From the NCBI RefSeq assembly GCF_027214005.1, contig NZ_JAPWGY010000001.1:124001-188000 (forward strand): DNA of 64,000 bases, written 5' to 3'. This document shows positions 1-64,000 of this stretch, piece by piece; positions within the stretch are counted from its first letter, which is position 1; every line of letters begins with the position of its first letter. The notes beneath the pieces are model-generated. The model was given only the letters and a program-made list of their open reading frames with translations, made no database searches and was not told the DNA's origin. This DNA comes from Kiloniella laminariae. Lineage in GTDB: Bacteria; Pseudomonadota; Alphaproteobacteria; Kiloniellales; Kiloniellaceae. The translations under genes were made by a program, and so were the position numbers.

Positions 1-110
1 CTGTAGGGAGGGACGGTGTAGTGCTTTTGCAGAACAGGTGGAAGTTTTTCCCAGTCTGCGCCGAATATTTGTTCAAAAAGAAGGCGCGAAGCCTGTCGGG
101 AAACCTGCAT
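1..110 (-). CDS. N-terminal fragment of a DUF4166-like protein (runs off left edge)
   Basis: Read on the minus strand, an ATG at 110 opens a frame with no stop to the window edge (36 codons plus 2 bases). The fragment contains FEQIFGADWEKLPPVLQKHY, which resembles the start of DUF4166 proteins (a small conserved domain often found near or fused to SDR-type oxidoreductases). No convincing ribosome-binding site is visible. It is divergent from the DUF2269 gene, and such pairs are plausible neighbours. Function is unknown. With only 36 residues available, the family call is tentative. Confidence 0.45.
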   Translation of the reverse strand, partial: MQVSRQASRLLFEQIFGADWEKLPPVLQKHYTVPPY

Positions 111-211
111 TGAAAAACGGTTCTTTGTAATGCCAGCTGAGAGACGAGGCCAAGGCCCGGTCCGCAAGAAATGGGCTGTTCTTTTGAAGATAGTTCTGTC
201 TTGATGTTTTT

Positions 212-682
212 ATGGATTATCTGCTGCTTAAATGGATTCATATCGTCAGTTCCACCATACTCTTTGGCACAGGAATTGGCAGTGCTTTTTACATGTTTGT
301 TGCCAACCGCAGCAGGGATACGGCTGCAATCTACTTTGTTGTGCGTCATGTGGTGTGGGCAGACTGGATCTTCACCACACCTGCCGTCATCATCCAGCTA
401 GCTACGGGCCTGGCGCTGGTTGAGGTGACAGGGGCAAGTTTTGAGGACGCCTGGCTGTTCTGGGGGGTAACTCTGTATTTCTTTGCCGGTGCCTGCTGGC
501 TGCCAGTGGTCTGGTTACAGATCCGTATGTGTGCCGATTTGCGTGATTGTCTCGAAGATCAGACTGTGCTTCCCGCGCGCTACTGGCGCTATGAGCGCTG
601 GTGGATTGTGCTGGGATCCTTGGCCTTTCCTGCAGTGCTGCTTGTGTTTTACCTTATGGTTTTCAGGCCGCTTGCCTTTTGA
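212..682 (+). CDS. DUF2269 family integral membrane protein
   Basis: A 156-residue, very hydrophobic protein with about four predicted membrane helices: near the N-terminus (LKWIHIVSSTILFGTG), around residues 48-70, around 80-105 and near the C-terminus. The early HIVSSTILFGTGIG stretch and the helix layout match the DUF2269 family of small inner-membrane proteins, whose function is not established. Length agrees with the family. The ATG at 212 begins at the first hydrophobic helix, with only a weak ribosome-binding site ahead of it. It is divergent from the DUF4166-like fragment at the left edge and followed by about 190 bp without a gene before the PAS_5 gene. Confidence 0.75.
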   Translation: MDYLLLKWIHIVSSTILFGTGIGSAFYMFVANRSRDTAAIYFVVRHVVWADWIFTTPAVIIQLATGLALVEVTGASFEDAWLFWGVTLYFFAGACWLPVVWLQIRMCADLRDCLEDQTVLPARYWRYERWWIVLGSLAFPAVLLVFYLMVFRPLAF

Positions 683-869
683 CTTTACAGGCGATTTTAC
701 CAGAAATTCTACATAGGAATTGCAGTGTTCCACGTCACGAGATCTCAAGCAGGTAAATGTGGCGGGGCTGATTTCTTGGTGAGTACGAAAGAACAGTGTA
801 AAATAGGTGTCACCAGAAGGGGCGTGACAAGATTTCTTCACCACAAGATTTTTCAATGAAGGAAAGTTT

Positions 870-1337
870 ATGGATCGATTGGGTTTGGAAAATGACCTGC
901 TGGTCGAACTGCTTCACTATTGGAGCAAACAGGCCCTTCCCGGATGTTTACCCGGAAGAAAAGATATTGATCCGCTTGATATCCCCCACCTGTTACCCTT
1001 TTGCGAACTGATTGATGTGGAAAAAGAGCCTCTGGATTTTATCTATCGCTTGCTTGGAACAAAAATTGATCACATAACCCGTGAAAAATACACTGGCATG
1101 CGAGTCAGTGATATTCCGACCCAACGTGCGCCGAGCCTGATTTTTGATCTCTACAGTCAAGTTGCAAAGAGCGGGAAACCTGTGCGGGCTGTTTTACCCT
1201 ATGTTGGCGAAAAATTAAAAACCAAGGAAGTAGAATGCCTGGTCCTGCCCCTTGCCGCGAACGGGCAGGATGTTGATATGCTGTTGGGGGGGATTGCACT
1301 CTCGAATATGGAAGTTCGGCTGTTGGCGGGTTTATAG
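870..1337 (+). CDS. PAS_5 (DUF1457-type) domain protein
   Basis: A 155-residue soluble protein made of one PAS-like domain. Features typical of alphaproteobacterial PAS_5 proteins are the opening tryptophan-rich segment (LLHYWSKQALPGCLPGRKDI), the central FIYRLLGTKID strand-turn, and the later LVLPLAANGQDVDMLLGGI strands. These proteins probably sense a small molecule or partner, but no ligand is known and there is no output domain here. The start is well supported: AAGGAAAG lies a few bases before the ATG at 870. It is monocistronic and ends opposite the convergent VOC gene. Confidence 0.75.
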   Translation: MDRLGLENDLLVELLHYWSKQALPGCLPGRKDIDPLDIPHLLPFCELIDVEKEPLDFIYRLLGTKIDHITREKYTGMRVSDIPTQRAPSLIFDLYSQVAKSGKPVRAVLPYVGEKLKTKEVECLVLPLAANGQDVDMLLGGIALSNMEVRLLAGL

Positions 1338-1535
1338 TTTATCGTGCTGGTTTCACTAATTCTCCCGACCAACTGCATTGCATTGTTGGTGGGACAAAGC
1401 CGGAGGCCGTGCATCGAAGAGTTCTCTTCGCTAGGATCCTCCGGGTGTCTTGTCTTTGTACGTCTACTGTAAACAGTCGACGTAGACGAAGAGGTGTTTG
1501 CCCCGTAGCCAGGTGGTAGGGCAGTAGGGCGGCGA
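1338..1535. other. Convergent intergenic region with inverted repeats
   Basis: This stretch separates two convergent genes. It holds two inverted repeats: ACCAAC/GTTGGT flanking an 11-bp spacer near 1369-1391, and CGTCTAC at 1461-1467 paired with GTAGACG at 1482-1488, with a nested ACTGTAAACAGT palindrome at 1466-1477. Neither has a clear T-tract, so they are not textbook terminators, but position suggests transcript ends. No open frame of interest is seen. Confidence 0.4.
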
Positions 1536-1913
1536 TTAGTCCCAGGACCCATCCCGGGCGTTGACCAGATGGATGACAGATGAAGGGCTGGTAACCCAAT
1601 AGCCGTCGAAGGTCTCGCCCAGATCCTCGATCTCGTCACATCTGATGACACCGCTATCCGACAGGACCCTGGCGGCTGCGGCAGTATCGTCGGTCACGAT
1701 TTCCAGCCATAATTCGGCTTGGCTCATAGTGGGCACTTTGTCGATCCAAAGGTTGTTTGATCCGAATTTAAACCCGACGGAATCACCGGCGGGTCCAGCG
1801 ATCTGCTCCAGGCCGAGAAGGTCGCGGTAGAACCCAACTGTTGCGTCGTACTGATGCGGAGGTACCTTCATCGCGATGTTCTTGCCACCAGAAAATTTGG
1901 GGGTCATTTTCAT
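1536..1913 (-). CDS. VOC/glyoxalase-fold protein
   Basis: A 125-residue single-domain vicinal-oxygen-chelate protein. The segment YDATVGFYRDLLGLEQI is the characteristic first beta-alpha unit. ELWLEIVTDD and DGYWVTSPSSVIHLV are the later strands. VOC proteins can be metal-dependent dioxygenases, isomerases, or binding proteins for drugs; the substrate cannot be read from sequence. The ATG at 1913 overlaps the ArsR stop by 4 bases (ATGA) and CAGGGAGAA precedes it, so it is translationally coupled as the last gene of the SRPBCC-ArsR-VOC operon and is probably controlled by that repressor. Confidence 0.85.
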   Translation of the reverse strand: MKMTPKFSGGKNIAMKVPPHQYDATVGFYRDLLGLEQIAGPAGDSVGFKFGSNNLWIDKVPTMSQAELWLEIVTDDTAAAARVLSDSGVIRCDEIEDLGETFDGYWVTSPSSVIHLVNARDGSWD

Positions 1914-2407
1914 TTCTCCCTGTTCTGTTTTATTGGGTTCTGTTTTATTGGGTTCTGTTCCTTTGGCTTGGCGAGGGCAGATCTTTGGCCAGCAAGCTCG
2001 AGTGCGGGATCACCCTCTGCCGGTTTGCCAGCATCCTGCGTAGCCTTAGCCGGTTGGTCCGCAGCGGGACTGGCAAGGTGCGCCTTCAGGCGGTCGAGGG
2101 CGTCATCCCATTTTTCGCCAACAAGCGCCAAGAAGGCGTTTGCCTCTTCCAGCTTTTCCTTTTCAAGACTGTAAAGTGTTTCCCGACCGGATCTTTCTGA
2201 GGAGACCAACCGCGCGTCGGTAAGAGTTTTTAGATGTTTACTGATGGCTTGTCTTGATACGTCCATGTCTTCACAAAGCACAGAAATCGACAGGGCATCG
2301 GCACTGTACAGTTTTTTGACAAGAGCAAGCCGCCGCTGGTCCCCGAGTGCAGAAAACGTCATTGCGAGGTCAGCTGTCCCGGCTGATTGTGCGGGGTTAT
2401 TCGACAT
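1910..2407 (-). CDS. ArsR-family winged-helix repressor with extended C-terminus
   Basis: A 165-residue regulator. Residues about 12-95 form the ArsR winged helix (FSALGDQRRLALVKKL, then the recognition helix MDVSRQAISKHLKTL and wing SGRETLYSLEKEKL). No metal-binding CxC motif is present. It resembles ArsR repressors paired with AHSA1/SRPBCC genes. The tail after residue 110 is low-complexity (Ala, Pro, Lys, Gln) and ends in a short tandem repeat, NPIKQNPIKQN, encoded by 15-bp repeats. The gene overlaps the upstream SRPBCC gene by 11 bp and the downstream VOC gene by 4 bp, so the three form one operon, probably autoregulated. Confidence 0.9.
   Translation of the reverse strand: MSNNPAQSAGTADLAMTFSALGDQRRLALVKKLYSADALSISVLCEDMDVSRQAISKHLKTLTDARLVSSERSGRETLYSLEKEKLEEANAFLALVGEKWDDALDRLKAHLASPAADQPAKATQDAGKPAEGDPALELAGQRSALAKPKEQNPIKQNPIKQNREK
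1923..1960 (-). repeat. 15-bp tandem repeat in the arsR 3' end
   Basis: TTCTGTTTTATTGGG occurs exactly twice in tandem (1923-1937, 1938-1952), followed by a partial third copy. It encodes the repeated NPIKQ peptide at the end of the ArsR protein. Exact copies suggest a recent slippage expansion; since the unit is a multiple of three it keeps the frame and the overlap with the VOC gene. Confidence 0.9.
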
Positions 2408-2843
2408 AGGATTTAATGTTGTTCATTTGCATGGTCCAACCACCCTCGTTCATTCGAAACACATTTATACCCTTGTTGTCCGGCAGCTTGTCGAAGCCAC
2501 TTTCACGAAGCGTCATCCTTGTTCGGTCTCCTTTGGGTTCCAGCGTGAATTCCACCAGCGTTACCTTGTTCTGGAGATCCGGGTCATCCGGGCTGACAGT
2601 TTCATCCATTGGCCAGACGAAACTGAACCGCTTTGGTTGTTCCAGTGTCTCCAGACGCATCCAGAAAGGCAGGCCATGATGACAGGAAGAGGTTACTTTC
2701 CCCGTTGTTATCTTGCCGACCTGAAATGGCCCCTGCAGGTCGAGCTGGAACCAGCTGCCGAATTCCTTGTAGTCCGCAAGTGCTTGCCAAACCCGTCCTA
2801 TTGGGGCGTTAAGGTCGAGGATTCGTTCTATGCTGTTTGTCAT
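2397..2843 (-). CDS. SRPBCC / AHSA1-like START-fold protein
   Basis: A 148-residue protein of the activator-of-Hsp90-ATPase-like SRPBCC family. It opens with the usual strand and helix (IERILDLNAPIGRVWQALAD), continues through WFQLDLQGPFQVGK, and ends with FRMNEGGWTMQMNNI, the C-terminal long helix. These proteins form a deep hydrophobic ligand pocket; the ligand is unknown. I place the start at the ATG at 2843, which has GGAG seven bases upstream, rather than the TTG two codons earlier. It is the first gene of the operon with ArsR and VOC genes, an arrangement in which the ArsR protein commonly represses the SRPBCC gene. Confidence 0.88.
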   Translation of the reverse strand: MTNSIERILDLNAPIGRVWQALADYKEFGSWFQLDLQGPFQVGKITTGKVTSSCHHGLPFWMRLETLEQPKRFSFVWPMDETVSPDDPDLQNKVTLVEFTLEPKGDRTRMTLRESGFDKLPDNKGINVFRMNEGGWTMQMNNIKSYVE

Positions 2844-3033
2844 ATGCAACTCCGTGGTTGCACAAAATATGCTTCAGGGGGAATTAAAATGCAACCATTT
2901 TGTTGCGTATCTATGTTGCTGTTAAATTGTCTGGTATCCGTGTCTTCCTCGGTGGCGATTGACGTAAGTCAAGGTCAGTTGAGAAAGTTCCATCTATTAT
3001 GGTCCTGTAGACGGCAGACATAAGGGAGTAGAG

Positions 3034-3273
3034 ATGTCTCAACATACACCGCACGAACTGGTGGACGAATTCCCGGAATATCGGGATCGCATTCGCGACA
3101 AAAAGCTGTCCGATGCCCACTTTGCCAAACTGGCTGATGATTATCACCGGGTTAACCGGATGGTGCATCGTCACGAAAGTGAGGTCGAGGTCTTGAGTGA
3201 TGACCATATTACCGAGATCAAGAAAGAGCGTCTGGTGCTGAAGGATACAATCTTCTCGTTTTTGTCGGCTTGA
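3034..3273 (+). CDS. YdcH-like DUF465 protein
   Basis: A 79-residue, highly charged helical protein. HELVDEFPEYRDRIRDKKLSD and FAKLADDYHRVNRMVHRHES are the hallmarks of the DUF465/YdcH family, followed by EIKKERLVLKDTIFSFL. The family forms small helical hairpins of unknown function and is often expressed in stationary phase. GAGTAGAG precedes the ATG. A strong factor-independent terminator follows directly, so this is a single-gene transcript. Confidence 0.9.
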   Translation: MSQHTPHELVDEFPEYRDRIRDKKLSDAHFAKLADDYHRVNRMVHRHESEVEVLSDDHITEIKKERLVLKDTIFSFLSA

Positions 3274-3300
3274 TTACTTGTTAAATTCCCCAAGAGACTT

Positions 3301-3330
3301 AGGCTGCCTTCGTGGCAGCCTATTTTTTTG
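3301..3330 (+). terminator. Rho-independent terminator of the ydcH-like gene
   Basis: AGGCTGCC / GGCAGCCT form an 8-bp stem around TTCGT (3301-3321), followed by ATTTTTTT. It lies 27 bp after the ydcH-like stop and just before the end of the convergent hydroxylase gene. Confidence 0.93.
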
Positions 3331-3353
3331 TTGATCGCTCACAAACAGAAAGC

Positions 3354-4025
3354 TCAGGTCTCAGACCAGAGCCTGAGCAGGTTTGCATAGTTCTTGCTCA
3401 GAAGATCAAAGTTGCGGCTTTTGCCCTCCTGATCAAACAGGTTCCGGCGTACCTGATCAAGATCATAGAGAATTTCACGCTGTTCGGCAGAGCGTACGAG
3501 GCTCTGGACCCAGCTGACGGCCACGAGCCGTACCCCTTTGGTAACCGGGGCAACCTTGTGGAGTGTGGTTGAGGGGTAGGTAATGGCAGATCCGGCCGGG
3601 AGCTTGAATTTTTGTTCCCCCATGGGGCTGTCCATCACCAGTTCTCCTCCTTCATAGCTGTCGGGATCATTGAGAAAAACAGTGAAGGAAACATCGGTTC
3701 TCAGTCCCCGATCTGCCCCCATAATCGCGTCATCCACGTGAAAGCCGTATTCCATTCCTGCTTCATAGCGACTGAACAGGGGCGGGCGCATCCGCCGGGG
3801 CTGGAGCGCCAGGCCAAATTGGGCATTCTGCTGGAGAGAACGGACCAATACAGCTTTTGCCTGTTGTGCAACCGTATCACGGCTTGAGAGCTGTTGGTTG
3901 TTCTTGACCAGACGCGCGTGCCAGCCTGCAGTGAGCTTGCCGTCTTTGAAGGTTCCCTGTTCCAGCAGGCTTTGGATTTTTCCCAGGTCACTTTTGTTGA
4001 GCAGGTCGGGAATGACGAGAATCAT
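3354..4025 (-). CDS. piuC: PiuC/YbiX-type Fe(II)/2-oxoglutarate PKHD hydroxylase
   Basis: A 223-residue Fe(II)- and 2-oxoglutarate-dependent dioxygenase. The metal triad is visible as His96-x-Asp98 (FHVDDAIMG) and His156 (TTLHKVAPV), with Arg166 (KGVRLVAVSW) as the 2-oxoglutarate ligand. The C-terminal helical region after residue 175 is also typical of PiuC. Homologues are iron-repressed and usually sit beside siderophore receptors or iron-uptake genes; their substrate is unresolved. I use the ATG at 4025, preceded by CGAGG, because the upstream extension does not match the family. It is the last gene of the minus-strand iron block, separated from DUF1513 by about 150 bp, so it may have its own promoter. 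Confidence 0.9.
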   Translation of the reverse strand: MILVIPDLLNKSDLGKIQSLLEQGTFKDGKLTAGWHARLVKNNQQLSSRDTVAQQAKAVLVRSLQQNAQFGLALQPRRMRPPLFSRYEAGMEYGFHVDDAIMGADRGLRTDVSFTVFLNDPDSYEGGELVMDSPMGEQKFKLPAGSAITYPSTTLHKVAPVTKGVRLVAVSWVQSLVRSAEQREILYDLDQVRRNLFDQEGKSRNFDLLSKNYANLLRLWSET

Positions 4026-4172
4026 GTGGTGGCCTCGATAATAATCCAGCAGGAAAAGGGTGTTGAAAGGATAGCCACCCTTTTGCCAAAGGTACAGAGA
4101 TCCACAAGAAGATACTGGCAAAAAGAATATACATGCCAGAATCTCCAAAGTTCAAAAGAGTCACCCCTCGCT

Positions 4173-5288
4173 TTAGAGTGAGGTGAGGTGGTTGTCCCAG
4201 GCGATGTCAGGGTTTTGATAGAGCAGTTCCCCGCCTTGATAAATTCTGCCCATGCCATCGGAAATGACAAAATCTGCCGGGTTATCCGGACTGGCGGCGA
4301 CCCCGCCAGCATCGACCAGTTCTTTAATTTCGAGCAGGTTGCCATCGAGGCTGTTCCATATGGCGATGCGATCGCCTCTTGGGGCAGAAGTGGCGATCCG
4401 TTTGCCATCTCTGCTGGCAGCAACAGATCCGATATACTGCTTCATGTGGGAAAACGTTTTTGGTGGGGCCGAGAAAACGATTTCATTTCCTCTGCTATGT
4501 TTGCCAACCAGGCTGATACTATCTGCGGGGTTCCCTTCATATTGCCCCCCGAACCAGATTGATCCATCCCCGGCTTCTGCCATGTGGCGAATTGAAAGCT
4601 GATAGTACTCTGCTGGTAATTTTACCCGCTCAAGCAGGCGACCATCTCTGGCATCAAGATAGACGAGGGACGGCTCCATGGTTGAAAGGTTGAGTTTTTC
4701 ACGCGGATAGTCCGGATGGGTCAGTATCCCGCCGTTGGCAACAGCGATGGTCTTTTTATCTGACATAAGCAAGGCTTCATGTGGGCCGATACCATGGGTA
4801 TCAAACTGTCCCAGACGTTTATAACTCTCGCGGGTATCGTAAATGCCCAGTATGCCACGTTCATTTTCATAATCATTTTCAGTGGCATAAAGCAAAGCGC
4901 CATCGGGAGAGAAAAAGCCGTGCCCATAAAAATGCAATCCTTGGGGGGGCGTGAAGAACTGCTGCCGGGAGAAAGTCTCAAGATCAAGGGCCAGAGCGAT
5001 GTGCCCGGGGCGACGGGCAAAGGTCACGGCCTTTTTTCGATCGGGGGATATGGTCGTTGCATGTCCCCGGTTTTCGAGTTTCTCGCTGAAGAGCAACGTT
5101 CCATTCGGGTCCAGTACCGCGACAGAAAAGAGTTCTCCAGCTTCCCTGCGTGCAGCAATGAAAGCTGGCTGGCCGCTTCCCGGTTTTGATTGTGCTGCAG
5201 CGTTTTTGTCAAAGGGAAGCAAGAATGAAGAGAGAAGTGTTGTAGAGCCTATCCCTGCCAGCAGTTTTCTCCGCGTCATACTGTTCAT
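4173..5288 (-). CDS. DUF1513 family protein with Tat signal
   Basis: About 371 residues. The N-terminus TRRKLLAGIGSTTLLSS is a twin-arginine signal followed by an Ala-rich cleavage region (NAAAQ), so the protein is predicted to be exported folded to the periplasm. The rest is a beta-propeller-like sequence with repeated blades (ISPDRKKAVTFARR, FFSPDGALLYATEND, AASRDGKRIATSAPRGD), matching DUF1513. This family is nearly always found behind imelysin and di-haem oxidoreductase genes in iron-regulated operons. Alternative starts at 5303 (ATG, overlapping the imelysin stop) and 5306 (TTG) cannot be excluded. Confidence 0.88.
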   Translation of the reverse strand: MNSMTRRKLLAGIGSTTLLSSFLLPFDKNAAAQSKPGSGQPAFIAARREAGELFSVAVLDPNGTLLFSEKLENRGHATTISPDRKKAVTFARRPGHIALALDLETFSRQQFFTPPQGLHFYGHGFFSPDGALLYATENDYENERGILGIYDTRESYKRLGQFDTHGIGPHEALLMSDKKTIAVANGGILTHPDYPREKLNLSTMEPSLVYLDARDGRLLERVKLPAEYYQLSIRHMAEAGDGSIWFGGQYEGNPADSISLVGKHSRGNEIVFSAPPKTFSHMKQYIGSVAASRDGKRIATSAPRGDRIAIWNSLDGNLLEIKELVDAGGVAASPDNPADFVISDGMGRIYQGGELLYQNPDIAWDNHLTSL

Positions 5289-5292
5289 TGCA

Positions 5293-6399
5293 TTAGTCAC
5301 CATCAAGGGAGTTGAAACCCAGACTCAGACCGAGATACTCAGGCAGAAGATCTGCGACAATATTTTGTGCGCCAGCGAGAGGGATCAGGCTATAACTCAG
5401 ACGTTTGTGTGAAGCAGGATCTTTGGTCAGGGCAGACCAGCTCTGGGGTTTTTTCAGCTGTTCAACGAATACCTGGCTTGCCTGATCGATTTCAAAGTCG
5501 AGAGAGCTTGTCAGCCGGGGAGCCAATTTTGTCAGTCCGCCCGCTTCGACCAGTTGCCTGATGCTGGTAAGGTCAGCCTGAAGGGCAACAAGCGTCAGGT
5601 TGGAACGCCAGAAGGGGGCAAGCTTGGCTTTTGAGGCCGCCGGGTTTTCCCGCAGGGCGTTGGCAAGCTTCATGTCCCGGCTGCTTTGCAGATTTTCGCT
5701 GATGACCCGCAAAAAATCCTGCATCGCTTCTGCATCATTTCGATAGGTCGGATTTTCCGGACCGGTGTTGTAAAGCAAATTTGCAAAGCCGTCCGGATTT
5801 TTCCATTCAGCAACAATTTCGTCTGCAGTTCGGGTAATCGCCTGTGTGATGCTTACCCCATAGCGGCAGCGGAAATTATCGGCAGAAGCCGTGGCCAGAT
5901 TTTCAGAACCGCGGCCAAACAGAACATATTCCAGTGCAAGAATCCCCTGTGTAGGGACTGATTTTTTACGTAGATCCTCTACAGCAAGGGCCGTTGGGTC
6001 CTGTTGGCTGATCAGCTCTTCAACCTGTTTCAGACCACGGGAGCGCCGATCCGGCCAGAAAAACAATCGTTCCTGACGGTTGTCCGAAATTGCGGGGCCA
6101 AGGCGGTACATCTCGACAGCGGACCAGGCGATGACCAGATTCCTGAATTCATCCCGGGTCTGTTGCAGCTGTTCTGGCCCGGGAGCCTGACAGAGAGTTT
6201 CAAGCACGCGCCCCTGTGTCATGGCTGCGGTGATCAGTTTTTGATAACCGGGGAGAACCGAATGCTCGACCATCTGTTTCACGACCGGGGCAAAATCCGG
6301 TTGAGGGAGAGGCTCCTGTGCTGACAGTCCGTTCTGGAATATACCTGCAAGAAACAAAGACACCGCAAGTAGGCGTAGGCGGGGGGCGAGGCTCGGCAT
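5293..6399 (-). CDS. Imelysin-family periplasmic protein (second copy)
   Basis: 368 residues with an N-terminal signal peptide (LRLLAVSLFLAGIFQNGLSAQ). The body is all-helical and matches the imelysin/IrpA-like (peptidase M75) fold, with the conserved YRLGPAISDNRQERLFFWPD helix. The position of the GxHxxE signature reads GILALE, so the histidine is replaced by leucine; this copy may have lost metal or haem coordination at that site. Its stop and the DUF1513 start are five bases apart, and its ATG overlaps the di-haem gene stop by one base (TGATG), showing tight coupling. Imelysins are induced by iron limitation in several bacteria; their biochemical role is unsettled. Confidence 0.88.
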   Translation of the reverse strand: MPSLAPRLRLLAVSLFLAGIFQNGLSAQEPLPQPDFAPVVKQMVEHSVLPGYQKLITAAMTQGRVLETLCQAPGPEQLQQTRDEFRNLVIAWSAVEMYRLGPAISDNRQERLFFWPDRRSRGLKQVEELISQQDPTALAVEDLRKKSVPTQGILALEYVLFGRGSENLATASADNFRCRYGVSITQAITRTADEIVAEWKNPDGFANLLYNTGPENPTYRNDAEAMQDFLRVISENLQSSRDMKLANALRENPAASKAKLAPFWRSNLTLVALQADLTSIRQLVEAGGLTKLAPRLTSSLDFEIDQASQVFVEQLKKPQSWSALTKDPASHKRLSYSLIPLAGAQNIVADLLPEYLGLSLGFNSLDGD

Positions 6400-7946
6400 C
6401 AGAGGGACTCCAGGAAACGGATCAGGGATTTTCGATCTTCGGGGGACATGGTGACGACCTTGTCTCTGGCACTCTGGGCCTCTCCACCATGCCAGAGCAC
6501 AGCTTCCAGCAAGTTTCGCGCCCGGCCATCATGAAGAAAATAACTGTGCCCATTTACGGTCTGGGTCAAGCCAATTCCCCAAAGTGGAGCCGTACGCCAC
6601 TCTCTTCCGGTCGCGTCGCCAACAGGGCGTCCGTCTGCAAGTGCTTCACCCATGTCATGAAGAAGGAGGTCGCTATAGGGCCAGATCAGCTGAAACTGCA
6701 GTTCTTTTTGAGGCGCGTTCCGTCGGGTGACAAATTTGGGATGGTGGCAGGAAATACAGCCCGCGGTATAGAACATTTCCTTGCCTGCCAGAACCTCTGG
6801 ATCATTGACATCCCGGCGGGCAGGAACCGCCAGATTGCGGGAATAGAAGGCAACAAGGTCAAGTACTGGTGCTGGGGCCTCGCTGGTACCTAGGTTTTCC
6901 TGTACCCCGTTGGGTTGCTCGAAACAGTCCTTCTGAGCGGCGGTGCAATCCCCCCAATGCGCAAGAACATCGGGGGTCGATATGCCGATGTCGCCAGCAA
7001 AAGCATTGGCTGACTGTTGACGAATAGAGCTGTTGGATGCTTTCCAGCCGAAACGTCCAAGCTGTTTTTTATCACTTCCGGGGGCAAGTACCATACTTGC
7101 CTTGCCCGAGATTCCATCCTGGTTCTGATCGTCGGGATCGGCGAGAGCCAGAATATCCCCTTCATGAATTGCCTCAAGCAATCCGAGGCCAATCATCGGC
7201 TGGGCGATGCGGGGAGACAACATGACATCGTCATCCATTGGGCCATAAGCCAGTTCGCCGACAGAATAACTGGGGTGGCGCAGGGTTGCGGTTTCTCCCC
7301 CGGAAAGTTCGATTGTCTCTTCCCTGTAGCTGATCAGCATCCGGCCTTCGGCAGGGAGGCCCGGTGTCGCCTGATCCTGAAGTTGTCCTCCATAGGTAGG
7401 TTCAGGGATACGTTGCAGTTGGCCTGATGAGATGGCGGCTTTTTCTTCTTCTGTACGGGGAGGCACCGACAGGCGCAGGAACATCGAGGTGGCAATGTCA
7501 GCGTTGCTTTCTGGGGGGTGTCCGCGTCCGTCTTTCAAGTGGCAGCGCTGGCAGGATCTGGCATTGAAGAGGGGGCCGAGACCGTCGGAAGCCCGGGTTG
7601 ATGAAGGGGAAGAAACCCAGATTTTCTTGAACAGGCCATTGCCAAGCTTGAAGTCACGTTCGCCCTCGAAACTGAGGTTTTCAGAAAAATGTGAAAAGGC
7701 ATCGCTGTTGACTGTACGGGTCGAAGTTGTGGCTCCAGCCTGTTTTTGCTCAAACCTCTCAGCCGTTGAAAAAAGCTCGGCTGGCTGGATAACGGCAAGG
7801 ACTTTTTGCAGCTCTTCTTGTGTCAGATCATTACGCCAGGGCTGGGGGGAGGGCTCGGCTGAAACGGCTCCTGAAAATGAAGACAGAAGGATCGCGAGGC
7901 AGAAGGTGTTTGTGAGGTGCACAAGCCGCATAAGGTCTGGTTTCAT
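6399..7946 (-). CDS. Di-haem c-type oxidoreductase (thiol oxidoreductase-like)
   Basis: 515 residues with a signal peptide ending around VSAEP. Two CxxCH haem c sites are visible: Cys132-Cys135-His136 (SCQRCHLKDG) and Cys397-Cys400-His401 (GCISCHHPKF). The GLGPLFNARSC motif before the first haem and HDGRARNLLEAVLWHGGEA near the end are typical of the family annotated as di-heme or thiol oxidoreductase. It is predicted to be periplasmic. Sitting between two imelysin genes, it probably performs electron transfer linked to iron acquisition; the real substrate is unknown. The start at 7946 has a weak ribosome-binding site, and a downstream ATG at codon 6 is possible. Confidence 0.9.
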   Translation of the reverse strand: MKPDLMRLVHLTNTFCLAILLSSFSGAVSAEPSPQPWRNDLTQEELQKVLAVIQPAELFSTAERFEQKQAGATTSTRTVNSDAFSHFSENLSFEGERDFKLGNGLFKKIWVSSPSSTRASDGLGPLFNARSCQRCHLKDGRGHPPESNADIATSMFLRLSVPPRTEEEKAAISSGQLQRIPEPTYGGQLQDQATPGLPAEGRMLISYREETIELSGGETATLRHPSYSVGELAYGPMDDDVMLSPRIAQPMIGLGLLEAIHEGDILALADPDDQNQDGISGKASMVLAPGSDKKQLGRFGWKASNSSIRQQSANAFAGDIGISTPDVLAHWGDCTAAQKDCFEQPNGVQENLGTSEAPAPVLDLVAFYSRNLAVPARRDVNDPEVLAGKEMFYTAGCISCHHPKFVTRRNAPQKELQFQLIWPYSDLLLHDMGEALADGRPVGDATGREWRTAPLWGIGLTQTVNGHSYFLHDGRARNLLEAVLWHGGEAQSARDKVVTMSPEDRKSLIRFLESL

Positions 7947-7983
7947 CGTATCTAGTGAGCGCGACCGAGTTTATTTATACAAA

Positions 7984-8031
7984 GCCGGTATTATTCAAAG
8001 CTGGTATTATTCAAAGCTGGTATTATTCAAA
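7984..8031. repeat. Three tandem 16-bp repeats upstream of the di-haem gene
   Basis: The unit GCTGGTATTATTCAAA is repeated three times without gaps: 7984-7999 (one difference, GCCGG), 8000-8015 and 8016-8031. It lies between the lead imelysin gene and the di-haem gene, immediately beside a 13-bp hairpin. Possible roles are a regulator-binding array, an A/T-rich translation leader, or simple slippage. Confidence 0.95.
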
Positions 8032-8033
8032 GA

Positions 8034-8064
8034 CTGTGGGCAGCTCCGGAAGAGCCGCCCACAG
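8034..8064. other. 13-bp perfect hairpin between imelysin and di-haem genes
   Basis: On the transcribed (minus) strand CTGTGGGCGGCTC pairs with GAGCTGCCCACAG around a TTCCG loop; all 13 positions pair if one G-U is allowed. There is no U-tract after it, so it is more likely an RNA-processing or stability element or a partial attenuator than a full terminator. Such an element could raise the level of the upstream imelysin message relative to the distal genes. Confidence 0.75.
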
Positions 8065-8144
8065 CAGTAACATAGTTTGTGGGGAGGGAAACATGGACAG
8101 TTGGTCGCAGTTTACTGTTTCTGTATTTCCCCTTCCCTTCGGTC

Positions 8145-9428
8145 CTAGTTAAAGACGGCCCCTGGATTGTCGAGGCTGTCAGAACCTTCTACTTCGATAG
8201 AGGTCAGACCCAGTGTTGCGACGGCGCGTTCAATAGAGCGGGTCTGATCAATCAGGCCATCAATGGCGGCCTGGACGATGGCGTTGCCAACTGTGTTGCC
8301 TGCACCGATCATCTGGTCATAGGCTTCTACAGTTTCAGCACGGGTTTTCATCGCAGCCATGGCGCTGACAGTCGCTTCGAGTTTGGTGACAAGTTCAGCA
8401 TCAACAGCCGCGTCGCCTGCTTTAACCAGATCGGAAACGGAAGGACCGTTTACTGTTGTACCGTCAATACGTTTGTAGGCACCAAGGTAAACATTCTGGA
8501 TACCCAACTGGTCGTAATAGTGGGAGTTGTGTGTGTTGTCAGAGAAGCAGTCATGCTCTTCTTCCGGGTCGTTCAGCAGGAGGCCGAGCTTCATGCGTTC
8601 GCCTGCCAGTTCTCCATAAGACAGGGAACCCATTCCAGTCAGCATCGCTGTAAGCCCGGCAGCAGGATCATTCAGCAGTGTTGTTCTGGCTTCACCACCG
8701 GTTTTCCAGTTGCCAATCATTTCTTCCAGATCAGACATGAGCAGAGTGGACGCAGCCTGAAGATACTGTGCCCGTCGGTCACAGTTGCCGCCTGTGCAGT
8801 TTGCAACGTCAAAATCAGTGGCTGGACGAACTCCGGCACCGGCGTTATTTCCGTTAAGATCCTGACCCCAGAGCAGAAATTCAATCGCGTGGTAGCCTGT
8901 GGCGACGTTTGCTTCGACTTCTTCTGCCTCATGGAGAGTTTCTGCAAGAAGTTCCGGGGTGATTTCTGTTGCGTCGATTTCCTTGCCATTGACAGTAAGC
9001 TTGGCATTGGAGATGACGTTTACAGTGTAAAGCGCATTGTCGTCTGACTCTGAACCGTAAGACGTGTCGACATAATCGATCAGACCTTCATCCAGTGGCC
9101 AGGCATTCACGCGACCTTCCCATTCATCAACAATAGGGTTGCCGAAGCGGAACACTTCTGTTTGCTGATAGGGTACCCGGGCTGCCAGCCAGGCTGAGCG
9201 CGCGGCTGTCAGACTGTCTTCAGACGGCGCTGTGATCAGATTATTGATTGCGCTGTCGAGCGCTTTGGCGCTTGTCAGGGAGTCTTCATAACCTGCCTGG
9301 GCAATGTTGGCATAGTTGTTAAGGACATCAGCGGGGCTAACTGCCTCTGCTGAAGCGGTCGTGGAAAGACCGGTTAGTAACGCGGCAACACCAGCAAGAT
9401 GTGCGGCTTTCGTCAGTGCATGGTTCAA
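8145..9428 (-). CDS. Imelysin-family iron-regulated protein (IrpA-like)
   Basis: 427 residues from a TTG start at 9428. This start is preferred over an upstream reading because AGGAAAGG lies eight bases before it and the protein then begins directly with a signal peptide (NHALTKAAHLAGVAALLTGL, cleavage near ASAEA). The imelysin signature GxHxxE is intact (GYHAIEFLLWGQDLN). The helical scaffold (AAWLAARVPYQQTEVFRFG, SLSYGELAGERMKLGLLL) matches IrpA/imelysin proteins, and NCTGGNCDRR gives a cysteine pair. It is the first gene of the iron block and has a probable Fur box upstream. It is predicted to be periplasmic, with expression under iron limitation. Confidence 0.92.
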   Translation of the reverse strand: MNHALTKAAHLAGVAALLTGLSTTASAEAVSPADVLNNYANIAQAGYEDSLTSAKALDSAINNLITAPSEDSLTAARSAWLAARVPYQQTEVFRFGNPIVDEWEGRVNAWPLDEGLIDYVDTSYGSESDDNALYTVNVISNAKLTVNGKEIDATEITPELLAETLHEAEEVEANVATGYHAIEFLLWGQDLNGNNAGAGVRPATDFDVANCTGGNCDRRAQYLQAASTLLMSDLEEMIGNWKTGGEARTTLLNDPAAGLTAMLTGMGSLSYGELAGERMKLGLLLNDPEEEHDCFSDNTHNSHYYDQLGIQNVYLGAYKRIDGTTVNGPSVSDLVKAGDAAVDAELVTKLEATVSAMAAMKTRAETVEAYDQMIGAGNTVGNAIVQAAIDGLIDQTRSIERAVATLGLTSIEVEGSDSLDNPGAVFN

Positions 9429-9539
9429 TGTATTTCCCTTTCCTGGACGGGTCAGTTCGCGATTGTAAATCGCCTGAACAACGGCCCTGAAATGTTCGTC
9501 AAATCGATAGATTTTGATTATTACTCGCAACTGCTAACA

Positions 9540-9559
9540 CGAATGAGAATGAGTTGCAA
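9540..9559 (-). promoter_or_regulatory. Putative Fur box of the iron operon
   Basis: Read on the plus strand, CGAATGAGAATGAGTTGCAA resembles Fur operators (overlapping GAGAATGA cores; on the other strand TTGCAACTCATTCTCATT). It lies about 110 bp upstream of the TTG start of the lead imelysin gene, in a suitable place for a promoter-overlapping repressor. Imelysin operons are commonly Fur-regulated. The match is by eye only. Confidence 0.5.
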
Positions 9560-9683
9560 TTTTGAAAGTGCGATTTTTCGGGGAAAATAAAGTTGGACCT
9601 GTGCAATACAGTACGGAAATTCAGAACTTATTCTGGCGCAGTCAGATCCGAAAAGAAGACCAGGCCTCGGGCCATATGACAGC

Positions 9684-9713
9684 AAAAAAGGCCGGTGTTG
9701 CCACCAGCCTTTT
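9684..9713 (-). terminator. Rho-independent terminator of bfr
   Basis: On the minus strand AAGGCTGGTG pairs with CACCGGCCTT (one G-T wobble) around GCAA, followed by a T-run. It lies 23 bp after the bacterioferritin stop. Confidence 0.9.
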
Positions 9714-9735
9714 AAAATTCCGATGATTTCAGATG

Positions 9736-10218
9736 TTAGTCTGAATCAGGCAAGCCGCTCTGGGACTGCACATAATTCTGAATTCCGATGCGCTTGATCA
9801 GCTCGAACTGTGATTCGAGATAATCGACATGTTCTTCTTCATCAACCAGAATCTGTTTCAGCAGATCGCGGCTGCCGTAATCCTGAACTGATTCACAATG
9901 TTTGATGCCCGCCTTGTAAACTTCAACAGCTTCAAGTTCACCAGCAAGATCAGCTTTAAGGATCTCTTCGACATCCTCGCCAATCTTCAGCTTGTTCAGG
10001 CTTTGCAGATTCGGGAAACCATCCAGCAGGAGGATGCGGTCAATCAGCTTGTCCGCATGGTGCATTTCTTCGATGGATTCCTTGTACTCATGTTTGCCGA
10101 GGGCTTTCACACCCCAGTCATTAAGGAGCTTGGAGTGAAGGAAATACTGGTTAATTGCGGTTAGTTCGTGAGTCAGAGCAATGTTGAGATGCTCGATGAC
10201 TTTTTTGTCGCCCTTCAT
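9736..10218 (-). CDS. bfr: Bacterioferritin
   Basis: A 160-residue four-helix-bundle protein that oxidises and stores iron in a 24-mer shell in the cytoplasm. All ferroxidase ligands are in place: Glu18, Glu51, His54, Glu94, Glu127 and His130. Met52, the residue that bridges haem between two subunits, is also present. Length is normal for Bfr. GAGGAA precedes the ATG. It is transcribed alone, with a terminator downstream and an Irr-like (ICE) palindrome about 70 bp upstream of the start, so iron or haem status probably controls it. It stands next to the iron-limitation operon. Confidence 0.97.
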   Translation of the reverse strand: MKGDKKVIEHLNIALTHELTAINQYFLHSKLLNDWGVKALGKHEYKESIEEMHHADKLIDRILLLDGFPNLQSLNKLKIGEDVEEILKADLAGELEAVEVYKAGIKHCESVQDYGSRDLLKQILVDEEEHVDYLESQFELIKRIGIQNYVQSQSGLPDSD

Positions 10219-10286
10219 AATGCGTTCCTCAATTTTATCTTTTCAGAAAAGGAAATCTCTTTCCTTACGGGGAGTTGATCTGTCTT

Positions 10287-10303
10287 TTTAGAATGTTTCC
10301 AAT
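10287..10303 (-). promoter_or_regulatory. ICE/Irr-like box upstream of bfr
   Basis: TTTAGAATGTTTCCAAT matches the alphaproteobacterial iron-control element recognised by Irr (TTTRGAA, three bases, TTCYAAA) at about 15 of 17 positions. Bacterioferritin is a known Irr target in alphaproteobacteria. The box is 69-85 bp before the bfr start, in an A/T-rich promoter region with long T-runs. Matched by eye. Confidence 0.5.
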
Positions 10304-10371
10304 AATGTAATTTATCCTGGTTTTTTTTCAAGTTTTTTTTGGTTTATTTGACAGAGTTTATCGGGCGAATG

Positions 10372-11799
10372 TTAAAAATATTCGACCGAGTTGAGTGTCG
10401 GTGTGGTGAGGATCGCCCCCAGTTTGCTGAGAGCGATCACCAGGGTTTCTGTTTTTCTTGGCGCCATAATTGATAGTCTGATGTGCTGGTTTCCACTGCC
10501 TGTGCGGCTGGAGAAACGCTGTCCGGATGTCACAAGAACCCCGGCGAGTTCGGCCTGTTTGACAAAAAGGTCTACATTGCAGCTGTCGGGGAGTTTGAGC
10601 CAGGCGTGTGAACGGCAAAATTTGAGTGAGACCACCTTGTCTGCCAGTTCTGCCCGGGTCAGCTTCTCTCTTTCATCTGCCTGGACGAGAGAGGCATCAA
10701 TCATTTTTTGTAAGCTGTCGTGGCGCAAAGCCAGTTCAGATGCCGCGACAGCGAGAACCGGGGATACCATCCAGCTTTGGGCTGTGATGCCCTGGGCCAT
10801 CAGCATGGTGATCTGGGGGGAAGCCACGGAAACGCCGATACGCAGAGAAGGTGTCAGGCGTTTGGCCAGACCTGTCAGATAAATTGCATTGTCCGGAAAC
10901 AGAGCGGCATAGGGAGGAGGAGCGTCGGGGTAAAGAAATCCATAGATGTCATCTTCGATGACAAGCACATCGTATTTTTTTGCGATCTCGCCAATCTGTA
11001 ATCGGCGTTCGAGCGGCGTGGTGATGCAGGTCGGATTATGTCCGGTGGGTGTCGTCACCAGCAATCGCAAGCGCCCGGCCTGACAGAGCCTTTCAAAATC
11101 GACGGGGTCTATTCCCCGGTCATCACATTCAACTATGACGCTGGAGAGACCGGCCTGACTGAGCGCGGCTGAAACACCCGGATAACACAAGGGTTCCAGG
11201 CAAATGGTGTCCCCCGGTGATGTCAGGCGATTCAGGGCGGTAAAAATTCCGTTCTGGGCACCGTGATTAATCAGCAGTCGTTCTTCACCGACCTGCTGCA
11301 GGCATGCGGGAAGAAAAGCACGCATCGCCAGTTTTTGCGCGGCAGTTCCATAGCCATCGCGATAGGTCATAAGGGTCAGGGAAGAAGCTTTGTCTGCGGT
11401 GCGTCGCAGGGCCCAACGCAGCAGATCTTCACCTTCTTCGTTGGTAATGGCATTCATGGCAAGGTCAATAACCCCGATATCAGCCAGATTACTATCGCTT
11501 TTGCGAGAGGAGGACGGGCGGGGCAGGATGATATCGGCGCCGATGCTGGCCTCTTCGCGAACAAAAGTACCGCGACCGACTTCCGCGGTGACCATGCCTC
11601 TACGCTCAAGTGCTGCGTATACACGGGACATGGTCCCCAGACTGCAGCCTGCTTGCCAGGCAGCATCCCGCAGGGGAGGAAGCTTTTCCCCGGGTTGCAG
11701 TGTTCCTTCGCGGATGGCCTGGCGAAAGAGACTTTCCAGCTGGCTATATTTCTGTCCCGTGGCGGGAGCACGGGATTTTATGAGAGAAAGAATTGTCAT
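10372..11799 (-). CDS. MocR-type GntR/aminotransferase transcriptional regulator
   Basis: A 475-residue fusion of a GntR winged helix (residues about 8-80: YSQLESLFRQAIREGTLQPG, LGTMSRVYAALERRGMVT) and a fold-type I aminotransferase domain. The aminotransferase part shows NHGAQNGIFTALNRL, the IEDDIYGFLYPD segment with the PLP-ring aspartate, and the Schiff-base lysine in YLTGLAKRLTPSLRIG. MocR proteins sense PLP or amino compounds rather than catalyse. It is divergent from the LysE-family exporter, whose gene it most likely controls. I prefer the ATG at 11799, which leaves palindromic operators outside the coding region; a TTG at 11835 would place them inside. There is no clear ribosome-binding site before 11799, so the mRNA may be leaderless. 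Confidence 0.92.
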   Translation of the reverse strand: MTILSLIKSRAPATGQKYSQLESLFRQAIREGTLQPGEKLPPLRDAAWQAGCSLGTMSRVYAALERRGMVTAEVGRGTFVREEASIGADIILPRPSSSRKSDSNLADIGVIDLAMNAITNEEGEDLLRWALRRTADKASSLTLMTYRDGYGTAAQKLAMRAFLPACLQQVGEERLLINHGAQNGIFTALNRLTSPGDTICLEPLCYPGVSAALSQAGLSSVIVECDDRGIDPVDFERLCQAGRLRLLVTTPTGHNPTCITTPLERRLQIGEIAKKYDVLVIEDDIYGFLYPDAPPPYAALFPDNAIYLTGLAKRLTPSLRIGVSVASPQITMLMAQGITAQSWMVSPVLAVAASELALRHDSLQKMIDASLVQADEREKLTRAELADKVVSLKFCRSHAWLKLPDSCNVDLFVKQAELAGVLVTSGQRFSSRTGSGNQHIRLSIMAPRKTETLVIALSKLGAILTTPTLNSVEYF

Positions 11800-11801
11800 A
11801 G

Positions 11802-11830
11802 GAACAATATAAATATTGTTCAATGAACAA
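11802..11830. promoter_or_regulatory. Nested palindromic operator between mocR-type and lysE-type genes
   Basis: Two overlapping perfect palindromes share one arm: GAACAATAT-AA-ATATTGTTC (11802-11821) and TTGTTC-AAT-GAACAA (11816-11830). Three GAACAA/TTGTTC half-sites therefore follow one another just upstream of the MocR-type start and 85 bp upstream of the LysE-family start. This is what a MocR operator controlling a divergent pair would look like. Confidence 0.7.
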
Positions 11831-11915
11831 TGCAAGCGGATATATAAGGGGATCCGGGGGCAGAAATATCCTGAAGTGCTCCGGACGTTAAGTAACTCTG
11901 GCGGAATTTAGAATC

Positions 11916-12533
11916 ATGCTTTCAGAAAACATTATACCTGCGTGGATCTTTGCTGTCGTGATGTCAGGAACACCGGGACCCGCAAACATGATTCTGATGG
12001 CAACAGGCGCAGCTTTGGGATTTCGCCGGGCATTGCCTTTTACCTGTGGTGTTTTTATCGGGTTTACAGTGGTGCTTGCTGTTGCGGGGTTTGGCATCAC
12101 TGCACTGCTGGATGGTTTCCCGGCCCTGGGGCCAGTGATAACTGTGGGAAGCAGCTGTTACCTTTTGTATCTGGCCTGGAAAATCGCCCGTATTGATCTG
12201 AAAAAGACGTCGGGGGATGTGGCGGCAAAGACTGTCGGATTGGTCAATGGCCTGATTGTTCACCCAATGAACCCAAAAGCCTGGTTGATGGCAACAACCG
12301 TTTTTGCCCAGTTTTCAGACCACTCCAGGCCAGCCTGGGAACAGTGGCTGGTCATGAGTGTGATTTTCTTCTTTGGCGGTTTTCCAACCAACTGTATCTG
12401 GACCTGGGGTGGAGATCGTCTGATATCCTCTATCCAGAGTCCGGGGCGGCGGCTTGCTGTAAATTTGTTTCTGGCAATATCCACGGTCGCAATTGTTGCC
12501 TATATGGCCTTTAACCAGTTTGTCGTGGTGTAA
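11916..12533 (+). CDS. LysE/RhtB-family amino-acid exporter
   Basis: A 205-residue inner-membrane protein with about six helices. The family signature is present near the N-terminus: SGTPGPANMILMATGAALGF, followed by the conserved GFTVVLAVAGFG helix and the mid-protein NGLIVHPMNPKAWLM motif. LysE/RhtB proteins export amino acids or their analogues; the substrate cannot be read. It is divergent from the MocR-type regulator, and that pairing suggests export of an amino compound sensed through PLP chemistry. Confidence 0.92.
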   Translation: MLSENIIPAWIFAVVMSGTPGPANMILMATGAALGFRRALPFTCGVFIGFTVVLAVAGFGITALLDGFPALGPVITVGSSCYLLYLAWKIARIDLKKTSGDVAAKTVGLVNGLIVHPMNPKAWLMATTVFAQFSDHSRPAWEQWLVMSVIFFFGGFPTNCIWTWGGDRLISSIQSPGRRLAVNLFLAISTVAIVAYMAFNQFVVV

Positions 12534-12582
12534 AACCGAAACAAAAACCGACCTGATCGGCGTTCTTTTAAGATCTGGTCAG

Positions 12583-12608
12583 AAAAAAACGAGAGAGGAA
12601 ATCCTCTC
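12583..12608 (-). terminator. Minus-strand rho-independent terminator without an upstream protein gene
   Basis: The 6-bp stem GAGAGG/CCTCTC with an ATTT loop is followed on the minus strand by GTTTTTTT (A-run at 12583-12589 on the plus strand). In the plus direction there is no T-run, so it does not serve the LysE-family gene well. Confidence 0.65.
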
Positions 12609-12760
12609 CCGTACAGTAGGGTCGATAGAGCTTCTCTGGTCACAAAGTTGGCGATGACCAGATCGCGAAAACCTCCGGTTTTTTCCCCATTCAGCGTAGA
12701 AGCCAGTCAGGGCCGAAGATACCTCATGTTCCGAAACAAAAGACAGTTGGCTGACTTTCG
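12583..12760 (-). ncRNA. Candidate small RNA on the minus strand
   Basis: The 3' end is defined by a hairpin GAGAGG-ATTT-CCTCTC followed by G and seven T. Upstream on the same strand there are AAAACC-GGA-GGTTTT and TGGTCA...TGACCA stem-loops but no open frame. The 5' end is a guess. I do not recognise a known family (it does not clearly read as 6S, SRP or a named alphaproteobacterial sRNA). Support is structural only. Confidence 0.35.
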
Positions 12761-12834
12761 CCCGATACAGGATTGAAAGAAGACTAGGGCGAGGTCAGGA
12801 AGCGGGCAATAATCCGTTGTCGTACAGCGCAATA

Positions 12835-12883
12835 TTTGTAAATATATTTATCAATCGAAAAACATATTTGTGAATGTTGTAAA
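12835..12883 (+). promoter_or_regulatory. TTTGTAAA-type half-sites before the ScfR-like regulator
   Basis: TTTGTAAA (12835-12842), TTTGTGAA (12867-12874) and GTTGTAAA (12876-12883) lie just upstream of the ATG at 12888. RamB/ScfR/MccR regulators are known to bind TTTGCAAA-like palindromes, so these may be autoregulatory sites. The spacing is about 32 bp between the first two. Identified by eye. Confidence 0.4.
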
Positions 12884-12887
12884 AGAT

Positions 12888-14408
12888 ATGGCGCGTCAGA
12901 TATTCGCAGGGCGGAAAATCCGCCACCTCCGGGCACAGTTGGGCCTGACCCAGGTGGCAATGGCAGGGCAGCTGGATATTTCAGCGGCCTATCTCAATCT
13001 AGTTGAGCATAACCAGAGACCTCTTTCAAGAAAGCTGCAGAAAAAACTCGAGAGTGTCTTGCCAGTCAAAGAGGGGGAGCTCTCTGGTGGGGAGGAAGCA
13101 AGAATGCTTTCGGCCCTGGAAGAACTTTTTTCGGATCCCCTTTTCGATCGCAACCGTCCTGGTGGGGCAACCCTCGGTGACTTTGTTGCGGTTCACCCCG
13201 AGATTTGCCGGGCGGTGCTCAAACTGTACCGGGCATTTCGCAATGCGCGTGAGGATCGCCTCAAGGCCCGGGAAAGCCTCTCTGCGGACCCGTATTTTGC
13301 GGATACCAGTCACAAGCTGTTGACCCAGTTGACGTCCATACGGTCCTTTGCCGAAATACTTCAGGATAACGACGATCTTTCTGATCATCAGCGCGGACGT
13401 TTTACAGATGTTCTGGTGGATGAAAGTAAAAAGCTTACCTTGATGGTTGGAGAATTGTTTGATTTTATCAATGGAGAGTCTCTGGAATCATCCAGCCTGA
13501 GTGAAACCCCCACGGATGAAGTGGTGGATATGCTTTCGGTTAATGACCACTATTTTCCCGAGCTGGAAGACGCGGCTGAACAGTTGCGGGAAAGAATAGG
13601 CAATCCCCAACCCTACGGACTTTTTGATGCCTTGGTCCACTATCTGGATGAACAGCTGGGAATATCTGTCGAGATTGTTCCGGTGACAACGCAACCCTCG
13701 CTAAAAAAAGGCATGTGGGAGCTGGAAGGAGAGGACGGTGGTGTACTTCGCCTGATGGAGACACTCTCGGTCAGTTCTCTGGTCTTCCGCCTTGCCCGGG
13801 TCGTTGCCGAAGTTGCCTATGCTGACGTTTTGGAAAAAACGCTGGCGCGCGGACATGTGAGCAGCGACGAGGCGCGGCGGCTCTGCCTGAAAGCACTGGG
13901 GAGTTATTTTGCCGGAGCCTTGATGATGCCATATGCGGCTTTTCGTCAGGCCGCACTTGAATTGCGCCATGATATTGATCTGTTGCGGCGGCGTTTTCGG
14001 GTCGGTTTTGAGCAGGTTTGCCACCGCCTGACCACCTTGCAAAAACCGCAGGAGGAAGGGGTGCCATTCCACTTTGTCCGGGTTGATCTTGCCGGACAGA
14101 TTTCCAAACGCTTTAGTGCCTCAGGATTAAGAATCCCGCGCTATGGTGTGCTGCCTGCGCAATGGGGGGTTCAGGATGCCTTCCTTAAACCGGGAAGAAT
14201 CAGTACCCATTCTATGCGGGCGGAAGACATGGCCATATATTTTTCGATCACCCGCACAGTTACAAAACCAGGTACCATGGTGGGGCAAGCAGGAAACACC
14301 TTTGCTGTCAGCCTGGGGTGTGAGGTATCCTTCGCGCGCCATATGGTTTATGCCGATGGCCTGGATTTCACGCATCCTGACAGTGTACTGCCCCCGGTAA
14401 AAAAATAA
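12888..14408 (+). CDS. XRE-HTH / DHp-like / IrrE-like / ScfR regulator
   Basis: 506 residues from the ATG at 12888; the family usually begins with this M-A-R-x-I-F-A-G peptide, so the GTG six codons earlier is less likely. Residues 6-58 are an XRE helix-turn-helix (LGLTQVAMAGQLDISAAYLN). About 135-195 (TSHKLLTQLTSIRSFAEILQ, then RFTDVLVDESKKLTLMVGEL) reads as a histidine-kinase dimerisation/phosphoacceptor domain with the histidine at 142. About 240-385 resembles the IrrE/DUF955 region but lacks HExxH. The C-terminus (DLAGQISKRFSASGLRIPRY, SLGCEVSFARHMVYADGL) is the ScfRs/DUF2083 domain of short-chain-acyl regulators such as RamB and MccR. It precedes a receiver protein and a sensor kinase. 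The DHp-like insert is unusual. Confidence 0.88.
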   Translation: MARQIFAGRKIRHLRAQLGLTQVAMAGQLDISAAYLNLVEHNQRPLSRKLQKKLESVLPVKEGELSGGEEARMLSALEELFSDPLFDRNRPGGATLGDFVAVHPEICRAVLKLYRAFRNAREDRLKARESLSADPYFADTSHKLLTQLTSIRSFAEILQDNDDLSDHQRGRFTDVLVDESKKLTLMVGELFDFINGESLESSSLSETPTDEVVDMLSVNDHYFPELEDAAEQLRERIGNPQPYGLFDALVHYLDEQLGISVEIVPVTTQPSLKKGMWELEGEDGGVLRLMETLSVSSLVFRLARVVAEVAYADVLEKTLARGHVSSDEARRLCLKALGSYFAGALMMPYAAFRQAALELRHDIDLLRRRFRVGFEQVCHRLTTLQKPQEEGVPFHFVRVDLAGQISKRFSASGLRIPRYGVLPAQWGVQDAFLKPGRISTHSMRAEDMAIYFSITRTVTKPGTMVGQAGNTFAVSLGCEVSFARHMVYADGLDFTHPDSVLPPVKK

Positions 14409-14476
14409 ATTGCAGGCCATACACCAAGCCCGGCGGTGATGGGGAAACTGATCGTTTTTCCGGGATTATTCCAATA

Positions 14477-14519
14477 TTGGCAAAGATAATGTTGCCAAGG
14501 TGAAATCACGCCTTGGCAA
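14477..14519. promoter_or_regulatory. TTGGCAA inverted and direct repeats before the receiver gene
   Basis: TTGGCAA at 14477-14483 forms an inverted repeat with TTGCCAA at 14492-14498, and a third copy, TTGGCAA, follows at 14513-14519, 36 bp after the first. They lie 78-120 bp before the receiver start, in the 190-bp gap after the ScfR-like gene, so they may be an operator for the downstream signalling genes, possibly for the ScfR-like protein itself. Confidence 0.4.
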
Positions 14520-14596
14520 AAGGCTGGGGCTAACGTTAATCTTGCGGGAACAGGGAAAATAAACAGAGAAAACCGGATTGCGGAGAAAGGCAGAAA

Positions 14597-14980
14597 ATGC
14601 CTCAAACGGTTCTCGTAGTTGAAGACGAGCCCCATATTGTCGATTCACTCAGCTTTTTGATGAAGAAGGCCGGTTTCGACGTCTTTATTGCACGCGACGG
14701 TGATGCCGCCTTGCGGATGGTGGAAAGCTGTCCGCCCGATCTGATGCTGCTGGATATTATGTTGCCACGGCGGGATGGCTTTGATGTTTTGAAATCGGTC
14801 CGGTCCAATCCGGCGTGGCGGGATATACGGGTCATCCTTTTGACGGCCAAAGGCCGTGACGTGGATCGTTTAAAGGGGATGGAACTCGGCGCTGACGATT
14901 TTGTAACCAAACCTTTTTCGACCAAGGAAGTTGTCCGGCTGGTTCGACAACATCTGGGTGTTGAAGAAAAAACGGCATAA
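14597..14980 (+). CDS. Single-domain response regulator (REC only)
   Basis: A 127-residue CheY-like receiver with no output domain. The acidic pair Glu9-Asp10 (VVEDEP), phosphoacceptor Asp53 (LLDIMLPRRDG), switch Thr83 (LLTAKG) and Lys105 (VTKPFS) are all present, so it should be phosphorylatable. It is predicted cytosolic. The start has GGAGAAAGGC upstream. It sits between a transcription factor with a DHp-like segment and an SLC5-type sensor kinase; the kinase lacks its own receiver, so this protein is its likely partner, and might in turn dock on the DHp-like part of the regulator. Confidence 0.94.
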   Translation: MPQTVLVVEDEPHIVDSLSFLMKKAGFDVFIARDGDAALRMVESCPPDLMLLDIMLPRRDGFDVLKSVRSNPAWRDIRVILLTAKGRDVDRLKGMELGADDFVTKPFSTKEVVRLVRQHLGVEEKTA

Positions 14981-15108
14981 GAAAACAAACATATTTTGAC
15001 GTTGCGTTAAAGTCTGCCTCCTGCCGTCTCGCTTGAGAAAAAGCGGGTACCTGACTTGTCTGTTTTCTGGTGTTTGCTTAACCTTGCTGCTTCAATCGGG
15101 GAAGAAAC

Positions 15109-15567
15109 ATGAGACGTCCGGGTGAGAAAGCTGATCGGAGTATCGCGCTTTTCCTTTTGGCCGTTTTATTATTTAGCCCTCTGGTCCTGTCAATTTTTAG
15201 TCAGGAAACTCTGTTCCTGGGTCTGCCCCCTCTTTTTGCCTACCTTTTTGCGGCCTGGGGAGCTGTTATTCTTGCTGTAGGCTGGTCGTCCTGGCGCGAA
15301 CAGGCGGATATGTCACAGGATCCTCTCTTGTCAGGGGGGGCAATCCCCGGGTTGGGTAATCTGGATGGAGACAAAGCACCGTTTGATCCCGAAAATGGCC
15401 TTCCATCCGGTGTGGAGCCGAGGGAAACAGGTTATCCTGAGCCAGATATCTCCTTGCCGTCTTCGCAGCAGACGATGAGTGAAGAAGCCAAGATTGGCGA
15501 TAAAGGGGGCTCTCTTCCCAAAGAGCAAGATCTTTCGAAAGAAGCAGGAGCCAAGGATGCTGGTTGA
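15109..15567 (+). CDS. Small two-helix membrane protein with acidic tail, symporter small-subunit-like
   Basis: 152 residues. Two hydrophobic segments (about residues 12-30, IALFLLAVLLFSPLVLSI, and 37-62, LPPLFAYLFAAWGAVILAVG) are followed by a roughly 90-residue acidic, disordered-looking tail rich in Pro, Glu, Asp and Ser. The hydrophobic part resembles the small partner subunits of sodium/solute symporters (DUF3311/YhdT-like). Its end overlaps the start of the SLC5 sensor kinase by 11 bp, so the two are made together; it is probably a subunit of that transporter-like sensor. Exact family uncertain. Confidence 0.7.
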   Translation: MRRPGEKADRSIALFLLAVLLFSPLVLSIFSQETLFLGLPPLFAYLFAAWGAVILAVGWSSWREQADMSQDPLLSGGAIPGLGNLDGDKAPFDPENGLPSGVEPRETGYPEPDISLPSSQQTMSEEAKIGDKGGSLPKEQDLSKEAGAKDAG

Positions 15568-18313
15568 CTGGTTTATTGTCCTGGCATCGATTGGCTATCT
15601 GTTGGTCCTTTTTGCCGTTGCCTATATTGCAGACAAACGGGCGGAACGGGGGGCGGGGATAACATCGCACCCTTATATCTATGCCCTGTCTCTAGGGGTC
15701 TATTGTACGTCCTGGACCTTCTATGGTTCGGTTGGACGGGCGGCGTCTAGCGGACTGGATTTCCTGCCGATCTATATTGGTCCGACGCTGGTTTTTATTC
15801 TCTGGTGGCTGGTGATCCGAAAAATCATCCGCATTACCAAGGCGCATCGTATTACCTCGATTGCCGATTTTATTTCGTCGCGCTACGGCAAAAGTTCGCG
15901 GATGAGCATTCTTGTTACAGTGATCGCTGTCGTCGGGATCGTTCCCTATATTTCCCTGCAGCTGAAAGCCGTTGCCACCAGCTTTAATGTGCTCAAGCAA
16001 TATCCTGAGGTGATTGCCCCCAGTTATTCACCGCCGATTGCAACTGTGGCTGATACGGCTTTCTGGGTTGCGTTGGTCATGGCGCTTTTTGCAATCCTTT
16101 TTGGGACCCGTACGGTCGATAACAGCGAACATCACGAAGGGGTCGTGGTGGCGATTGCCTTTGAATCCGTGGTCAAGTTGCTGGCTTTCCTAGCGGTGGG
16201 CATTTTTGTCACCTATGGACTTTACGATGGCTTGGGTGACCTTTTTGCCAAGGCCTCTGCCTATCCCGAACTGGTCAAGTTAATGACCTTCGAGCAGGAG
16301 GGGGCCTATACCACCTGGATAACCCTGACCACGTTGTCTATGGTCGCCGCAATCTGTTTGCCACGACAGTTTCAGGTGATGGCGGTCGAAAACGTCAACG
16401 AACCGGAACTGCGCAAGGGGGCCTGGCTTTTCCCACTCTATCTGTTGGCGATCAATATTTTTGTTCTGCCCATCGCTCTTGGGGGGCTGCTGCAGTTCCC
16501 GGATGGGGCCGTCAATGCCGATACCTTTGTCTTGACCCTGCCAATGGCGCACCATCAGGAATGGCTGGCTCTTTTTGTGTTTCTCGGTGGCTTGTCCGCA
16601 GCGACGGGCATGGTGATCGTGGCGACCATTGCCCTGAGTACAATGGTGAGTAACGATCTGGTTATGCCGGCGCTGTTGCAGTTGAAGTGGTTGGGGTTGA
16701 CAGAAAGAGGCGATTTTACCGGCATAGTGCTCTTTGTCCGGCGCAGCAGCATTCTTTTGATTCTGTTTCTGGGATATGCCTATTTCCGCTTTCTGGGCGA
16801 AAGTGATGCTCTGGTCACGATTGGCCTGATTTCCTTCGCAGCCGTTTTCCAGTTTGCGCCAGCCATGCTTGGTGGCATGTTCTGGAAGGGAGGCAACCGG
16901 TCAGGTGCGTTGACGGGGCTATTCCTGGGGTTCATCGTCTGGGCCTATACGCTCTTGCTTCCGTCTTTTGCCAAGTCTGGAATATTACCCCTTTCCTTTA
17001 TTACGGAAGGACCGTTGGGTATTGAACTGCTCAAGCCCTATGCCCTGTTTGACCTGCAAGGTCTTGATAACCTCACTCATGCCCTGTTCTGGACGACGGT
17101 AATAAATGTTGGTGCCTATGTTTTTGTTTCGCTTTACAGCAGACATTCAGCGCTGGAACGGGTGCAAGGTGCGCTTTTCGTTGATGTTTTTCGCTACGCA
17201 GATCAGGGGCCGCGGTCTCAAATCTGGCAGGGATCTGCGCTGGTGGAAGATCTGTTCAATCTCCTGGTCCGGTTTATCGGGCGGGCCCGGGCTGACCGGG
17301 CATTCAGCAATTATTTTCGGGACCGGGGGTTGGAACGCCGCCGGGTGACCACTGCGGATGCCGATCTGGTCAACTTTACCGAACGGCTGATGGCCGGAGC
17401 CATCGGAACAGCTTCGGCCAGGGTAATGATTTCCTCTGTCGTCAAGGGCGAGGCTGTCCGGATTGAAGAGGTGATGAAGATCCTTGAGGAGACTTCCCAG
17501 GTTATCGAATACAGCCAAAGTCTTGAGCAAAAGTCTTTCGAGCTGGAAAGTACTACCCGACAGTTGCGGGCAGCGAATGAAAGGCTCAAGGAGCTAGATC
17601 GTCTGAAGGATGAGTTTCTTTCGACAGTTAGCCATGAGCTGCGCACCCCCTTGACCTCTATTCGTTCTTTCAGCGAGATCCTGAGTGATCACCCGGATCT
17701 CGATGAAGCCGAGAAAAGCAGATTTCTCAGAATTATTGTCAAAGAGAGTGTTCGCCTGACCCGTTTGATCAACCAGGTGCTGGATCTGGCCAAGATAGAG
17801 GCCGGGCAAATGGAGTGGGTGGTTGAGAAGCTGGATGTGGCCAGAGTCATCGAGAATTCCATGGAGGCCATGAGTGCCCTGTTATCCGAGCGGACGATAC
17901 AATTGGAGAAAGATATCTGGGCCAATTTGCCAGCGGTAAAGGGAGACCGAGATCGCCTGATGCAGGTAATTGTCAATCTGCTCTCCAATGCAGTGAAATT
18001 TTGCGATCCGGACAAGGGGCGGGTCAAGGTTTCGGTCCGCAGATCAGGACCTGAACTCGTGGTTTTGGTCTCGGATAACGGCCGGGGCATCCCCTGGATT
18101 TCCAGGGAAAAAATATTTGAAAAATTCCATCAAAGCCGGGAAGGTTTAACAGATAAACCCCATGGAACCGGGTTGGGTCTGAGCATTTCACGACAGATCG
18201 TCGAGTATTTTGGTGGACGTCTTGAGCTGGTTGAATCAAGCAACAAGGGATCCGTCTTTGGCGTTTTCCTTCCGGTGGAAGAAGGGAAAGACCAAATCCA
18301 GGTTGGCGAGTGA
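15557..18313 (+). CDS. SLC5-STAC sensor histidine kinase (CbrA/CrbS-like)
   Basis: 918 residues from the ATG at 15557, which has AGGAG close upstream. Residues 1 to about 520 are a sodium/solute symporter (SLC5) domain with about 13 helices. About 531-625 (ALFVDVFRYADQ to ARVMISSVV) matches the STAC linker domain. A coiled coil (about 640-690) leads to HisKA with His693 (SHELRTPLTSIRSF) and a HATPase domain with N-box NLLSNAVKF near 805, DNGRGI near 840 and GTGLGLS near 870. Unlike many CbrA/CrbS proteins it has no PAS domain and no receiver. Such kinases sense a transported substrate (histidine in CbrA, acetate in CrbS). The partner is probably the adjacent receiver protein. Confidence 0.92.
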   Translation: MLVDWFIVLASIGYLLVLFAVAYIADKRAERGAGITSHPYIYALSLGVYCTSWTFYGSVGRAASSGLDFLPIYIGPTLVFILWWLVIRKIIRITKAHRITSIADFISSRYGKSSRMSILVTVIAVVGIVPYISLQLKAVATSFNVLKQYPEVIAPSYSPPIATVADTAFWVALVMALFAILFGTRTVDNSEHHEGVVVAIAFESVVKLLAFLAVGIFVTYGLYDGLGDLFAKASAYPELVKLMTFEQEGAYTTWITLTTLSMVAAICLPRQFQVMAVENVNEPELRKGAWLFPLYLLAINIFVLPIALGGLLQFPDGAVNADTFVLTLPMAHHQEWLALFVFLGGLSAATGMVIVATIALSTMVSNDLVMPALLQLKWLGLTERGDFTGIVLFVRRSSILLILFLGYAYFRFLGESDALVTIGLISFAAVFQFAPAMLGGMFWKGGNRSGALTGLFLGFIVWAYTLLLPSFAKSGILPLSFITEGPLGIELLKPYALFDLQGLDNLTHALFWTTVINVGAYVFVSLYSRHSALERVQGALFVDVFRYADQGPRSQIWQGSALVEDLFNLLVRFIGRARADRAFSNYFRDRGLERRRVTTADADLVNFTERLMAGAIGTASARVMISSVVKGEAVRIEEVMKILEETSQVIEYSQSLEQKSFELESTTRQLRAANERLKELDRLKDEFLSTVSHELRTPLTSIRSFSEILSDHPDLDEAEKSRFLRIIVKESVRLTRLINQVLDLAKIEAGQMEWVVEKLDVARVIENSMEAMSALLSERTIQLEKDIWANLPAVKGDRDRLMQVIVNLLSNAVKFCDPDKGRVKVSVRRSGPELVVLVSDNGRGIPWISREKIFEKFHQSREGLTDKPHGTGLGLSISRQIVEYFGGRLELVESSNKGSVFGVFLPVEEGKDQIQVGE

Positions 18314-18447
18314 GGGGGATGATGTTTTGAGCCGGAGAGATCTAGAGGGGTGGATGCGCGATAAGATTGCACCTGTTGGGCTGATGGGGTAAAACCGCTC
18401 CAGTGCAGTGATCTGCAAAAGAGATAACACTTTTTCTGGAGCGCCGA

Positions 18448-20124
18448 ATGGCATCATATCAGTATATCTATCAGATGGACGGGGTCTCGAAGACCTTTCC
18501 TGGCGGTAAACAGGTTCTGAAAAATATCCGTTTGAACTTCCTGCCCGGTGCCAAGATTGGTGTGTTGGGTCTGAACGGTTCCGGTAAATCGACTTTGATG
18601 AAAGTCATGGCAGGGCTTGATACCGAAATCAACGGTGAAGCCCGTGCAGCCGACGGTGTAAAAGTCGGTTATCTGTCGCAGGAACCTGCGCTTGATGCTT
18701 CAAAGACTGTTGCCGGTAACGTCTTTGAGGGCGTTGCCGAAACCAAGGCTCTGTTGGAAAAATTCGAGGAAATCAGCGCACGTTTTGCTGAAGTTGATCC
18801 TGATGAAATGGACGCCCTGATTGAAGAGCAGGGGGAACTGCAGGAAAAGATCGACTCGCTGGATGCCTGGGATCTGGATCGTCAGGTTGAGATCGCCATG
18901 GATGCATTGCGCTGTCCTCCGGGAGACGCTGATGTGACCAAGCTTTCCGGTGGGGAGCGTCGCCGTGTCGCACTCTGTCGCCTGCTGCTTTCCAGCCCCG
19001 ACATGTTGTTGCTCGATGAGCCGACCAACCATCTTGATGCCGAATCAGTTGCCTGGCTTGAGCGTTTTCTTGAAGAATACAGAGGGACTGTGGTCTGTGT
19101 AACTCATGACCGCTATTTCCTCGATAATGTCGCAGGCTGGATCCTGGAGCTGGATCGTGGTGAAGGTATCCCTTACGAGGGGAACTACTCCAGCTGGCTG
19201 GAACAGAAACACAAACGTCTGGCACTGGAAGAAAAACAGGAAAGCGCCAAACAGAAATTTCTTAAGGACGAGCTCCAGTGGGTTCGTCAGGGAGCCAAGG
19301 CGCGTCAGACAAAATCCAAGGCGCGTTTGCAGGCTTATGAAAATCTGGTTCAGGAAGAGAGCCAGCGGGCACCGGATCCTGGCCGTATTGTTATTCCACC
19401 TGCTCCACGTCTTGGCGATCTGGTTATTGAAGCAACCAATATTGGTAAAGCTTTCGGAGACCGTTTGCTGGTTGAAGATCTCAGTTTCAAGATTCCCAAA
19501 GGTGCGATCGTTGGAATTATCGGGCCTAACGGTGCTGGCAAGACCACACTCTTCCGGATGATCACCGGGCAGGAAAAACCAGATAGTGGTACCCTGAATG
19601 TTGGGGATACCGTAGAAATCGGGTATGTCGACCAGAGCCGTGACGCCCTGGCTGCAGACAAGACCGTCTGGGAAGAAATCGCGGATGGTCTGGATATTAT
19701 CGAGATTGGCAAACACACCTATCAATCTCGGTCCTATGTTGGTGCCTTTAACTTCAAGGGCGGAGATCAACAGAAAAAAGTTGGTCAGCTGTCTGGGGGG
19801 GAACGTAACCGTGTTCACCTTGCGAAGATGTTGCGCAAGAGTGCGAACGTTATTCTGCTCGATGAGCCGACCAACGATCTTGATGTTGATACTTTGCGGT
19901 CTCTTGAAGAGGCTATTCTTGAATACAGTGGCTGTGTCCTGGTGACATCGCATGACCGTTGGTTCCTTGACCGTATCGCGACCCATATTCTTGCCTTTGA
20001 AGGCGATAGTCAGGTTGTCTGGTTCGAGGGGAACTACGAGGATTACGAAGCTGACAGAAAGCGTCGCCTGGGGGCTGCTGCTGATCAGCCGCACAGGATC
20101 AAGTACAAACCTTTGAAACGCTAA
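18448..20124 (+). CDS. ettA: Energy-dependent translational throttle protein EttA
   Basis: A 558-residue ABC-F ATPase with two nucleotide-binding domains and no membrane segment. Walker A motifs are GLNGSGKST and GPNGAGKTT; signature plus Walker B are [14 protein letters not shown]...[11 protein letters not shown] and [15 protein letters not shown]...[10 protein letters not shown]. The charged linker with the [20 protein letters not shown] helices is the tRNA-interacting arm. Length and linker match EttA, which binds the ribosomal E site and gates the first elongation step according to ADP/ATP. It is monocistronic, ending in a strong terminator. Confidence 0.96.
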
Positions 20125-20156
20125 TCGTTCGAGCGATTAATCGTAAAATTCTTGAG

Positions 20157-20189
20157 AAAGGCCCTGATAATTGTTTCAGGGCCTTTTTT
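20157..20189 (+). terminator. Rho-independent terminator of ettA
   Basis: AAAGGCCCTGA pairs with TCAGGGCCTTT around a short A/T loop, followed by a T-run. It begins 33 bp after the ettA stop. Confidence 0.94.
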
Positions 20190-20235
20190 CTTTGATGATG
20201 AAATTTCGTTGGCGCAACAGGGAAAAGCTAGACAC

Positions 20236-20270
20236 AAAAAAACCTGCCGGAAAGCCGGGCAGGTTTTTTT
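20236..20270 (-). terminator. Terminator of the mlaA-mlaC operon (bidirectional)
   Basis: AACCTGCC/GGCAGGTT stem around GGAAAGCCG with an A-run on one side and a T-run on the other, so it can stop transcription from either strand. It lies 22 bp past the mlaC stop and backs up the ettA terminator. Confidence 0.93.
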
Positions 20271-20291
20271 TATACATATCCGAAAGGTGTT

Positions 20292-20930
20292 TTAGCTGTT
20301 TGTTTTTGGAGCAAAATCACCAGCTTTAATCTTTTCCCGAAGTTTCTGGTTCAGGGTCGCAAGGTTGCCATCAACGCTTTTTAGTGCGGAAGTGTAATCC
20401 GAGCGATAGGTGTTCCGGAGGCTGATGCCTTCTGCTGCAACATCTGTGATAACAAAGCTCGCATCTGCTTTCTTTTCGACGCGCCAGAGAACCTGGGCGG
20501 TTTCACCATTTTCTGTTTTTACATCGCTGAAAACGATATAAAAATCCTGTTTTGGTGTAACCTTGGTTATCTTAAAGGCCGCCCCTGCGTAGTTGTTAAA
20601 GGTCGGCAGGAAACGCTGGACCATAATGTCTTCAAAGATCTGTTTGAATTCGCGACGGGCGGCTTCATCTGCGTTGCGCCAGTACTTGCCAATCACAAAG
20701 CTGGCAATGCCATCAAGATCAAAATTTTCGCTCATCAGTGCGCGAAATCTTGTTTCACGTTCGTCTTCACTGATATCGTTGTTGGCAAGGTGCGTGAGAG
20801 CCTTTCCCTGAAGAGCAACAAGGAACTGGCCTGCATCATCAGCTCTGGTCGCTTGTGAAAGGACCAGAGACAAAGCAGCCCCCATAAAGAGGGCTGTTGT
20901 AAGGGAGATAAGACGTTTCATCCGATTCAT
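20292..20930 (-). CDS. mlaC: Phospholipid-binding protein MlaC (Ttg2D)
   Basis: About 212 residues with a signal peptide (MKRLISLTTALFMGAALSLV, cleavage near ATRAD). The mature part matches MlaC: DISEDERETRFRALMSENFD, FVIGKYWRNADEAARREFKQ and the later FSDVKTENGETAQVLWRVEK strands. MlaC carries phospholipids across the periplasm between the outer-membrane MlaA complex and the inner-membrane MlaFEDB transporter. I place the start at 20930, one base past the MlaA stop; an ATG at 20960 would overlap MlaA by 29 bp. It is the second gene of an mlaA-mlaC operon; mlaFED is not in this window. Confidence 0.9.
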   Translation of the reverse strand: MNRMKRLISLTTALFMGAALSLVLSQATRADDAGQFLVALQGKALTHLANNDISEDERETRFRALMSENFDLDGIASFVIGKYWRNADEAARREFKQIFEDIMVQRFLPTFNNYAGAAFKITKVTPKQDFYIVFSDVKTENGETAQVLWRVEKKADASFVITDVAAEGISLRNTYRSDYTSALKSVDGNLATLNQKLREKIKAGDFAPKTNS

Positions 20931-20931
20931 C

Positions 20932-21822
20932 TCAGTTTGCCAGATCGGAAACCTGATCATCTTCAGGGAAGATCTCTGTCAGACCTGGAGCCTGTGTTGG
21001 CTCGTATTCCCCGTCATTGATCTCGTTTTCACGTTTCTGATGATAAAGAGAGCGTACACGGGCATAAAAATCGATGGAATCACGTTCCAGTTCTTCGACA
21101 GTCTCGATGTTGCGCGAGCGTGTATCGATACCGTCTGCAACGCGGCGCCCAATCAGAACTTCTGTTCTGGCGATGTAGGTCAAAGGATCCATCAGGGTAT
21201 CAGCGATCATGCCGACACCATCCCGGACGTTGGAGGGGCCGAGAATCGGCAGAACCAGGTAAGGTCCTTCTGAAACGCCCCAGGTTCCCAGCGTCTGGCC
21301 GAAATCTTCTTTGACATAGCTGTGACCGACAACATCGGCAACATCGGCAAGTCCGCCGGCACCAAGTGTCGTGTTGATCAGGAAGCGGGCAAAAGTATTT
21401 TCTGCTTTGGCAATGTCACCCTGAAGCAGGTCATTTGCGAGAATAACCGGCGTATAGGTGTTGCGGATAAAGTTTCGAACAACGTCCCGAACAGGTTCCG
21501 GAACAACAAAGCGATATCCCTGTGCCACCGGTTTGAAAATCAGGGTGTCAGCAACTTTGTTGAAGCCAAAAATAAAGCGGTTCACTGATTCAATAGGATC
21601 ATTGTCCCCGGCTTCTACCGTTGGTGAGGCATCGGCCTGAGCCCACTGATCATCCTGGTTGCTGGATGCATCATCCTGCAATGCGGAGTTCGGCTGACTG
21701 GCGCAACCTGCTACGAGAACGGCGACAGCTGCAAGAGCTGTGACACGATTGATGAGTCGAGAATTGATCTCGGACAAAATACCTAACCCCACGACATTTC
21801 GCCTATCTTTGTTATTGTTCAC
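20932..21822 (-). CDS. mlaA: MlaA/VacJ outer-membrane lipoprotein
   Basis: About 296 residues. The lipobox is visible as VLVAGC after a hydrophobic stretch (ALAAVAVLVAGC). The mature part has the family motifs DPIESVNRFIFGFNKVADT, the VRNFIRNTYTPVILANDLLQ helix and DFGQTLGTWGVSEGPYLVLP. MlaA sits in the outer membrane and removes surface-exposed phospholipids, handing them to MlaC. I choose the GTG at 21822 because GGGGGAAG lies seven bases upstream; an ATG at 21855 is in frame but poorly spaced. It is the first gene of the mlaA-mlaC pair. Confidence 0.9.
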   Translation of the reverse strand: MNNNKDRRNVVGLGILSEINSRLINRVTALAAVAVLVAGCASQPNSALQDDASSNQDDQWAQADASPTVEAGDNDPIESVNRFIFGFNKVADTLIFKPVAQGYRFVVPEPVRDVVRNFIRNTYTPVILANDLLQGDIAKAENTFARFLINTTLGAGGLADVADVVGHSYVKEDFGQTLGTWGVSEGPYLVLPILGPSNVRDGVGMIADTLMDPLTYIARTEVLIGRRVADGIDTRSRNIETVEELERDSIDFYARVRSLYHQKRENEINDGEYEPTQAPGLTEIFPEDDQVSDLAN

Positions 21823-22224
21823 CAGAGCTTCCCCCGAATTCCGAAAGTTTTGCATGCCTTAACCGCTGCGACTAAATTCCAGACACAAGCGAACACTCAA
21901 AATAAATAATCTTGGTACTGTATCTGTTTATATACCAGAAAGCTTACAAATTCCCTATGCTTTCGGGCACAAATACAATCTTGTGAAATTAATTATCACA
22001 GACATGGGGGTAAAACCAGTAATAAGCGCCATAAACCCGGGAGAGAAAGATGACTGTGGTATAAATGCACCAGTAGTGCGGCATTTATGTAAGTTTTTAG
22101 GGAATATAACTGGCTAAAGACCGAGAAATGTAATGATATTTTAATGGTTTCTCATCTTTTTGATGCTCAAATCGATTCGTGAGAAAACGCGACAAAAAAG
22201 CAACTAATTGGAAGGGACGCTTTA
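21823..22224. other. Divergent intergenic region, mlaA to thioesterase
   Basis: About 400 bp, A/T-rich, holding the promoters of two divergent genes. One hairpin stands out: ATAAATGC (22061-22068) and GCATTTAT (22081-22088) around a 12-bp spacer that itself contains GCAC/GTGC. No start codon with a good ribosome-binding site opens a frame worth reporting. Confidence 0.5.
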
Positions 22225-22716
22225 GTGAAGATACAACCCCGGGACGTCGATCCGCTTGTCTCATACCGGGGGCAGGTGCCTGCCGACTGGCTGGATTATA
22301 ACGGGCATATGAATGTCGCTTATTATATGCATGTATTCTGTCATGGTACGGATGGTTTTCTGGAGTTTTCCGGCGCGGACCAAAATTATCGTGCGCAGAC
22401 AGGCTGTTCGACATTTGTTGTCGAAAATCATGTGAACTATATGCGGGAGCTGCGCCTGGGAGCAAAAATGAGAGTTGAAACCCGGTTGCTTGGTTTTGAT
22501 CGTAAGAAGTTGAGTTACCATCACACACTGTTTCACGATACAGAAGGCTATCTGGCGGCTACGTCGGAATGGATTTCAGTACATGTGGATCTCAAGCAGC
22601 GCCAATCTTGTCCCATGCCAGATTTCCTACTGAAAAATCTTGAGGAAATACTTGAAATACAAAAGAAGAAGCCTTTGCCGCTTAACATCGGGCGCTCGAT
22701 TATGTCCTGGGCGTGA
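22225..22716 (+). CDS. Hot-dog-fold acyl-CoA thioesterase (4HBT-like)
   Basis: 163 residues from a GTG at 22225 preceded by GAAGGGA. DWLDYNGHMNVAYYMHVF is the classic 4-hydroxybenzoyl-CoA-thioesterase active-site helix region, followed by FVVENHVNYMRELRLGAKM and the SEWISVHVDLKQR strand. This subgroup includes betainyl-CoA and carnitine-pathway thioesterases, but no carnitine genes are nearby, so the acyl substrate is unknown. Cytosolic, probably a dimer or tetramer. It is followed by about 140 bp without a gene. Confidence 0.87.
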   Translation: MKIQPRDVDPLVSYRGQVPADWLDYNGHMNVAYYMHVFCHGTDGFLEFSGADQNYRAQTGCSTFVVENHVNYMRELRLGAKMRVETRLLGFDRKKLSYHHTLFHDTEGYLAATSEWISVHVDLKQRQSCPMPDFLLKNLEEILEIQKKKPLPLNIGRSIMSWA

Positions 22717-22854
22717 CGTCTCCTGCGTGGTGGTGAAACTGTCTGGCTATATGCCCTGTCTATCTGTCGGAATGTTTGTCGAGAGGCCTGCCGATAGAGT
22801 ATCTGTTTTCAGACTGTGTCGAAACAGCTTGAAGTGAAGGTCAATTTTCCTAAC

Positions 22855-23364
22855 ATGAAAGATATGAAACACAAATATCTTGCTTCGGCTTTTCTGTTCC
22901 TCGCTTTTATGCTGCCGCTAAAATCAGAGGCGGCTTGCGTCGATCCCCCTCAGCCGGAGGTGAATTGGCAAAGATGCAACATGGATGGCCTGGATTATGA
23001 CGACGTTGATCTGACAGGAGCGCGACTACGCGATGCGAGTTTCTTACGCAGTTCGCTTAAAGGTGCAGACCTGACAGGGATTTCGGCTTTTCGGGTCAAG
23101 TTTATCAGCACGGAGCTGCATTCAGCAATTTTCAAATCAGCGTCTTTACCGGAAGCGGACTTTACCAAAGCTGATTTGACCGGGGCGGATTTCACCAGGG
23201 CAAATCTTAAGCGGGCCCGGTTTTTCAGGGCAAATCTCCGGGGGGCAATCCTGGCGAATGCACAACTCACGGATGCTGATTTGACCCGGGCTGACCTTTC
23301 TGGGGCACTCTGGCTTGATGGCAAGAAAATTTGCGCTGAAGGCTCAATCGGTCGCTGTGAGTGA
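22855..23364 (+). CDS. Secreted pentapeptide-repeat protein
   Basis: About 169 residues with a signal peptide (YLASAFLFLAFMLPLKSEAA). The mature protein is a run of A(D/N)LxG-type pentapeptides (GADLTGI, EADFTKADLTGADFTRANL, RARFFRANLRGAILANAQL, DADLTRADLSGAL), which fold into a right-handed four-sided beta helix. A cysteine-bearing cap (CVDPPQPEVNWQRC) precedes the repeats and a short KKICAEGSIGRC tail closes it, so two disulphides are likely in the periplasm. Function unknown. The start could be 22855 or the ATG at 22864; a GTG at 22816 would spoil the signal peptide. Confidence 0.88.
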   Translation: MKDMKHKYLASAFLFLAFMLPLKSEAACVDPPQPEVNWQRCNMDGLDYDDVDLTGARLRDASFLRSSLKGADLTGISAFRVKFISTELHSAIFKSASLPEADFTKADLTGADFTRANLKRARFFRANLRGAILANAQLTDADLTRADLSGALWLDGKKICAEGSIGRCE

Positions 23365-23499
23365 TCTGCCATAAAATTCTCTTTGACCAGGAAGAGTGCT
23401 GGATAGCGTTTTCTGAAAGCGTTACAACTGAATGACATGCAAAGGGGAGTGATACTGGCAAAATACTAGAGCCTGATTGTTGCCGGTACGGGGAGAACC

Positions 23500-25284
23500 A
23501 TGTCAGAAAAACGGGCGCCAAGGTTGCCACTCATTCATCAAGTTCGTCTTTTTGTTCGGAATGAGCAGGTTGTGCTTTCCGTGCTGGCGATTGTGATTGG
23601 TGCTGCTGCCGGGCTGGCTGCAGTTGGTTTTCGTCATTTCATCGACATGGTCCAGTTATTTTTTTACGGTTTCTCCGGCCCGAATGTTAGTGAAGGTCTC
23701 ATGGATCTGCCCTGGTGGCACATCGTTCTTGTGCCCGTAATTGGCGGCGGTATTGTTGGGGTTTTTATCCGTTATTTTCTGCCTGATGGGAAACCACAGG
23801 GTGTTCAGCATGTCATTGAAGGCGTTGCTCTCAAGGGCGGGCGGATGTCTTTCAGAACCGGCATCCGGGCAGCAGTCGCATCAGCTTTTTCAATTGGTGT
23901 TGGGGCGTCTGTAGGCCGTGAGGGACCGGTGGTGCATCTCGGTGCCAGCCTTGGTTCCTGGATCTCAAAGCGGCTTTCTCTGGGATATATTCTGTCGCGC
24001 ACCCTGTTGGGCTGTGGGGTTGCCGCTGCTGTGGCCAGTTCTTTCAATGCGCCGATTGCCGGTGTTTTTTTTGCGCTTGAGGTCGTGGTCGGGCATTATG
24101 CGTTGTCTGCCTTTGCCCCGATTGTAATCGCATCGGTTGTCGGTACGATCATCAGCCGGATTTATTACGGTGATTTTCCTGCTTTTATTCTGCCCAAGGC
24201 CATGGCACTGGGGTCATTCTGGGAATTCCCAGCCTTTGCCCTGCTGGGTGTTGTGTCAGCCATTGCCGCTATTGCCTTTATGCGGTCGGTGATCTTTGCA
24301 GAAGACAAGATCGGTCAGCTGAAATTGCCTTTCTGGCTTCAGCCGATGGCGGGGGGGCTGGTACTCGGGCTGATGGCACTGGTTTTCCCCCAGATTATCG
24401 GGGTTGGTTATGAAGCAACAGATGCCGCAATTTCAGAGCTTTATCCGCTTTGGCTGTTACTGGCACTGATTGTTGTCAAGACGGCAGCGACGGCGATTTC
24501 ATTCGGCAGCGGTTTTTCCGGCGGCGTCTTCTCGCCGTCCCTGTTTATCGGGGCGATGGTTGGCGGAGCTTACGGTATTATCGCGACCAGTTTTTTCCCG
24601 GAACTGTCATCGGGTTATGGGGCCTATACCCTCATTGGTATGGGGGCTGTGGCCGGGGCCGTTCTTGGTGCGCCGATTTCAACCATTCTGATGATCTTTG
24701 AGCTGACCAATGACTATGCTTTGACCATTGCTGTGATGATTGCGACTTCCTTGGCCACGGTGATTACGCAACAGGTCCACGGACGTTCCTTTTTTATGTG
24801 GCAGCTGGAAAGACGGGGAATTGAAATCAGGGGGGGGCGGGAAGCCAGCCTGATGCGCGGCGTGACGGTTGCCGACATGGTGCAGCAGGATATTACAACG
24901 ATTGCACCCGATGCGGCTCTTTCCATGGTTCGACAGGAGCTCCGACGGACCAAGCTGGGGCAGGTGTTTGTTGTCGATGAGAAAGGGAGCCTGAAGGGAA
25001 GTATCTCTTTTATTGAACTGGCGGAAGGGCTGGAGCAACAGGAAGAGAGCGGTGAAGCCGCCACAGCATTGGGTATCGCCCGCCGCAAGCCCGTATTTCT
25101 TGTTGAGAACGCTAACCTTGAACAGGCGTTGCAGCTTCATGGAGCGAGCGGAGAGGTATATGTTCCTGTCGTGAACAACGCGGAGGACTGTGTGTTGAAG
25201 GGTGTCCTGCATGAACACGATGTGGCGCTGGCCTACAAGAAGGCGCTGGAACAGGCGAGAGCAGAAGAACGCGGGGAATCCTGA
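23500..25284 (+). CDS. ClC-family chloride channel with CBS domains
   Basis: 594 residues: a ClC membrane domain (about 1-430) and a C-terminal CBS pair (about 455-590). The gating glutamate is Glu141 in GREGPVVHLGAS, and GSGFSGGVFSPSLFIGAMVGG matches the helix-N region. The position of the proton glutamate of E. coli ClcA (Glu203) is Val195 (FALEVVVGHY), which points to passive chloride conduction rather than proton exchange. The Cl-binding loop reads GKPQGV rather than GSGIP. The CBS pair may sense adenine nucleotides. Single gene; a shared hairpin terminator lies between it and the convergent desuccinylase-like gene. Confidence 0.93.
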   Translation: MSEKRAPRLPLIHQVRLFVRNEQVVLSVLAIVIGAAAGLAAVGFRHFIDMVQLFFYGFSGPNVSEGLMDLPWWHIVLVPVIGGGIVGVFIRYFLPDGKPQGVQHVIEGVALKGGRMSFRTGIRAAVASAFSIGVGASVGREGPVVHLGASLGSWISKRLSLGYILSRTLLGCGVAAAVASSFNAPIAGVFFALEVVVGHYALSAFAPIVIASVVGTIISRIYYGDFPAFILPKAMALGSFWEFPAFALLGVVSAIAAIAFMRSVIFAEDKIGQLKLPFWLQPMAGGLVLGLMALVFPQIIGVGYEATDAAISELYPLWLLLALIVVKTAATAISFGSGFSGGVFSPSLFIGAMVGGAYGIIATSFFPELSSGYGAYTLIGMGAVAGAVLGAPISTILMIFELTNDYALTIAVMIATSLATVITQQVHGRSFFMWQLERRGIEIRGGREASLMRGVTVADMVQQDITTIAPDAALSMVRQELRRTKLGQVFVVDEKGSLKGSISFIELAEGLEQQEESGEAATALGIARRKPVFLVENANLEQALQLHGASGEVYVPVVNNAEDCVLKGVLHEHDVALAYKKALEQARAEERGES

Positions 25285-25325
25285 TAGAAGATCAGAAGCT
25301 GTAACGTGGCAGGAAGCTGTGAAGT

Positions 25326-25360
25326 ACAGGAGAGGATCATTTTAACAATCCCCTCCTGTT
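25326..25360. terminator. Hairpin between convergent clc and desuccinylase-like genes
   Basis: ACAGGAG/CTCCTGT with an inner GGAT/ATCC extension (one mismatch) around a short A/T loop at 25326-25359. It lies between two convergent stops. The T-run is weak on either side, so efficiency is uncertain. Confidence 0.65.
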
Positions 25361-25392
25361 ATCTAGGGCTTTCTTAGCAGAGTAGACCGAGT

Positions 25393-26526
25393 TTAATCCT
25401 CAAGCAGCAATCCGTCTTTTAGGGCAACGGTGCCAGCCACTTTGGCAACGACCATCCCGGGTTTGACAGCCTTGTGCTGCTTTGCTGTGAAAAAGATGCC
25501 ATCCGTCCCGGCGCAGATGGGGGTACGGGCTTCGGTGGGATCTTCGGCTGTGGGGTCGATCAGGGTGGCGATCTGCTGGCCTTTTTTCACAACTGAGCCA
25601 AGTTCCAGACAATAGGTAACAAAGCCGGCACCGGGAGAGGTGATGATTTCACAGGCATTGGTACCGGTGGCGTCACAAAGGGCTTTGGGGAGGGGAGGGG
25701 CGCTGCCTTCAACAAGTCCCCGGCGAACCAGGAAATTGAACAGGGCGGTCGCATCCTTGGCCCCGATTTCATCTGAAACATCTGGGCGTCCCCGCAGCTC
25801 CACAGTCATGGACATGGTCGCCTGTGGAATGGGATGGTCGGGGTAAAGACGTCCAAGTTCCGCCCAAGGCCGGGTGTAGACTTCGTCAAAGCTGTTGCCG
25901 CCAGAATTTTCTGCCATCATCACGGCATAGGAGCCAAAGTCGGCCGCGAAGTCCTGGCAATCAGGCCAGTTGAGGCTTGAAATGTAGAGATAAGGCAGGG
26001 AATCGTCATCGCAGTGCAGATCGAAAACAAAATCTGCTTTTGCAGCTTCGCCAACCAGAAGCTTCCGCAGGCTGTCAAACTCGCTTACCGGGACAACCTC
26101 GTTGATGGCTTCTTGCATCGCGGAACGAATGATGTCGACATTTTCCGCTGCGTCTTTGCCCAGACGACCCTGGAGCCGGTCTTTGGTCATTTCTGTCAGA
26201 TCGTACCAGCTGCGGTTAAAGTTCCCTTCTCCTCCAGTGTGCAAACGCCCCAGTAAAACGTCGCTGCTGAATTGATCAAGGCCAATTGGGTTGGCGTAAG
26301 GGACGACAACAATCTCGCCTTTGATCAGGCCTTTTTTGTCCGCGTCTTCCAGTTTTTGCAGAAGGTGGTGAGCTGCTGCCATGGCAGGAGTTTCGTCGGC
26401 ATGAAGCGCGGCCTGGATATAGGCTTTCTTGCCAGGAGTACCGGCTCCATAGCGGTGGAAAATAACGGTTCTCTGGGTTCCGGGGGCTTCAGAGATAAGC
26501 GGGTGGCGCTCTGTTTGGCGGGCCAT
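25393..26526 (-). CDS. Succinylglutamate desuccinylase/aspartoacylase-family metallohydrolase
   Basis: 377 residues from the ATG at 26526, which has AGGA six bases upstream. The zinc-binding HxxE appears in AALHADETPAM, and the third ligand in FDLHCDDDSLPYLY. VVVPYANPIGLDQ and GEGNFNRSWYDL match the M14-like deacylase group. The C-terminal part (GAGFVTYCLELGSVVKKGQQ to IFFTAKQHKAVKPGMVVAKV) is the beta-rich domain typical of the family. True substrates range from N-acyl amino acids to ectoine intermediates; nothing nearby decides. Monocistronic, divergent from the helicase gene. Confidence 0.88.
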   Translation of the reverse strand: MARQTERHPLISEAPGTQRTVIFHRYGAGTPGKKAYIQAALHADETPAMAAAHHLLQKLEDADKKGLIKGEIVVVPYANPIGLDQFSSDVLLGRLHTGGEGNFNRSWYDLTEMTKDRLQGRLGKDAAENVDIIRSAMQEAINEVVPVSEFDSLRKLLVGEAAKADFVFDLHCDDDSLPYLYISSLNWPDCQDFAADFGSYAVMMAENSGGNSFDEVYTRPWAELGRLYPDHPIPQATMSMTVELRGRPDVSDEIGAKDATALFNFLVRRGLVEGSAPPLPKALCDATGTNACEIITSPGAGFVTYCLELGSVVKKGQQIATLIDPTAEDPTEARTPICAGTDGIFFTAKQHKAVKPGMVVAKVAGTVALKDGLLLED

Positions 26527-26653
26527 CTTTTGTCCTGTCTGGATTCTGTCTTGAATGGGGCCGTAGCATACCTGCAGGAGCAAAGATCAATCAATAGACG
26601 CTCGTGCGTTAAAAGAGGGTGAGCTTGCGGGCGGCCTGCGCTATAAACCAGTC

Positions 26654-28942
26654 ATGATGGACGAATCGCAACATAACTCGATAGATAATTCTGCAGGGCT
26701 TGCGCCCTATATGGATGGTCTGAACACGGCTCAGCTTGAGGCCATTCAGGCGACTGATGGCCCTGTGCTGGTACTGGCTGGTGCAGGCACCGGGAAGACC
26801 CGTGTGCTGACAACGCGTCTGGCGCACATTCTGGCGACGGGGAAGGCTTTTCCCGGGCAGGTCCTGGCGGTGACCTTTACCAACAAGGCTGCGCAGGAAA
26901 TGAAAGAGCGCGTCGCCTCGATTCTGAACCTGCCAACAGTCGAGCGCTGGTGGTTAGGGACTTTCCACGCCGTTGCTGTTCGGATGTTAAGGGCGCATGC
27001 CGAAAAGGTCGGTCTTGGCAGTGATTTTGCCATCATTGATACGGATGATCAGCTTCGTTTGATCAAGGCGTTGCTGAAAGAGCAGAATCTCGATGATAAA
27101 AAATGGCCGCCCAAAGCGGTGCTTGGGGCAGTACAGCGCTGGAAAGATCGAGGGCAGGGACCCGATCAGGTTTCGACCAACGAGGCCCGGGAATTTGCCG
27201 GTGGCCGGATCCACAAGATCTATGCGAGCTACCAGCAGCGCCTGAAAGAGCTGAATGCCTGTGATTTTGGCGATCTGTTGTTACATACCCTGATGATCTT
27301 TCAGAAATACCCGGAGGTACTGGCCGATTACCATCGCCGTTTCCACTATATTCTGGTCGATGAGTATCAGGATACCAACGTGGCGCAGTATCTCTGGCTA
27401 CGTTTGCTGGCACAGGGCCATCAGAATGTCTGTTGTGTCGGGGATGACGACCAGTCCATTTATGGTTGGCGCGGGGCCGAGGTCGGCAACATCCTGCGTT
27501 TTGAAAAAGACTTTCCCGGGGCCAAAGTTGTTCGACTAGAGCGCAACTATCGTTCCACCGGACGAATTCTGGCGGCGGCTTCCTCTGTCATCAGTCACAA
27601 CGAAGGCCGTTTGGGCAAGACGCTCTGGACAGACGACGAAGAGGGGGAGCCAATCCGGGTTCGCGGCCTGTGGGATGGGGAAGCAGAAGCCCGTTTCATT
27701 GGCGAAGAGGTCGAGAATTATCAACGGCAGGGCAAATCCCTGGATAGCATGGCCATTCTGGTGCGTGCCGGTGCCCAGACCCGTGAGTTCGAGGAGCGGT
27801 TTCTGACGCTGGGTATCCCCTATCGTGTTATCGGTGGGGCACGTTTCTACGAGCGGCTGGAAATTCGGGATGCGCTGGGATATTTGCGTCTGGTTAATTC
27901 TCCCGATGACAGTCTGGCGTTTGAGCGAATCATTAACACTCCCAAGCGCGGGCTTGGCCCGGCTGCGGTGAGTGTTGTCCATACGCTGGCACGAGAGATG
28001 AACTGTTCGCTGTTCAATGCCGCGTCTGAGATTGTGGAAACCGATGAATTGCGCCCCGCTGCCCGCAAGGCCATGGCCGGATTTGTCACACAGATGCAAC
28101 GCTGGCATGGCCTTAAGGCCGATATGTCGCCACCGGAGTTGGCGGATCTGGTGCTGGAAGAGAGCGGATACCTGGAGTTCTGGCAGAATGACAAGTCTGT
28201 TGAAGCCAAGGGACGCGTCGAGAACCTGCGCGAGCTTGTCAACGCGCTGGGTGAATTCGAGAGCCTTGCCAGCTTCCTTGAACATGTCAGTCTTGTGATG
28301 GATACAAACCGGCAGCAGGGGCAGGAAATGGTGTCGATTATGACCTTGCACGGCGCCAAGGGACTGGAGTTTGACACGGTATTCTTGCCAGGCTGGGAAG
28401 AAGGTCTGTTCCCCAATCAGCGGGCTATGGACGAGCAGGGATTAAAGGGGCTTGAGGAAGAACGCCGTCTGGCATATGTCGGTTTGACCCGGGCAAGGCA
28501 GAGGGCTGTGATTTCCTTTGCGGCCAATCGCCGGATGCATGGCTCCTGGGCGTCGGCCATTCCCTCGCGGTTTGTTGACGAGTTGCCGCCCGAGCATGTC
28601 GAACGCGAAAGTGACCGGGGGATCTATTCAGCCCCGCTTGAACCATCCTATGGCGGTTTCGGCAGTGGGCGTTGGCAGGATACCGATCGGGCCTTGAGTC
28701 CAGGAATGCAGCGGGCTCGCGACTACCAGAGCGGAGAATCCCAACTGGTTCGCAAGGCTGCGCAAAAAATATCTGAAGGCAAAAGCGGCTTTAGCAGAGG
28801 TGAAAAGGTTTTCCATCAGAAGTTTGGCTATGGATTGGTCACCTCTGTAGAAGGCGAGCGTCTGACAATTTCATTTGATAAGGCGGGCACGAAAAAAGTG
28901 CTGAGCAACTTTGTTGTCCCCGCATCACAGGCAGGAATGTAA
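26654..28942 (+). CDS. uvrD: UvrD/PcrA-type superfamily 1 DNA helicase
   Basis: A 762-residue 3'-5' helicase. Walker A is GAGTGKTRVL, followed by TFTNKAAQEMKERV (Ia), VDEYQDTNVAQY (II), GDDDQSIYGWRGAE (III), RNYRST (IV), SIMTLHGAKGLEFD (V) and YVGLTRARQRAVIS (VI). The last 45 residues (GEKVFHQKFGYGLVTSVEGE) are the Tudor-like domain that contacts RNA polymerase in PcrA/UvrD. Roles are nucleotide excision and mismatch repair and clearing stalled polymerase. The start is the first of two ATGs at 26654. It overlaps prmA by one base, so the two are coupled. Confidence 0.96.
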   Translation: MMDESQHNSIDNSAGLAPYMDGLNTAQLEAIQATDGPVLVLAGAGTGKTRVLTTRLAHILATGKAFPGQVLAVTFTNKAAQEMKERVASILNLPTVERWWLGTFHAVAVRMLRAHAEKVGLGSDFAIIDTDDQLRLIKALLKEQNLDDKKWPPKAVLGAVQRWKDRGQGPDQVSTNEAREFAGGRIHKIYASYQQRLKELNACDFGDLLLHTLMIFQKYPEVLADYHRRFHYILVDEYQDTNVAQYLWLRLLAQGHQNVCCVGDDDQSIYGWRGAEVGNILRFEKDFPGAKVVRLERNYRSTGRILAAASSVISHNEGRLGKTLWTDDEEGEPIRVRGLWDGEAEARFIGEEVENYQRQGKSLDSMAILVRAGAQTREFEERFLTLGIPYRVIGGARFYERLEIRDALGYLRLVNSPDDSLAFERIINTPKRGLGPAAVSVVHTLAREMNCSLFNAASEIVETDELRPAARKAMAGFVTQMQRWHGLKADMSPPELADLVLEESGYLEFWQNDKSVEAKGRVENLRELVNALGEFESLASFLEHVSLVMDTNRQQGQEMVSIMTLHGAKGLEFDTVFLPGWEEGLFPNQRAMDEQGLKGLEEERRLAYVGLTRARQRAVISFAANRRMHGSWASAIPSRFVDELPPEHVERESDRGIYSAPLEPSYGGFGSGRWQDTDRALSPGMQRARDYQSGESQLVRKAAQKISEGKSGFSRGEKVFHQKFGYGLVTSVEGERLTISFDKAGTKKVLSNFVVPASQAGM

Positions 28943-29820
28943 TGAGCGAAAACAACAGCGCCGTCTGGTGCATTTCCTTTGATGTGCCCGAGGCTCATCT
29001 GGCGATCTATGAACTGGCCCTTGAGCCTTTGGAAGGGGCAATTGTCGTGACCAATCCGGATGCGGCAGGGATGATTTCGGCCAAGGTCTATGTCGATGGC
29101 AAACCATCACAGGATCAGGTCGAGAAACTCTTGTCTGATACGGCTGATGTCATGGGTGGCAAAATGCCTGGAGTTTTGATTGAACAGCTTCCGGATATCG
29201 ATTGGGTTGCGGAAAGCCAGAAAGCTCTGCCACCAATCGTCGCCGGAAAGTTTTTTGTGCACGGTTCGCATATCACCCAGGCTCCCCCGGAAGGATCTGT
29301 GCCTTTGCTGATCGAAGCCAATGTGGCCTTTGGTACCGGACAGCATGATACGACCAAGGGCTGTCTGATTGCGCTGACGGATCTGGCCGAAGATCGTAAA
29401 GTCAGCTCAGCACTGGATATGGGATGTGGGTCTGGGATCCTGGCGATGGGGATCAAAATCCTCTGGGATTGCCCGGTGTTGGCAATCGATATTGATACGG
29501 ATTCAGTTCGTGTCGCGCTTGAAAATGCAGCCTTGAACAAAGTATCCGGCATTACGGGGATTTGTGGAGATGGTTACGCCACGGCCGAGGTGTCCGAGCA
29601 GACGCCCTTTGATCTGATCGTTGCCAACATTCTGGCAGAACCACTTTGCCAGATGGCGCCAGATCTGGTGAGAAACCTTGCACCTGAAGGTGTTGCGGTC
29701 CTTTCCGGATTGTTGATTACCCAGCAGGATCAGGTCGTGAAGGCACATGAAGCACAGGGGTTGAAGGTTATTCGCGAACTCCATCTGGGGGAGTGGGCAA
29801 CACTGGTTCTGTCTCGGTAA
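28942..29820 (+). CDS. prmA: Ribosomal protein L11 methyltransferase
   Basis: 292 residues. A short N-terminal L11-binding domain (about 1-95) is followed by an S-adenosylmethionine methyltransferase domain with FGTGQHDTTKGCL, motif I LDMGCGSGILAMG, and motif IV FDLIVANILAEPL, all diagnostic of PrmA, which trimethylates several amino groups of L11. The ATG at 28942 overlaps the helicase stop as TAATG. The uvrD-prmA order recurs in related alphaproteobacteria. Confidence 0.95.
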   Translation: MSENNSAVWCISFDVPEAHLAIYELALEPLEGAIVVTNPDAAGMISAKVYVDGKPSQDQVEKLLSDTADVMGGKMPGVLIEQLPDIDWVAESQKALPPIVAGKFFVHGSHITQAPPEGSVPLLIEANVAFGTGQHDTTKGCLIALTDLAEDRKVSSALDMGCGSGILAMGIKILWDCPVLAIDIDTDSVRVALENAALNKVSGITGICGDGYATAEVSEQTPFDLIVANILAEPLCQMAPDLVRNLAPEGVAVLSGLLITQQDQVVKAHEAQGLKVIRELHLGEWATLVLSR

Positions 29821-29878
29821 CAGAACTCTTTATCTGTCTTTACTGACGGTTAGGATTCTGGGGGTATGCTGTTGTAGC

Positions 29879-30688
29879 ATGATTTCACTAACCTGCCTGC
29901 CCCTGAGATTGCTTCGCCCTGTAAAGGGGGATTTGATCAGTGCTATCGCGCTGGTCATCCTCCTTGTCAGCCCGTTTCCGACTTCGGCACAGGATCTGGG
30001 TGAAGTCGAGTTGCTGGGAAAGCAGATCCCTGTGTATCTGGATGACCCGGAAGCCAGTGTTTTTGGCAAGGTCGTTTCCTCTATCCGTCAGGAAAGCCAG
30101 CTTGATCTGGCCCTTTCGATTCTTCCACCGCAGAGGGCATCAAAGCTTTTTGCATCGGGCAAGGGGGATATCCTTATTCCCTATCCACTGAATCAGAAAA
30201 ATGTGAAGACACCCGGGCAAGAATTGGGAGGCGCGTTTGTTGCCTCAAAATCACTGGCCATGATCAACCGTCATGTTCTGACCTTGTCGAACAAAAATAC
30301 TGTGTCTTCACCAGAAGACATGAAGGGCATGAAAGTCGGGATTTCTTTGGGGTATGCCTATGGGAATCTTGAGGAGATTGACGGCATCAGGTTGATTAGC
30401 GCGACCAACCAGACTTCCCTGGTCAAGATGCTCTATTCAGAAAGAGTAGACGCGATAGTCTCTTTTCCTTTTGAAGCGCAAATAATCGCGCGGAATCTGG
30501 CGCTTGGTCCTATGCCCTGGTTTGATCCAGATTATGTTCTCTCAAGATCCAGCATCGTTATGCTGTTTCGGGATACGGCAAGAGGAATAATATTGCAGAG
30601 TAGAATCAATGGGGCGCTTGAGAAATTGAGGCAAAGAGGCGACCTTGAGATGATTGCAGAGGCCTTCGAAGCCGAACAGAAAAAGTAA
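29879..30688 (+). CDS. Periplasmic substrate-binding protein (type 2)
   Basis: 269 residues with a hydrophobic leader (LISAIALVILLVSPFPTSAQ). The mature protein reads as a small type-2 periplasmic binding domain (SBP_bac_3-like): SQLDLALSILPPQRASKLFA, the KGMKVGISLGYAYGNLEEID strand-helix and ERVDAIVSFPFEAQIIARNL. No transporter genes are adjacent, so it may be an orphan binding protein or a sensor input. The ligand is unknown; an amino-acid-like compound is typical of the family. It ends before a strong bidirectional terminator. Confidence 0.8.
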   Translation: MISLTCLPLRLLRPVKGDLISAIALVILLVSPFPTSAQDLGEVELLGKQIPVYLDDPEASVFGKVVSSIRQESQLDLALSILPPQRASKLFASGKGDILIPYPLNQKNVKTPGQELGGAFVASKSLAMINRHVLTLSNKNTVSSPEDMKGMKVGISLGYAYGNLEEIDGIRLISATNQTSLVKMLYSERVDAIVSFPFEAQIIARNLALGPMPWFDPDYVLSRSSIVMLFRDTARGIILQSRINGALEKLRQRGDLEMIAEAFEAEQKK

Positions 30689-30730
30689 AAAACGATCAAT
30701 CAATATCTGCGGGTTCTTTAATCAGAATAA

Positions 30731-30764
30731 AAAACGCGACGGAGAAAAAACTCCGTCGCGTTTT
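30731..30764. terminator. Bidirectional terminator between SBP and DUF1127 genes
   Basis: AAAACGCGACGGAG and CTCCGTCGCGTTTT form a perfect 14-bp stem around AAAAAA. A- and T-runs at the base let it work on both strands of two convergent genes. Confidence 0.95.
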
Positions 30765-30793
30765 GCCAATGCAGTCGCGGGCATAAGGGGGGA

Positions 30794-31186
30794 TTATGCT
30801 GCGCGAGCTGCCTTGTTCAGGTTTTCGGCTTTCTTGTTGTCTTTCGTTGAAACGAAATCTGAAGAAGAAAGGAAAGCAAAACCAGGCTTGAAAGACTTCG
30901 CCTCTTTTTCAACTGCTTCTGCATAGAGGCTGTTGACAGTTGCTTCGATGTTGCCACGGCTCAGACCGATATCGTTCAGTTCACGGTCATTCAGGTCCCA
31001 GAGCTGGCGCACAGTTGCGCGGCGTTCCATGTAGCTTTTAAAGCTCTTTACGATACCGGAAACTGCTGCATAGATGCGGTAAGCTTTGGTGTAACGGTGT
31101 GGTGCAACAGTTACCAGAACTGGTGCGTTTGCGATTTCCGTGCGTGCTGTGGTGGCCGCGGAAAAACCGAGTGTTGAATTTTTCAT
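30794..31186 (-). CDS. DUF1127 (YjiS-like) small protein with long N-terminal extension
   Basis: 130 residues. The DUF1127 motif RRATVRQLWDLNDRELNDIGLSRGNI sits at about residues 56-82. Most DUF1127 proteins are under 75 residues; here about 50 residues precede the motif and about 45 follow it. In alphaproteobacteria some DUF1127 proteins bind RNA or affect phosphate, carbon or sRNA metabolism. The ATG at 31186 is preceded by TAGGAGTCAG, a strong ribosome-binding site. Single-gene unit between a shared terminator and a 275-bp promoter region. Confidence 0.85.
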   Translation of the reverse strand: MKNSTLGFSAATTARTEIANAPVLVTVAPHRYTKAYRIYAAVSGIVKSFKSYMERRATVRQLWDLNDRELNDIGLSRGNIEATVNSLYAEAVEKEAKSFKPGFAFLSSSDFVSTKDNKKAENLNKAARAA

Positions 31187-31461
31187 CGATCTGACTCCTA
31201 AATTTGATTTCGCGGCCCGGCTAAGTGTAAGATCACTCAGGTGTTAAACACTCGCCGCCGTGTTGTTGACATCATATCTAGCTCATTTTGTTGTTTTCGC
31301 TAGCGGTGATTCTGCACTTCAGCCATGCATTTTGTGAATATTTGTGAATAAGTATTTGATATTGTTTTTTATTTAGCCATGTCAAAGCTTGTGTTGCCCC
31401 CAGCTGAAAGCTCGGATAATCTTCGAAAAACAACATTGTATATTGTATAAAGGAACTCAAA

Positions 31462-33279
31462 ATGCCCAAAGCGACGAACAGTGATCACGCTGTCCGGCTT
31501 ACAAGCTTACGCGCGCAGCTATCAGAAGCAGGTTTTGACGGCTTTATCGTGCCGCGTACAGATGAACACCAAGGCGAGTATGTTCCTTCCCAGGCGCAGC
31601 GCTTGCGTTGGTTGAGCGGCTTTTCCGGATCGGCAGGCCTGGGCGTCGTACTGGCAGAGCAGGCGGCAATCTTTGTTGACGGACGTTATACAATTCAGGT
31701 TCGGCAAGAGGTGGACGAAAGTCTTTTCACCTACAGGCATCTGATCGAAGAGCCTGCTTCCGAGTGGCTTGAACAGAAAGTGCAGCCGGGGATGAAGATT
31801 GCCTATGATCCCTGGTTGCAGAGTGAGGCCCAGGTCAAGTCCTTGCGTGAGGGAGTCGAAAAAGCGGGCGGAGAACTGGTTGCTGCGCTGGAGAATCCTC
31901 TGGATCAGGTCTGGTCTGACCAGCCGGCGCGTCCAAGCAGTAAATCGATGCCCTATGATATGGCTCATGCAGGTTGTAGCTCGAAAGAAAAGCGAGAAGA
32001 AATAAGCCGGAGCCTGAAGTCCAGTGGTGCAGATTGTGCTGTGCTCAGTCTTCCGGATTCCGTTGCGTGGCTGCTGAATGTTCGGGGAGAGGATGTGGCG
32101 CATACTCCACTGGTTCTCTCCTTTGCCGTTGTTCATGCTGATGGCGAGGTTCAGTGGTTCGTTGATAATGAAAAAATTACGAGCGAGACCCTTTCTGCAC
32201 TGGATAATATGGTAGAGATTGCAGAGCCGGGTGCTCTGGAGGGTCGTCTTGCGGCCTTTGCCAAGGCGGGTAAAAAGGTTCTGATCGACCCGGCTACCTG
32301 TCCTGAGCGGGTGGCGACTGTTCTGGAGCAGAACGGGGCAAAGCTGGTGCGAGCCATGGATCCCTGTCAGAGGCCGAAGGCCCGTAAAAACCCTGTCGAG
32401 CTTGACGGTCTTCGGGCCTCGCATATTCGTGACGGGGCGGCGATGGTGCGATTTCTGAAATGGGTGACAGAAACAGCCCTGACCCGGGCAGGAACAGATG
32501 ATCCTGTGACTGAAATGGAAGCGGCAAACAGGCTGTTGGAGTTCCGCAAGGAGGTGCCGCTGTTTCGGGACCTTTCCTTTGATACGATTTCAGGGGCGGG
32601 GCCAAACGGCGCGATCTGTCATTATAAGGTGACAGAGGAAAGCTCCTTGCCGTTAAACCGGGATGAGATCTTTCTGATCGATTCCGGAGGGCAGTTTCTG
32701 GACGGGACGACTGATATTACCCGGACGGTGATTATCGGTGCAGCCAATGATGAAATGAAAGACCGCTTCACCCGCGTGCTCAAGGGCCATATTGCCCTGG
32801 CAACAGCAAAATTCCCCAAAGGGACGAGCGGGATGCAACTGGATAGTATGGCCCGGAAACCTCTGTGGGACGCGGGGCTGGATTATGACCATGGTACAGG
32901 GCATGGCGTGGGCTGTTTCCTGGGGGTTCATGAGGGGCCGCAGCGTATAGGCAAGAACGTTTCTCCTGCGCCACTCGAGCCCGGCGTTTTCCTTTCCAAT
33001 GAACCTGGATACTACAAGGCCGGGGAATATGGGATCCGGATTGAAAACCTGATGATTGTCCGGGAGGCCGGGAAAATGGTCGGGGTGGAGATTCCGCTTT
33101 ACGACTTCGAGACCGTTACACTTTGTCCGATTGATCTGCGACTGGTTGATCGCACTATCATGACTGCGGAAGAGGTAACCTGGCTTAATGACTATCATGC
33201 CCGCGTTCGCAGAGAACTGACTCCCCTGTTGGATGATGAGCACAAAACCTGGTTGGAAGAGGTGACGCGTCCAGTTTAG
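31462..33279 (+). CDS. pepP: Xaa-Pro aminopeptidase (M24B, aminopeptidase P)
   Basis: 605 residues, matching the three-domain aminopeptidase P: two creatinase-like domains (about 1-310) and a C-terminal pita-bread M24 domain. Metal ligands are visible: two Asp in FLIDSGGQFLDGTTDITRTV, His in DYDHGTGHGVGCFLGVHEG, and two Glu in SNEPGYYKAGEYGIRIENL. It removes N-terminal residues before proline in the cytosol. AAAGGAACTC precedes the ATG. It is followed by a hairpin terminator. Confidence 0.95.
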   Translation: MPKATNSDHAVRLTSLRAQLSEAGFDGFIVPRTDEHQGEYVPSQAQRLRWLSGFSGSAGLGVVLAEQAAIFVDGRYTIQVRQEVDESLFTYRHLIEEPASEWLEQKVQPGMKIAYDPWLQSEAQVKSLREGVEKAGGELVAALENPLDQVWSDQPARPSSKSMPYDMAHAGCSSKEKREEISRSLKSSGADCAVLSLPDSVAWLLNVRGEDVAHTPLVLSFAVVHADGEVQWFVDNEKITSETLSALDNMVEIAEPGALEGRLAAFAKAGKKVLIDPATCPERVATVLEQNGAKLVRAMDPCQRPKARKNPVELDGLRASHIRDGAAMVRFLKWVTETALTRAGTDDPVTEMEAANRLLEFRKEVPLFRDLSFDTISGAGPNGAICHYKVTEESSLPLNRDEIFLIDSGGQFLDGTTDITRTVIIGAANDEMKDRFTRVLKGHIALATAKFPKGTSGMQLDSMARKPLWDAGLDYDHGTGHGVGCFLGVHEGPQRIGKNVSPAPLEPGVFLSNEPGYYKAGEYGIRIENLMIVREAGKMVGVEIPLYDFETVTLCPIDLRLVDRTIMTAEEVTWLNDYHARVRRELTPLLDDEHKTWLEEVTRPV

Positions 33280-33307
33280 GTTCCTGCAAAAAAAAGCAGA
33301 ATGATAT

Positions 33308-33342
33308 TCGGGGGTGGCTTTAAGCTGCCCCCGATTGTTTTT
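33308..33342 (+). terminator. Rho-independent terminator of the aminopeptidase P gene
   Basis: TCGGGGG pairs with CCCCCGA, with an imperfect inner GGCTT/AAGC extension, followed by TTGTTTTT. It sits 29 bp past the aminopeptidase P stop. Confidence 0.85.
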
Positions 33343-33373
33343 GCCTGGGTTTCTTCTTGTTGCGTGGATGGGG

Positions 33374-34264
33374 TCAAAAACGGGTGTCTTCAGGATTCTG
33401 GTTACGGAGCCAGGACAGGAAAGCCTTGAGATTGCTGGAGACCATTCCCGGTTTATACAGGAGGTAATAACCTGCATATTTATTGCTGTTCAGGGAGAAG
33501 AGCTCGACAAGTCTCCCGGCGGCAATGTCCTGGCTTACCCAGTTGGAAGGCAGTGTACCTACTCCCTGTCCATCCCGGATTGCATCGCGCATCAGATGTC
33601 CAGGTAGATGGATGCGGGCAGAATGCTTTTTGGGATCTATGTTATTTTGGCTCAACCAGTATTCCCACTCGGCGTGGTAGTCATCAACATCACAAACCCA
33701 GGGAAGCTTTGTGATGTCCTGGGGTGTTGATACGTCAATTTTTTTCAGCAGGCTGGGAGAGACCACAATGCTGGTGTAGCTTTGCATCAGCTTTTCGACT
33801 TCATAGCCTGTCCAGTTGCCACTACCGTAGCGAATGGCCAGATCGTATTCTTCTCGCTTGATATCGATCACTTCACTGTTGGCGTTGAGCAGAAGTTCGA
33901 TCTCGGGGTGGAGGTTGCGAAAGTCACTCAGGCGCGGCAGGAGCCAGAAGGTGGCAAAAGAGGGCGTCATGGTGATCCGCAGCGGGCGTTCGCTGTCGCT
34001 CTCCTGCAGTTCCTGCACAACCTCGTCAATGATATCAAAGCTGCTGCCCAGGGCTGTGCCGAGTTTTATTCCTGCTTCGGTGATGGCTACGCCCCGTCCT
34101 TCCCGCCGGGTTAAGGGGGTGGCAAACCATTCCTCAAGACGTTTGATCTGCTGTGCTACAGCGGCGTGAGTAACGTTTAGCTCACGGGCGGCATGACTGA
34201 GATTTTTGTGCCGGGCGACAGCCTCAAAGGCACGTAATCCGGAAAGGGGTGGGAATTTACGCAT
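33374..34264 (-). CDS. LysR-family regulator (GcvA-like)
   Basis: 296 residues. The N-terminal winged helix is typical (LSGLRAFEAVARHKNLSHAA, VTHAAVAQQIKRLEEW, GVAITEAGIKL) and resembles the GcvA/AmpR branch by the PPLSGLRAFEA opening. The C-terminal domain is a periplasmic-binding-like effector domain (RPLRITMTPSFATFWLLPRL). It is divergent from a small open frame and an alpha/beta hydrolase gene, which are candidate targets. The 100-bp gap between the divergent starts is A/T-rich and should hold the operator. Confidence 0.92.
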   Translation of the reverse strand: MRKFPPLSGLRAFEAVARHKNLSHAARELNVTHAAVAQQIKRLEEWFATPLTRREGRGVAITEAGIKLGTALGSSFDIIDEVVQELQESDSERPLRITMTPSFATFWLLPRLSDFRNLHPEIELLLNANSEVIDIKREEYDLAIRYGSGNWTGYEVEKLMQSYTSIVVSPSLLKKIDVSTPQDITKLPWVCDVDDYHAEWEYWLSQNNIDPKKHSARIHLPGHLMRDAIRDGQGVGTLPSNWVSQDIAAGRLVELFSLNSNKYAGYYLLYKPGMVSSNLKAFLSWLRNQNPEDTRF

Positions 34265-34368
34265 CTCTATATGTAATAAAATCTAACATATCTAGATTTT
34301 TCCTGATTTTGATTTCTCTCAAATATCACTGATATTAATGAGAATAAATCTTCATCAGGAGAGTGGCA

Positions 34369-34578
34369 ATGCTAAACATTCTAGCTAAATCTTACATTAT
34401 AGCGGCGCGGATGGATCGGGTTTTTTATCTGGATACACCGGTTTCAAACGGCCAGAAAAATACAACGACGAACCTTTCTGAGACTAAGAATGTTCCTGGC
34501 GATAAGAAAGCTGTGTCCTCCCGGAAGCGGGAGATGATCTCTAAACTGCCATCCCTTCCGACAATCTGCCACGGTTAG
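34369..34578 (+). CDS. Hypothetical small protein
   Basis: A 69-residue frame starting at the ATG at 34369, with CAGGAGAG placed six bases upstream, a good ribosome-binding site. The N-terminal third is mildly hydrophobic (MLNILAKSYIIAARM) and the rest is polar and lysine-rich, ending in SLPTICHG. I do not recognise a family. It is divergent from the LysR gene and 49 bp before the hydrolase gene, so it may be co-regulated with it. Real coding is likely but not certain. Confidence 0.5.
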   Translation: MLNILAKSYIIAARMDRVFYLDTPVSNGQKNTTTNLSETKNVPGDKKAVSSRKREMISKLPSLPTICHG

Positions 34579-34627
34579 CAGCTTCATCCGGTGTGAAGGC
34601 AATTAAGGAATTTATGAGGCTGGTGTT

Positions 34628-35431
34628 GTGCTGGAACTGAACCATCGTTTTCTTTTTGCTGAACGTGAGGTTGCCTGGGGTGTTTCAGGACAGGGGGATC
34701 CCTTGGTCCTGATACACGGCACCCCTTTTTCTTCGCAGGTCTGGCGCAATATAGCACCTTTGCTGGCACAGAAATGGACGGTCTATTATTTTGACCTTCT
34801 GGGCTATGGGCAGTCGGATAAAACGGCGGGTGCAGATGTTTCTCTTGGTATTCAGAACCGCCTGCTGAACAGTTTACTGGCCCATTGGAATCTGGAGAAG
34901 CCAGAGGTGCTGTGCCATGACTTTGGCGGTGCGACGGCTCTTCGGGCCTATTATCTCAATGGTTTGCGTTACCGCAGGCTTACACTTGTTGACCCTGTGG
35001 CTTTGGCGCCTTGGGGCTCGCCTTTTGTACAGCATGTTCGAACACATGAGGTGGCCTTCGCCGGACTTCCCGATTATGCGCATGAAGCGCTGCTGACCGC
35101 TTACCTGCAGGGGGCAGCTCATAATCGTCTGAGTGAAGAAACCCTGCAGATATACAAAACGCCCTGGCAAGGCGATATCGGTCGTCCGGCTTTTTACCGT
35201 CAGATTTCACAAATGGATACTGGTTATACGGATGAAATCGAACCTCTTTATGGAAAGATGTCCTGCCCGGTCAGAATCCTTTGGGGAGAAGAAGATCAGT
35301 GGATCCCTGTCAAGCAGGGACAGAAGCTGGCAAAGGTGCTAGAGGCAGAGAAGTTTCAGATTGTTCCCGGCTCTGGTCATCTCATGCAGGAAGACCGCCC
35401 GGAAGCGATTGTTGCGGCCATGCTTGCTTAG
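34628..35431 (+). CDS. Alpha/beta hydrolase with Asp nucleophile motif
   Basis: 267 residues from a GTG at 34628 (GAGG upstream). The oxyanion segment LVLIHGTPFSSQVWRNI, the nucleophile elbow CHDFGGATAL, the acid in LWGEEDQWIPV and the final His in GSGHLMQEDRPEAI are visible. The elbow carries Asp rather than Ser (HDFGG), as in haloalkane dehalogenases and epoxide hydrolases, so ester hydrolysis is less likely. The cap region (about 125-200) is helical. Substrate unknown. It may be controlled by the divergent LysR protein. Confidence 0.88.
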   Translation: MLELNHRFLFAEREVAWGVSGQGDPLVLIHGTPFSSQVWRNIAPLLAQKWTVYYFDLLGYGQSDKTAGADVSLGIQNRLLNSLLAHWNLEKPEVLCHDFGGATALRAYYLNGLRYRRLTLVDPVALAPWGSPFVQHVRTHEVAFAGLPDYAHEALLTAYLQGAAHNRLSEETLQIYKTPWQGDIGRPAFYRQISQMDTGYTDEIEPLYGKMSCPVRILWGEEDQWIPVKQGQKLAKVLEAEKFQIVPGSGHLMQEDRPEAIVAAMLA

Positions 35432-35460
35432 GTTGGTGAAGTCCTGCACCTGTAGCGGTG

Positions 35461-36363
35461 TCAAGTCTTGCGTAACAGTTTGACTGAGGCGAGGAGAGCT
35501 CCGCCGACAATCAACAGGCAGGCCCCCGCCAACAGCCAGCTTGGTTCTGCCTTTCCAGAAAAGACCAGCACGAGAGTGCTGAGCAGAGGTGCGCCATAGG
35601 ACAGGGCGCCGAGAACCTGAATGTCGCCGTGCTTGGTGCCATAATCCCAGACAAAAAATGCAAGACCGACAGGCCCCAAACCCAAGGCGAGAATGGCCAG
35701 CCACTGCAAACTATCCGGCGCGATCCAGGTTTCTGTCGTCAGATGAAAGATCAAACCTAACAGGGCAGTTGCGGCACAAAATCCCGAGACGGCTTCGGTG
35801 GGGACGCTACTGAACCGTCGATTGAGCACCGAATAGCCAGACCAGGTCAGGGCACAGGCGACAGCAGCAAGGTAACCGATGTAGTGTTCGGCTTCCCAGG
35901 CCAGGGATTGCCCTTTGGTAACAATTAATACCGCCCCTGAAAGGCCCATCAATGTTCCGGCAATATGAAACCAGTAGAGACGTTCCCCCGGTAACAGAGC
36001 TGAAAAAAACACAATTAATAAAGGCCAGAGATAGGCAATCAGGCTGGCCTCGACCGCAGGGGCATTGGAGAGGGCAATAAAATAAAGCAGGTGATAGCCA
36101 AACAGACCGCCAACGGATAGCATCCAGACAACAAGCGGTTGTTTGACTTTGCGCAGACTATCTTTGCCTTTACAGGCCAGGATAATGAAGCCGGAGAAAG
36201 CGGCAATCGCAAAGGATAGGCCAAGCAGTTGAAAGGTTGGAATGCCCTGAGCCCATGTTGTGAACAGAGCAAGGGAGGACCAGAGCAAAATGGCTATGCC
36301 CCCGATGACGGTTGCCCGAAGTGTTTTGCCATCAGCAACCGGTAATAAAGTCGTGTCTGTCAT
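35461..36363 (-). CDS. yddG: DMT/EamA exporter, YddG-like
   Basis: A 300-residue inner-membrane protein with ten helices in two EamA repeats. The N-terminal helix GGIAILLWSSLALFTTWAQG and the SNAPAVEASLIAYLWPLLIV segment match YddG, an exporter of aromatic amino acids. The second EamA repeat contains YSVLNRRFSSVPTEAVSGFC and LGPVGLAFFVWDYGTKHGDI. The symbol is by resemblance; substrate is not proven here. It lies downstream of the AraC gene on the same strand (about 140 bp gap), and converges with the hydrolase gene. Confidence 0.82.
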   Translation of the reverse strand: MTDTTLLPVADGKTLRATVIGGIAILLWSSLALFTTWAQGIPTFQLLGLSFAIAAFSGFIILACKGKDSLRKVKQPLVVWMLSVGGLFGYHLLYFIALSNAPAVEASLIAYLWPLLIVFFSALLPGERLYWFHIAGTLMGLSGAVLIVTKGQSLAWEAEHYIGYLAAVACALTWSGYSVLNRRFSSVPTEAVSGFCAATALLGLIFHLTTETWIAPDSLQWLAILALGLGPVGLAFFVWDYGTKHGDIQVLGALSYGAPLLSTLVLVFSGKAEPSWLLAGACLLIVGGALLASVKLLRKT

Positions 36364-36506
36364 CGGATTTGTTTCTATGTAATTGCTGCTGTTTCCTTAG
36401 GGAGGAAACGACAAGCTAACCTGAAAATGGTTTCGGGTCTTGGTCTGTATTCCGAAAAATTTGACAGCTGTTCCGTTTGTGCTCTGCGGAAGGGGCGCGG
36501 GTTGTT

Positions 36507-37256
36507 TCAGGAACGCTTGTCTTTACGCTTCTGTCCTGGCGCTTCGGCAAAGAACTTGCGATAGGCACGGTTGAAACTGCTCTGTTCCGGGTAGCCCACA
36601 GCAAGGGCGATATCGGCCAAAGATCGGGAACTCCCGTTGATCAGCTCTCTCGCCCGCTCAAGGCGAACCTGGGTCTGATATTCTCCGGGCGTGAGGGAAA
36701 GAGTTCCCTTGAAAAGATTGTGCAGCTGGCTTACCGAGAGACAGGCTGCCCCTGCGATATCTGCAGATGCCAGTTTGCGGGTATGATGCTGGCGTATAAA
36801 AGCCAGAGCTTTTTCAAGCTTTGCCGGAAGGTTTTTCTCCGGGCCCTTGCCATTTTCGGCAAGGGAGAGAAGCAGAAGCCGGATTGCCTTTTCAGCGGCA
36901 AGGCCCAGACCTGTTTTGTCCAGCTCCAGAGAAGTGTAACGGGCGAGATGGTGCAGGCGATCATCAAGCGGGAAAAATGCCTTTTTGTGCGCCTGATCCC
37001 AGAGATTCATGAGGGTCTGGTCCTGCTGGAATTGCAGGATTGGCAGATCGACGACCGTAAAGCTGTTGATCCCGGAACCCTTGTAGGCATGACTGTCATT
37101 GGCGCTGATCAGGGCTGCGCAATGTTCACCGACGTAGCCGCTGTGGGTCTCGACTTCCAGTTCCAGCTTCCCCGACCCAGGCAGGATAAGCTGGTGAAAG
37201 TCACTGTGACTGTGGCGACGCTCTTCACTGTCATAACTTCGGAATTCAGCTTTCAT
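36507..37256 (-). CDS. AraC-family transcriptional regulator
   Basis: 249 residues. The N-terminal half is a cupin-like sensor (HSDFHQLILPGSGKLELEVE, then GINSFTVVDLPILQFQ). The C-terminal 100 residues form the two helix-turn-helix AraC DNA-binding domain: TRKLASADIAGAACLSVSQL and NGSSRSLADIALAVGYPEQS followed by FNRAYRKFFAEAPGQKRK. It starts at the ATG at 37256 and may control the YddG-like exporter just downstream. Effector unknown. Confidence 0.92.
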   Translation of the reverse strand: MKAEFRSYDSEERRHSHSDFHQLILPGSGKLELEVETHSGYVGEHCAALISANDSHAYKGSGINSFTVVDLPILQFQQDQTLMNLWDQAHKKAFFPLDDRLHHLARYTSLELDKTGLGLAAEKAIRLLLLSLAENGKGPEKNLPAKLEKALAFIRQHHTRKLASADIAGAACLSVSQLHNLFKGTLSLTPGEYQTQVRLERARELINGSSRSLADIALAVGYPEQSSFNRAYRKFFAEAPGQKRKDKRS

Positions 37257-37344
37257 GGCGTTATCTTAGCAGTCCCTGGTTTGCCCACCCAGTAAAAACA
37301 GTTTTGCCTGTCTTTGTATCGTCTGCTTCTGGGGCTCGTCTGCT

Positions 37345-41135
<3,791 letters not shown>

Positions 41136-41168
41136 GGCACACCTGTTTTCATTAGAGGGCTGTTTCCA

Positions 41169-42008
41169 TCAGAGAATAGAATTCCAGGTACGGGAAATCC
41201 AGGAGCCGTCTACATCTTCAGGCTCAAGATCCTGCCCGTTGAGCAGAGCGTAGCTGTCCTGATACCAGCGGTCACCCGGAAAGTTGTGTCCGAGGACGGC
41301 GGCTGTTGCCTGGGCTTCATCAATCACTCCAAGTGCGAGGTATGCCTCTACCAGCCTGTGCAGGGCTTCGGGAACATGTGTGGTGGTCTGGTATTCGCCG
41401 ATAACCGTACGGAAACGGTTGATCGCGGCAAGGTATTCCTGACGCTGGAGATAATAGCGCCCGATGGTCATCTGCTTGCCAGCAAGGTGATCGGTGGCCA
41501 GATCTATCTTCAGCTGGGCATCACGGGCATATTCTGTATCGGGAAAGCGGCGTACAACATCGCGCAAGGCTGTCAGGGCTTCGCGAGTCATCTTCTGGTC
41601 CCGGGTCACGTCAGAAATCTGTTCGTAATAACACAGGCCCTTGAGGTAGTACGCATATGGTGTATCCCGGTTACCGGGATGGAGTTCGATAAAACGATCC
41701 AGTGCTGCAATGGCATCGTCGTACTTGTTGTCAGAATAGTGTGCATAAGCGGCCATAAGCTGCGCTTTGGAAGCCCAGACGGAATAGGGGTGCTGGCGCT
41801 CGACCTCGTCAAATAATCGGGCTGCTTCCTTGTACTCTTCCGCTTTCAGGGCGTTGTTGGCACTGCTGTATAGCTCTTCTACCGGTCTTTCGATGTATTC
41901 TGGCTTGTCGTCCGAACTGCAAGCTGCAAGAGCTGCAGCCATGAAAAGGGCAAGTCCTGCGCGCTGAAAGGGCGTATTTCTGATGTGTCGGAAAAGACCG
42001 GATATCAT
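41169..42008 (-). CDS. bamD: Outer-membrane assembly lipoprotein BamD
   Basis: 279 residues with a lipoprotein signal (LALFMAAALAACSSD, Cys at the lipobox). The mature part is a run of tetratricopeptide repeats: EELYSSANNALKAEEYKEAA, DEVERQHPYSVWASKAQLM, ALDRFIELHPGNRDTPYAYY and YARDAQLKIDLATDHLAGKQ. BamD is an essential part of the complex that inserts beta-barrel proteins into the outer membrane. It follows lpxC after about 225 bp and precedes recN. Confidence 0.95.
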   Translation of the reverse strand: MISGLFRHIRNTPFQRAGLALFMAAALAACSSDDKPEYIERPVEELYSSANNALKAEEYKEAARLFDEVERQHPYSVWASKAQLMAAYAHYSDNKYDDAIAALDRFIELHPGNRDTPYAYYLKGLCYYEQISDVTRDQKMTREALTALRDVVRRFPDTEYARDAQLKIDLATDHLAGKQMTIGRYYLQRQEYLAAINRFRTVIGEYQTTTHVPEALHRLVEAYLALGVIDEAQATAAVLGHNFPGDRWYQDSYALLNGQDLEPEDVDGSWISRTWNSIL

Positions 42009-42176
42009 TCTGCAATTCTCTTTTCGTGAGCCATACTTCTGGTCATGAGCTGTTTCTCAAGTCGATCAATCGAATTCTCACAGCACTATAGGGCTTCATA
42101 ATCCCGGCCTCAAGCCAACTGAGAGCTTCTTGCGATTAAATGCGGTGAAAAAAGTATCCGGAGGGAAGGGAAAAGC

Positions 42177-42203
42177 AAAAAGCCCGGCGAAACCGGGCTT
42201 TTC
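42177..42203 (-). terminator. Rho-independent terminator of lpxC
   Basis: On the minus strand AAAGCCCGG pairs with CCGGGCTTT around TTTCG, followed by TTT and a G/C break. It lies about 30 bp past the lpxC stop and separates the cell-envelope genes from bamD-recN-ligA. Confidence 0.92.
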
Positions 42204-42233
42204 CAAAACTGTAAAGCGGGATCAGAAATCAGC

Positions 42234-43187
42234 CTAAGCTGTGGCTGCAACCGCCCGTTCCGGAACCGTGAAGCTTGAGCGCGGGGTTGCTGCTTGCTGG
42301 ATTGGCAATGTTGCCCATTCCCAGGCTGAATTGTCATTCATAAGCTTGTGAACCAGACGATAGGTCTGGGCATGCCCTGTACGGACGCCGTGATAGTGAC
42401 CGACAATCGGGGCGCCTGCGAGATAGAGATCGCCGATGGAATCGAGGATCTTGTGACGTACGAACTCGTTCGCATAGCGCAGACCGCTTTCGTTCATGAT
42501 CTCGTCACCGTTTATGACGATGGCATTGTCGAGGGAGCCGCCACGTGCCAGGCCCATTTTCCGCATCTGGTCAACTTCATGCAGGAAGCCAAAGGTCCGG
42601 GCGCGGCTGATTTCCTGTTTATAGCGGTTGGCGCGGACTTCCATATAGAGTTCCTGACGGCCAATTGCCTGACTTTCAAAGTCAATGGCAAAGCTGACTG
42701 AGAAATCTTCGCCGGGGCTGAGAATGCCGGAACGGTTTTCTTCGTCGTCACGGACTTCCTTGAGGATGCGAATCGCTCTTTTCGGGGCGTTCTGCTCAAG
42801 AACTCCGGCACATTCAATCAGGAAAACAAAGGGAGCGGCACTGCCATCCATCACGGGAACTTCGCCCGCACTGATATCTATGGTGCAGTTGTCGATACCG
42901 AAGCCTGCGAGGGCAGACATGAGATGTTCGATGGTTGCGATTTTTACACCGTCTTTGACCAGTGTGGTGCAAAGCGGAGATTCGATTGCGTATTTCCAGG
43001 TCGCGGGGATAACGGCGCCTTTTCCAGCAACGTCGGTGCGGCGGAAAACAATTCCGGTTCCCGGTGCAGCCGGGTGGAGTGTCATGATGACCTTATCGCC
43101 TGAGTGCAGACCAACCCCAGAACAATTAATGGCACTCTTAAGGGTTTTCTGTTTCTGAACGCGTGTGGCGGCAGTAGCAGTTTTCAT
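42234..43187 (-). CDS. lpxC: UDP-3-O-acyl-N-acetylglucosamine deacetylase
   Basis: 317 residues, the committed enzyme of lipid A synthesis. The zinc ligands are visible: His in ATIEHLMSALAG, and His and Asp in HKILDSIGDLYLAG; the general-base region is HYHGVRTGHAQTYRLVHKL. The N-terminal NCSGVGLHSGDKVIMTLHPA is typical. It follows ftsZ after a 170-bp gap with two hairpins, the usual alphaproteobacterial order, and ends in its own terminator. Confidence 0.97.
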   Translation of the reverse strand: MKTATAATRVQKQKTLKSAINCSGVGLHSGDKVIMTLHPAAPGTGIVFRRTDVAGKGAVIPATWKYAIESPLCTTLVKDGVKIATIEHLMSALAGFGIDNCTIDISAGEVPVMDGSAAPFVFLIECAGVLEQNAPKRAIRILKEVRDDEENRSGILSPGEDFSVSFAIDFESQAIGRQELYMEVRANRYKQEISRARTFGFLHEVDQMRKMGLARGGSLDNAIVINGDEIMNESGLRYANEFVRHKILDSIGDLYLAGAPIVGHYHGVRTGHAQTYRLVHKLMNDNSAWEWATLPIQQAATPRSSFTVPERAVAATA

Positions 43188-43253
43188 GATGACACTTCGT
43201 TTGTTAGTTAATCCCCCCGGAGGCAGTGGGACTGCTCCGATCGATATAATGCA

Positions 43254-43281
43254 ACAGGGGAACGATAGCGCGTCCCCCTGT
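43254..43281 (-). other. Hairpin upstream of lpxC
   Basis: ACAGGGG (43254-43260) and CCCCTGT (43275-43281) form a 7-bp stem around 14 bases, about 65 bp before the lpxC start. With the larger hairpin after ftsZ it marks the transcript boundary between ftsZ and lpxC. Confidence 0.55.
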
Positions 43282-43300
43282 CTCTAACAAATCACTGTTT

Positions 43301-43337
43301 GTTTCAGTATGTTACGAAGTCAGCAACATACTGAAAC
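43301..43337 (-). terminator. 13-bp hairpin after ftsZ
   Basis: GTTTCAGTATGTT and AACATACTGAAAC form a perfect 13-bp stem around 11 bases, beginning about 19 bp after the ftsZ stop. There is no long T-run on the transcribed strand, so it may be a 3'-end stabilising or processing hairpin rather than a strong terminator. Confidence 0.6.
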
Positions 43338-43355
43338 AATTACCTGTGCATGGAT

Positions 43356-45044
43356 TTAATTCGCCTGACGCCGCAGAAATGCTGGGATATCCAGCAGATC
43401 TTCATCAGCGGCGGGAGACTGGATCCGGTCATGAGGATCAAGACCTGTCAGGCGTGGCTGTTGTGCAGGTGCTGCCGGTGCCGATTCGGCAGGTGCTGTT
43501 GCTGTGGCAACAGCTGGAGCGGCAGCGGCCGGAGTGGCTCTGCCAGTCTGCAGTTCTTCCTGTTCATCCGCCTGCGTTGCTGCCTGAAGGGCGCGCGCTG
43601 CGCCACCTGTGATCCGGCCAAACAGGCCTTTGCTTTTTTTGGACTCTTCAAACCTGTCCGTACCGTTGGCCATAGCGGCCGCAGCAAAGGGGTCAGCTTT
43701 CTGAGGTGCAGCCTGTGGGGCTGCAGGTTTCTGATTGCTGACTGTTACGGGGCGTGGAGCAACAAAGCTGTCATTCCTGATTTCAGCCTGCGGTGCCATT
43801 TGCTGTGGGTTCCGCTGATTTTGTCCCTCAGCTTCGCTGCGTGTGATTGCGGCTTCGATGCTGGTGTGGGCCGGGCCGCTTTCAATAATTGGCTGGCTGC
43901 TGGCAGTCGCCTGAGCAGCGGCTGGCTGTGGTGCCATTGATGGTCCCTGCGCCGGGGCTGTCTCTGCCCGGGCAACCATTTCTTCAGCAGGTTCTGCTTT
44001 AGGTTCGGGGGAAACATTCAACGGAGCCGGTGGCGTCTGGAAAGACTGAGCGGCCGGACGGATATTCCGGATCGATTCTGCATCAATACCTGTTGCAACA
44101 ACAGACACACGCATGGTGCCATCCATGTTCGGATCAAAGGTTGATCCAAAGATGATGTTGGCTTCAGGGTCGACTTCGTCCCGGATGCGGTTGGCAGCTT
44201 CGTCAACTTCAAAGAGGGTCAGATCAGGGCCGCCAGTGATGTTGATCAGAACACCCCGGGCACCTTTCATGGAAACTTCATCGAGCAATGGATTGGAGAT
44301 TGCAGCTTCGGCAGCGTCCATCGCGCGGGTTTCACCACTGGCTTCGCCCGTTCCCATCATTGCCTTGCCCATTTCGGTCATTACGGCCCGGATATCGGCA
44401 AAGTCGAGGTTGATCAAACCAGGCATAACCATCAGGTCGGTAACACCACTGACCCCGGAGCGAAGAACATCGTCAGCCATTTTAAAGGCGTCAGCGAAGG
44501 TGGTTTTCTCGTTGGCGATACGGAAGAGGTTCTGGTTCGGGATGATGATCAGTGTATCAACATACTGGGCCAGTTCTTCAATTCCTTTCTCGGCAAGGCG
44601 CATGCGGTGCACCCCTTCGAAATGGAAAGGTTTGGTGATAACGCCGACGGTCAGAATGCCGGCATCTCTGGCGGCTTTGGCAATAACCGGCGCTGCTCCT
44701 GTCCCGGTACCACCACCCATCCCGGCAGTGATGAACACCATGTTGGAGCCTTCGAGGTGGCCGAGAATTTCGTCCATGGCTTCTTCGGCAGCAGCATGAC
44801 CAATGTCTGGTCTTGAACCTGCGCCAAGGCCCTGGGTGATGTTGCGTCCCAGTTGAATCGTGCGTTCACAGGATGACTGGGCAATTGCCTGGGCATCTGT
44901 GTTGGCAATGAGGAATTCAACACCTTCCAGATTGCTCTGAATCATGTTGTTTACAGCATTTCCGCCTGCACCGCCGACACCGATTACGGTGATCCGGGGA
45001 GTCAGTTCGGATTCAACTGGTGGTACATCTAAATTTAAAGCCAT
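43356..45044 (-). CDS. ftsZ: Cell division GTPase FtsZ
   Basis: 562 residues from the ATG at 45044, which has GGAGG six bases upstream; the GTG just before it is less well placed. The tubulin signature [14 protein letters not shown] and the T7-loop region [18 protein letters not shown] are present. After the GTPase core (about residue 320) comes a linker of more than 200 residues rich in Pro, Ala and Gln, ending in the C-terminal peptide [13 protein letters not shown] that docks FtsA and other partners. FtsZ assembles the division ring. It follows ftsA by about 90 bp and precedes lpxC. Confidence 0.98.
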
Positions 45045-45137
45045 CACTAACCTCCGTTGATCGCCGACTCGGCGAATTCGTTTGTCAAGTTGTACTATAA
45101 AGTCAGGGAATCAGTCGAGCGATTTCCAAACTTTTAT

Positions 45138-46409
45138 CTAAAAATTTTCCCGAAACCATCTTCCGAATCTTCCAACGAAGTTCTGTGGGTGGTGTACTTC
45201 GGGTACTTTTTCGCCCTGAACGTCATTATGGGCGATGGTGGCGTAAGTTAATAAACCCGCACAGGTTGCAAAACTGGGGCCTCCTGTGGCATCTGCGAGA
45301 CCAGTAACACGTATTGGACGTCCGATCCTGACCTGCTTGTCGAGGATCAGGCTGGCGAGATCCGGAAGTCCCGGAAGCTGACTGGCGCCACCTGTAAGAA
45401 CGACACGGCGCCCGCCGATTTTGTCAAATCCGCTCATCTCCAGTTTGGACCTGACGATTTCAAAGGTTTCTTCAAGACGCGGTTGAATAATTCCAACCAG
45501 TAGGGAACGGGGGACCTGCTGGGGTTGACTGCCGGCAGCTTCTCCGACCTGTGGCACATCAATCATTTCCCGCTCATCGGTCACTGTTGCTACAGCGTGT
45601 CCATAAAGCGTCTTCATTCGCTCGGCTTCGACCACAGGAGTGGACAGGCCGCGAGCGACATCGTTGGTAACGTGGTGTCCGCCGACAGGAATAACATCGC
45701 AATAGACCAGTTTCCCTTCGCTAAACACAGCGATTGAAGTCGTTGATCCCCCCATATCAACCAGGGTGACGCCCAGTTCCATCTCGTCTTCGACCAGACA
45801 GGCGAGGCCAGAGGCAAAGGGGGAGAGAACAAAGCTGAGCGGATCAAGATGACAGCGTTTGATACAGGTCTTGAGGTTGCGCAGAGAGTTGGAAGCAGCT
45901 GTGACCAGATGCATGGTCACGCCAAGAGTTTCTCCGTGCATCCCCCGGGGATCCTTGATGCCGCGATTGCCGTCAAGGGTATAGCCGGTCGGCATGGAAT
46001 GGATCAGCTGGCGCCCCTGTTCCGGGTTACCGGCTGGTCCCTGAACCTGGCTGGCATGTTCAAGGGCCTGGGTCAGGTCACTTTCAGTAACTTCATGGCC
46101 GTTGATGGATATTTCGAGATTGATATTGTGGGATGAAGGATTCCCGCCTGAGAGGTTGACGAAAACAGAATTGACTGTTTCGCCTGCCATCTGTTCAGCT
46201 GCATGAACCGCGTTAAGGATGGAATCCTCAAGGGTCTCCATGTTGACAATGTTACCACTCTTCATGCCATGGCTGGCCTGCTGACCGATACCAATGACCT
46301 TGGGCAGGTTATCGCCATCCATCTGGGCAATAAAACAGCAAATCTTGCTGCTCCCGACATCGAGAACCGCGACTGTTCCATGTTTGATGGCACCAAGGGG
46401 ACGCTTCAT
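45138..46409 (-). CDS. ftsA: Cell division ATPase FtsA
   Basis: 423 residues from the ATG at 46409; the upstream in-frame extension overlaps ftsQ and does not match the family. The actin-like phosphate loop VAVLDVGSSKICCFIAQ and VTLVDMGGSTTSIAVF are visible, as is the adenosine motif VVLTGGASQLPGL. The C-terminal FVGRFGRWFRENF is the amphipathic helix that ties the Z-ring to the inner membrane. It sits between ftsQ (73-bp gap) and ftsZ. Confidence 0.96.
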   Translation of the reverse strand: MKRPLGAIKHGTVAVLDVGSSKICCFIAQMDGDNLPKVIGIGQQASHGMKSGNIVNMETLEDSILNAVHAAEQMAGETVNSVFVNLSGGNPSSHNINLEISINGHEVTESDLTQALEHASQVQGPAGNPEQGRQLIHSMPTGYTLDGNRGIKDPRGMHGETLGVTMHLVTAASNSLRNLKTCIKRCHLDPLSFVLSPFASGLACLVEDEMELGVTLVDMGGSTTSIAVFSEGKLVYCDVIPVGGHHVTNDVARGLSTPVVEAERMKTLYGHAVATVTDEREMIDVPQVGEAAGSQPQQVPRSLLVGIIQPRLEETFEIVRSKLEMSGFDKIGGRRVVLTGGASQLPGLPDLASLILDKQVRIGRPIRVTGLADATGGPSFATCAGLLTYATIAHNDVQGEKVPEVHHPQNFVGRFGRWFRENF

Positions 46410-46482
46410 GATCGACAGCTCTCTTCGGCTGGACCAGGGGCAAGCGGTCTGATGTGCCAGAATTGGTGGCGGGAAAACGGCA

Positions 46483-47340
46483 TCAGGTTTTTTCTCCTTT
46501 AACGACCTGGCCTTTGTCTTTGGCTGCGCCACTAGAGGTCCTGACGATAAGGCGATCTCGCAGACGAAGATCTACCAGTACGACATCGCGCTCCAGGACG
46601 CCTTCTTCTCGTTCGATCCTGGCAAAGAATGACCAGGCGGCTTCCGGGTTTTCTTCGGGAAGCTGAACATCAACGCCGTTGTTGAGACGAATGTTCCAGC
46701 GGCGTCCACTGACCCTGACGGCAGCTTCAACCTGCCCGCCCAGCTCTGGTTCACTTTCCAGAAGCGCCAGAATTTCCCTGGCGTAGCTTGGGGCATCCGA
46801 GCCAACGATCAGAGGAAGCTTGGCGAAGTTGCTGGCTTTGGAGGATTCAATCACGTCGCCTTCCTGATCAATCACATGAAGTACACCGTCCTGTTGCCAC
46901 AGGGCCAGGGGTTCGCGTTCAATCAGATTGACATAGATAACGTTCGGCAGGCGTCTTTCCACCACGGCCTGTTTAACCCAGGGGAGTGCTTCAATCTTGA
47001 GTTTGGCTTCTTCGGGGGAAAAAGCGAGGATAGGGGTGCCGCGTTCAACATCAAGCTTGGTCAGGATGGCCGCTGCTTTGGTGCGGTTGCGTCCTTCGAC
47101 CAGCACATCCTGTACTTTGAGACCAGCGTCGGCAGTCATGCCATAAAGGTTTTCCTGAGCCCGGGTAATTTGTTCAGGAATCCAGCCATTGGTCCAGAGC
47201 ACGGTTGTTACGGCAGCCGTGGCGCAGAAGGCTACTGTTGCTGTTCCAACGAAAACCCGACGCCAGTTTGTATCGCTGAAAGGAAAACTCCGGCGTTTTT
47301 GAATCCGTTTACGCCGACGCGTTTTTTTAGGGTCGCTCAT
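46483..47340 (-). CDS. ftsQ: Cell division protein FtsQ
   Basis: 285 residues from the ATG at 47340, which overlaps the ddl stop by 4 bases and has AAGGAGGAGTC directly ahead. A basic cytoplasmic tail (KKTRRRKRIQKRR) precedes one membrane helix (VFVGTATVAFCATAAVTTVL), then a POTRA domain (VQDVLVEGRNRTKAAAILTK, PWVKQAVVERRLPNVIYVNL) and the beta domain. FtsQ joins FtsL/FtsB to recruit later septal proteins. The next gene, ftsA, starts 73 bp downstream. Confidence 0.95.
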   Translation of the reverse strand: MSDPKKTRRRKRIQKRRSFPFSDTNWRRVFVGTATVAFCATAAVTTVLWTNGWIPEQITRAQENLYGMTADAGLKVQDVLVEGRNRTKAAAILTKLDVERGTPILAFSPEEAKLKIEALPWVKQAVVERRLPNVIYVNLIEREPLALWQQDGVLHVIDQEGDVIESSKASNFAKLPLIVGSDAPSYAREILALLESEPELGGQVEAAVRVSGRRWNIRLNNGVDVQLPEENPEAAWSFFARIEREEGVLERDVVLVDLRLRDRLIVRTSSGAAKDKGQVVKGEKT

Positions 47341-48269
47341 GACTCCTCCTTGCTCCGGAGAGCATCTTCGACCATCCAGGCGCAAAGTTCCGGAAAGGAC
47401 ATCCCGAGATATTTTGCTTGCTCGGGAACGAGACTGAGATCTGTCATTCCCGGCTGGGTATTGGTCTCGAGATAATAGAGCTTCCCGTCACCTTCGGGTG
47501 TATCGTCATAGCGAAAATCGCTGCGGCTGACGCCACTGCACCCCAGGACCTGATGGGCTTTCAGGGCGGATTCAAGTGCTTCCTCGTAAATCTCAGCAGG
47601 AACTTTTGCTGGAATGATGTGCTCTGTTTTGCCTTCTGTGTACTTGGCTTCATAGCTGTAGAAGCCCTGTTTTGGTACAAGTTCTGTGACAGCAAGTGGC
47701 TTGTCTCCCATCACAGCAACCGTAAGCTCGCGACCGGGGATGTAACGCTCGACCATGATCGCGCCATCAAATCCGAGTTCTTTTCTTGTCATCGCAACAT
47801 GATTGTCGCCCTGAAAGACAATGTGTACACCAACGCTGGAGCCTTCACTGAGTGGCTTGATCACATAGGGGCGAGGAAGGGGATCACCCTTGGCCAGAAT
47901 GCTGGCCTGTATTGTTTTGCTTTCCGGAACCCGGACACCAACCTGAGAGACCATTGTTTTGGTTCGCTCTTTGTGCATGGCCAGGGCAGAACTAAGTACA
48001 CCGGAGTGGGTATAGGGAATGCCCAGCAGTTCAAGGAGCCCCTGAACACAACCGTCTTCTCCCCAGCGTCCATGCAGTGCATTGAAAACAACTGCGGGAG
48101 CGAGATCCTGTAACTGTTTGATCAACAGGGAGATATCTTTGCCAACATCGATTTCGGTGACATCATAGCCTGCTTCGCGCAATGCCTTGGCGCAGGCTGT
48201 CCCACTTGCCAGAGATACATCTCTTTCAGCAGAAACGCCTCCTTTAAACAGTGCGACTTTGCAGGTCAT
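47337..48269 (-). CDS. ddl: D-alanine--D-alanine ligase
   Basis: 310 residues from the ATG at 48269 (4-base overlap with murB, AAGGA upstream). The ATP-grasp enzyme shows [54 protein letters not shown] and [20 protein letters not shown] with the Asn/Glu metal ligands. It makes D-Ala-D-Ala for MurF. Part of the tightly overlapping murC-murB-ddl-ftsQ stretch. Confidence 0.97.
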
Positions 48270-49204
48270 GACTTCTGGTTCCTTGTTGTGATCTCGCCAA
48301 TACGTTTGATTTCCCACTGCAACTCGACCCCGGAAGTCTCTTTAACCTTCCTGCGGACGGTTTCTCCGAGCTCTTCCAGATCTCTGGCAGTGGCCTTGTC
48401 GGTGTTGATGAGGAAGTTGCAATGTTGCTCTGATACCTGGGCATCGCCGATTTTCATTCCCCGACAACCAGCCTGATCAACCAGCTCCCAGGCTTTGTAG
48501 CCTTCCGGGTTCTTAAAGGTGCTGCCACCAGTACGCGACTTGATTGGCTGACTGCTGCCGCGGGCATTCTGGATTTCTTTCATTTGCCGGGCGATGGCTT
48601 CTGGGTCTCCGGGGCTTCCTGCAAAACAGGCGCTCAGGAAAATCCAGTCAGATGCCAGTGCGCAGTGCCGATACTCAAACCCCAGTTGTTCAGCTGTGAG
48701 CCGGTGTATTTTCCCTTGCGGATCCATCGCTTCAGCCCAAACCAGTATGTCCTTGGTTTCTCTGCCATAAGCACCGGCATTCATCCGCAAGGCACCGCCA
48801 ATGGTGCCAGGCACCCCACAGAGAAACTCCAACCCGGTCAAGCCTGCTTTAAGCGCAGTTTTGGCAACTTTGACATCCAGGGCGGCTGCGCCACACACGA
48901 CCAGGTTGCCATCAGAAACCACCTGGGCAAAAGCGGGGCCGAGCCTGATGACGACCCCTGAAACACCGCTGTCACGTACCAGGAGATTTGAGCCAACGCC
49001 GATCACCATAACGGGGAGGTCAGCGGGCTTGTTCTGCATGAAACAGACCAGGTCTTCCTGATCTGCAGGAGTAAAGAGAACATCAACAGGCCCACCGACC
49101 CTGAACCAGGTGATCTTGCCCAGACGTGCGTCAGGGGTATAGCTCCCCCGGACAGCAGGCAGGCGGTGGATCAGATGGTCTGGTGAAAGTGCGGCTTCGT
49201 TCAT
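48266..49204 (-). CDS. murB: UDP-N-acetylenolpyruvoylglucosamine reductase
   Basis: 312 residues, an FAD enzyme reducing the enolpyruvyl group to give UDP-MurNAc. FAD-binding segments are visible ([60 protein letters not shown]), as is the type-I active site region [20 protein letters not shown]. Overlaps ddl by 4 bases and begins 3 bases after the murC stop. Confidence 0.97.
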
Positions 49205-49207
49205 GTC

Positions 49208-50644
49208 TCAGTGGTGCCCCTCTTTTTGCGCAGGCAGTAGTTTTTCCAACTGTCCGGGAAGAGCATGTGCCCAGGCCGAGATATTTCCCGCGCCAAGACA
49301 GACAACGAGGTCACCTTCTTCTGCATAATCGGCGACCATCTCAGCCAGCTTTTCCGGATCAGGCAGTGCTATGGCGTTACGGTGACCACGGGTTCGCAAT
49401 CCTGTAACCAGGCTATCTTTGTCGGCTCCTTCAATCGGGGTCTCGCCTGCTGCGTAAACATCGGCAACGATGACCTGATCGGCGTCATTGAAACAGGAAC
49501 AGAAGCCCTCAAAGTGATCAGATAGGCGCGAATAACGATGGGGCTGCACGACAGCGATCACCCGGCTTTCGCCTTTGATGGCCTGTCTGGCTGCCTGCAA
49601 CACAGCAGCGATTTCAACGGGGTGATGCCCATAATCGTCAATAATGGTGATGCCGTTGACTTCACCGGTTTTGGTGAAGCGGCGTTTGACACCGCTGAAA
49701 TTTGACAGGGCCTTGCGGATGGCTTCATCGGCCATACCCAGCTCACTGGCAACCGAAATTGCGGCAAGTGAATTGAGGATATTGTGATTGCCCAGCATGG
49801 GGAGATGACAGTCCTTGATTACCCGGCTTTCGTCGCCACTGCGGCTTGAAATGGTTACATCAAAAAGATTGCCTGTGATTTCTGTGCGAATGTTTGTGGC
49901 GCGAACGCTTGCCTGTGGGCTGAGACCATAGGTGACAATTCTGCGATCCTGGATGCGACCGATCATGGATTGAACCACGGGATGGTCGATACAGAGCACG
50001 GAGAAACCGTAAAAGGGAATGTTCTTTACAAAGGTGGCAAAGGCATCGTGCAGGGCTTCGATGGAGCCATAAAACTCCATATGTTCCGGATCAATGTTGG
50101 TGATCACAGAGATAGTAGCCGGCAATTTGATAAAGGTGCCGTCACTTTCATCGGCTTCAACCACCATCCAGTCACCTTCGCCCAGACGGGCATTGGTGCC
50201 ATACGCATTGATGATGCCGCCATTGATGACCGTGGGATCGAAGTGACCGCCATCAAGCAGAGCAGCAATCATAGATGTGGTCGTGGTCTTGCCATGTGTG
50301 CCACCAACAGCGACACAGGATTTGAATCTCATCAACTCGGCCAGCATTTCGGCCCGGCGAACGATAGGGATCAGATTATTTCGTGCTTCGGCAATTTCCG
50401 GGTTGTCCAGCTTGATGGCCGAAGAGACGACAACGACCCGTGCATCGGTAACGTTTTCAGCCAGATGGCCAATCATCACCTTGATGCCCATTTTACGCAG
50501 GCGTTGGACGTTGGCGGATTCAGCGATGTCACTGCCTTGAATCTGATAACCCAAATTGTGCAGAATCTCGGCGATTCCACTCATACCAATGCCGCCAATG
50601 CCGACAAAGTGCAGGGGGCCAATATCGAGGGGCATGCCTCTCAT
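49208..50644 (-). CDS. murC: UDP-N-acetylmuramate--L-alanine ligase
   Basis: 478 residues. [16 protein letters not shown] is the N-terminal Rossmann motif, the P-loop is [16 protein letters not shown], and [19 protein letters not shown] is the C-terminal signature. MurC adds the first amino acid of the peptide stem. The ATG at 50644 overlaps the murG stop by 4 bases. Confidence 0.97.
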
Positions 50645-51831
50645 GCTGCCGCCCCGTTTGAAACGTTCGTGCTTGTTGATGATGTGTCTCCAATTTTTTC
50701 TGGTGGTCCGCAGACCAGATCAGCGAGATTGCTGGCAGCATCGATGATCGCGTGTGACCGCGCGCAGGAAGCTGCTCTTTGCAAAAGCTGGGTGTTTGAA
50801 AAGAGTGAAATCAGTCGGTTGGACAAATCCTGGGCATTGAGGCTTGATTGTGACATGAGCCAGCCTGCACCTGCATCGGCGAAATCCTGGGCGTTATCGT
50901 TCTGATGATCATCTGTTGCATGCGGATAAGGCACAAGAATGGCAGGTCTGCCTGCTGCTGCCAGTTCAGTAATGGTTGAAGCGCCGGAACGACAGATAAC
51001 AAGATGGGCGCTGGACAGACGCTCGGGCATGTCATCAAAGAAAGATTTGAGATCAGCGGCGATACCAGCTGTATTGTATATCGTCGCAACGCTCTCGGCA
51101 CTATCCCCGTCCTTGCGTACCTGCTGGCTTATTTGAATTCGATGGCGCAGATTTTCGGGCAAAAGGGCAAGAGCTTCGGGAACCAGGCTGTTGAAAACAG
51201 AGGCGCCCTGGCTGCCGCCGGTTACCAGCAGGCGAAGCGGGCTCTGTTCGCTCGGGGTGGGATAAGGGGTCTCTCTCAGGTTCATGATTGCAGGGCGAAC
51301 CGGATTACCTGTGAGGATAATCTTGTTCTCACAGCCTGCAGGAATATGACTGACCTTGCGAAAAGAGGTGCAGATATTCCTGGCCCGGGTCGCCAGCAAA
51401 CGGTTTGCCCGACCCAAAACCGCATTCTGTTCATGGAGATAGACAGGAATTCCCAGAAAACTGCCTGCCAGCCCCGCGGGTACGGAAGCATAGCCGCCAA
51501 AGGCAACCACGGCATCGGCTTTGATGCTTTGCAGTTTCTTCATTGCCTGCAAAATACCCATAGCAAGCTTGGCTGTACTGAGTGCCTTGTGCAGCAGGCT
51601 GCCACCAGCAATTCCACCTGCGGAGACCTTGTGAACGGTCACCTGTGGCAGATCATTTCCAAAACCCTGTCCTCGCTGGTCAGTGACCAGGCTGACTTTG
51701 TGTCCGCGTTGGATAAGTTCCTCGGCCAATGCACGCGCGGGGAACATATGCCCCCCCGTGCCCCCGGAAGCCAGAACGATGTGTTGCCGTTTCATGATTT
51801 TCTTCGGTGTTTTCTTCGGGGTCTGGCTCAT
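50641..51831 (-). CDS. murG: Lipid II synthase, undecaprenyl-PP-MurNAc-peptide GlcNAc transferase
   Basis: 396 residues, a peripheral GT-B glycosyltransferase that turns lipid I into lipid II. The glycine loops are visible ([40 protein letters not shown]) and the donor-binding [19 protein letters not shown]. The ATG at 51831 overlaps the ftsW stop by 4 bases and gives a short basic extension; an ATG at codon 13 is also possible. Confidence 0.97.
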
Positions 51832-52952
51832 GCCTCATACCCTCCATGCGGACGTCGGCGGGTGAGGGCCAGGACCATTCCCATACCGACAGCGAGAGCC
51901 AGGAGAGAAGAACCGCCGTAGCTGACAAAGGGCAGGGTCATTCCTTTGGTTGGAATGAGGTGCAGTGTCGATGCCATGTTGATAATGGCCTGTAGCCCAA
52001 ACTGGGTCAAAAGCCCGGTGCATGCCAGCAGAACAAAAAGATTGTTTTCATGGAGCAAGCGACTGAAGCCCCGCAGAACAACGAAAGCAAATAGGCAGAC
52101 GATGATCAGACAGGCAATCAGGCCCAGTTCTTCGCCCGCGACAGAAAAAATGAAGTCGGAATGAGCGTCTGGCAGGAGTGATTTTATCGTGCCTTCACCA
52201 GGTCCCTGACCAAGCAATCCGCCATTTTTGAACGCCTCCATTGAGCGGTTAACCTGAAAGCTGTTACCGGTAGCCGGGTCCAGAAAACCGTCTATTCGGG
52301 CTGTCACATGTGGCAGGGTATAGTAGGCAATAATCAAACCAAGAGCGGCGAGGAGAATAAATACACCAACCAGCATCATGGGAAGCCCTGCCAGAAACAG
52401 CTGGACACCGCCAATTGCAGTGATGACCACGGTCTGCCCCAAATCCGGTTGCATCATAAGCAGGCTGATCACCACCAGCCAGATACCAATGGCGATCCAT
52501 GTTCCGGGAATACCTTCTTCCGTCTTGGCGCTGGCAAGCATCCAGGCGATGGTAACGGCGAAGAACGGCTTGGCAAATTCTGACGGTTGCAGAGAAAATC
52601 CCAACAGGTTTACCCAGCGTGTCGCGCCCTTGATCTCGACCCCGAAAACCAGAGTTGCGAGCAACAAAACAACGGTAAATCCCAGACCAATAACGGCAAA
52701 GCGCCGGATCTTCCGGACGGAAAGAAGCGATATGCCAATCATTAAACAGGCTGCGGCAGGCAAAAGTGTGAAGTGGCGCTTTGCCAGCTGGAAGGTGCCG
52801 ACACCAATCCGGTCAGCCGCGGCAGGTGATGCGGCGAGCACCAGCAAGGCACCAAACGCCATCAAGGCAAGAAGGGCAGCAAGATTCCAGCGGTCAACAG
52901 TCCACCACCAGCGGCCAACAATAGAGGTATCTGTCCTGGCAAAAGTACTCAT
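51828..52952 (-). CDS. ftsW: Septal peptidoglycan polymerase FtsW
   Basis: 374 residues with about ten helices, a SEDS-family glycosyltransferase. Conserved pieces are WVNLLGFSLQPSEFAKPFF, the QPDLGQTVVITAIGGVQLFL loop with the catalytic Asp, and LPFVSYGGSSLLALAVGMGM. It polymerises lipid II with FtsI at the septum. Overlaps murG and murD by 4 bases on either side. Confidence 0.96.
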   Translation of the reverse strand: MSTFARTDTSIVGRWWWTVDRWNLAALLALMAFGALLVLAASPAAADRIGVGTFQLAKRHFTLLPAAACLMIGISLLSVRKIRRFAVIGLGFTVVLLLATLVFGVEIKGATRWVNLLGFSLQPSEFAKPFFAVTIAWMLASAKTEEGIPGTWIAIGIWLVVISLLMMQPDLGQTVVITAIGGVQLFLAGLPMMLVGVFILLAALGLIIAYYTLPHVTARIDGFLDPATGNSFQVNRSMEAFKNGGLLGQGPGEGTIKSLLPDAHSDFIFSVAGEELGLIACLIIVCLFAFVVLRGFSRLLHENNLFVLLACTGLLTQFGLQAIINMASTLHLIPTKGMTLPFVSYGGSSLLALAVGMGMVLALTRRRPHGGYEA

Positions 52953-54385
52953 GATGCCTCCCTCCCGCTGGCCGTACTTGGCTGTTCGAGGTTATTGCTC
53001 TGAGTAAGCTTCTGGACGCATTCCCTGAAATGATCGCCCCTGACCTCAAAGCTGCGATACTGATCCCAGGACGCGCAGGCTGGAGACAGCAGGACGACGG
53101 CATTATCACAGTTATCATGCTGTGCATCTTTTGCGGCCTGTGCAATCGCCCGATCAAGAGTCTGACATTGTGTATAGGGAAGATCTTTCCCGATTTGCCG
53201 GGCAAAATCTTCAGCACATTCGCCGATCAGGTAAGCTTTACGGATACGGGAGAAGAGGGGCTTCAGACTGCTGATGCCTCCGTCTTTGGCGCGTCCGCCT
53301 GCAATCCAGTAGATGTTTTCATAGCTGCTGATCGCCCGGGCAGCGGCATCGGCATTTGTTGCTTTGGAATCATTGATGTAACGAATGTTCCCCTGTTGGG
53401 CGACAAGCTGTTGGCGATGGGCCAACCCTGGGAAACTCTTCATTCCCGCGACGATAGCGTCATTCGTCAGATTCAGGCGGCGACAACAGGCAAAAGCGGC
53501 AGCAGCGTTCTGGTGATTATGATCTCCGGGGAGACGTTCAACAGACTGCAGGTCCAGAATCTGCTCTTCACTGGCAAAGCGGTCGTCAATCAATTGTCCC
53601 TGGGCGGCAAAGACACCTTCTGCCAACCGGGTGTTGCCAGAAATCGGAATGGCTTTGCAGTTCCCAAGTGAATTGATCTGATCGAAAACCTGACGGCTGT
53701 CGGGATCATCCATCCCAATGATCGCGGCGTCGTCTTTTTCCTGACGATCAAAAATGTGCAGTTTTGCCTTGATATACCCTGCCATATCGCCGTGCCGATC
53801 AAGGTGATCGGGACTGAAGTTCAGCAGCAGGGCAATATCAAATCGCAGTTGGCTGAGCAGATCCAGTTGGTAAGAGGACATTTCCAGGACATAGACCCCA
53901 TCGCTCTCCAGCATCGGGAGCTCAAGTGCCGGAGTGCCAAGGTTTCCCCCCACTGCGACTGGTCGGCCAGCCTGCGCGAGAATGTGCGCAATAAGGCTGG
54001 TTGTCGTGGATTTGCCATTGGTGCCGGTGATGCCAACAAAAGTTGCGTCGGGGCAGGCACGATACAGCAACTCGACCTCACAAATCACCTCTACCCCGGT
54101 AGCTTGTGCTGCAAGAGCAACGGGGTGCGGGACGGGGTGGGTCAGAGGGATGCCCGGTGACATCACTAGCGACTGAACAGCTGTCCAGTCGCAGTTGCCC
54201 AGATCAACAACCTTGAGTCCTGCTTCCGCAGCCTTGGCGCGTCCATCGGCATTGTCATCCCACGCCCATACGTCAGCTCCCGACTGTGCCAGGGCACAGG
54301 CAGCGGTCAAGCCCGAGCGTCCCAAGCCAAGGACTGCAAAGGCTTTGCCGTTTGTGGTGCTGATATAGGGACGCAGATCAATCAT
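52949..54385 (-). CDS. murD: UDP-N-acetylmuramoylalanine--D-glutamate ligase
   Basis: 478 residues. AVLGLGRSGLTAACALAQSG is the N-terminal nucleotide-sugar fold, the P-loop is GITGTNGKSTTTSLIAHIL, and YINDSKATNADAAARAIS is the C-terminal signature. It adds D-Glu. Starts 7 bp after mraY and overlaps ftsW by 4 bases. Confidence 0.97.
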   Translation of the reverse strand: MIDLRPYISTTNGKAFAVLGLGRSGLTAACALAQSGADVWAWDDNADGRAKAAEAGLKVVDLGNCDWTAVQSLVMSPGIPLTHPVPHPVALAAQATGVEVICEVELLYRACPDATFVGITGTNGKSTTTSLIAHILAQAGRPVAVGGNLGTPALELPMLESDGVYVLEMSSYQLDLLSQLRFDIALLLNFSPDHLDRHGDMAGYIKAKLHIFDRQEKDDAAIIGMDDPDSRQVFDQINSLGNCKAIPISGNTRLAEGVFAAQGQLIDDRFASEEQILDLQSVERLPGDHNHQNAAAAFACCRRLNLTNDAIVAGMKSFPGLAHRQQLVAQQGNIRYINDSKATNADAAARAISSYENIYWIAGGRAKDGGISSLKPLFSRIRKAYLIGECAEDFARQIGKDLPYTQCQTLDRAIAQAAKDAQHDNCDNAVVLLSPACASWDQYRSFEVRGDHFRECVQKLTQSNNLEQPSTASGREAS

Positions 54386-54392
54386 GCTTTAC

Positions 54393-55481
54393 CTATCGCA
54401 GTTTCAGGGTCGCAAGCCCCAGCAGGGCCAGGATCATTGAAATAATCCAGAAACGAATAACAACCGTTGGTTCTGCCCAGCCCTTCTTTTCGAAATGATG
54501 GTGGAGCGGAGCCATGCGGAAGACCCTTTTGCCTGTGGTCTTGAAAGAGGCCACCTGGACAATGACGGAAATAGTTTCCAGTACAAAAAGCCCGCCGATT
54601 ATTGAAAGAACGATTTCGTGTTTGGTAATCACTGCGATGGTTCCCAGAGCTCCCCCCATACTCAAGGAGCCGGTATCGCCCATAAAAACCATGGCTGGCG
54701 GTGCATTGAACCAGAGGAAACCCATGCAGGCGCCAACCAGTGCGGCGCAAAATACGGTGAGTTCTCCGGTCCCCGGTACGTATCCGATCTGGAGATACTC
54801 GGAAAAAATCGTGTTGCCGACCAGATAGGCAATCAGGCCAAAACAGGCTCCGGCGATCATGACGGGAACTGTCGCCAAACCATCCAGTCCGTCTGTCAGG
54901 TTGACAGAGTTGGAGGCACCGACCATTACGAAAACGGCAAACGGTATATAGAACAGGCCAAGATTGACGAGCAGGCCCTTGAAGAAGGGAATTGCCAGAT
55001 GGGTGTCCATGTTTTCGGGGCTGACAGCGATAATGCCCCAGGTAGCCGAGACCGAAATCAGCACCTGGGCCAGAAGCTTGGCTTTTCCGGGCAGACCTTT
55101 GGTATTGCGTTTGGTCAGTTTCAGATAGTCATCGCCAAAACCAATCATGCCGAAGCCGACGGTGACCAGAAGGGTGATCCAGATATAGGGGTTTCGCAGA
55201 TCAGCCCAGAGAAGAGTGGAGACAGAAAGGGCCAGCAGGAGCAGGCAGCCCCCCATCGTCGGGGTTCCCTTTTTCGTCAAGAGATGACTTTCAGGGCCAT
55301 CGTCCCGGATCGGTTGACCTTCCCCCTGCTTGGATTTAAGCCAGCGGATAATCATGGGACCAAAGATGAAGGAAATCAGCAGCGCCGTCAGAACCGCTCC
55401 ACCGCTTCGAAAGGTGATATAGCGGAACAGGTTGAAGATTTTGAAATCATCGGCAAGGGGAAACAGGAGTTCAAATAGCAT
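54393..55481 (-). CDS. mraY: Phospho-N-acetylmuramoyl-pentapeptide transferase
   Basis: 362 residues, about ten helices. The acidic catalytic motifs are visible as [39 protein letters not shown] and [20 protein letters not shown], and [20 protein letters not shown] is the last conserved cytosolic loop. It makes lipid I at the inner membrane. Its start overlaps the murF stop by one base (TGATG). Confidence 0.97.
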
Positions 55482-56905
55482 CAGACATTTCCTCCCCTGT
55501 CAGGGGTAGGTTGGGATTTCAGGGCTTCGATGATGACCGACATCCGGCTTCCCAAAGATCCCTTGACAGAAACGACATCTCCACTGCGTAAAGCCTGAGC
55601 TATACAAGAGGCCAGTTCCTGGGAATTATCCTTGTGAATACCGCGAATTTCCGCCGGCAGGGCATCGTGTAAGGCTTTCATTTGCTGCCCGCAAGTAAAT
55701 ACCAGATCAATTGCTGAATCATTTATGGGGCCAGCCAGATCAGCATGAAGTTTTCGGGATTTTTTTCCCAGTTCCAGCATGTCGCCCAGGACTGCAATCC
55801 TGCGACCACTTGGTCCAGGCATCGAGTTGGTTAAAACATTGATACTGGCCCGAACCGATGCAGGATTGGCATTGTAACTGTCATCAATCAGCTCAAAGCT
55901 TTCGCCGTTACTCAGGGTTTGCATGGTTTTTTCGCCACGACCGGGTAGCCCTCTGACACTGCTGAGGTCAGTGGCGGCCTGATGGACATCAGCGCCGACA
56001 GCTTTGACAGCAGCGAGGACAGCGAGACTGTTTATGATCCAGTGAAATCCGGGATTGGCGATTGTAAAGTCAAGGATTTCGCCACAGATATCAGCTTCAA
56101 CACGGCTGTATTCCGCGAAAAGTTCATATCCGATAAGTCGGGCCTGGGCATCGGGGTTTTCACCAAAGCCGATAATATTGGTGAGCCCGTTTTTTTGTGC
56201 ACTTTCAGCCATGAGATCATAAAGCGGGTGATCCCGGTTCAGAATTGCCACACCATTGCTGGACATGGATTCGAATATTTCGCACTTGGCCTGAGCAATT
56301 TCCTCAAGCGATTTGAAGAACTCAAAATGTGCGGCTTCGATGGTACTGATGATTGCAACATCTGGACGTACAAGCTTGGTGAGTTCGCGGATTTCTCCGC
56401 TGCTGTTCATCCCCATCTCATTGATGGCATAGACTGAATCACGCGGCATCCGGGCCAGACTGAGCGGCACACCCCAGTGATTGTTAAAGCTTGCTGCACT
56501 GGCCGCTGTAATGGCCTGTTTGCTCAAACAGTGCCGCAAGGCTTCCTTGATGCTGGTTTTCCCGACCGATCCGGTTACACCGATAAATTTTGCCGAGCTG
56601 TTCGAGCGGGCTGAAGCGCCAAGGCGATTAAGGGCCCCAAGTGTATCATCAACCAGCAACAGGCTGACATCATCGCCAAGATGTTCCGGGCGATTGTGCA
56701 CGACAGCAGCCGCAGCACCCTTTTCGAAGGCCTGGGCAACATAATCATGACCATCAAAGTTTGGTCCCTGCAGGGCAAAGAACAGATCACCTTTTTCCAG
56801 TGTTCTGGTGTTGAGAGACAGGCCTGTGGCCTGCCAATCTCGTGTATTTTGTCCGCCAGTGGCACTGGCGGCATCTTCGGCTGTCCACAGAACCGCACGC
56901 GTCAT
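55481..56905 (-). CDS. murF: UDP-N-acetylmuramoyl-tripeptide--D-Ala-D-Ala ligase
   Basis: 474 residues. The P-loop is [19 protein letters not shown], followed by [19 protein letters not shown] and the C-terminal [18 protein letters not shown]. It adds the D-Ala-D-Ala made by Ddl. The start overlaps murE by 4 bases. Confidence 0.97.
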
Positions 56906-58416
56906 TTTGGACCTCCACTATTCAGGGCTGCAATCGCCTCGCGAGCAACCTTGCGATCATCAAAAGGAAATACTTTGTCGCCGATGATCTGGCCACTTTC
57001 ATGACCCTTTCCGGCGATAATAAGGAGATCTCCTGTCCGAAGATCGGCAACGGCCTGGAAAATGGCCTTGCGACGGTCATCTATCTCGATCGCTCCCGGG
57101 GCAGCTGCCATCATGGCCGCGCGGATCAGGACAGGGTCTTCTGTGCGGGGGTTGTCATCTGTAATATAGGCCTGGTCACTCAGGCGTGCGGCGATCTCTC
57201 CCATCAGGGGACGCTTGCCCGGATCGCGATCCCCCCCGCAGCCGATAATGACAGAAAGCTTGTTCTGGCTATGAGGACGAAGGGCATTGATTACTGTTTC
57301 CAGTGCATCTGGCGTATGGGCATAATCGACATAGACAGCGCCACCGCGGGGGGTGCTACCGACATTTTCTGCCCGCCCCGGCACACCCTTGAGAGCAGGT
57401 AGAACTGCAAGAATGTCTTCGAGCCTTGCGCCACAGGAAAGTACCAGACCAAGAGCGGCCATGATGTTTGATGCCTGAAAACTTCCGGCGAGATTAAGAT
57501 CCAGCTCATAGGTCTGCCCAAAGAGCGAAAGCACAAGGGACTGGCCCTCCAGACCCGGGGTCTGTTCAATCACCTGCAGGTCTGAAACACCATGTCCGTA
57601 GGAAATGATTTTTTGTTCTCTCTGGGCGCACAGCTCGGCAAGCCTGGCGTATTCAGGCATATCCGCGTTGAGCACAGCAGTGCCTCCCCGAGGGAGAAGG
57701 CGGTTGAACAGTTGCGCTTTGGCCTGGAAGTAGCTTTCCATGTCGCCGTGATAATCGAGATGATCTCGGGTAAGGTTGGTAAAGGCAGCAGCTTTCAGCT
57801 TCAGGCCGTCGAGGCGATATTGGTCCAGCCCGTGACTGGAGGCTTCGAGAGCCAGATGGGTAATGCCTTCGTGGCAGAGGTCCTTCAAGCAGGCAAAAAG
57901 CCCTATGCTGTCGGGGGTGGTCAGAGCCGCGGGGGCGTTGGGAAGGGGAGGGAAAAGACCAAGGGTTCCCAGACTTGCTGCTTTATGACCAAGTAGTTCC
58001 CAGATCTGGCGGGTGAAAGTTGCGATCGAGGTTTTGCCATTGGTCCCCGTGATGGCAACCAGATTTTGAGGCTGCGCAGCGTTGTAAGCTGCGGCGAGAA
58101 GGGCAATGGTCTGACGCGGGTTGGAACTTTCCAGAATTATCGCTTTGTTTCGATAGACGTCGAGATTTCGCCCGCGCGGAACAAGAAGAACTGTCGCGCC
58201 ATTTTCGAGAGCTTGCGGGATAAAGTCGCAGCCATCCAGACCTTTGGGATTGGTTGTTGGCAAGGCAGCAAAGAGATAACCTTCCTGAACTTTTCTGCTA
58301 TCAAGCGCCAGTCCGGAAATTTCCACGGTTCCGACTTCTTCCGCGGAACTGGCATCAAGGCCACTCCGGGGGCGCAGATCTTCGGGTAACTGTGTCAGCA
58401 GATCAACGAGCCGCAA
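56902..58416 (-). CDS. murE: UDP-MurNAc-tripeptide synthetase (meso-DAP adding)
   Basis: 504 residues. The P-loop is VAITGTNGKTSIATFTRQI. The substrate-selecting motif reads TDDNPRTEDP, the form found in enzymes that add meso-diaminopimelate rather than lysine. VYVDYAHTPDALETVINAL is another family marker. The start overlaps the end of ftsI by 14 bp. Confidence 0.97.
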   Translation of the reverse strand: MRLVDLLTQLPEDLRPRSGLDASSAEEVGTVEISGLALDSRKVQEGYLFAALPTTNPKGLDGCDFIPQALENGATVLLVPRGRNLDVYRNKAIILESSNPRQTIALLAAAYNAAQPQNLVAITGTNGKTSIATFTRQIWELLGHKAASLGTLGLFPPLPNAPAALTTPDSIGLFACLKDLCHEGITHLALEASSHGLDQYRLDGLKLKAAAFTNLTRDHLDYHGDMESYFQAKAQLFNRLLPRGGTAVLNADMPEYARLAELCAQREQKIISYGHGVSDLQVIEQTPGLEGQSLVLSLFGQTYELDLNLAGSFQASNIMAALGLVLSCGARLEDILAVLPALKGVPGRAENVGSTPRGGAVYVDYAHTPDALETVINALRPHSQNKLSVIIGCGGDRDPGKRPLMGEIAARLSDQAYITDDNPRTEDPVLIRAAMMAAAPGAIEIDDRRKAIFQAVADLRTGDLLIIAGKGHESGQIIGDKVFPFDDRKVAREAIAALNSGGPK

Positions 58417-60172
58417 TCTTTCGTCCTTCCATGCGGGCTTTTGCTTTTTTCAGGATCGAGTTCCCGGCGTCATCGGCGCTTTCGATGTGTACAGGCTGAA
58501 TCCCCAGCAGAGGTGCCATGCGCTCAACAACGCGTTTGACCACAGGAGCAGCAACCCAGCCGCCTGTTGCAAATCCATAGGTTTTTTTTGTGCCTTTAGG
58601 TTCATCCACCATTACGTAAACGACATAACGGGGATTATTCATCGGAAAGGCAGCGACAAAGGACGATACGCGAGAGTTTGTCACGTAACGGCCACCTTTA
58701 AGCTTATCAGCCGTCCCGGTTTTCCCGCCGACGAGATAACCTTCTGCATCGGCGTTTCTACCTGATCCATGCAGAACGACAAGTCGCATCATATCCCGCA
58801 TCAGGATAGAGGTTTTTTCATTGAGTATACGTCGGCCCGCCGGGACATAATCCTTGTCGCGCTTGATAAATGTAGCGGGTTTCATAACTCCACCATTAAC
58901 CAGACTCGATACAGCTGTGGTCATCTGCAGGGGGCTGACGGCAATACCATGTCCATAGGAGATAGTCATGGTGTTGATCTCTCGCCAGGGGGAAGGAACC
59001 AAAGGGGTGCCAACCTCGCTCAATTCTGTCGATGCGGTCCGAAGCAGGCCAAAGTTGGACAGATATTTGCGTTGGGATTCCGTCCCAACTTCAAGGGCCA
59101 TCTGAACCGTGCCGATATTGCTCGAATAGATCAGAATTTCCGGTACCGAAAGCCAGCGTTTCATCGGTTTGTAGTCTGTGATGCTGAAACGGGATATCCG
59201 GATTGGCTTGCTGACGTCGTACCCATCATAAACCGAGGCAACACCTTCATCCAGTGCCATTGCTGCCGTCAGGAGTTTAAAGGTAGAGCCCATCTCGTAT
59301 ATGCCCAGGGTTGCGCGATTGAACCGCGCATCATCCGGGGCATCACCGGGAGAATCGGGATCGAAAGTAGGCAGGGAGACAGACGAGATGACCTCCCCTG
59401 TATTGATATCCATGACCAGACCAGCGGCACCAATGGCACTGAACTCCTGCATTGCGGCAGACATTTCTTCGGTCAGTATATGCTGAACCCGCAGGTCGAT
59501 GCTGAGCTCAAGAGGTTCCCCATTTTCGCGAAGGGCGGTATCAAAAGACTGTTCAACCCCGGCCAGCCCTTTGTTGTCAACATCTGTGAAGCCAACGATA
59601 TGGGCAGAGAGATTCTTGTGCGGATAAAAACGGCGCTGTTCCTGCTCAAAGTTCAAGCCCGGGATGCCAAGGCCGTTAATCGCATACTGCTGCCGGGGAG
59701 TCAGATTGCGTTTGATCCAGATAAAGGCCCGGTCTGAAGACAATTTCTTTAAAAGCTTGTCCTGAGAAATCTCGGGGAGGATATCCGCAAGCAACCGGGC
59801 TGCGATTTCCGGGTTCGGAATTTTTTTAGGCTCAGCATAGAGCGAAGCAGTAGGCAGGGTTGTTGCCAGGACAATACCGTTGCGGTCCACAATGTCAGCC
59901 CGACGGGTTTGTACGGGCGGGGCTTCGTCAATCTCCTGGGCCGTGGAGGTGTTGTTGGCTCTGCCCCCCTGAAGCAGGGTCAGGTCAACAAGACGGATGC
60001 CTATGATGACAAAAGCCATGGCCATCAGGGCGCCGGCAACAATCAAACGGGTGCGTCCGACTTCAAGAGCATGGCGAATTCTGCCATCAAGTGAAATAAC
60101 CGCCTTGGGAGACTGCGGATTACGCAGGTTGGTCAAGAGTCCCTGTTTGCGATCTTCGCGCCAGTCACTCAT
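58403..60172 (-). CDS. ftsI: Septal transpeptidase FtsI (penicillin-binding protein 3-type)
   Basis: 589 residues. A cytoplasmic tail and one membrane helix (RLIVAGALMAMAFVIIGIRL) are followed by a pedestal domain and the transpeptidase. Active-site motifs are all seen: SxxK in MGSTFKLLTAAMALDEG, SxN in YSSNIGTVQMAL and KTG in VGGKTGTADKLKGG. It crosslinks septal peptidoglycan with FtsW. Overlaps ftsL by 4 bases and murE by 14. Confidence 0.97.
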   Translation of the reverse strand: MSDWREDRKQGLLTNLRNPQSPKAVISLDGRIRHALEVGRTRLIVAGALMAMAFVIIGIRLVDLTLLQGGRANNTSTAQEIDEAPPVQTRRADIVDRNGIVLATTLPTASLYAEPKKIPNPEIAARLLADILPEISQDKLLKKLSSDRAFIWIKRNLTPRQQYAINGLGIPGLNFEQEQRRFYPHKNLSAHIVGFTDVDNKGLAGVEQSFDTALRENGEPLELSIDLRVQHILTEEMSAAMQEFSAIGAAGLVMDINTGEVISSVSLPTFDPDSPGDAPDDARFNRATLGIYEMGSTFKLLTAAMALDEGVASVYDGYDVSKPIRISRFSITDYKPMKRWLSVPEILIYSSNIGTVQMALEVGTESQRKYLSNFGLLRTASTELSEVGTPLVPSPWREINTMTISYGHGIAVSPLQMTTAVSSLVNGGVMKPATFIKRDKDYVPAGRRILNEKTSILMRDMMRLVVLHGSGRNADAEGYLVGGKTGTADKLKGGRYVTNSRVSSFVAAFPMNNPRYVVYVMVDEPKGTKKTYGFATGGWVAAPVVKRVVERMAPLLGIQPVHIESADDAGNSILKKAKARMEGRKIAAR

Positions 60173-60519
60173 TCATAGATCTCCCCGCTTGTCAGGGTTG
60201 CGGTTCCCTGTGAATTGTCCGCTGTACCTTGGGTTGCCTCTTCGCCTGGGCGAGGAAGGTCATCAAAGGTGACAATCTGGGAAGAAGAGAGCGGCTTGAG
60301 GTCGAGATAGCGTGTCGCAAGTTTTTCCAGTCTGTCCGGCTGGTTCAGATAACTCCATTCCGCCTGGAGAATCCGGATTGCCTGTTTGTCAGTGGCGATC
60401 TGCCGTTCAACCACAGCCAACTGCAGTTCGAGGTCGGTCACATCCTGTTTTACCTGGAAAAGGACGATGGCGCAGGCGGTGCCAGCGACAATCCAGATAA
60501 TGATTCCCAGATTTTTCAT
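60169..60519 (-). CDS. ftsL: Cell division protein FtsL
   Basis: 116 residues from the ATG at 60519, which overlaps the rsmH stop by 4 bases and has GGGAGG upstream; a longer upstream reading does not fit. One membrane helix (NLGIIIWIVAGTACAIVLFQ) is followed by a leucine-zipper-like coiled coil (VTDLELQLAVVERQIATDKQ) and YLNQPDRLEKLATRYLDLKP, the typical FtsL end. It bridges FtsQ/FtsB with FtsW/FtsI. Assigned by position and layout because the family is poorly conserved. Confidence 0.9.
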   Translation of the reverse strand: MKNLGIIIWIVAGTACAIVLFQVKQDVTDLELQLAVVERQIATDKQAIRILQAEWSYLNQPDRLEKLATRYLDLKPLSSSQIVTFDDLPRPGEEATQGTADNSQGTATLTSGEIYE

Positions 60520-61556
60520 GCGCGACCTCCCTCTCTGGCCGGAAGAGTTCCGACAGGATGATCCGTGGCTGGGGCATCGGTCCGAATGGCAACACGAAGC
60601 TTGGCAGAGCGTGAGCGGGGGTTTTCGCGACACTCTTCATCAGAAGGGGGAATGGCTTTTTTGGTCGGCAGGTCGAAGGGAGCTTTACGCAACGCCGAGG
60701 GCTCGACCGTCGGAGTATGACGGGAGCCCTGCGGCGTTCCCCCACTGCGTTCGCGTAAGAAGTTTTTGACGATGCGATCTTCGAGGGAGTGAAAAGACAC
60801 AACCGCGAGTCGACCACCGGGAGCAAGTAACTGTTCTGCTGCTGCCAGGCCGCGCTCAAGTTCGCCGAGTTCATCATTGACGAAAATCCGGAGAGCCTGA
60901 AAGGAGCGGGTAGCAGGATGAATCGACTTGCCATCCTTGTTGGGTTTGGTTTTCAGGAGGCGGCGAATAAGTCCGGCGAGCTGCAGGGTGGTCTCGAAAG
61001 GTTTTTCAACCCGATCCGTAACGATGGCGCGGGCAATCAGGCGGGATTTTTTCTCTTCACCATATTTATAGAGAATGTCAGCCAGCTCTTTTTCGCTGTA
61101 GGTGTTCACAACATGGGAAACGGGCTGGCGTAACGTGGATTCAGGACCATCCATACGCATGTCCAGCGGGCCATCTTCCTGAAAGGAAAACCCGCGCTCT
61201 GCCTGGTCAAGTTGCATGGAAGAGACGCCAAGGTCGAGGACGATACCATCTACGCTGGAAACGCCGATATTTTCCAGCAGTTGCATCATGTCGCCAAAAC
61301 AACCGGCAAGGGGAACAAGTCGCCCGGCCTTGGTTTCTTCGAACTCGGCAGCTCTGCGCAGGGCAGTCGGATCGCGATCTATACCAAAAACCTTGCAGGG
61401 GGCCTGTTGCAAGATTGCTCGACTGTAGCCACCAGCGCCAAAAGTTCCATCGACAAAACACTCGCCTTCTCTGGGAGCAAGTGCATCAATGATTTCCGGC
61501 AGCATGACGGAATAGTGTCCCTCCTGCTGGGCAATGATCGGGGAAGAAGAGGTCAT
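60516..61556 (-). CDS. rsmH: 16S rRNA m4C1402 methyltransferase
   Basis: 346 residues. The opening HYSVMLPEIIDALAPREGEC, methyltransferase loop FVDGTFGAGGYSRAILQ and VDGIVLDLGVSSMQLDQAER are diagnostic of RsmH (MraW); LAVVSFHSLEDRIVKNFLRE closes the core. It methylates C1402 of 16S rRNA. Overlaps mraZ and ftsL by 4 bases each. Confidence 0.97.
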   Translation of the reverse strand: MTSSSPIIAQQEGHYSVMLPEIIDALAPREGECFVDGTFGAGGYSRAILQQAPCKVFGIDRDPTALRRAAEFEETKAGRLVPLAGCFGDMMQLLENIGVSSVDGIVLDLGVSSMQLDQAERGFSFQEDGPLDMRMDGPESTLRQPVSHVVNTYSEKELADILYKYGEEKKSRLIARAIVTDRVEKPFETTLQLAGLIRRLLKTKPNKDGKSIHPATRSFQALRIFVNDELGELERGLAAAEQLLAPGGRLAVVSFHSLEDRIVKNFLRERSGGTPQGSRHTPTVEPSALRKAPFDLPTKKAIPPSDEECRENPRSRSAKLRVAIRTDAPATDHPVGTLPAREGGRA

Positions 61557-62026
61557 AACTGCCCCCCCTTGTTCGCCGGATTCAGGGACAGACTGAGTTT
61601 TTTGTCGCGAGCACGATCACGGGCTTCGAGCTTTTTCTGCTCAAGGGTTTCGGTGTTCCAGATCTGGAAAATATCCCCTTTGCCAACAAAGGCGGCACGA
61701 TCGGTAATATTCGCATGTTCGATCAGGGCAGGAGGAAGAAGGATACGACCTTCGCCATCAAAGGAAAGCTGGTGGGCGTCAGCCAGAATGGCGGTGGCGA
61801 GGTCATCATGTTCATCGGAAAAAAGATCAAGGCTGGAGCTCATGCTTTCATGCAGGCGACGCATGAAATCCATGCCAGCAGCTTCCAGGGCCTGGGCGCG
61901 ATAGGACCTGAAGACAACAATTCCTTGAAAAGGCTGGTCGGTGAGCATCTGGCGAAAGGTAGCCGGAACTGAAACGCGTCCCTTCTTGTCTACCTTGTTT
62001 TCGAATGTACCTAAAAAGAAGGTCAC
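61553..62026 (-). CDS. mraZ: Transcriptional regulator MraZ
   Basis: 157 residues from a GTG at 62026 with AGGGCGGA upstream. Two SpoVT/AbrB-like swapped-hairpin domains are visible: KVDKKGRVSVPATFRQMLTD and QLSFDGEGRILLPPALIEHA. MraZ binds repeats in front of its own gene and represses the dcw operon. Here it is the first gene of that operon, followed by rsmH with an ATGA overlap. A large TGGG-repeat array lies upstream. Confidence 0.96.
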   Translation of the reverse strand: MTFFLGTFENKVDKKGRVSVPATFRQMLTDQPFQGIVVFRSYRAQALEAAGMDFMRRLHESMSSSLDLFSDEHDDLATAILADAHQLSFDGEGRILLPPALIEHANITDRAAFVGKGDIFQIWNTETLEQKKLEARDRARDKKLSLSLNPANKGGQL

Positions 62027-62064
62027 CTGAATTCCGCCCTGAATGATGCCGCCCGAAGAGATCC

Positions 62065-62135
62065 CGATGTGATCCCTGTTTGCGATTCACTGGAAAGCGC
62101 CCCCGCTTTCCTGAACCTGATGTGTTCCCTGTTTG
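62065..62135. repeat. Two 18-bp direct repeats in the mraZ leader
   Basis: CGATGTGATCCCTGTTTG (62065-62082) and TGATGTGTTCCCTGTTTG (62118-62135) agree at 16 of 18 positions, 53 bp apart. Three CCC triplets at 11-bp steps (62052, 62063, 62074) lie around the first copy, which on the mraZ strand read as GGG(A). Confidence 0.75.
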
Positions 62136-62143
62136 GTCCAGAT

Positions 62144-62208
62144 TGGGTGTATCTGGGTCACAAATGGGATTTTATGGGATAACATGGGATTGAATGGGTG
62201 TCAATGGT
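62144..62208. promoter_or_regulatory. MraZ-box array: six TGGG repeats at 10-11 bp spacing
   Basis: TGGG begins at 62144, 62154, 62165, 62175, 62185 and 62195, with a degenerate TGGT at 62205. The steps are 10, 11, 10, 10, 10 and 10 bp, so all lie on one face of the helix. MraZ is known to bind TGGGN direct repeats separated by about 5 bp, usually about three or four copies. Here the motif reads TGGG on the strand opposite to mraZ, about 120-180 bp before the mraZ start. Confidence 0.75.
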
Positions 62209-62272
62209 TTGGGGTGTGACATTGATATGGTTAAAACATCGTTAACTGTTTATATTTCAAGGAATTTTCAGG

Positions 62273-62449
62273 ATGATAGTGGTTGTTTTTCAATCGCTTG
62301 TTTGGCGAGCTGTAGGGGCTTTGGTGAAGACATCGGGTTCAGCTCTGCCTGATCGGGAGAAGAAGATGTCCTGGATAAAGGCGTTTCAGCTGAATTGGAG
62401 AAAATGCAAGATCGGGCGTATCGTTATTGTTTTGTTGCCAATACACTGA
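62273..62449 (+). CDS. Possible small protein (weak)
   Basis: A 58-codon frame with ATG at 62273 and AAGGA nine bases upstream. The peptide is hydrophobic at both ends and basic in the middle (WIKAFQLNWRKCKIGRIVIV). It resembles no family I know and may be a chance frame inside the 5' leader of the enoyl-CoA hydratase gene. Confidence 0.22.
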   Translation: MIVVVFQSLVWRAVGALVKTSGSALPDREKKMSWIKAFQLNWRKCKIGRIVIVLLPIH

Positions 62450-62497
62450 CTGGTAACGTTGAAATCAATAATGCCTCGGCGTCGGGAGAGTAATGCA

Positions 62498-63310
62498 ATG
62501 CCAGAGTCTGAAGCGGTTCAGGATATTCTATGCAGTGAGAAAGACGGAAATGGGATTTTGCGTCTGACTTTGAATGACGACAGGCGGCGTAATGCTTTGT
62601 CTGAAGCGATGCTCCTAAAGTTAAAGGAGGCTGTTTCCGATGCCGCCAAAGATGCTGCTGTGCGCGTCATCATTCTGGCGGCGAAAGGGCCTGTATTCAG
62701 CTCTGGGCACAACCTCAAGGAAATGACCGCAGCTCGTGATGCACCGGATCGCGGGCGGGCGTATTTTTCCAGAATTCTGGCACTTTGTGCCGATGTCATG
62801 CAGGGCATTGTGGCGTGCCCTAAACCGATTATAGCCGAAGTGTCTGGAGTTGCTACGGCCGCAGGTTGCCAATTGGTGGCGAGTTGTGATCTCGCGGTTG
62901 CTGCTGAAACCGCGCAATTCAGTACGCCAGGGGTTCATATCGGACTGTTCTGCTCTACACCCATGGTCGCTTTGTCCCGCAATGTGTCCAACAAACATGC
63001 GATGGAAATGCTGTTGACCGGCGATATGATTACCGCCGCCCGAGCTGCCGAGATTGGCCTGATCAATCGGGTGACTTCGTCGCAGGCTTTGCAGGATGTG
63101 ACGATGGAACTTGCCCGCAAGATTGCCTCAAAATCCAGTCTGACGCTTGCTGTCGGGAAACGTGCTTTTTACGAACAGCGTGAAATGGGGTTGTCGGAGG
63201 CTTATCAATACGCTTCAGGTGTGATGGTTGAAAATATGCTGGTACATGATGCCGAAGAAGGTATCAGCGCTTTTATTGAAAAACGCGCAGCTCAATGGCG
63301 AGATAAATAG
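62498..63310 (+). CDS. Enoyl-CoA hydratase/isomerase family protein
   Basis: 270 residues from the ATG at 62498, with GGGAGAG upstream; earlier in-frame starts at 62459 (TTG) and 62470 (ATG) are less likely. The crotonase fold shows LTLNDDRRRNALSEAML, the oxyanion-hole segment FSSGHNLKEMTAARD, and KPIIAEVSGVATAAGCQLVA with SCDLAVAAETAQFSTPGVHI. The catalytic glutamates of classical enoyl-CoA hydratase are not clearly placed, so another acyl-CoA reaction is possible. It is followed 6 bp later by an acyl-CoA synthetase, suggesting a fatty- or aromatic-acid pathway. Confidence 0.9.
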   Translation: MPESEAVQDILCSEKDGNGILRLTLNDDRRRNALSEAMLLKLKEAVSDAAKDAAVRVIILAAKGPVFSSGHNLKEMTAARDAPDRGRAYFSRILALCADVMQGIVACPKPIIAEVSGVATAAGCQLVASCDLAVAAETAQFSTPGVHIGLFCSTPMVALSRNVSNKHAMEMLLTGDMITAARAAEIGLINRVTSSQALQDVTMELARKIASKSSLTLAVGKRAFYEQREMGLSEAYQYASGVMVENMLVHDAEEGISAFIEKRAAQWRDK

Positions 63311-63316
63311 TTTGCC

Positions 63317-64000
63317 ATGACCAGCCCCTATAATGTTGACCTTGATCGTAATCCGGCGAATTTTCAGCCCTTGACGCCCCTGACCTTTCTCGAACGCGCT
63401 GCAAGTGTTTTCCCGGATCATATCGCAATCGTTCATAGTTCTTTGCGCCGCAACTATGCAGACTTTTATGCACGATCACGCCAGCTGGCTTCGTCCTTGT
63501 CCCGGCAGCATGGCATAGGTCGAGGCGACACGGTTTCAGTTCTGCTTGCGAATACGCCAGCAATGCTGGAGTGTCATTATGGCGTGCCGATGTGTGGGGC
63601 CGTGCTGCATTCAATAAACACCCGGCTGGATGCGGCCATCATTGCCTTCCAGCTGGATCATGCCGGTGCCAAACTGGTGATTGTTGATCGTGAATTCATG
63701 CCCTTGATGCAGGAGGCGCTTGCTCTGGCACAGGTGCGCCCGGTTCTCGTTCAATATGATGATCCGGAATATTCTGAACCGGGGCATTCTTTTGATGTGT
63801 TGGGTGATCTATTGGATTATGAGGACCTTCTGGCACAGGGGGATGAGCGGTTCGACTGGCTGATGCCCGAGGATGAGTGGGACGCAATCTCGATTAACTA
63901 TACGTCGGGTACAACTGGTGATCCCAAGGGCGTGGTCTCGCATCATCGCGGTGCCTATCTTCTGGCACAGGGGAATGCCCTAACGACCTCAATGGGAAAG
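63317..64000 (+). CDS. Acyl-CoA synthetase, AMP-binding (5' part, cut by window end)
   Basis: The frame starts at the ATG at 63317 and is open to the end (228 codons). FLERAASVFPDHIAIVHSSL and YADFYARSRQLASSLSRQHG begin the ANL-superfamily adenylation domain, VLLANTPAMLECHYGVPMCG follows, and the phosphate-binding motif YTSGTTGDPKGVVSHHRG is complete. The C-terminal half is beyond the window. It activates a carboxylic acid as an acyl-adenylate and then CoA thioester; it most resembles medium-chain or dimethylsulfoniopropionate/methylmercaptopropionate-type ligases, but the substrate is not determined. It lies 6 bp after the enoyl-CoA hydratase stop, so they form an operon. Confidence 0.93.
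   Translation, partial: MTSPYNVDLDRNPANFQPLTPLTFLERAASVFPDHIAIVHSSLRRNYADFYARSRQLASSLSRQHGIGRGDTVSVLLANTPAMLECHYGVPMCGAVLHSINTRLDAAIIAFQLDHAGAKLVIVDREFMPLMQEALALAQVRPVLVQYDDPEYSEPGHSFDVLGDLLDYEDLLAQGDERFDWLMPEDEWDAISINYTSGTTGDPKGVVSHHRGAYLLAQGNALTTSMGK

Follow-up and report, generated by a model that had tools for sequence, protein, structure and literature searches.

How does a transporter-like histidine kinase reach transcription when the receiver protein encoded beside it has no DNA-binding output of its own? The question is raised by a locus of Kiloniella laminariae that lies within the 64,000-nucleotide stretch analysed here (hereafter the window, whose first letter is position 1). As the original prediction had it, four genes stand in a row on one strand, and all four are open on the + strand: a transcription regulator with HTH, DHp and M78/ScfR parts (12888..14408, ATG start), a stand-alone receiver of 127 aa (14597..14980; phospho-acceptor D53 at 14753-14755), a small two-helix membrane protein resembling CbrX (15109..15567), and an SLC5-STAC-DHp-CA histidine kinase without PAS (15557..18313; H693 at 17633-17635). 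The predicted 11-bp overlap of the last two genes is at 15557-15567. The regulator frame has a second in-frame start, GTG at 12870; the start at 12888 is preferred because operator boxes overlap this GTG, from which the residue numbers of the regulator (P0001) are nevertheless counted. Pfam assigned HTH_3, HisKA (29.8 bits, cut-off 26.9), Peptidase_M78 and ScfRs to the regulator, which agrees with the ScfR type proposed for it. Response_reg was the sole family above cut-off in the receiver, and no family reached its cut-off in the small protein. For the kinase, Pfam returned HisKA and HATPase_c; neither a PAS nor a receiver domain was found, and no SSS or STAC model appeared in the result. A search of Rfam at the gathering threshold gave no match in 11800-18600. 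Upstream, at 10372-11835 on the - strand, lies a MocR-like regulator (GntR-type HTH plus an aminotransferase-like part, judged from the ORF only), and an EttA-like ABC-F gene at 18448-20124 adjoins the four genes downstream. The latter is near the module in 10 of 62 loci examined, either beside it, in the Kiloniella-type loci L040, L041 and L119, or close to the kinase cluster, in L120, L125, L159, L161, L165, L166 and L174.

The sensor end of the locus is closest to the CbrA transceptor of Pseudomonas, whose cryo-EM structure (PDB 10ED) matches the N-terminal part of the kinase (10ed_A, E 5e-75). The STAC segment gave no match when searched as a single sequence; a profile of 15 module kinases (A5) aligned to residues 7-590 of the 606 in 10ED (E 1e-110), the STAC region included. 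These alignments support the presence of putative SLC5 and STAC domains between the N-terminus and the kinase core and are consistent with the predicted transporter-like kinase free of PAS and receiver. According to the available text of a preprint (PMC13022988), the Na2 site of CbrA is filled by a lysine, K196; this corresponds to K207 of the window kinase (16175-16177), which is kept in 53/53 aligned kinases. The available parts of PMC6591292 and PMC13022988 describe CbrX as a short peptide of two helices; its gene overlaps cbrA, and the peptide co-purifies with CbrA. The small protein of the window has the position of CbrX, a similar gene overlap and two hydrophobic stretches, from which the two helices of the original prediction are read, and its P40 and W50 are invariant in 27 aligned relatives. 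(For this alignment, A1, 27 of the small ORFs were used; L119, L128, L131, L133, L143, L159, L163, L164, L179 and L181, among others, were left out.) Its profile matched 10ed_X with an E of 5.2, not significant and the second of two matches listed; kinship to CbrX by sequence is at most hinted at. The same sources state that CbrA production depended on translation of cbrX and not on the identity or sequence of the peptide, and that CbrX was dispensable for growth on histidine; by analogy, these findings would count against the module reading set out below.

The receiver was expected to hold all phosphorylation residues, and D10, D53, T/S83 and K105 are kept in 41/41 aligned rows, row L129 being probably an unrelated receiver. 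A possible promoter of the receiver, small-protein and kinase genes is found at 14513..14540 on the + strand (TTGGCA, 16 bp, GTTAAT); its CTTGGCAAA is present in 7/7 aligned Kiloniella-type sequences, and the promoter scan does not list this candidate. An inverted repeat at about 14491-14519 was rejected, one of its arms not being kept in relatives.

Between the HTH and M78-like parts of the regulator lies a DHp domain of the HisKA family (13296..13466, + strand; residues 143-199), with its phospho-acceptor histidine, H148, present at 13311-13313. The domain is a helical hairpin in the predicted structure, and no ATPase domain follows it by Pfam. Of the 30 HisKA sites compared with it, among the 60 in the same genome, the one in the neighbouring kinase came out best, at 42% identity (E 2e-14; next best 4e-6), and positions H+7 to H+12 read TSIRSF in both window proteins. 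That the regulator carries a near-copy of the kinase DHp suggests how the receiver may reach it. Genome-specific co-variation of the two domains was considered and rejected, since identity over H+1 to H+20 was 0.42 to the own kinase and 0.40 to other module kinases, a point against the module reading set out below. The copy departs from its model at defined positions. Module kinases are uniform in 42/42 paired rows, with E at H+1, R at H+3, T at H+4 and P at H+5. The regulators never have P at H+5 and have E at H+1 in only 7/42 and R at H+3 in only 2/42. Their H+4 is T, S or N in 41/42 rows, and R at H+10 (37/42), S at H+11 (40/42) and I at H+15 (42/42) are also largely kept. As HisKA motifs are read, such a DHp could take up a phosphoryl group or assist in removing one, and could not start the kinase reaction.

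The original prediction staked itself on the neighbours being conserved together, and so we found them. By protein search, a regulator built of HTH, kinase-type DHp and ScfR occurs in at least 45 of 385 genomes of the class and the PAS-less short kinase in 53/385; both are present in 44 of the at least 45 DHp-ScfR genomes, nine more genomes have the kinase only, and neither was found in 331/385. The sole DHp-ScfR genome in which no short kinase was found (G064) is 68% complete. We counted against the module the nine of 53 short-kinase genomes in which no DHp-ScfR was found; because the regulator search scored at most three candidates per genome and its counts are those among the matches listed, absence here means "not found" only. 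Five DHp-ScfR regulators were found only beside the kinase, and search depth was therefore unequal; without these five, co-occurrence is 39/40. The short-kinase set was hand-picked by open-frame length (about 890-1041 aa), with G370 (frame 1153) added for its neighbours; G331 was counted as DHp-ScfR from its aligned segment, though BLAST saw the HTH only, and G074/L148 was dropped, having no DHp by BLAST.

Gene order was read in 60 fetched genome stretches, with G064, a fragment, left out of the scoring. Regulator, receiver, small gene and kinase usually follow one another in this order; the kinase part is convergent or elsewhere in some genomes, and the kinase and regulator genes were not found within 3 kb of each other in 11/44. 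Nearly every kinase locus fetched also has a receiver gene, with none found in locus L157 of G080. Many families of the Alphaproteobacteria have the module, one example outside Kiloniella being a plasmid of Neorhizobium sp. SOG26. Among the matches listed for a 398-genome sample of the phylum, at least 31 genomes have matches over the DHp, all of them of the class, and eight non-class genomes match from query position 207 on, that is, over the non-DHp part only. On a tree of the ScfR part (99 rows, 25 Microvirga-range rows having been thinned), 2 changes account for the DHp label, vs 33 after shuffling; a single DHp-ScfR origin appears in 4% of bootstrap trees, is not contradicted by the starred branches and is to be read with long branches present.

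We therefore turn to what the four genes may do together. Our answer, which we hold to be moderately likely, is that they form one short-chain-carboxylate sensing module in which the signal passes from kinase to receiver, from receiver to DHp-ScfR regulator and from there to operator boxes, and which probably governs how short-chain acids, acetate and propionate among them, are used. By analogy with CbrA, the SLC5-STAC domain, perhaps with the CbrX-like subunit, would bind a short carboxylate and set kinase or phosphatase activity, and the kinase would phosphorylate the stand-alone receiver on D53, as its conserved residues suggest. The receiver would then recognise the DHp of the regulator, because that DHp copies the helix by which receivers recognise kinases; such docking would fit both the sequence copy and the co-occurrence with the kinase. 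On docking, H148 would take the phosphoryl group or help remove it, altering DNA binding, and the regulator would act at TTTGTAAA boxes found at its own promoter and at transport and CoA-ligase genes, the putative targets being, in most relatives, the ABC or SSS transporter gene that diverges from it and, in Kiloniella, a propionate-CoA ligase. The ScfR domain of the regulator may add an acyl-CoA signal. A narrower version, to which we give only tentative credence and which we think doubtful, is a His-Asp-His phosphorelay ending on a histidine of the DNA-binding regulator, its phosphoryl group coming from a free receiver and being added to the acyl-CoA signal of the ScfR domain.

The fate of the histidine bears on both versions. 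Histidine occupies the H148 position in 37 of the 44 genomes typed and is replaced by F in four, Y in one and Q in two, and because of these 7/44 replacements phosphotransfer cannot be general. The seven histidine-less genomes fall in three families, and suggest that docking alone can suffice there. All 33 compact modules have the histidine, vs 4/11 dispersed ones (Fisher p 9e-6; rows not independent), compact meaning kinase and regulator genes within 3 kb, a limit chosen by hand after the distances were seen, with the window's own gene distances entered by hand. Retention in the compact modules suggests that chemistry takes place in them, either transfer to the histidine or phosphate removal. 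The replacements would suit an alternative in which the DHp is a dimerisation module only, the regulator answers acyl-CoA alone as do PrpR and RamB, and regulator and kinase share a locus because they serve one nutrient. The M78-like/ScfR core of the regulator does match PrpR, a structure comparison included, and PrpR and RamB bind acyl-CoA (available text of PMC6765138 and PMC10370305). Such a role, however, needs neither the histidine nor T/S/N at H+4, and is disfavoured by the presence of the histidine throughout the compact modules and by the retention of H+4 while H+1, H+3 and H+5 drift, as well as by the co-occurrence with the kinase. We consider it unlikely, and a dimer-only or vestigial DHp is ranked below the module reading.

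The boxes on which the proposed module would act lie immediately upstream of the regulator gene, on the + strand: an exact copy of the upstream motif, TTTGTAAA, at 12835..12842, TTTGTGAA at 12867..12874, 32 bp from the first, and a third, GTTGTAAA, with one mismatch at 12876..12883. Across 51 regions upstream of the regulator (related genomes and G074 included), TTTGTAAA occurs in 44 exact copies in 33 regions, vs 0.7 in shuffles, and pairs at 31/32-bp spacing occur 21 times vs 0.06. The genome has no exact two-box site other than the pair at 12835/12867. We infer that the boxes are operators bound by the regulator. With up to two mismatches, two-box sites were no commoner in the own genome than in a reversed control (13, namely the exact site of the module and 12 others, vs 16), and these were rejected as a set; one weaker site, not significant by itself, was pursued because its neighbour is a propionate-CoA-ligase-like gene, and was then checked in the genus. 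The best model for this gene is propionate--CoA ligase, at a score below the cut-off of that model. It is present in 8/9 Kiloniella genomes, and an exact box precedes 7 of the 8 copies, the eighth having two one-mismatch boxes. No exact box was found in the nine Kiloniella acs promoters (0/9), which we counted against the module; six of the nine have a one-mismatch site, TTTCCAAA. A further pattern, TTTGYRAA-N0-3-TTGTRAA, had two sites in the own genome vs one in the reversed-pattern control and was taken as chance. One of the two, TTTGTGAATATTTGTGAA at 31331-31348, lies ahead of an aminopeptidase P-like gene.

Gene neighbourhood adds to the connection with short-chain acids. In 42 of the 43 loci scored the regulator gene stands beside a divergent transporter gene, Kiloniella being the exception; within 1.5 kb the divergent partner encodes a Liv/Urt-like ABC substrate-binding protein in 39/43 and an SSS symporter in 3/43. 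The absence of any transporter adjoining the module in Kiloniella loci was counted against our reading. The SSS symporter holds the divergent place of the ABC transporter in L120, L124, L125 and L047 (the last outside the 43-locus set), at 77-81% identity to that of L124; no symporter of the L124 kind was found in the own genome among three candidates scored. An acetate-CoA ligase lies within 9.5 kb in 4/43 loci and also beside the receiver, small-protein and kinase genes of G211 (L176). Support for the tie to short-chain acids expected of an ScfR-type regulator comes from its ScfR domain, from the transporter genes divergent to it, from the few operons with Acs and from the boxes before the propionate-CoA ligase genes. 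All features of the ScfR family (Pfam PF09856), namely HTH, M78-like and ScfRs, are present in the regulator, the sole ScfR-type protein found in its genome among 22 candidates. The C-X2-C-X4-C [4Fe4S] motif is absent from it and from eight Kiloniella-clade rows (L040-L046, L119), and is kept at the C-terminus of 42/43 other DHp rows, read by eye, with L158 as the exception. This motif defines the iron-sulfur ScfRs, IsaR (PMC6765138, available text), and because it is missing the window protein was not filed with them.

These boxes bear on another reading, in which the regulator's DHp serves the receiver as phosphatase or sink, the regulator feeds the metabolic state back on the kinase pathway, and the output lies elsewhere. 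A histidine with T/S/N at H+4 and without the acid at H+1 is the pattern of phosphatase-type DHp domains, and the regulators match it: the histidine and H+4 are kept and the H+1 acid is mostly lost. The four-gene module nevertheless has no other DNA-binding response regulator, and both the operator boxes and the linked transporter genes speak for the ScfR protein being the output. We give this reading slightly less credit than the dimer-only one. Least probable is that the regulator DHp pairs directly with that of the kinase, the regulator being held at the membrane and the receiver only tuning, as the 42% identity and common TSIRSF stretch would allow but the two genes not found within 3 kb in 11/44 genomes, and the receiver gene beside the kinase in nearly all fetched loci (none found in L157/G080), speak against.

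If receivers of this kind dock on kinase-like domains as the module reading proposes, other partners might show the same device. In three of the nine short-kinase genomes in which no DHp-ScfR was found (L159, L163 and L164), a protein to which Pfam assigns a DnaQ-type exonuclease domain adjoins the receiver, and such a protein also stands beside the receiver on plasmid 1 of Paracoccus denitrificans (L180) and in Cupriavidus necator C39 (L181). PAS is present in those of L163, L164 and L180 among the five proteins run, and the exonuclease protein of L167 looks alike by eye. Before the exonuclease domain is a stretch weakly like the kinase DHp (19-43 bits, BLAST), without the histidine. This putative second effector is in keeping with kinase-like docking domains being a feature of the proteins that such receivers work with. 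The original prediction, with the SLC5 domain setting kinase activity, the receiver carrying the phosphoryl group and the ScfR-like protein as the final output, is partly supported. It named the DHp of the regulator, yet made no use of its closeness to the kinase DHp, of the likeness to CbrX or of this second effector.

Comparison with described systems indicates that the parts are known. CbrXA/CbrB of Pseudomonas shares with the window an SLC5-STAC histidine kinase, a short two-helix partner and a gene overlap (17 bp for CbrX, 11 bp here), but CbrA has a PAS domain and a partner, CbrB, of receiver-AAA-HTH build, in place of the receiver-only protein and ScfR regulator (PMC13022988, PMC6591292, available parts). 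CrbS/CrbR and RpuS/RpuR, which control acs or the pyruvate permease gene mctP, likewise have SLC5-STAC kinases; theirs, however, are hybrid kinases with PAS and receiver and act with LuxR-type response regulators, neither of which the module has (PMC9100948, PMC5715377, available parts). PrpR, RamB and PccR resemble the window regulator in their HTH, M78-like and ScfR parts and serve short-chain acyl-CoA metabolism, but the available text of PMC6765138 and PMC10370305 names no DHp in them. The boxes differ as well: PrpR recognises TTTGCAAA and RamB TTTGC(A/G)AA (PMC6765138, available text), whereas the window box is TTTGTAAA. In Paracoccus denitrificans, the gene of Pden_1785, a protein of the ScfR network, lies in a cluster with a two-component system; the cluster is possibly the same module, known here from its mention in PMC10370305, the available text of which names no DHp.

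For a DHp that listens to a receiver there are precedents. The phosphotransferases Spo0B and ChpT are DHp-type bundles that receive from or read a response regulator, and DivL, from what the accessible literature says of it, is like the regulator DHp in this respect. To our knowledge, none of the three sits in a DNA-binding regulator that also has a domain of the acyl-CoA type. Among open-licence papers, as far as their available text goes, no described system combining a DHp-ScfR regulator, a free receiver and an SLC5-STAC kinase was found, and the pairing of a regulator bearing a kinase-mimicking DHp with a free receiver is new as far as the literature searched shows. There are many stand-alone receivers without a known output, and for this one a candidate can be put forward in the form of a kinase-imitating regulator. 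The module is perhaps also present in the model organism Paracoccus denitrificans, provided that Pden_1785 corresponds to the regulator gene. If our reading is true, a kinase domain would have been reused as a docking site, and a single protein would be where a transporter-like membrane sensor meets a cytoplasmic sensor of the acyl-CoA type.
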